This document shows positions 1-9,316 of a DNA stretch of 9,316 nt, one piece after another (within the stretch, counting starts at the first letter, position 1; the number at the start of each line of letters is the position of its first letter). Made by a program: the position numbers and the translations under genes. The stretch covers positions 1 through 9,316 of the forward strand of contig JAJRVA010000122.1 of assembly GCA_024277485.1 (NCBI GenBank), in the 5' to 3' direction. This DNA is from Deltaproteobacteria bacterium (GTDB lineage Bacteria > Desulfobacterota > Desulfobulbia > Desulfobulbales > Desulfobulbaceae). The notes under the pieces were generated by a model. That model did not search any database, was not told the DNA's origin, and saw only the letters and a program-made list of their open reading frames with translations.

Positions 1-855
1 CTCGGCATCCTGAACCACAGCAATGAACTCATTGCCCTCAAGGCCTGCGGCATCCCGCTGCGCAATATTGTCGCCCCGATTGTTGCGGCCGGGGCCATTG
101 CCAGCGTTCTCCTGCTTGCCATGTCGCAGTTCGTTCTGCCCAAAACAATTGCCGCCACCAACAAAATCTGGATCGAAGAGGTGAAAGGCAGGCTGCCGCT
201 GGGCATTCTCAGAAACGGCCGCTACTATTACCAGAGCGGGGATGGATTCTATTCCTTTGTCAGGCCGGACCCGAAGAAACACGAATTTCTCAACTTCTCC
301 TATTCAACCTGGGACGGGAACTACCGGCTCACATCGCTGATTGCGGCCAAAAAAGCAGCCTGGAAGAACGGGGTCTGGACATTATTTGACGGCCAGCTGC
401 AGACAGCCGCCGGAGAGGACAGTTTTGAGACGGAAATATTCAGGAACCGCGATTACGAACTCCCTGATCATCCGTCTGATTTTTTTGTTCCCGAGTACCG
501 TTCCCTTGAACTTTCCCTGACCGGCCTGTTTCTCGATGCCAAGCGAAAACAGTCCAAAGTGGAAGCCAACACCGCATGGGCGGAGTTTTACGGGCGCATC
601 TTTTACATTCTGTTAGGTCTCCCGCTCCTTCTTTTGGGGCTGCCCATCCTGCTTGTCGTTTACCGGAAATGGGGCCGGGACCTGTCCCTTGCCATTCCGG
701 TCAGCTGCGGCCTCGCCTTTGCCTGCTGGGGGGTCTGGGGGACTCTGCAGTCCCTGGCCAAGGCGGGGTATCTCCCACCCCTGGTGGCGGCAGGGTCGGT
801 GCATACAGCTATCGCGATGGGAGGCATTTACCTCCTGTTGCGTGAGGACATCTGA
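1..855 (+). CDS. lptG: LptF/LptG-family LPS export permease, C-terminal part (probably LptG)
   Basis: The reading frame is open from base 1, so the 5' end lies outside the window; 284 residues are visible of a family usually about 360-390 long. The product is an inner-membrane subunit of the LptB2FG ABC transporter, which extracts lipopolysaccharide and feeds it to LptC/LptA. The first residues contain the family signature around 'NELIALKACGIPL', then a hydrophobic segment (about residues 21-45). A periplasmic beta-rich domain follows (about 55-190), then three C-terminal membrane helices (about 200-220, 228-250, 256-280) starting at 'FYGRIFYILLGLP'. LptG is favoured over LptF only because no second permease follows and the usual order is lptF-lptG; the fold alone does not separate them. 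The TGA at 853-855 is 3 nt before the next ATG, so this gene leads an operon with the redox cassette downstream. Confidence 0.85.
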   Translation, partial: LGILNHSNELIALKACGIPLRNIVAPIVAAGAIASVLLLAMSQFVLPKTIAATNKIWIEEVKGRLPLGILRNGRYYYQSGDGFYSFVRPDPKKHEFLNFSYSTWDGNYRLTSLIAAKKAAWKNGVWTLFDGQLQTAAGEDSFETEIFRNRDYELPDHPSDFFVPEYRSLELSLTGLFLDAKRKQSKVEANTAWAEFYGRIFYILLGLPLLLLGLPILLVVYRKWGRDLSLAIPVSCGLAFACWGVWGTLQSLAKAGYLPPLVAAGSVHTAIAMGGIYLLLREDI

Positions 856-858
856 ACA

Positions 859-1611
859 ATGGCCGGCAACAGGGTCGGCATTGTCGGTGTTCCACCCCTT
901 GCCATCATCAGGAAACTGAACAGCAGGGGAGCCTGTATTGTCGACCTTGACGAGCCGCAGGCAAGGGAAGCGATTGACCTGACATCCCACTATATTCCGA
1001 AAGTGTACTGCGCCATACTGCGAACGGTTGTCCTGAATGCCATGCATCTCGACCTGGACGAAATCTATATTGACGTGGGCCCGGGAAAATGTGACTGCGC
1101 ACTGCATACCGCCATAATCCTGGAAAACATGCTCTCAATCCCTGTCATCAGGACCCGCAACCTTGATGATACGCCTTTCGGCACCCCTGTCTCCAGGACC
1201 AGGATGCCTCTCACGGAAAAGTTTACCATCATAACCGGGGGGATCCAGACGGAGAAACGTAACCAGTATCCTCCCTGCATCCCGAGGGCGGGGTTCTGGG
1301 GCGTGCCGCCCCGGGATTTTTCCATACTCTCTCTTTTTCCCGACACGACCCATATTTACGGGTGGACGCGGTGCATGGAAAACAAGACACCGGCAGACCT
1401 TGAGATGGAAATACATGTCAATCCCTCCATCCCCACGGTCTTTTTTGCCCAGTCATTCTGTGCCAAGACCGCCCTGGCCCATCATCTTGCCCGGAAACAT
1501 CCCAGGGCGCTCTACCTGGACTCCGATGTTACTGCCGGCAGCAGTGCCAGGGCCAAAATCGAGGCCTTTCTTGAACTGTCAGGTGTCCGTACGGACAGGA
1601 AAAACAGATGA
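859..1611 (+). CDS. Compact 2-hydroxyacyl-CoA dehydratase D-component-like (putative Fe-S) protein
   Basis: A 250-aa protein with no signal peptide or membrane segment. The ATG has a good Shine-Dalgarno (GTGAGGA, 843-848) inside the end of lptG. I read it as a divergent, shortened relative of the HgdA/B, HadBC and double-cubane family. Seen: cysteine 51 in 'IPKVYCAILR', the CD pair at 78-79 in 'GPGKCDCAL', cysteine 201 in 'FFAQSFCAK', and the C-terminal 'LYLDSDVTAG...KIEAFLEL' (218-240). Each resembles a conserved block of that family, where three cysteines per subunit hold a [4Fe-4S] cluster. Four more cysteines (26, 80, 140, 172) are present. Family members are usually 380-420 aa, so about 150 residues are missing. 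The next gene is a dehydratase-type activase overlapping by 4 nt, which strongly supports a redox partner role. The substrate is unknown. The similarity is by eye and could be only fold-level; it may be a family of its own. Confidence 0.5.
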   Translation: MAGNRVGIVGVPPLAIIRKLNSRGACIVDLDEPQAREAIDLTSHYIPKVYCAILRTVVLNAMHLDLDEIYIDVGPGKCDCALHTAIILENMLSIPVIRTRNLDDTPFGTPVSRTRMPLTEKFTIITGGIQTEKRNQYPPCIPRAGFWGVPPRDFSILSLFPDTTHIYGWTRCMENKTPADLEMEIHVNPSIPTVFFAQSFCAKTALAHHLARKHPRALYLDSDVTAGSSARAKIEAFLELSGVRTDRKNR

Positions 1612-2273
1612 TCCTGGCTGATTTCGGCACGTCATACTGTAAAATCCTGGACACCGACAGCAATGAAACGCCGGCTATCCTGCCGACCCGGGAGATCGTT
1701 TCCGGATTCCAGGCCGACCTTGCCACCGGGCACAACGCCGGACGACGCAGCCGCCTAAGCATAAATGAGCTGACCGCCCTGGCCCGCGGCGGAGAGCGCC
1801 TTATCGCGGAACCGGACTTCGTGCTGCTGGACTGCGGCAGCCGGGACATTAAATTTATCCGCTATGAAAACAACCGGGTCGCGGATATGGGCTGGAACGC
1901 GGAATGCGGCGCTTCAATGGGGTTCACCATTGAACTGCTGAAAAAATACTATGACCTGGACTACGATGCCATTCCGATCCCGGACAGGGGATTTTCCGTA
2001 ACCTGCGGGGTGCTTGGCATGAGTCATATATTTGATGCCGTAATCAACGGTCTGTCAGAAAAAGAGGCTGTGGCACGTTTTGTGTACGGGATCGCCATGA
2101 ACGGGTACCGGTTTGCCGGTTCACCTGACCGGCTGTACCTTTCCGGCGGTCTCTGTGACAATGCCCTTTTTGTCGGGAGTTTCCCCTGCGAGGTAATACG
2201 GTTGGGCAGGTTTGTCCTGCTCTGCGGCCTGCAGGAATATCTCAAAAAAAACAGACAGCAATGCATCACGTAA
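1608..2273 (+). CDS. BadF/BadG/BcrA/HgdC-type ASKHA ATPase (Fe-S reductive activase)
   Basis: This family uses ATP binding and hydrolysis in a homodimer to push an electron at very low potential from a shared [4Fe-4S] cluster onto a partner metalloprotein. Seen in the 221-aa product: phosphate-1 loop 'ADFGTSYCK' (4-12); 'ATGHN...SINELTALARGGERL' (39-65), the usual helix before the second loop; phosphate-2 'LLDCGSRDIKFI' (73-84), matching the family DIGGQDxKxI; cysteine 100 in 'NAECGASMGF' and cysteine 133 in 'VTCGVLG', the positions of the two cluster ligands of HgdC; the adenosine loop 'LYLSGGLCDN' (176-185). It is about 40 residues shorter than HgdC, mostly between the first strand and residue 39. 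The ATG overlaps the previous stop (ATGA) and is preceded by AGGAA at 1597-1601, so translation is coupled. The family call is firm; the natural partner is inferred from the neighbouring gene. Confidence 0.85.
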   Translation: MILADFGTSYCKILDTDSNETPAILPTREIVSGFQADLATGHNAGRRSRLSINELTALARGGERLIAEPDFVLLDCGSRDIKFIRYENNRVADMGWNAECGASMGFTIELLKKYYDLDYDAIPIPDRGFSVTCGVLGMSHIFDAVINGLSEKEAVARFVYGIAMNGYRFAGSPDRLYLSGGLCDNALFVGSFPCEVIRLGRFVLLCGLQEYLKKNRQQCIT

Positions 2274-2277
2274 CCGG

Positions 2278-3099
2278 ATGAACAGTGGAGCTGTTTACAC
2301 AACAAAATTTCTGTCCTGGAAGCAAAGTCTGCCTCCTCTGCTTCATGCTGCGGATCTGGCACTGGGGGTAAACACCAGCGGCCGGGACAGTATCCTCATC
2401 AAGCCGAACCTCGTTGAAGCTCTTGCCCCGCCGATTACCACGCCGGCAGACCTGGTGGAGGAACTGATCGTATACCTGCGGGCGGAAACCAATGCCAGGA
2501 TCATCATCGGTGAAGGCAACGGCGCCATGCATTACGATACCTGGCACTGTTTCCGGGAACTGGGTTACACGGCAATCGCAGAAAAACTGGACATTGAACT
2601 TGTCGACCTGAACGATGCGGATCTTGTCCCTCTCAAAAACAATGCATGCCTCCGCCTGCCCGAGATGCATCTGCCCCGCCTGGCCCTTGACAGTTACCTG
2701 ATTTCCGTTCCTGTTCTCAAGGCCCACTCTCTTACAGGCGTGACCCTCACTCTGAAAAACATGATGGGCCTGGCGCCTCCCTCCCGTTACCAGCGAGGCA
2801 GCAGTTGGAAAAAATCAGCCTTCCATGACCGGGCCCAGGACGCGATAGCCGATCTGAACAGGTACCGCATCCCTGACTTTACCCTGCTGGACGCAACTGT
2901 CGGCATGGCCAGGGCCCACCTCTGGGGCCCCACCTGCGACCCAACCGTGGCCAGGCTTGCGGCCGGATATGATCCGGTGGCCATTGACACCTACGGAGCC
3001 GGACTCCTGCAAAAAAACTGGCGGAGTATCGGTCATATCAGGTCCCTGCATGGTGAACTTGGTTCTGCAGAACCTCTGGATGTTATTGAGGCAGAATAG
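2278..3099 (+). CDS. DUF362 domain protein
   Basis: A 273-aa cytoplasmic protein of the DUF362 family, whose biochemical role is not established; many members carry extra ferredoxin-like cysteine motifs. Seen: 'SILIKPNLV' (38-46), 'TTPADLVEELI' (54-64), 'IIIGEGNG' (75-82), 'LISVPVLKAHSLTGVTLTLKN' region (141-161) matching the family's VPKxKTHxxTGxTLxxKN block, 'FTLLDATVGM' (201-210), and 'GYDPVAIDTYG' (230-240). No CxxCxxC motif is present, so it has only the core domain. The longest open frame begins at a TTG (2212) inside the previous gene, but I prefer the ATG at 2278, 4 nt after the upstream TAA, because the family's N-terminal region fits there. No clear Shine-Dalgarno precedes it, so translation probably depends on coupling. 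It is the third gene of the cassette after the activase. The stop lies only 17 nt from the stop of the convergent Sel1 gene, leaving no room for a separate terminator. Confidence 0.82.
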   Translation: MNSGAVYTTKFLSWKQSLPPLLHAADLALGVNTSGRDSILIKPNLVEALAPPITTPADLVEELIVYLRAETNARIIIGEGNGAMHYDTWHCFRELGYTAIAEKLDIELVDLNDADLVPLKNNACLRLPEMHLPRLALDSYLISVPVLKAHSLTGVTLTLKNMMGLAPPSRYQRGSSWKKSAFHDRAQDAIADLNRYRIPDFTLLDATVGMARAHLWGPTCDPTVARLAAGYDPVAIDTYGAGLLQKNWRSIGHIRSLHGELGSAEPLDVIEAE

Positions 3100-3116
3100 T
3101 GCCCCGTGTGTTTTGT

Positions 3117-3654
3117 TTATTTGCCAAGTCGCTGCAAGGCCTCAACTGCAAAAGGCTCCCCCTGTGCCGCCGCCATTGTATACCAGAAAAGAGCCGCAAC
3201 TGTATCCCTGTCCCCTGCCTGTCCGTCTTCATAAAAAATACCAATAGCGGCCTGGGCAGCGGCGTGGACACGGACCGCTGAACGGAGAAACCATTTCAAG
3301 GCCATGTTGTAGTCCCTTTTTCTATTTTCTCCCAGTTCATACATGGTGGCAATGCGGAACATGGCCTCAGCGCTGCCGCCCGATGCTGCCTGCCGAAACA
3401 ATTTCCACGCCATCTCCGGGTCCGCCTTTGTCCCCCAACCCCGGAGATAGAGAGTGCCCAGGCAACATTGCATCACTGTCCCCCTGTTCTGCCTGTTCAC
3501 GGAGCCGCGCAAACTCCTGAGTACTCACCTCCGGTAACCCAACCTGGTCAGTGCAATATCCTGTGAGGGGACGCGACTCTGCAAAAACCGTCTGAACCAT
3601 AAAGGAATTAACCGCCGGAAACAGAAACAGGAAGAAGGGAAAAAACTTATCCAT
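3117..3654 (-). pseudogene. Sel1-repeat exported protein, frameshifted
   Basis: Two overlapping minus-strand frames together give one Sel1-like repeat protein of about 178 residues. The first (from ATG at 3654) has a signal peptide ending 'VFA|ES' and reaches 'EQAEQGDSDAM' at 3466. There the frame must change to continue with 'LGTLYLRGWGTKADPEMAWKLF' spread over the second frame, through about three 36-residue Sel1 repeats ('AEAMFRIATMYELG', 'AAAQAAIGIFYEDGQ'), to a TAA at 3117-3119. Between the ATG codon (3468-3466) and the CTG of LG only four bases remain where the repeat consensus needs six, so a 2-nt deletion near 3462-3465 is the simplest reading; one extra base is the alternative. The unbroken 5' frame runs on to 3367 as a nonsense tail without repeats. 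Sel1 proteins are helical scaffolds for protein contacts. It is either a decayed gene or a sequencing error; the start has only a weak ribosome site. Confidence 0.75.
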
Positions 3655-3763
3655 GCGTCATTTTCATTTATTAAAGCGGAAAAGGGGACATCATTGAAGT
3701 ACAACAGTCAGTTTTCAGCTGAGTTCTGTCTTATATATCTTGTAGAGCGACAGCATGATGTTA

Positions 3764-3791
3764 TTTCCCGGTGTTCATCTTTTTCGGGAAA
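3764..3791. repeat. Inverted repeat TTTCCCG-N14-CGGGAAA
   Basis: Perfect 7-bp arms separated by 14 nt, in the 222-nt gap between the Cys-repeat gene and the Sel1 gene, about 110 nt upstream of the latter's start. It is not followed by a T tract on either strand, so it is a poor terminator. A second site of the same geometry lies at 6784-6811. A separate small hairpin, GAACC-N5-GGTTC (3798-3812), followed on the minus strand by GCGGCTTTT, could be a weak terminator for the Cys-repeat gene. Nothing else was recognised in 3655-3876. Confidence 0.45.
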
Positions 3792-3876
3792 AGCCGCGAA
3801 CCACAACGGTTCATCGTTCAACTGCCCGATTTACCATTGTACTCGTTCAGCCTGAGTGACTTTTGCAAGGTCATCA

Positions 3877-4287
3877 TCATTTCGCCTCAACAACTTTGAG
3901 TGCCTGGGTGCATCGAGTGCTGATTCTGCCGGAATTTTTTTCCAGGCACTTCAGGACGCGGCCTTCTCCGACAGCTACATCAGCGCAGAATTGTTCCAAG
4001 TCCGCATCGCATTCATTTGCCACATAGCTGAGTGCGGCAACGAACCTCTCAAGCTGCACTGCCGCATCATAAAGGGCATACTCACACTGACCGGTCAGTT
4101 TGTCGGAATGGGCATACAGGCAGGCCAGGATACGGCCGTCGCCCGGGGTAACATTGCCGCAATAGCCGGTAAGCTCTTTCTCGCAGCCCCTGGCAACAGA
4201 CTCCACCAGCTTCTCGACTGCCCATGCTGAAGACACAGAGATGAAGAACATGGTCACAACCGTGAACAAGACAACTCTTTTTTTCAT
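3877..4287 (-). CDS. Secreted cysteine-rich repeat (GLG1-type) protein
   Basis: A 136-aa exported protein. The frame is open further upstream, but the ATG at 4287 has a strong AAGGAG (4294-4299) at 6 nt and opens a classical signal peptide, 'MKKRVVLFTVVTMFF...AWA' with cleavage after residue 23. The mature part consists of two tandem repeats with identical cysteine spacing, C-x7-C-x12-C-x11-C: cysteines 35, 43, 56, 68 and 93, 101, 114, 126. Each contains the 'GDGRILACL' / 'GEGRVLKCL' core of the cysteine-rich Golgi (GLG1/MG160) repeat, also found in bacterial periplasmic proteins. Eight cysteines probably make four disulfides in the periplasm; the exact role is not known. The gene ends in three successive TGA codons (3871-3879). 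It is transcribed divergently from the orphan gene at 4510; no convincing promoter of its own was seen. Confidence 0.85.
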   Translation of the reverse strand: MKKRVVLFTVVTMFFISVSSAWAVEKLVESVARGCEKELTGYCGNVTPGDGRILACLYAHSDKLTGQCEYALYDAAVQLERFVAALSYVANECDADLEQFCADVAVGEGRVLKCLEKNSGRISTRCTQALKVVEAK

Positions 4288-4418
4288 AACCAACTCCTTT
4301 TCAATTTTTAACTCCCCTGAAATATGCTTTTCTTTTTCACAATTAGCCGTTTTGTAAGTATCCGGCAACCAGTATCAGACATTCTTTTCTTCCTTTTCAG
4401 TCCAATCTCGCCTGCTGC

Positions 4419-4448
4419 TTGACAAGAAGTGCAACACAGGCGTATAAT
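4419..4448 (+). promoter_or_regulatory. Consensus sigma70 promoter
   Basis: TTGACA at 4419-4424 and TATAAT at 4443-4448, both perfect hexamers, separated by 18 nt. Transcription would start near 4455, giving a leader of about 55 nt to the ATG at 4510. This is the strongest promoter-like sequence in the window. It also rules out the GTG at 4429, which lies inside the spacer, as the start of the gene. Confidence 0.8.
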
Positions 4449-4509
4449 AATACAGGTACCACACCGTGACACACACAGGCACGGGCGGCTTTTTCAACCG
4501 GATGGACAC

Positions 4510-5673
4510 ATGAGCCTTGCAGACAAGCAGATAGCCCAACACGAGCAGGATGCCAAAGCCAGGCACCTCTCTGCTGCTCATCATATCAGGAACATCCCGC
4601 TTCCGCCCTTGTTCAGAAATCACCTTGAACAACGTATTCTGCCGCTGCTTGACCGGATAGGTTTTGACAGTGACATTGCCGGCAGTATATTCAGAATTTC
4701 GTCCCCGGCATGGAAATCAATGGGATCGGCAACACCTCCCAACCTCCTTGTACATCCGGCCCTGATCAGGGATCTCCAGGCAATACGACGGGATATCGTC
4801 TCCCGTGAAAGGCAGAAAACGGAAAACCCCACGTCCCCGGTTCGTACCTTGCCCCGGGAACTGGCCGAACTGCTGAAGACCATCCCTGCCACCTGGATTA
4901 TCCTTCCCCGGGCCCTTACGTTTCTGACAAGAGATGATTCCCGCTGCCTGATCGTGTACCTGCAGCACCTGGACCGGGAGACCAACCTTGCGTTTGAAAA
5001 AGTCCTGGTACGGATACTGATTGAATTTATCGGGAATTACAGCCTTAAATTTATCAGTTCAGCGCTGCCGAAAAAACAGATGAGAGAGGCCATTTTTTAC
5101 GGCTACACGGCAATGTTCTGGAAAAACCTCCGCCAGCCACCAGCCGGATTAGAGGATTTACTTGTTTACAGAAATTATCTTTCCTGGGCCAGAGCCTTCA
5201 GCAAAAGAGCATCCTGCAAAGACACGGAAAAAGAAACTGCTCTTGCCGAAATGGAGGAAATGGCAAACACCATCCTGCCTGACCGGAAAATCCTCCGCCT
5301 GGCCTCTAAAAAAAACCGGAAGGCCGCGGACCTGCACATTTCTCTGCGACACGGCCGACCAGGCATCAACCATGCTGTCCGATATTTTACCATGAACAAC
5401 TCAGCAGAATGCGGCAACAGACATAACCAGATTTCCCGCAGGACACTGCCAATCCGGATAAATGCTCTTTTCAGGGAACTGCGGAACAGTTACGACCAGG
5501 AGACACAACAAACCAGGGAGTTTATTCACACTTTTCTGGTGGAACTTTCAGCCGCATACAGTCCTCACGCAGTTCGGCCGGATAGTACCGGAAAACGTTC
5601 TCCGACTCCACCGGATTTCACCCGGAACCGTATGGCCTGCCTGGTACAGGACTTCAGCCGGTCTCTGCACTGA
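4510..5673 (+). CDS. Orphan hypothetical protein, 387 aa, behind a strong promoter
   Basis: I do not recognise a family. The ATG at 4510 is chosen because it is the first in-frame start after the predicted transcription start; its ribosome site is only moderate (GGAT at 4500-4503). The protein is soluble, without signal peptide or membrane helices, rich in Arg/Lys and Leu, and looks largely helical. Notable stretches are 'LPRELAELLKTIPATWIILP' (114-133), 'FEKVLVRILIEFIGNYSLKF' (162-181) and 'IRINALFRELRNSYDQ' (315-330). There is a polar, Pro/Arg-rich tail (351-372). Five or so scattered cysteines show no metal-site pattern. It is the only plus-strand gene among minus-strand neighbours, has its own promoter and its own terminator (5691-5731), and so is a one-gene unit. 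That arrangement suits an independently acquired or regulatory gene, but this is only inference. The antisense frame across its 5' end has no protein-like features. Confidence 0.6.
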   Translation: MSLADKQIAQHEQDAKARHLSAAHHIRNIPLPPLFRNHLEQRILPLLDRIGFDSDIAGSIFRISSPAWKSMGSATPPNLLVHPALIRDLQAIRRDIVSRERQKTENPTSPVRTLPRELAELLKTIPATWIILPRALTFLTRDDSRCLIVYLQHLDRETNLAFEKVLVRILIEFIGNYSLKFISSALPKKQMREAIFYGYTAMFWKNLRQPPAGLEDLLVYRNYLSWARAFSKRASCKDTEKETALAEMEEMANTILPDRKILRLASKKNRKAADLHISLRHGRPGINHAVRYFTMNNSAECGNRHNQISRRTLPIRINALFRELRNSYDQETQQTREFIHTFLVELSAAYSPHAVRPDSTGKRSPTPPDFTRNRMACLVQDFSRSLH

Positions 5674-5690
5674 AAAAAACATCACGCGTA

Positions 5691-5731
5691 AAAAAGCCGA
5701 ACAGCACCGCACGGGTACCACTCGGCTTTTT
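5691..5731. terminator. Bidirectional rho-independent terminator
   Basis: AAAAAGCCGA (5691-5700) pairs perfectly with TCGGCTTTTT (5722-5731) across a 21-nt loop. The A-tract and T-tract flank the GC core, so the hairpin ends in a U-run on either strand. It lies 17 nt after the orphan gene's TGA and 65 nt after the minus-strand Lys-rich gene, serving both convergent units. Confidence 0.8.
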
Positions 5732-5796
5732 AGCTTCACAGGAACGCTTCGCGGCCTGACTCAATTCCTTGCCGGACAGCAGCGGAACCGACAGGC

Positions 5797-5964
5797 CTAC
5801 TTCTTCTTGCCTTTCTTTTTCTCTTCCTTTTTTTTCTTTTTTGCTGCCTTTTCTCTTTTTTTCAGATGGAAAAGAATGGGGCATCTCTTACAGTGCTTGC
5901 CATTCTTTTTCCTGAACTTGCCGCAGCACTTCTTTTTTGGTTTTTTCTTCCTTTTTTTTCCCAC
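5797..5964 (-). CDS. Lysine-rich Cys4 miniprotein (55 aa)
   Basis: The start is GTG at 5964 with an excellent AGGGAG Shine-Dalgarno 7 nt upstream and an in-frame TAA just before it; the stop is TAG at 5797-5799. About half of the 55 residues are Lys, with a few Arg. The centre (residues 12-29) is 'KCCGKFRKKNGKHCKRCP': cysteines 13, 14, 25 and 28, a C-C-x10-C-x2-C pattern that looks like a small zinc-binding knuckle. It is flanked by a basic N-terminal arm (2-12) and a Lys/Glu-rich tail (35-55). The charge suggests binding to nucleic acid or ribosomes, but that is inference. It lies 28 nt after the FKBP gene and before the shared terminator, so the two probably share a transcript. Long A-runs make the frame sensitive to indels; I checked it base by base. 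The larger frame on the same strand across this region lacks a start with a ribosome site and the cysteine motif. Confidence 0.65.
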   Translation of the reverse strand: MGKKRKKKPKKKCCGKFRKKNGKHCKRCPILFHLKKREKAAKKKKKEEKKKGKKK

Positions 5965-5992
5965 CCCGTTTCTCCCTGGTTATGCAGGCACC

Positions 5993-6733
5993 TTACTTCG
6001 GTTCAACAGTAAGGTTACCCGGAGCGGGAGGGGTGTTTTCTATACCAAGCAGTTCTACTTCAAAAATCAGTATGGAACCGGGTTCGATAACCGGGGGAGC
6101 GCCGCGGTCTCCATAGGCCAGTTTCGGCGGCAGGAAAATCCGGAATTTGGAACCGACGTTCATCAACTGCAGCGCCTCGGTCCATCCCGGTATAACCTGG
6201 TTGAGGGGAAAAACGACCGGATCGTTGCGCGTATATGAACTGTCAAACTCGGTCCCGTCCAGCAGGGTTCCCTTATAATGCACCTTGACCGTATCCTCGG
6301 CTTTCGGCTGTTTGCCGTCTCCCTGGGTGATGACCTTGTACTGCAGCCCGGACGCTGTAGTTTTCACCCCTTCCTTTGCACCATTTTCCTTAAGAAAATC
6401 CTCGGCTGCCTTGTTGTTCTTCGTTATCATGTCAAGAGTCTTTTTCAGGCGCTCTTCCTGCTGCTTCTGGGAAAATGCCTGCTGTACTGCTGCAGCCTCC
6501 TCAGCCGTCATCAACGGCTTGTTCCCCTTGTACGCATCAATCAGGCCCTGATGCAGTACAGTAAGGTCAAGGTCCTCATTCAGATTCTTGAAATACGCGC
6601 CAAGGTCCAGCCCCAGGGCATAGCTCAATTTCTGACTTTCCGTTTTCAACTCTACGTTTTTCTGTTCCTCTGCAACGGCCTGACCTGCCAAGACCAGTGC
6701 GAACAGCAGCAGGCAGCTTGTAATAATCCTCAT
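5993..6733 (-). CDS. Exported FKBP-type peptidyl-prolyl cis-trans isomerase (FkpA/Mip-like)
   Basis: A 246-aa periplasmic folding catalyst/chaperone. The start ATG at 6733 has AAGGAG (6740-6745) 6 nt upstream; an overlapping ATG at 6737 is out of frame. Signal peptide 1-21 ends 'QAVA|EEQ', without a lipobox. Residues 30-120 form the FKBP_N dimerisation region, with 'QKLSYALGLDLGAYF' and a long charged helix rich in Lys/Glu. Residues 127-232 are the FKBP domain: Y153 in 'VHYKGTLLDGTEFDSS' with F163 and D164, F175, 'VIPGWTEAL' (V180, I181, W184), Y207 in 'LAYGDRGAPP' and F224 in 'LIFEVELL'. All expected active-site residues are present, so it should be an active isomerase. The length is normal for FkpA/Mip. 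It is probably co-transcribed with the Lys-rich miniprotein downstream. Confidence 0.92.
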   Translation of the reverse strand: MRIITSCLLLFALVLAGQAVAEEQKNVELKTESQKLSYALGLDLGAYFKNLNEDLDLTVLHQGLIDAYKGNKPLMTAEEAAAVQQAFSQKQQEERLKKTLDMITKNNKAAEDFLKENGAKEGVKTTASGLQYKVITQGDGKQPKAEDTVKVHYKGTLLDGTEFDSSYTRNDPVVFPLNQVIPGWTEALQLMNVGSKFRIFLPPKLAYGDRGAPPVIEPGSILIFEVELLGIENTPPAPGNLTVEPK

Positions 6734-6783
6734 GCATAACTCCTTAATTTTAAATTGATCATTTCATTGTGCACAACTACGTA

Positions 6784-6811
6784 TTTCCCACATGGTATAC
6801 TATCTGGGAAA
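6784..6811. repeat. Inverted repeat TTTCCCA-N14-TGGGAAA, possible operator
   Basis: Perfect 7-bp arms and a 14-nt centre, 28 nt in all, 50 nt upstream of the FKBP start. It overlaps the predicted -10 element of that gene, as an operator would. It shares TTTCCC-N16-GGGAAA and total length with the site at 3764-3791. Confidence 0.4.
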
Positions 6812-6821
6812 AAATTTACAA
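6794..6821 (-). promoter_or_regulatory. Candidate sigma70 promoter for the FKBP gene
   Basis: On the minus strand TTGTAA (6821-6816) is followed after 16 nt by TATACC (6799-6794), each 4 of 6 to consensus, in an AT-rich region. It sits in the 120-nt gap after the Smr gene, which supports separate expression of the FKBP gene. A 5-bp hairpin at the Smr stop codon (TCCTG-TGA-CAGGA, 6849-6861) followed by ATTTTG might be a weak terminator for the upstream operon. Confidence 0.35.
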
Positions 6822-6853
6822 CCTGATATACTGCATAACGGGCAAAATTCCTG

Positions 6854-7300
6854 TCACAGGATAACAAGCGTAACACCGGGGTTGGGTTTCCTGACAAGCC
6901 CGGTTATAAAGGGAAAACGTCGTATCATGTGCCGAAAGCGCCCAAACCGTTTCCCGCAGTTCTCGCCCGGCAGAAAATCATTGATCTCCTTTCTGTCGCG
7001 CAGATGCTGCAGCCGGGCGCGGACCTCTCTTCTGATCGCCCCGCCCTTGCCGCTTGATCCGTAGCCGTGTATCAGGGCCAATACACGGTATCCCTGCATC
7101 CTGGAGGCCTCCAGCTCACCCTGCAGGCGGACAAGCGCATCCCGGACAACGGGCATCCCCTTTTCAAGATTGACAACCCTGTATGACGGGGAATCACTTT
7201 TCTGCTGGGGCAAAATCCTGGCTGCTTTGCAGAAGGGGCACTGTGACAGTCGGCCGGCAAACTCATTGCCGCACACGTCACAGACAGGAAGATACTCCAT
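6854..7300 (-). CDS. Zinc-ribbon Smr-domain protein
   Basis: A 148-aa soluble protein. The ATG at 7300 lies 7 nt after the RSH stop; TTG/ATG codons at 7327 and 7324 would overlap the RSH end and add residues before the zinc ribbon, so I prefer 7300. Residues 7-24 are a CxxC-x10-CxxC zinc ribbon ('CDVCGNEFAGRLSQCPFC'). Residues about 41-100 and the C-terminus form an Smr domain: 'LALIHGYGSSGKGGAIR' (74-90) is the conserved HGxGxGxG loop, followed by the helix 'REVRARLQHL', and the final strand 'NPGVTLVIL'. Smr domains bind or nick DNA or RNA and occur in MutS2 and in small stand-alone proteins. Odd point: the usual first motif LDLHG reads 'VVNLEKGM' here, so its histidine is missing. The tight linkage suggests co-translation with the RSH gene. 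Confidence 0.8.
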   Translation of the reverse strand: MEYLPVCDVCGNEFAGRLSQCPFCKAARILPQQKSDSPSYRVVNLEKGMPVVRDALVRLQGELEASRMQGYRVLALIHGYGSSGKGGAIRREVRARLQHLRDRKEINDFLPGENCGKRFGRFRHMIRRFPFITGLVRKPNPGVTLVIL

Positions 7301-7307
7301 GTGTATA

Positions 7308-8336
7308 TCAGCGCCTTCGCACATCAATTATTTCGGGCAGCTGCATCAGGTGCTGCCGCAGGGTCTGCAGATGTTCCAGATCCGACACCTCCAGGACCAC
7401 ATCAAGCTCAGCCACATTGTCCGAGGTGGTCCTGGCATTGAGGGAGACAATGTCCGCATCATCGTGGCTGATGGTGCTGCTGATATCAACCAGGATATTT
7501 TTTCTGTTTTCAGCGCGTATCAGCAGCTCAGAGCGATGCCTGCCCTGACCTGAACCGGCCCATGAAACAGACATCCAGCGACGCGGATCTGTTGCTTTCA
7601 GATTGACGCAATCAACCTTATGGATGGAAACTCCCCTCCCCGTAGTAATGAAACCGACTATCTCATCACCGGGAACAGGCTTGCAGCACTGGCTGACCTT
7701 GACCAGCATATTGTCAACCCCATCAATATCAAAAACCTCCTGGCGGGATGTTTTTTCCCTCTGCGCTCCACGTTGACGCGCCTTTTCAAGCTGTTCGGCT
7801 TCCTTCCGTTTTGCCTCTTCTTCGCGCAGTTCGTCCGGGACAAGGGCAAGCAGCAGGTGATGGACCGTTATTGCCCCGGAACCCACCTTGACGAGCATAT
7901 CGTCAAGGGAGTTGCAGCCAAGCTTTTTCAGCATCGCCCTGAGATGACCGCTTTTCAGCAGCTTTTTCAGGGTAGTATCATGTTTTTTCAGTTCCCGTTC
8001 ACAGATTTCCCTGCCCAGGAGCAGGGCCTTTTCCTTTTCCTCCCTCCTCAGCCACTGCCTGATCCGTGCCCTGGCCCGGCTTGTCTTGACAATCTGCAGC
8101 CAGGCCCTCTTGGGCTGCTGATTTTTCCGGGTGATAATCTCAACGATATCACCATGCTGGAGCTTGTACTTGAGCGGCACAAGCTGGCCGTTTACCCTGG
8201 CGCCCCTGCAGTGGTCCCCCACTGCCGTGTGGATCGAATAGGCAAAATCGATCGGTGTACTTTCCCGCGGCAGTTCCCTCACCTCCCCGTTCGGGGTGAG
8301 GACGAAAACATCCGGCTCAAAGAGTTCGCCACGCAC
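7308..8336 (-). CDS. rel: RelA/SpoT homologue, C-terminal regulatory half (TGS-helical-ZFD-ACT), downstream of an in-frame stop
   Basis: This is the distal half of one long RSH gene, in the same frame as the half at 8349-9316. Seen: a TGS domain starting 'LFEPDVFVLTPNGEVRELP' with 'STPIDFAYSIHTAVG' and 'GARVNGQLVPL'; the helical region with 'KRAWLQIVKTSRARARIRQW'; the conserved-cysteine zinc-finger region 'VSQCCKPVPGDEIVGFITTG' with 'GVSIHKVDCVNL'; and a C-terminal ACT/RRM domain ending 'LPEIIDVRRR'. These domains sense the ribosome and uncharged tRNA and restrain the catalytic half. The first available start is a GTG at 8336 with no Shine-Dalgarno, 12 nt after the TAA, so separate translation would need reinitiation. 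The residues between the stop and that GTG (FLET) are still clearly homologous RSH sequence, which shows that the gene was recently continuous, or that the stop is an error. It abuts the Smr gene downstream. Confidence 0.8.
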   Translation of the reverse strand: MRGELFEPDVFVLTPNGEVRELPRESTPIDFAYSIHTAVGDHCRGARVNGQLVPLKYKLQHGDIVEIITRKNQQPKRAWLQIVKTSRARARIRQWLRREEKEKALLLGREICERELKKHDTTLKKLLKSGHLRAMLKKLGCNSLDDMLVKVGSGAITVHHLLLALVPDELREEEAKRKEAEQLEKARQRGAQREKTSRQEVFDIDGVDNMLVKVSQCCKPVPGDEIVGFITTGRGVSIHKVDCVNLKATDPRRWMSVSWAGSGQGRHRSELLIRAENRKNILVDISSTISHDDADIVSLNARTTSDNVAELDVVLEVSDLEHLQTLRQHLMQLPEIIDVRRR

Positions 8337-8348
8337 TGTTTCGAGGAA

Positions 8349-8351
8349 TTA
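8349..8351 (-). other. In-frame nonsense codon (TAA) interrupting the RSH gene
   Basis: Minus-strand reading is ...GAT CAT GGT TAA TTC CTC GAA ACA..., i.e. 'DHG*FLET', in the linker that in intact RSH proteins reads roughly xxEFLExxxxDLF. A single G-to-T change from GAA (Glu) would create it. Both flanks keep frame and homology, so this is a point lesion, not a rearrangement. TAA is used as a normal stop elsewhere in the window, so codon reassignment is unlikely. Confidence 0.85.
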
Positions 8352-9316
8352 ACCATGATCCTCCACCTCCTGCAGCGACTGGACGAGTTTTTTCAGGTCC
8401 CTGAACAGACGGACATCACGGTTGCTTATCTTCTGGCCTTCCTTGTATGCCCAGTGCGCGGCAACACCTTCCTGGGCAACCCGGTCCATGTCTTCGGTCC
8501 GGATCTGGATCTCGATGAAGTTTTCATGCGGCCCGATAACAGTAGTATGCAGGGACTGGTAATTATTTGCCTTGGGGACACTGATAAAGTCCTTTATCCG
8601 TCCCGGCACCGGCTGCCAGTTGGCATGAATCGTGCCGAGAGACTCGTAGCACTCTTTCACCGTGCGCAGAATTATCCGGAAGGCAACCTTGTCATAGACC
8701 CTGTCCAGGGGAATATTCTGGGCAACCAGCTTCTTGTAGATCGAATACAGGTGCTTGGGGCGGCCGATTATCCGGATCGGCTTGATGCCATTCTCGCCCA
8801 GCTTGGCGTGCAGGATGCTGATCACCTCTTCGACGTATTTCTGGCGTTGCCCAAGGGTACTCTCGAGACGACTGGTGATGTCCGCATACTCGACAGGGTA
8901 CAGATACTGGAAGGCAAGGTCTTCAAGCTCCCGCTTCATCCAGTCAATACCAAGGCGGCTGGCAAGGGGCGCGTACAGGTCCATGGTTTCACGGGCCGTA
9001 CTCTGCCGGCGCTCCCGGGGTTCCCTGCCGAGCGTAACCATGTCCTGCAGCCGGTCGGCAAGCCTGACCAGAAGAACGCGGATATCAGCGCTCATGGCCA
9101 GGAAGAGCTTTCTGATGTTTTCCGCCTGGTGGGCCAGCGCGCTGCTGTATTGCACGTTTGTTATACGGGTGGCTCCATCGACGATCCTGGCCACATCAGG
9201 ACCGAAAAACTCTTCCAGCTCCACAAGGGTCGCGACTTCCTCCTTGAGTGTCCCGTGCAGCATCCCGGCCATGATCGTGTCCAGGTCAAGCTTCATGGTG
9301 GCAAGGGTTGTTGCCA
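8349..9316 (-). CDS. rel: RelA/SpoT homologue, N-terminal catalytic half ((p)ppGpp synthetase; degraded hydrolase motif), 5' partial
   Basis: The frame is open to the window edge (about 50 residues missing), so the ATG at 9296 is internal. With that Met as residue 1, the pseudo-hydrolase domain has 'MLHGTLKEE' (12-20) where active enzymes have LLHDxxEDT: the His stays but HD is HG and ED is KE. 'LADRLQDM' (79-86) replaces LADRLHNM. Hydrolysis of (p)ppGpp is therefore unlikely. The synthetase domain is intact: 'GRPKHLYSIYKK' (178-189), 'YDKVAFRI' with D202, 'YQSLHTTV' (246-253), 'EIQIRT' with E262, and 'GVAAHWAYKEG'. The activity motif reads 'PGRIKD', the RxKD type usual in bifunctional Rel, not the ExDD type of monofunctional RelA. 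It ends at a TAA (8349-8351) in the linker before the TGS domain. As it stands the product would be a synthetase without ribosome-sensing domains. Confidence 0.88.
   Translation of the reverse strand, partial: ATTLATMKLDLDTIMAGMLHGTLKEEVATLVELEEFFGPDVARIVDGATRITNVQYSSALAHQAENIRKLFLAMSADIRVLLVRLADRLQDMVTLGREPRERRQSTARETMDLYAPLASRLGIDWMKRELEDLAFQYLYPVEYADITSRLESTLGQRQKYVEEVISILHAKLGENGIKPIRIIGRPKHLYSIYKKLVAQNIPLDRVYDKVAFRIILRTVKECYESLGTIHANWQPVPGRIKDFISVPKANNYQSLHTTVIGPHENFIEIQIRTEDMDRVAQEGVAAHWAYKEGQKISNRDVRLFRDLKKLVQSLQEVEDHG

Follow-up and report, generated by a model that had tools for sequence, protein, structure and literature searches.

A conserved gene pair of a short activase and a compact dehydratase-like protein: a candidate minimal ATP-driven Fe-S reductase

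Besides the nitrogenase-type enzymes, ATP-driven activases are a main biological route to potentials below that of ferredoxin, and those of their partners whose function is known mostly act on CoA esters. The locus described here raises the question of which partner, and which kind of substrate, a short activase may serve at a site with no acyl-CoA enzyme among the scanned neighbours. It lies in a stretch of 9,316 nucleotides (the window), in which an earlier note had proposed a miniature reductive cassette of three genes, here called A, B and C.

Gene order and conservation of the A-B pair

Gene A (859..1611, + strand) encodes a compact protein of 250 aa with a predicted BCR/HAD/DCCP fold, the proposed [4Fe-4S] electron acceptor and catalytic component. 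Gene B (1608..2273, + strand) encodes a short ASKHA activase of 221 aa, the proposed ATP-driven electron donor of A, and its ATG overlaps the TGA stop of A. Gene C (2278..3099, + strand; 273 aa from its ATG) starts 4 bases past the end of B. Upstream, an LptG-type LPS export permease gene (1..855, + strand; PF03739, E 1.5e-44), whose 5' end lies outside the window, ends at position 855, and A starts 3 bases later. A check of the open reading frames returned all three genes of the cassette at the positions given in the earlier note.

Automatic gene calling often preferred a longer antisense ORF to A, so that anchors were obtained in 63 of 95 sources, and adjacency counts are therefore based on tblastn coordinates in the best 80 of 194 loci of a genome contig scan, with L024 left out for B. 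In all 79 loci where the order could be tested, B comes after A. Of the 116 genomes searched in the window's order, of unstated completeness, 105 carry both genes, 9 carry neither and 2 have contig-edge fragments of B alone. All 105 genomes of the order in which A was found have B too; the pair is nearly always present in one copy per genome. Co-occurrence elsewhere had been set beforehand as a test of the cassette, and A and B together show it both in the 79 loci and in the 105 of 116 genomes. The test has a different outcome for the third gene. Its label as a DUF362 protein is secure (PF04015, E = 1.5e-42, positions 1-199 of 200; 146.4 bits compared to a gathering score of 24). It is, however, found downstream of B in only 15 of 73 testable loci of the same best 80 and is absent there in the other 58, and of 24 A-bearing genomes 6 have a strong homologue (E < 1e-60) elsewhere in the genome; 2 of 24 genomes that lack A also have one. 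The DUF362 protein is thus not part of the core A-B pair, although it may be an accessory in part of the family.

In 10 of 24 A-bearing genomes there is no match to the dehydratase family PF06050, while 14 have one or more; the former indicate that A is the likely partner of B. Pairwise distances of A and B correlate in a mirror-tree comparison with r = 0.75 (61 loci plus the window), compared to 0.64 and 0.72 with LptG, and the partial correlation for A-B given LptG is 0.55; these figures are consistent with co-evolution of A and B but are not strong evidence for it. At E <= 1e-3 we found 1495 homologues of A and 1205 of B, which argues that the observation is not due to chance. More distant homologues come from bacteria named Melainabacteria/Cyanobacteria and Armatimonadota. 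Among the matches listed, the homologues of A are called hypothetical wherever the source gave a name.

The surroundings of the pair vary. LptF/LptG genes precede A-B in the window's relatives, where 70 of 74 testable loci (best 80 of 194 loci) have the LptG-type permease upstream; LptG has no match at the loci retrieved for two other clades. In the second clade the neighbours of A-B are LysS-, LolE-, LolD- and BamA-type genes, as judged by their Pfam domains, in the third two metallo-beta-lactamase-fold genes and, in two loci, a BacA gene. An envelope role was considered on account of the LptG neighbour; several neighbours touch the envelope, but no mechanism was found and the idea was set aside as weak. 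The Pfam and NCBIfam matches of the scanned neighbours include no acyl-CoA enzyme, in line with the earlier note, and no second dehydratase subunit was found among these neighbours; nor was a substrate gene consistently linked to A-B seen among the loci surveyed. A gene cluster with a RACo-like scanned member lies divergently, a few genes upstream of A-B, in 50 of 95 sources clustered.

Other readings of the locus were dropped. A replacement of epoxyqueuosine reductase, guessed from reductive deoxygenation, finds QueH in 22 of 24 A-bearing genomes, and QueG above the cut-off is uncommon (1 of 54), whether A is present or not. A, B and C have no PADLOC or PHROGs match that would mark a defence-system or phage gene, and of 160 stretches on viral contigs that matched a pattern none passed tblastn, so that no relative was found there. 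Flags of internal TGA codons had raised the idea of selenocysteine in A; L091 and L101 have no stop inside the alignment, and G042, G215 and G237 have none.

Predicted fold and cysteines of the two proteins

The predicted structure of A shows two alpha/beta domains in the arrangement of the dehydratase family, with DCCP among the closest folds. The earlier description of A as dehydratase-like thus holds in the sense of a predicted compact fold relative. Compared to the intermediate three-helix domain and N-terminal helix described for the family in section 7 of PMC11971306, the model of A has a single helix, 118-130, between the domains and lacks an N-terminal one. With 250 aa A is well below the 379-447 aa of the chains of solved relatives, and B with 221 aa is shorter than solved activases (243-276 aa); the claim that all proteins are shorter than usual therefore applies to A and B, while nothing unusual was found in the length of the DUF362 protein. 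The Pfam scan of A returned no family, PF06050 not reaching its cut-off, and only 2 of 55 A-family members reach PF06050 (best E 0.0021), with unrelated families scoring similarly or better.

Seven cysteines are present in the translation of A (26, 51, 78, 80, 140, 172 and 201), four of which, 51, 78, 172 and 201, are kept across the family in a 55-row alignment. The view of A as a short acceptor candidate stands, but the number of its conserved spaced cysteines is four, not three. C51 (codon 1009..1011, + strand), C78 in a KCD motif (1090..1092, + strand) and C201 in a QSFC motif (1459..1461, + strand) are Cys in 55 of 55 rows and are the proposed proximal cluster ligands 1, 2 and 3. Local hhalign runs place them on the first and second invariant cysteines of the PF06050 alignment and on its FC(T/Q)PY cysteine, that is, on the three positions of a proximal [4Fe-4S] cluster, so that a ligand role may be assigned to them by alignment. 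The probabilities of these alignments with the PF06050 family are low to modest (3.6 to 55%), and the sole full-length global run sets C201 on a different family cysteine. C172 (1372..1374, + strand; Cys in 54 of 55 rows) appears to lie in the segment that carries the distal-subcluster ligands in double-cubane relatives; its position follows from the order of secondary structure elements and a weak global alignment, and which distal ligand it matches is uncertain.

B carries ASKHA ATP motifs and, as the earlier note had seen, C100 and C133, both of which align to cluster cysteines of solved activases. C100 (codon 1905..1907, + strand) is aligned to the 'NDKCAAGTG' cysteine of HgdC and C133 (2004..2006, + strand) to that of 'STCTVFAESEV'; both are invariant in alignments A2 and A4 and are proposed ligands of a dimer-bridging cluster. 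The best profile matches of B are DCCP-R (7yyl_E, E 7.4e-9) and HgdC (1hux, E 1.8e-7). NCBIfam CoA_E_activ matches below its cut-off (E 4.7e-5; TIGR00241, 23 bits with 125.4 needed). PF01869 has no match in B itself and is matched by 11 of 29 B-family members (best E 5.4e-6).

The 55-row alignment (A6) and a 97-row alignment (A7) were hand-picked for spread, and A1 holds 45 of the 120 homologues listed out of 1495 found. Alignment A5 comprises 23 of 36 extracted dehydratase ORFs, leaving out L130, L152 (wrong frame), near-duplicates and long ones. Frames with stops were removed in 3 of 114 cases for A and 1 of 113 for B.

Comparison with known systems and alternative explanations

A shares its fold with the class I benzoyl-CoA reductases BzdNO and MbdON (8s02, 9g87, 9gai), the three-cysteine cluster pattern with BzdO (Cys95/128/380) and an invariant glutamine three residues ahead of the last ligand with BzdN (Q198-C201 in A, Gln324-Cys327 in BzdN). 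In contrast to these heterodimers with a CoA channel, A has no adjacent second subunit and no channel helices. The two homologous subunits typical of these reductases and of the 2-hydroxyacyl-CoA dehydratases are not found at the scanned loci, and compared to HadBC with HgdC-type activators (3o3m, 4eht, 1hux) both A and B are shorter. The A-B pair is related to the known family yet departs from it in some of the features that define membership. It is very unlikely that A belongs as one subunit to a classical acyl-CoA dehydratase or benzoyl-CoA reductase and pairs with a full-size PF06050 protein from another locus, in view of the 10 of 24 A-bearing genomes without a PF06050 match and the lack of CoA enzymes among the scanned neighbours. 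Even less credit can be given to the DUF362 protein as a required third component of a cassette: its start 4 bases past B in the window and its presence in 15 loci favour this, but 58 of 73 loci have no such gene downstream and 18 of 24 A-bearing genomes have no strong homologue. Equally hard to believe is a non-redox transfer of sulfur or another ligand at an open-site [4Fe-4S] cluster, with B acting as an ATP-dependent reactivase alone. The thiouridine desulfidase TudS, a compact relative in the same superfamily, does have a three-cysteine cluster with an open iron, as proposed for A, yet the cited part of PMC11971306 describes it as a single domain, whereas A comprises two alpha/beta domains and has an activase encoded next to it, and B accompanies A in all 105 A-bearing genomes of the order. 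TudS is absent from the VIA matches, which does not exclude it or any other family missing there.

A closer comparison is with DCCP and DCCP-R (6eno, 7yyl, 7yzm). A could be a miniature DCCP that has retained a double cubane, or a bridged cluster of another kind, and uses it to reduce small molecules, inorganic or unsaturated; detoxification is a possible purpose. DCCP is among the closest folds to A, B matches DCCP-R best in sequence, A keeps one cysteine more than a plain open-site [4Fe-4S] cluster needs, and the cited part of PMC11971306 describes sub-cluster loss as an origin of new functions. However, the same source lists six cysteines for the [8Fe-9S] cluster of the related BzdN, compared to four conserved in A. 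DCCP itself is 421-422 aa long, with an N-terminal extension and intermediate helices that are both missing from A, and, reading its cysteines from the alignment, its N-terminal ligand position (FCVYVPEE) corresponds to GVPP in A, without that cysteine. We thus regard this explanation as unlikely. RACo, the activator of the corrinoid Fe-S protein, is like B an ASKHA ATPase, used to lower the potential of an electron; B-family members match PF01869, with no RACo model among their hits. Slightly less probable still is that B uses A as a relay in order to repair or activate a metalloenzyme or corrinoid protein partner, in the manner of RACo and related ASKHA activators. The RACo-like cluster upstream in 50 of 95 sources and the presence of A-B in 105 of 116 genomes fit such a role. 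Against it, the cluster is not beside A-B in the two other clades, and to our knowledge RACo itself needs no A-like relay.

Proposed function of the A-B pair

Together, A and B are probably a minimal low-potential Fe-S reductase of two components that is driven by ATP and acts like the BCR/HAD/DCCP enzymes on a non-CoA substrate. From the computed fold, cysteine conservation, ATPase motifs, pairing and distribution we infer its clusters, pocket, electron flow, CoA-independence and substrate class as follows. Two B subunits would form a homodimer, with a single [4Fe-4S] cluster shared between their C100/C133 pairs. A ferredoxin-like donor would charge this dimer, which would then bind ATP, dock on A and push single electrons into a buried cluster that has C51, C78 and C201 as ligands. 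The latter cluster would turn its fourth iron towards a pocket in which C172 replaces the second half of a double-cubane cluster, and some of the invariant residues K77, W169, E174, Q198 and K203 probably join it there. The substrate may be a non-CoA molecule that is small or polar, or else a bound ligand, either inorganic or a thiol, since A has neither the N-terminal helix nor the intermediate helical domain that contribute to the CoA channel in BzdNO. We know of no CoA substrate for DCCP, although it keeps those helices; their loss thus argues against CoA only through their role in BzdNO.

Most genomes of the order carry the pair, nearly always in a single copy, which points to a reduction with a biosynthetic or housekeeping role and away from a catabolic one. 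We found no description of it in the titles and abstracts of the literature searched, which misses most subscription journals. Tentatively, A-B may represent a new enzyme class, the smallest ATP-driven low-potential reductase so far, which would reduce a non-CoA metabolite at a site that is a half-dismantled double cubane (a three-cysteine [4Fe-4S] cluster plus a free active-site cysteine). It would have a core function in the window's order and, in the distant homologues, in Melainabacteria/Cyanobacteria and Armatimonadota. According to PMC11971306, it is unclear what DCCP does physiologically. The A-B pair would offer a clean system to ask what non-CoA chemistry the activase machinery performs and how open [4Fe-4S] sites arise in evolution from double-cubane ones, and it provides an initial interpretation for a family of over 1000 proteins that are hypothetical wherever they are named among the matches listed.

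Pairing of A and B and the place of DUF362

On the forward strand of the window, the end of lptG (1-855) is followed after 3 bases by gene A (859-1611), which encodes a compact 250-aa protein predicted to have the benzoyl-CoA reductase (BCR), 2-hydroxyacyl-CoA dehydratase (HAD) and double-cubane cluster protein (DCCP) fold. The start codon of gene B (1608-2273), a short ASKHA activase of 221 aa, overlaps the stop of A, and a DUF362 gene (2278-3099, 273 aa) begins 4 bases beyond B. A search of contigs representing one genome per species gave 194 loci; in the best 80 of these, B lies directly after A in 79, and the eightieth contig stops 122 bases past A. By the start choice of our script, with one start over-extended, the genes overlap in 56 of the 79 pairs (median gap -4).

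The earlier note had proposed a cassette of three genes including DUF362. Among the same 80 loci, DUF362 follows B in 15 of the 73 with enough sequence (six others had too little) and is absent from 58. DUF362 is thus not core to the A-B system, and its coupling is real in the window but not general. A strong DUF362 homologue (E < 1e-60) away from A-B occurs in 6/24 A-bearing genomes and 2/24 others. Relatives close to the window's protein (57% and 42%) are found in A-free genomes (G019:C49:14282-15085 and G024:C1:3063972-3064748), so this DUF362 subfamily also exists independently of A.

The surroundings of A-B differ between clades. Among the window's relatives, 70 of the 74 loci testable within the best-80 set show the order lptG-A-B, in some with lptF before lptG. 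In 50 of 95 sources a group of divergently oriented genes lies upstream, its scanned member being RACo-like, and DHH-family and GlmU-like genes lie further upstream in about 40 of 95. One such RACo-like ASKHA corrinoid activator, L113:4503-6164 (-), matches PF14574 with E 5.6e-90. In a second clade A-B is followed by LysS-, LolE-, LolD- and BamA-type genes, named by Pfam domains in locus L111; the LysS, LolE and BamA types recur in 5/5 loci. In a third, a GloB-like metallo-hydrolase follows A-B in all seven genomes fetched and an RNase Z-like one precedes it in four. NuoE/NuoF/HoxU-type genes lie downstream in two third-clade loci; the NuoEF types would fit an electron-input module, though not a general one. 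In four third-clade genomes the metallo-hydrolase gene after A-B adjoins a gene for a 269-aa protein (L107:4626-5432, -) that carries a CxxCC-type cysteine motif and matches neither Pfam nor NCBIfam. No acyl-CoA enzyme appears among the neighbours scanned, in line with the earlier note.

Elsewhere in the window, the small protein encoded at 3877-4368 (-) is hydrophobic over a stretch close to the N-terminus and has two matches to the Cys_rich_FGFR repeat (PF00839, E 7.5e-15), which is better known in animal Golgi proteins. A 414-aa ORF at 4429-5673 (+) has no Pfam match (E <= 0.01). The RelA/SpoT-like gene at 7308-9314 (-) carries one in-frame TAA between its RelA_SpoT and TGS domains and may be a pseudogene, a sequencing error or a real split.

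Cysteines and domains of A, motifs of B

Pfam assigns no family to A or B at E <= 1, and the NCBIfam scan gave no match for A. Across 55 diverse homologues of A, C51, C78 and C201 are present in all and C172 in 54, and positions 80, 140 and 222 vary; K77, W169, E174, Q198 and K203 are likewise invariant. D29, D31, K121 and W147 are among the further invariant residues of A. PMC11971306 places the [4Fe-4S]-OH2 cluster of the benzoyl-CoA reductase subunit BzdO on Cys95/128/380 and the [8Fe-9S] double cubane of BzdN on Cys36/73/100/263/293/327. Set beside these ligands, A seems to keep the three proximal ones. The C51-C78 spacing (27) equals that of Cys73-Cys100 in BzdN, and Q198 stands three residues ahead of C201 as Gln324 does ahead of Cys327. 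In the predicted secondary structure C172 falls between strands 2 and 3 of the C-terminal domain, a segment that should correspond to the one carrying BzdN ligands 263 and 293; secondary structure points to one of these as its counterpart and a weak global alignment to the other, so that the match is uncertain. The N-terminal distal ligand is missing (GVPP in A, FCVYVPEE in DCCP), and the cysteine set of A is intermediate between those for a plain [4Fe-4S] cluster and a double cubane.

PMC11971306 also describes three domains each in BzdN and BzdO, with an intermediate three-helix domain and an N-terminal helix forming a protein-stabilising bundle that also helps to form the channel accommodating the phosphopantetheine and 3'-phospho-ADP moieties of CoA. 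In contrast, A is predicted to open with its first strand, without the N-terminal helix, and to join its two alpha/beta domains by a single helix (118-130). From these missing helices we infer that a CoA ester would not be held in the usual way. Against such CoA-independence, DCCP retains the same helices, yet we know of no CoA substrate for it.

B matches the NCBIfam activase domain model weakly (E 4.7e-5, 23 bits, cut-off 125.4), and 11 of 29 B-family members match PF01869. A profile of 39 relatives finds the DCCP reductase 7yyl_E (E 7.4e-9), the dehydratase activator HgdC (1hux, 1.8e-7) and the 2-hydroxyisocaproyl-CoA dehydratase activator 4eht (2.3e-6). Of the B homologues listed that carry a source name, two are called hypothetical and the rest either 'ATPase' or 'activator of 2-hydroxyglutaryl-CoA dehydratase'. 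The two cluster cysteines proposed earlier, C100 and C133, indeed align with the bridging cysteines of solved activases. The phosphate and adenosine motifs DFG..K, DCGSRD.K and LSGGL are invariant or nearly so in the B-family alignments. Compared to HgdC, B is shorter chiefly ahead of residue 32.

Proposed working and distribution of the pair

A is related to a known superfamily, but is not filed under the Pfam dehydratase family PF06050, HAD, BCR or DCCP, since features of each were looked for and not found. It is proposed to work like these enzymes, as a compact acceptor that apparently does not depend on CoA and is served by a short activase of its own. Searching the literature by title and abstract, with most subscription journals outside coverage, we found no description of the pair. 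The fold prediction, the pattern of cysteines, the ATPase motifs and the pairing and distribution of A-B are computational results, and we regard A-B as probably an ATP-driven Fe-S reductase pair acting on a putative non-CoA substrate. A ferredoxin-type donor would give an electron to the cluster of the B dimer, and ATP binding and hydrolysis by B would drive its transfer to the cluster of A, whose open iron would face a pocket with C172, where the non-CoA substrate could be reduced.

A occurs in 24 of 297 genomes drawn across the phylum, in 8/8 genomes of one other class and in 5/5 of another; its distant homologues, where named, include Armatimonadota, Melainabacteria and Cyanobacteria SIG30. 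PF06050 (E <= 1e-6) is matched once or more in 14 of these 24 genomes and not in 10, genome completeness not being stated, and the searches leave A as the only known-type partner found for B in these ten. B is the sole activase-model match (E <= 1e-3) in four of them; the other six (G001, G017, G020, G058, G123, G221) also hold open frames of 1,204-1,548 residues with two activase matches.

Within Desulfobulbales, the order of Desulfobulbus alkaliphilus (G001, the genome of locus L034), 107 of 116 genomes drawn carry B and nine neither gene; in the B-only genomes G321 and G362 the B pieces start at contig base 1 or 2. A is nearly always single-copy, with two full copies in G305. As three of the nine genomes without the pair measure 4.8-4.9 Mb, it may not be strictly essential. 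Its presence in 105 of the 116 genomes, the number with A, argues for a role in biosynthesis or maintenance.
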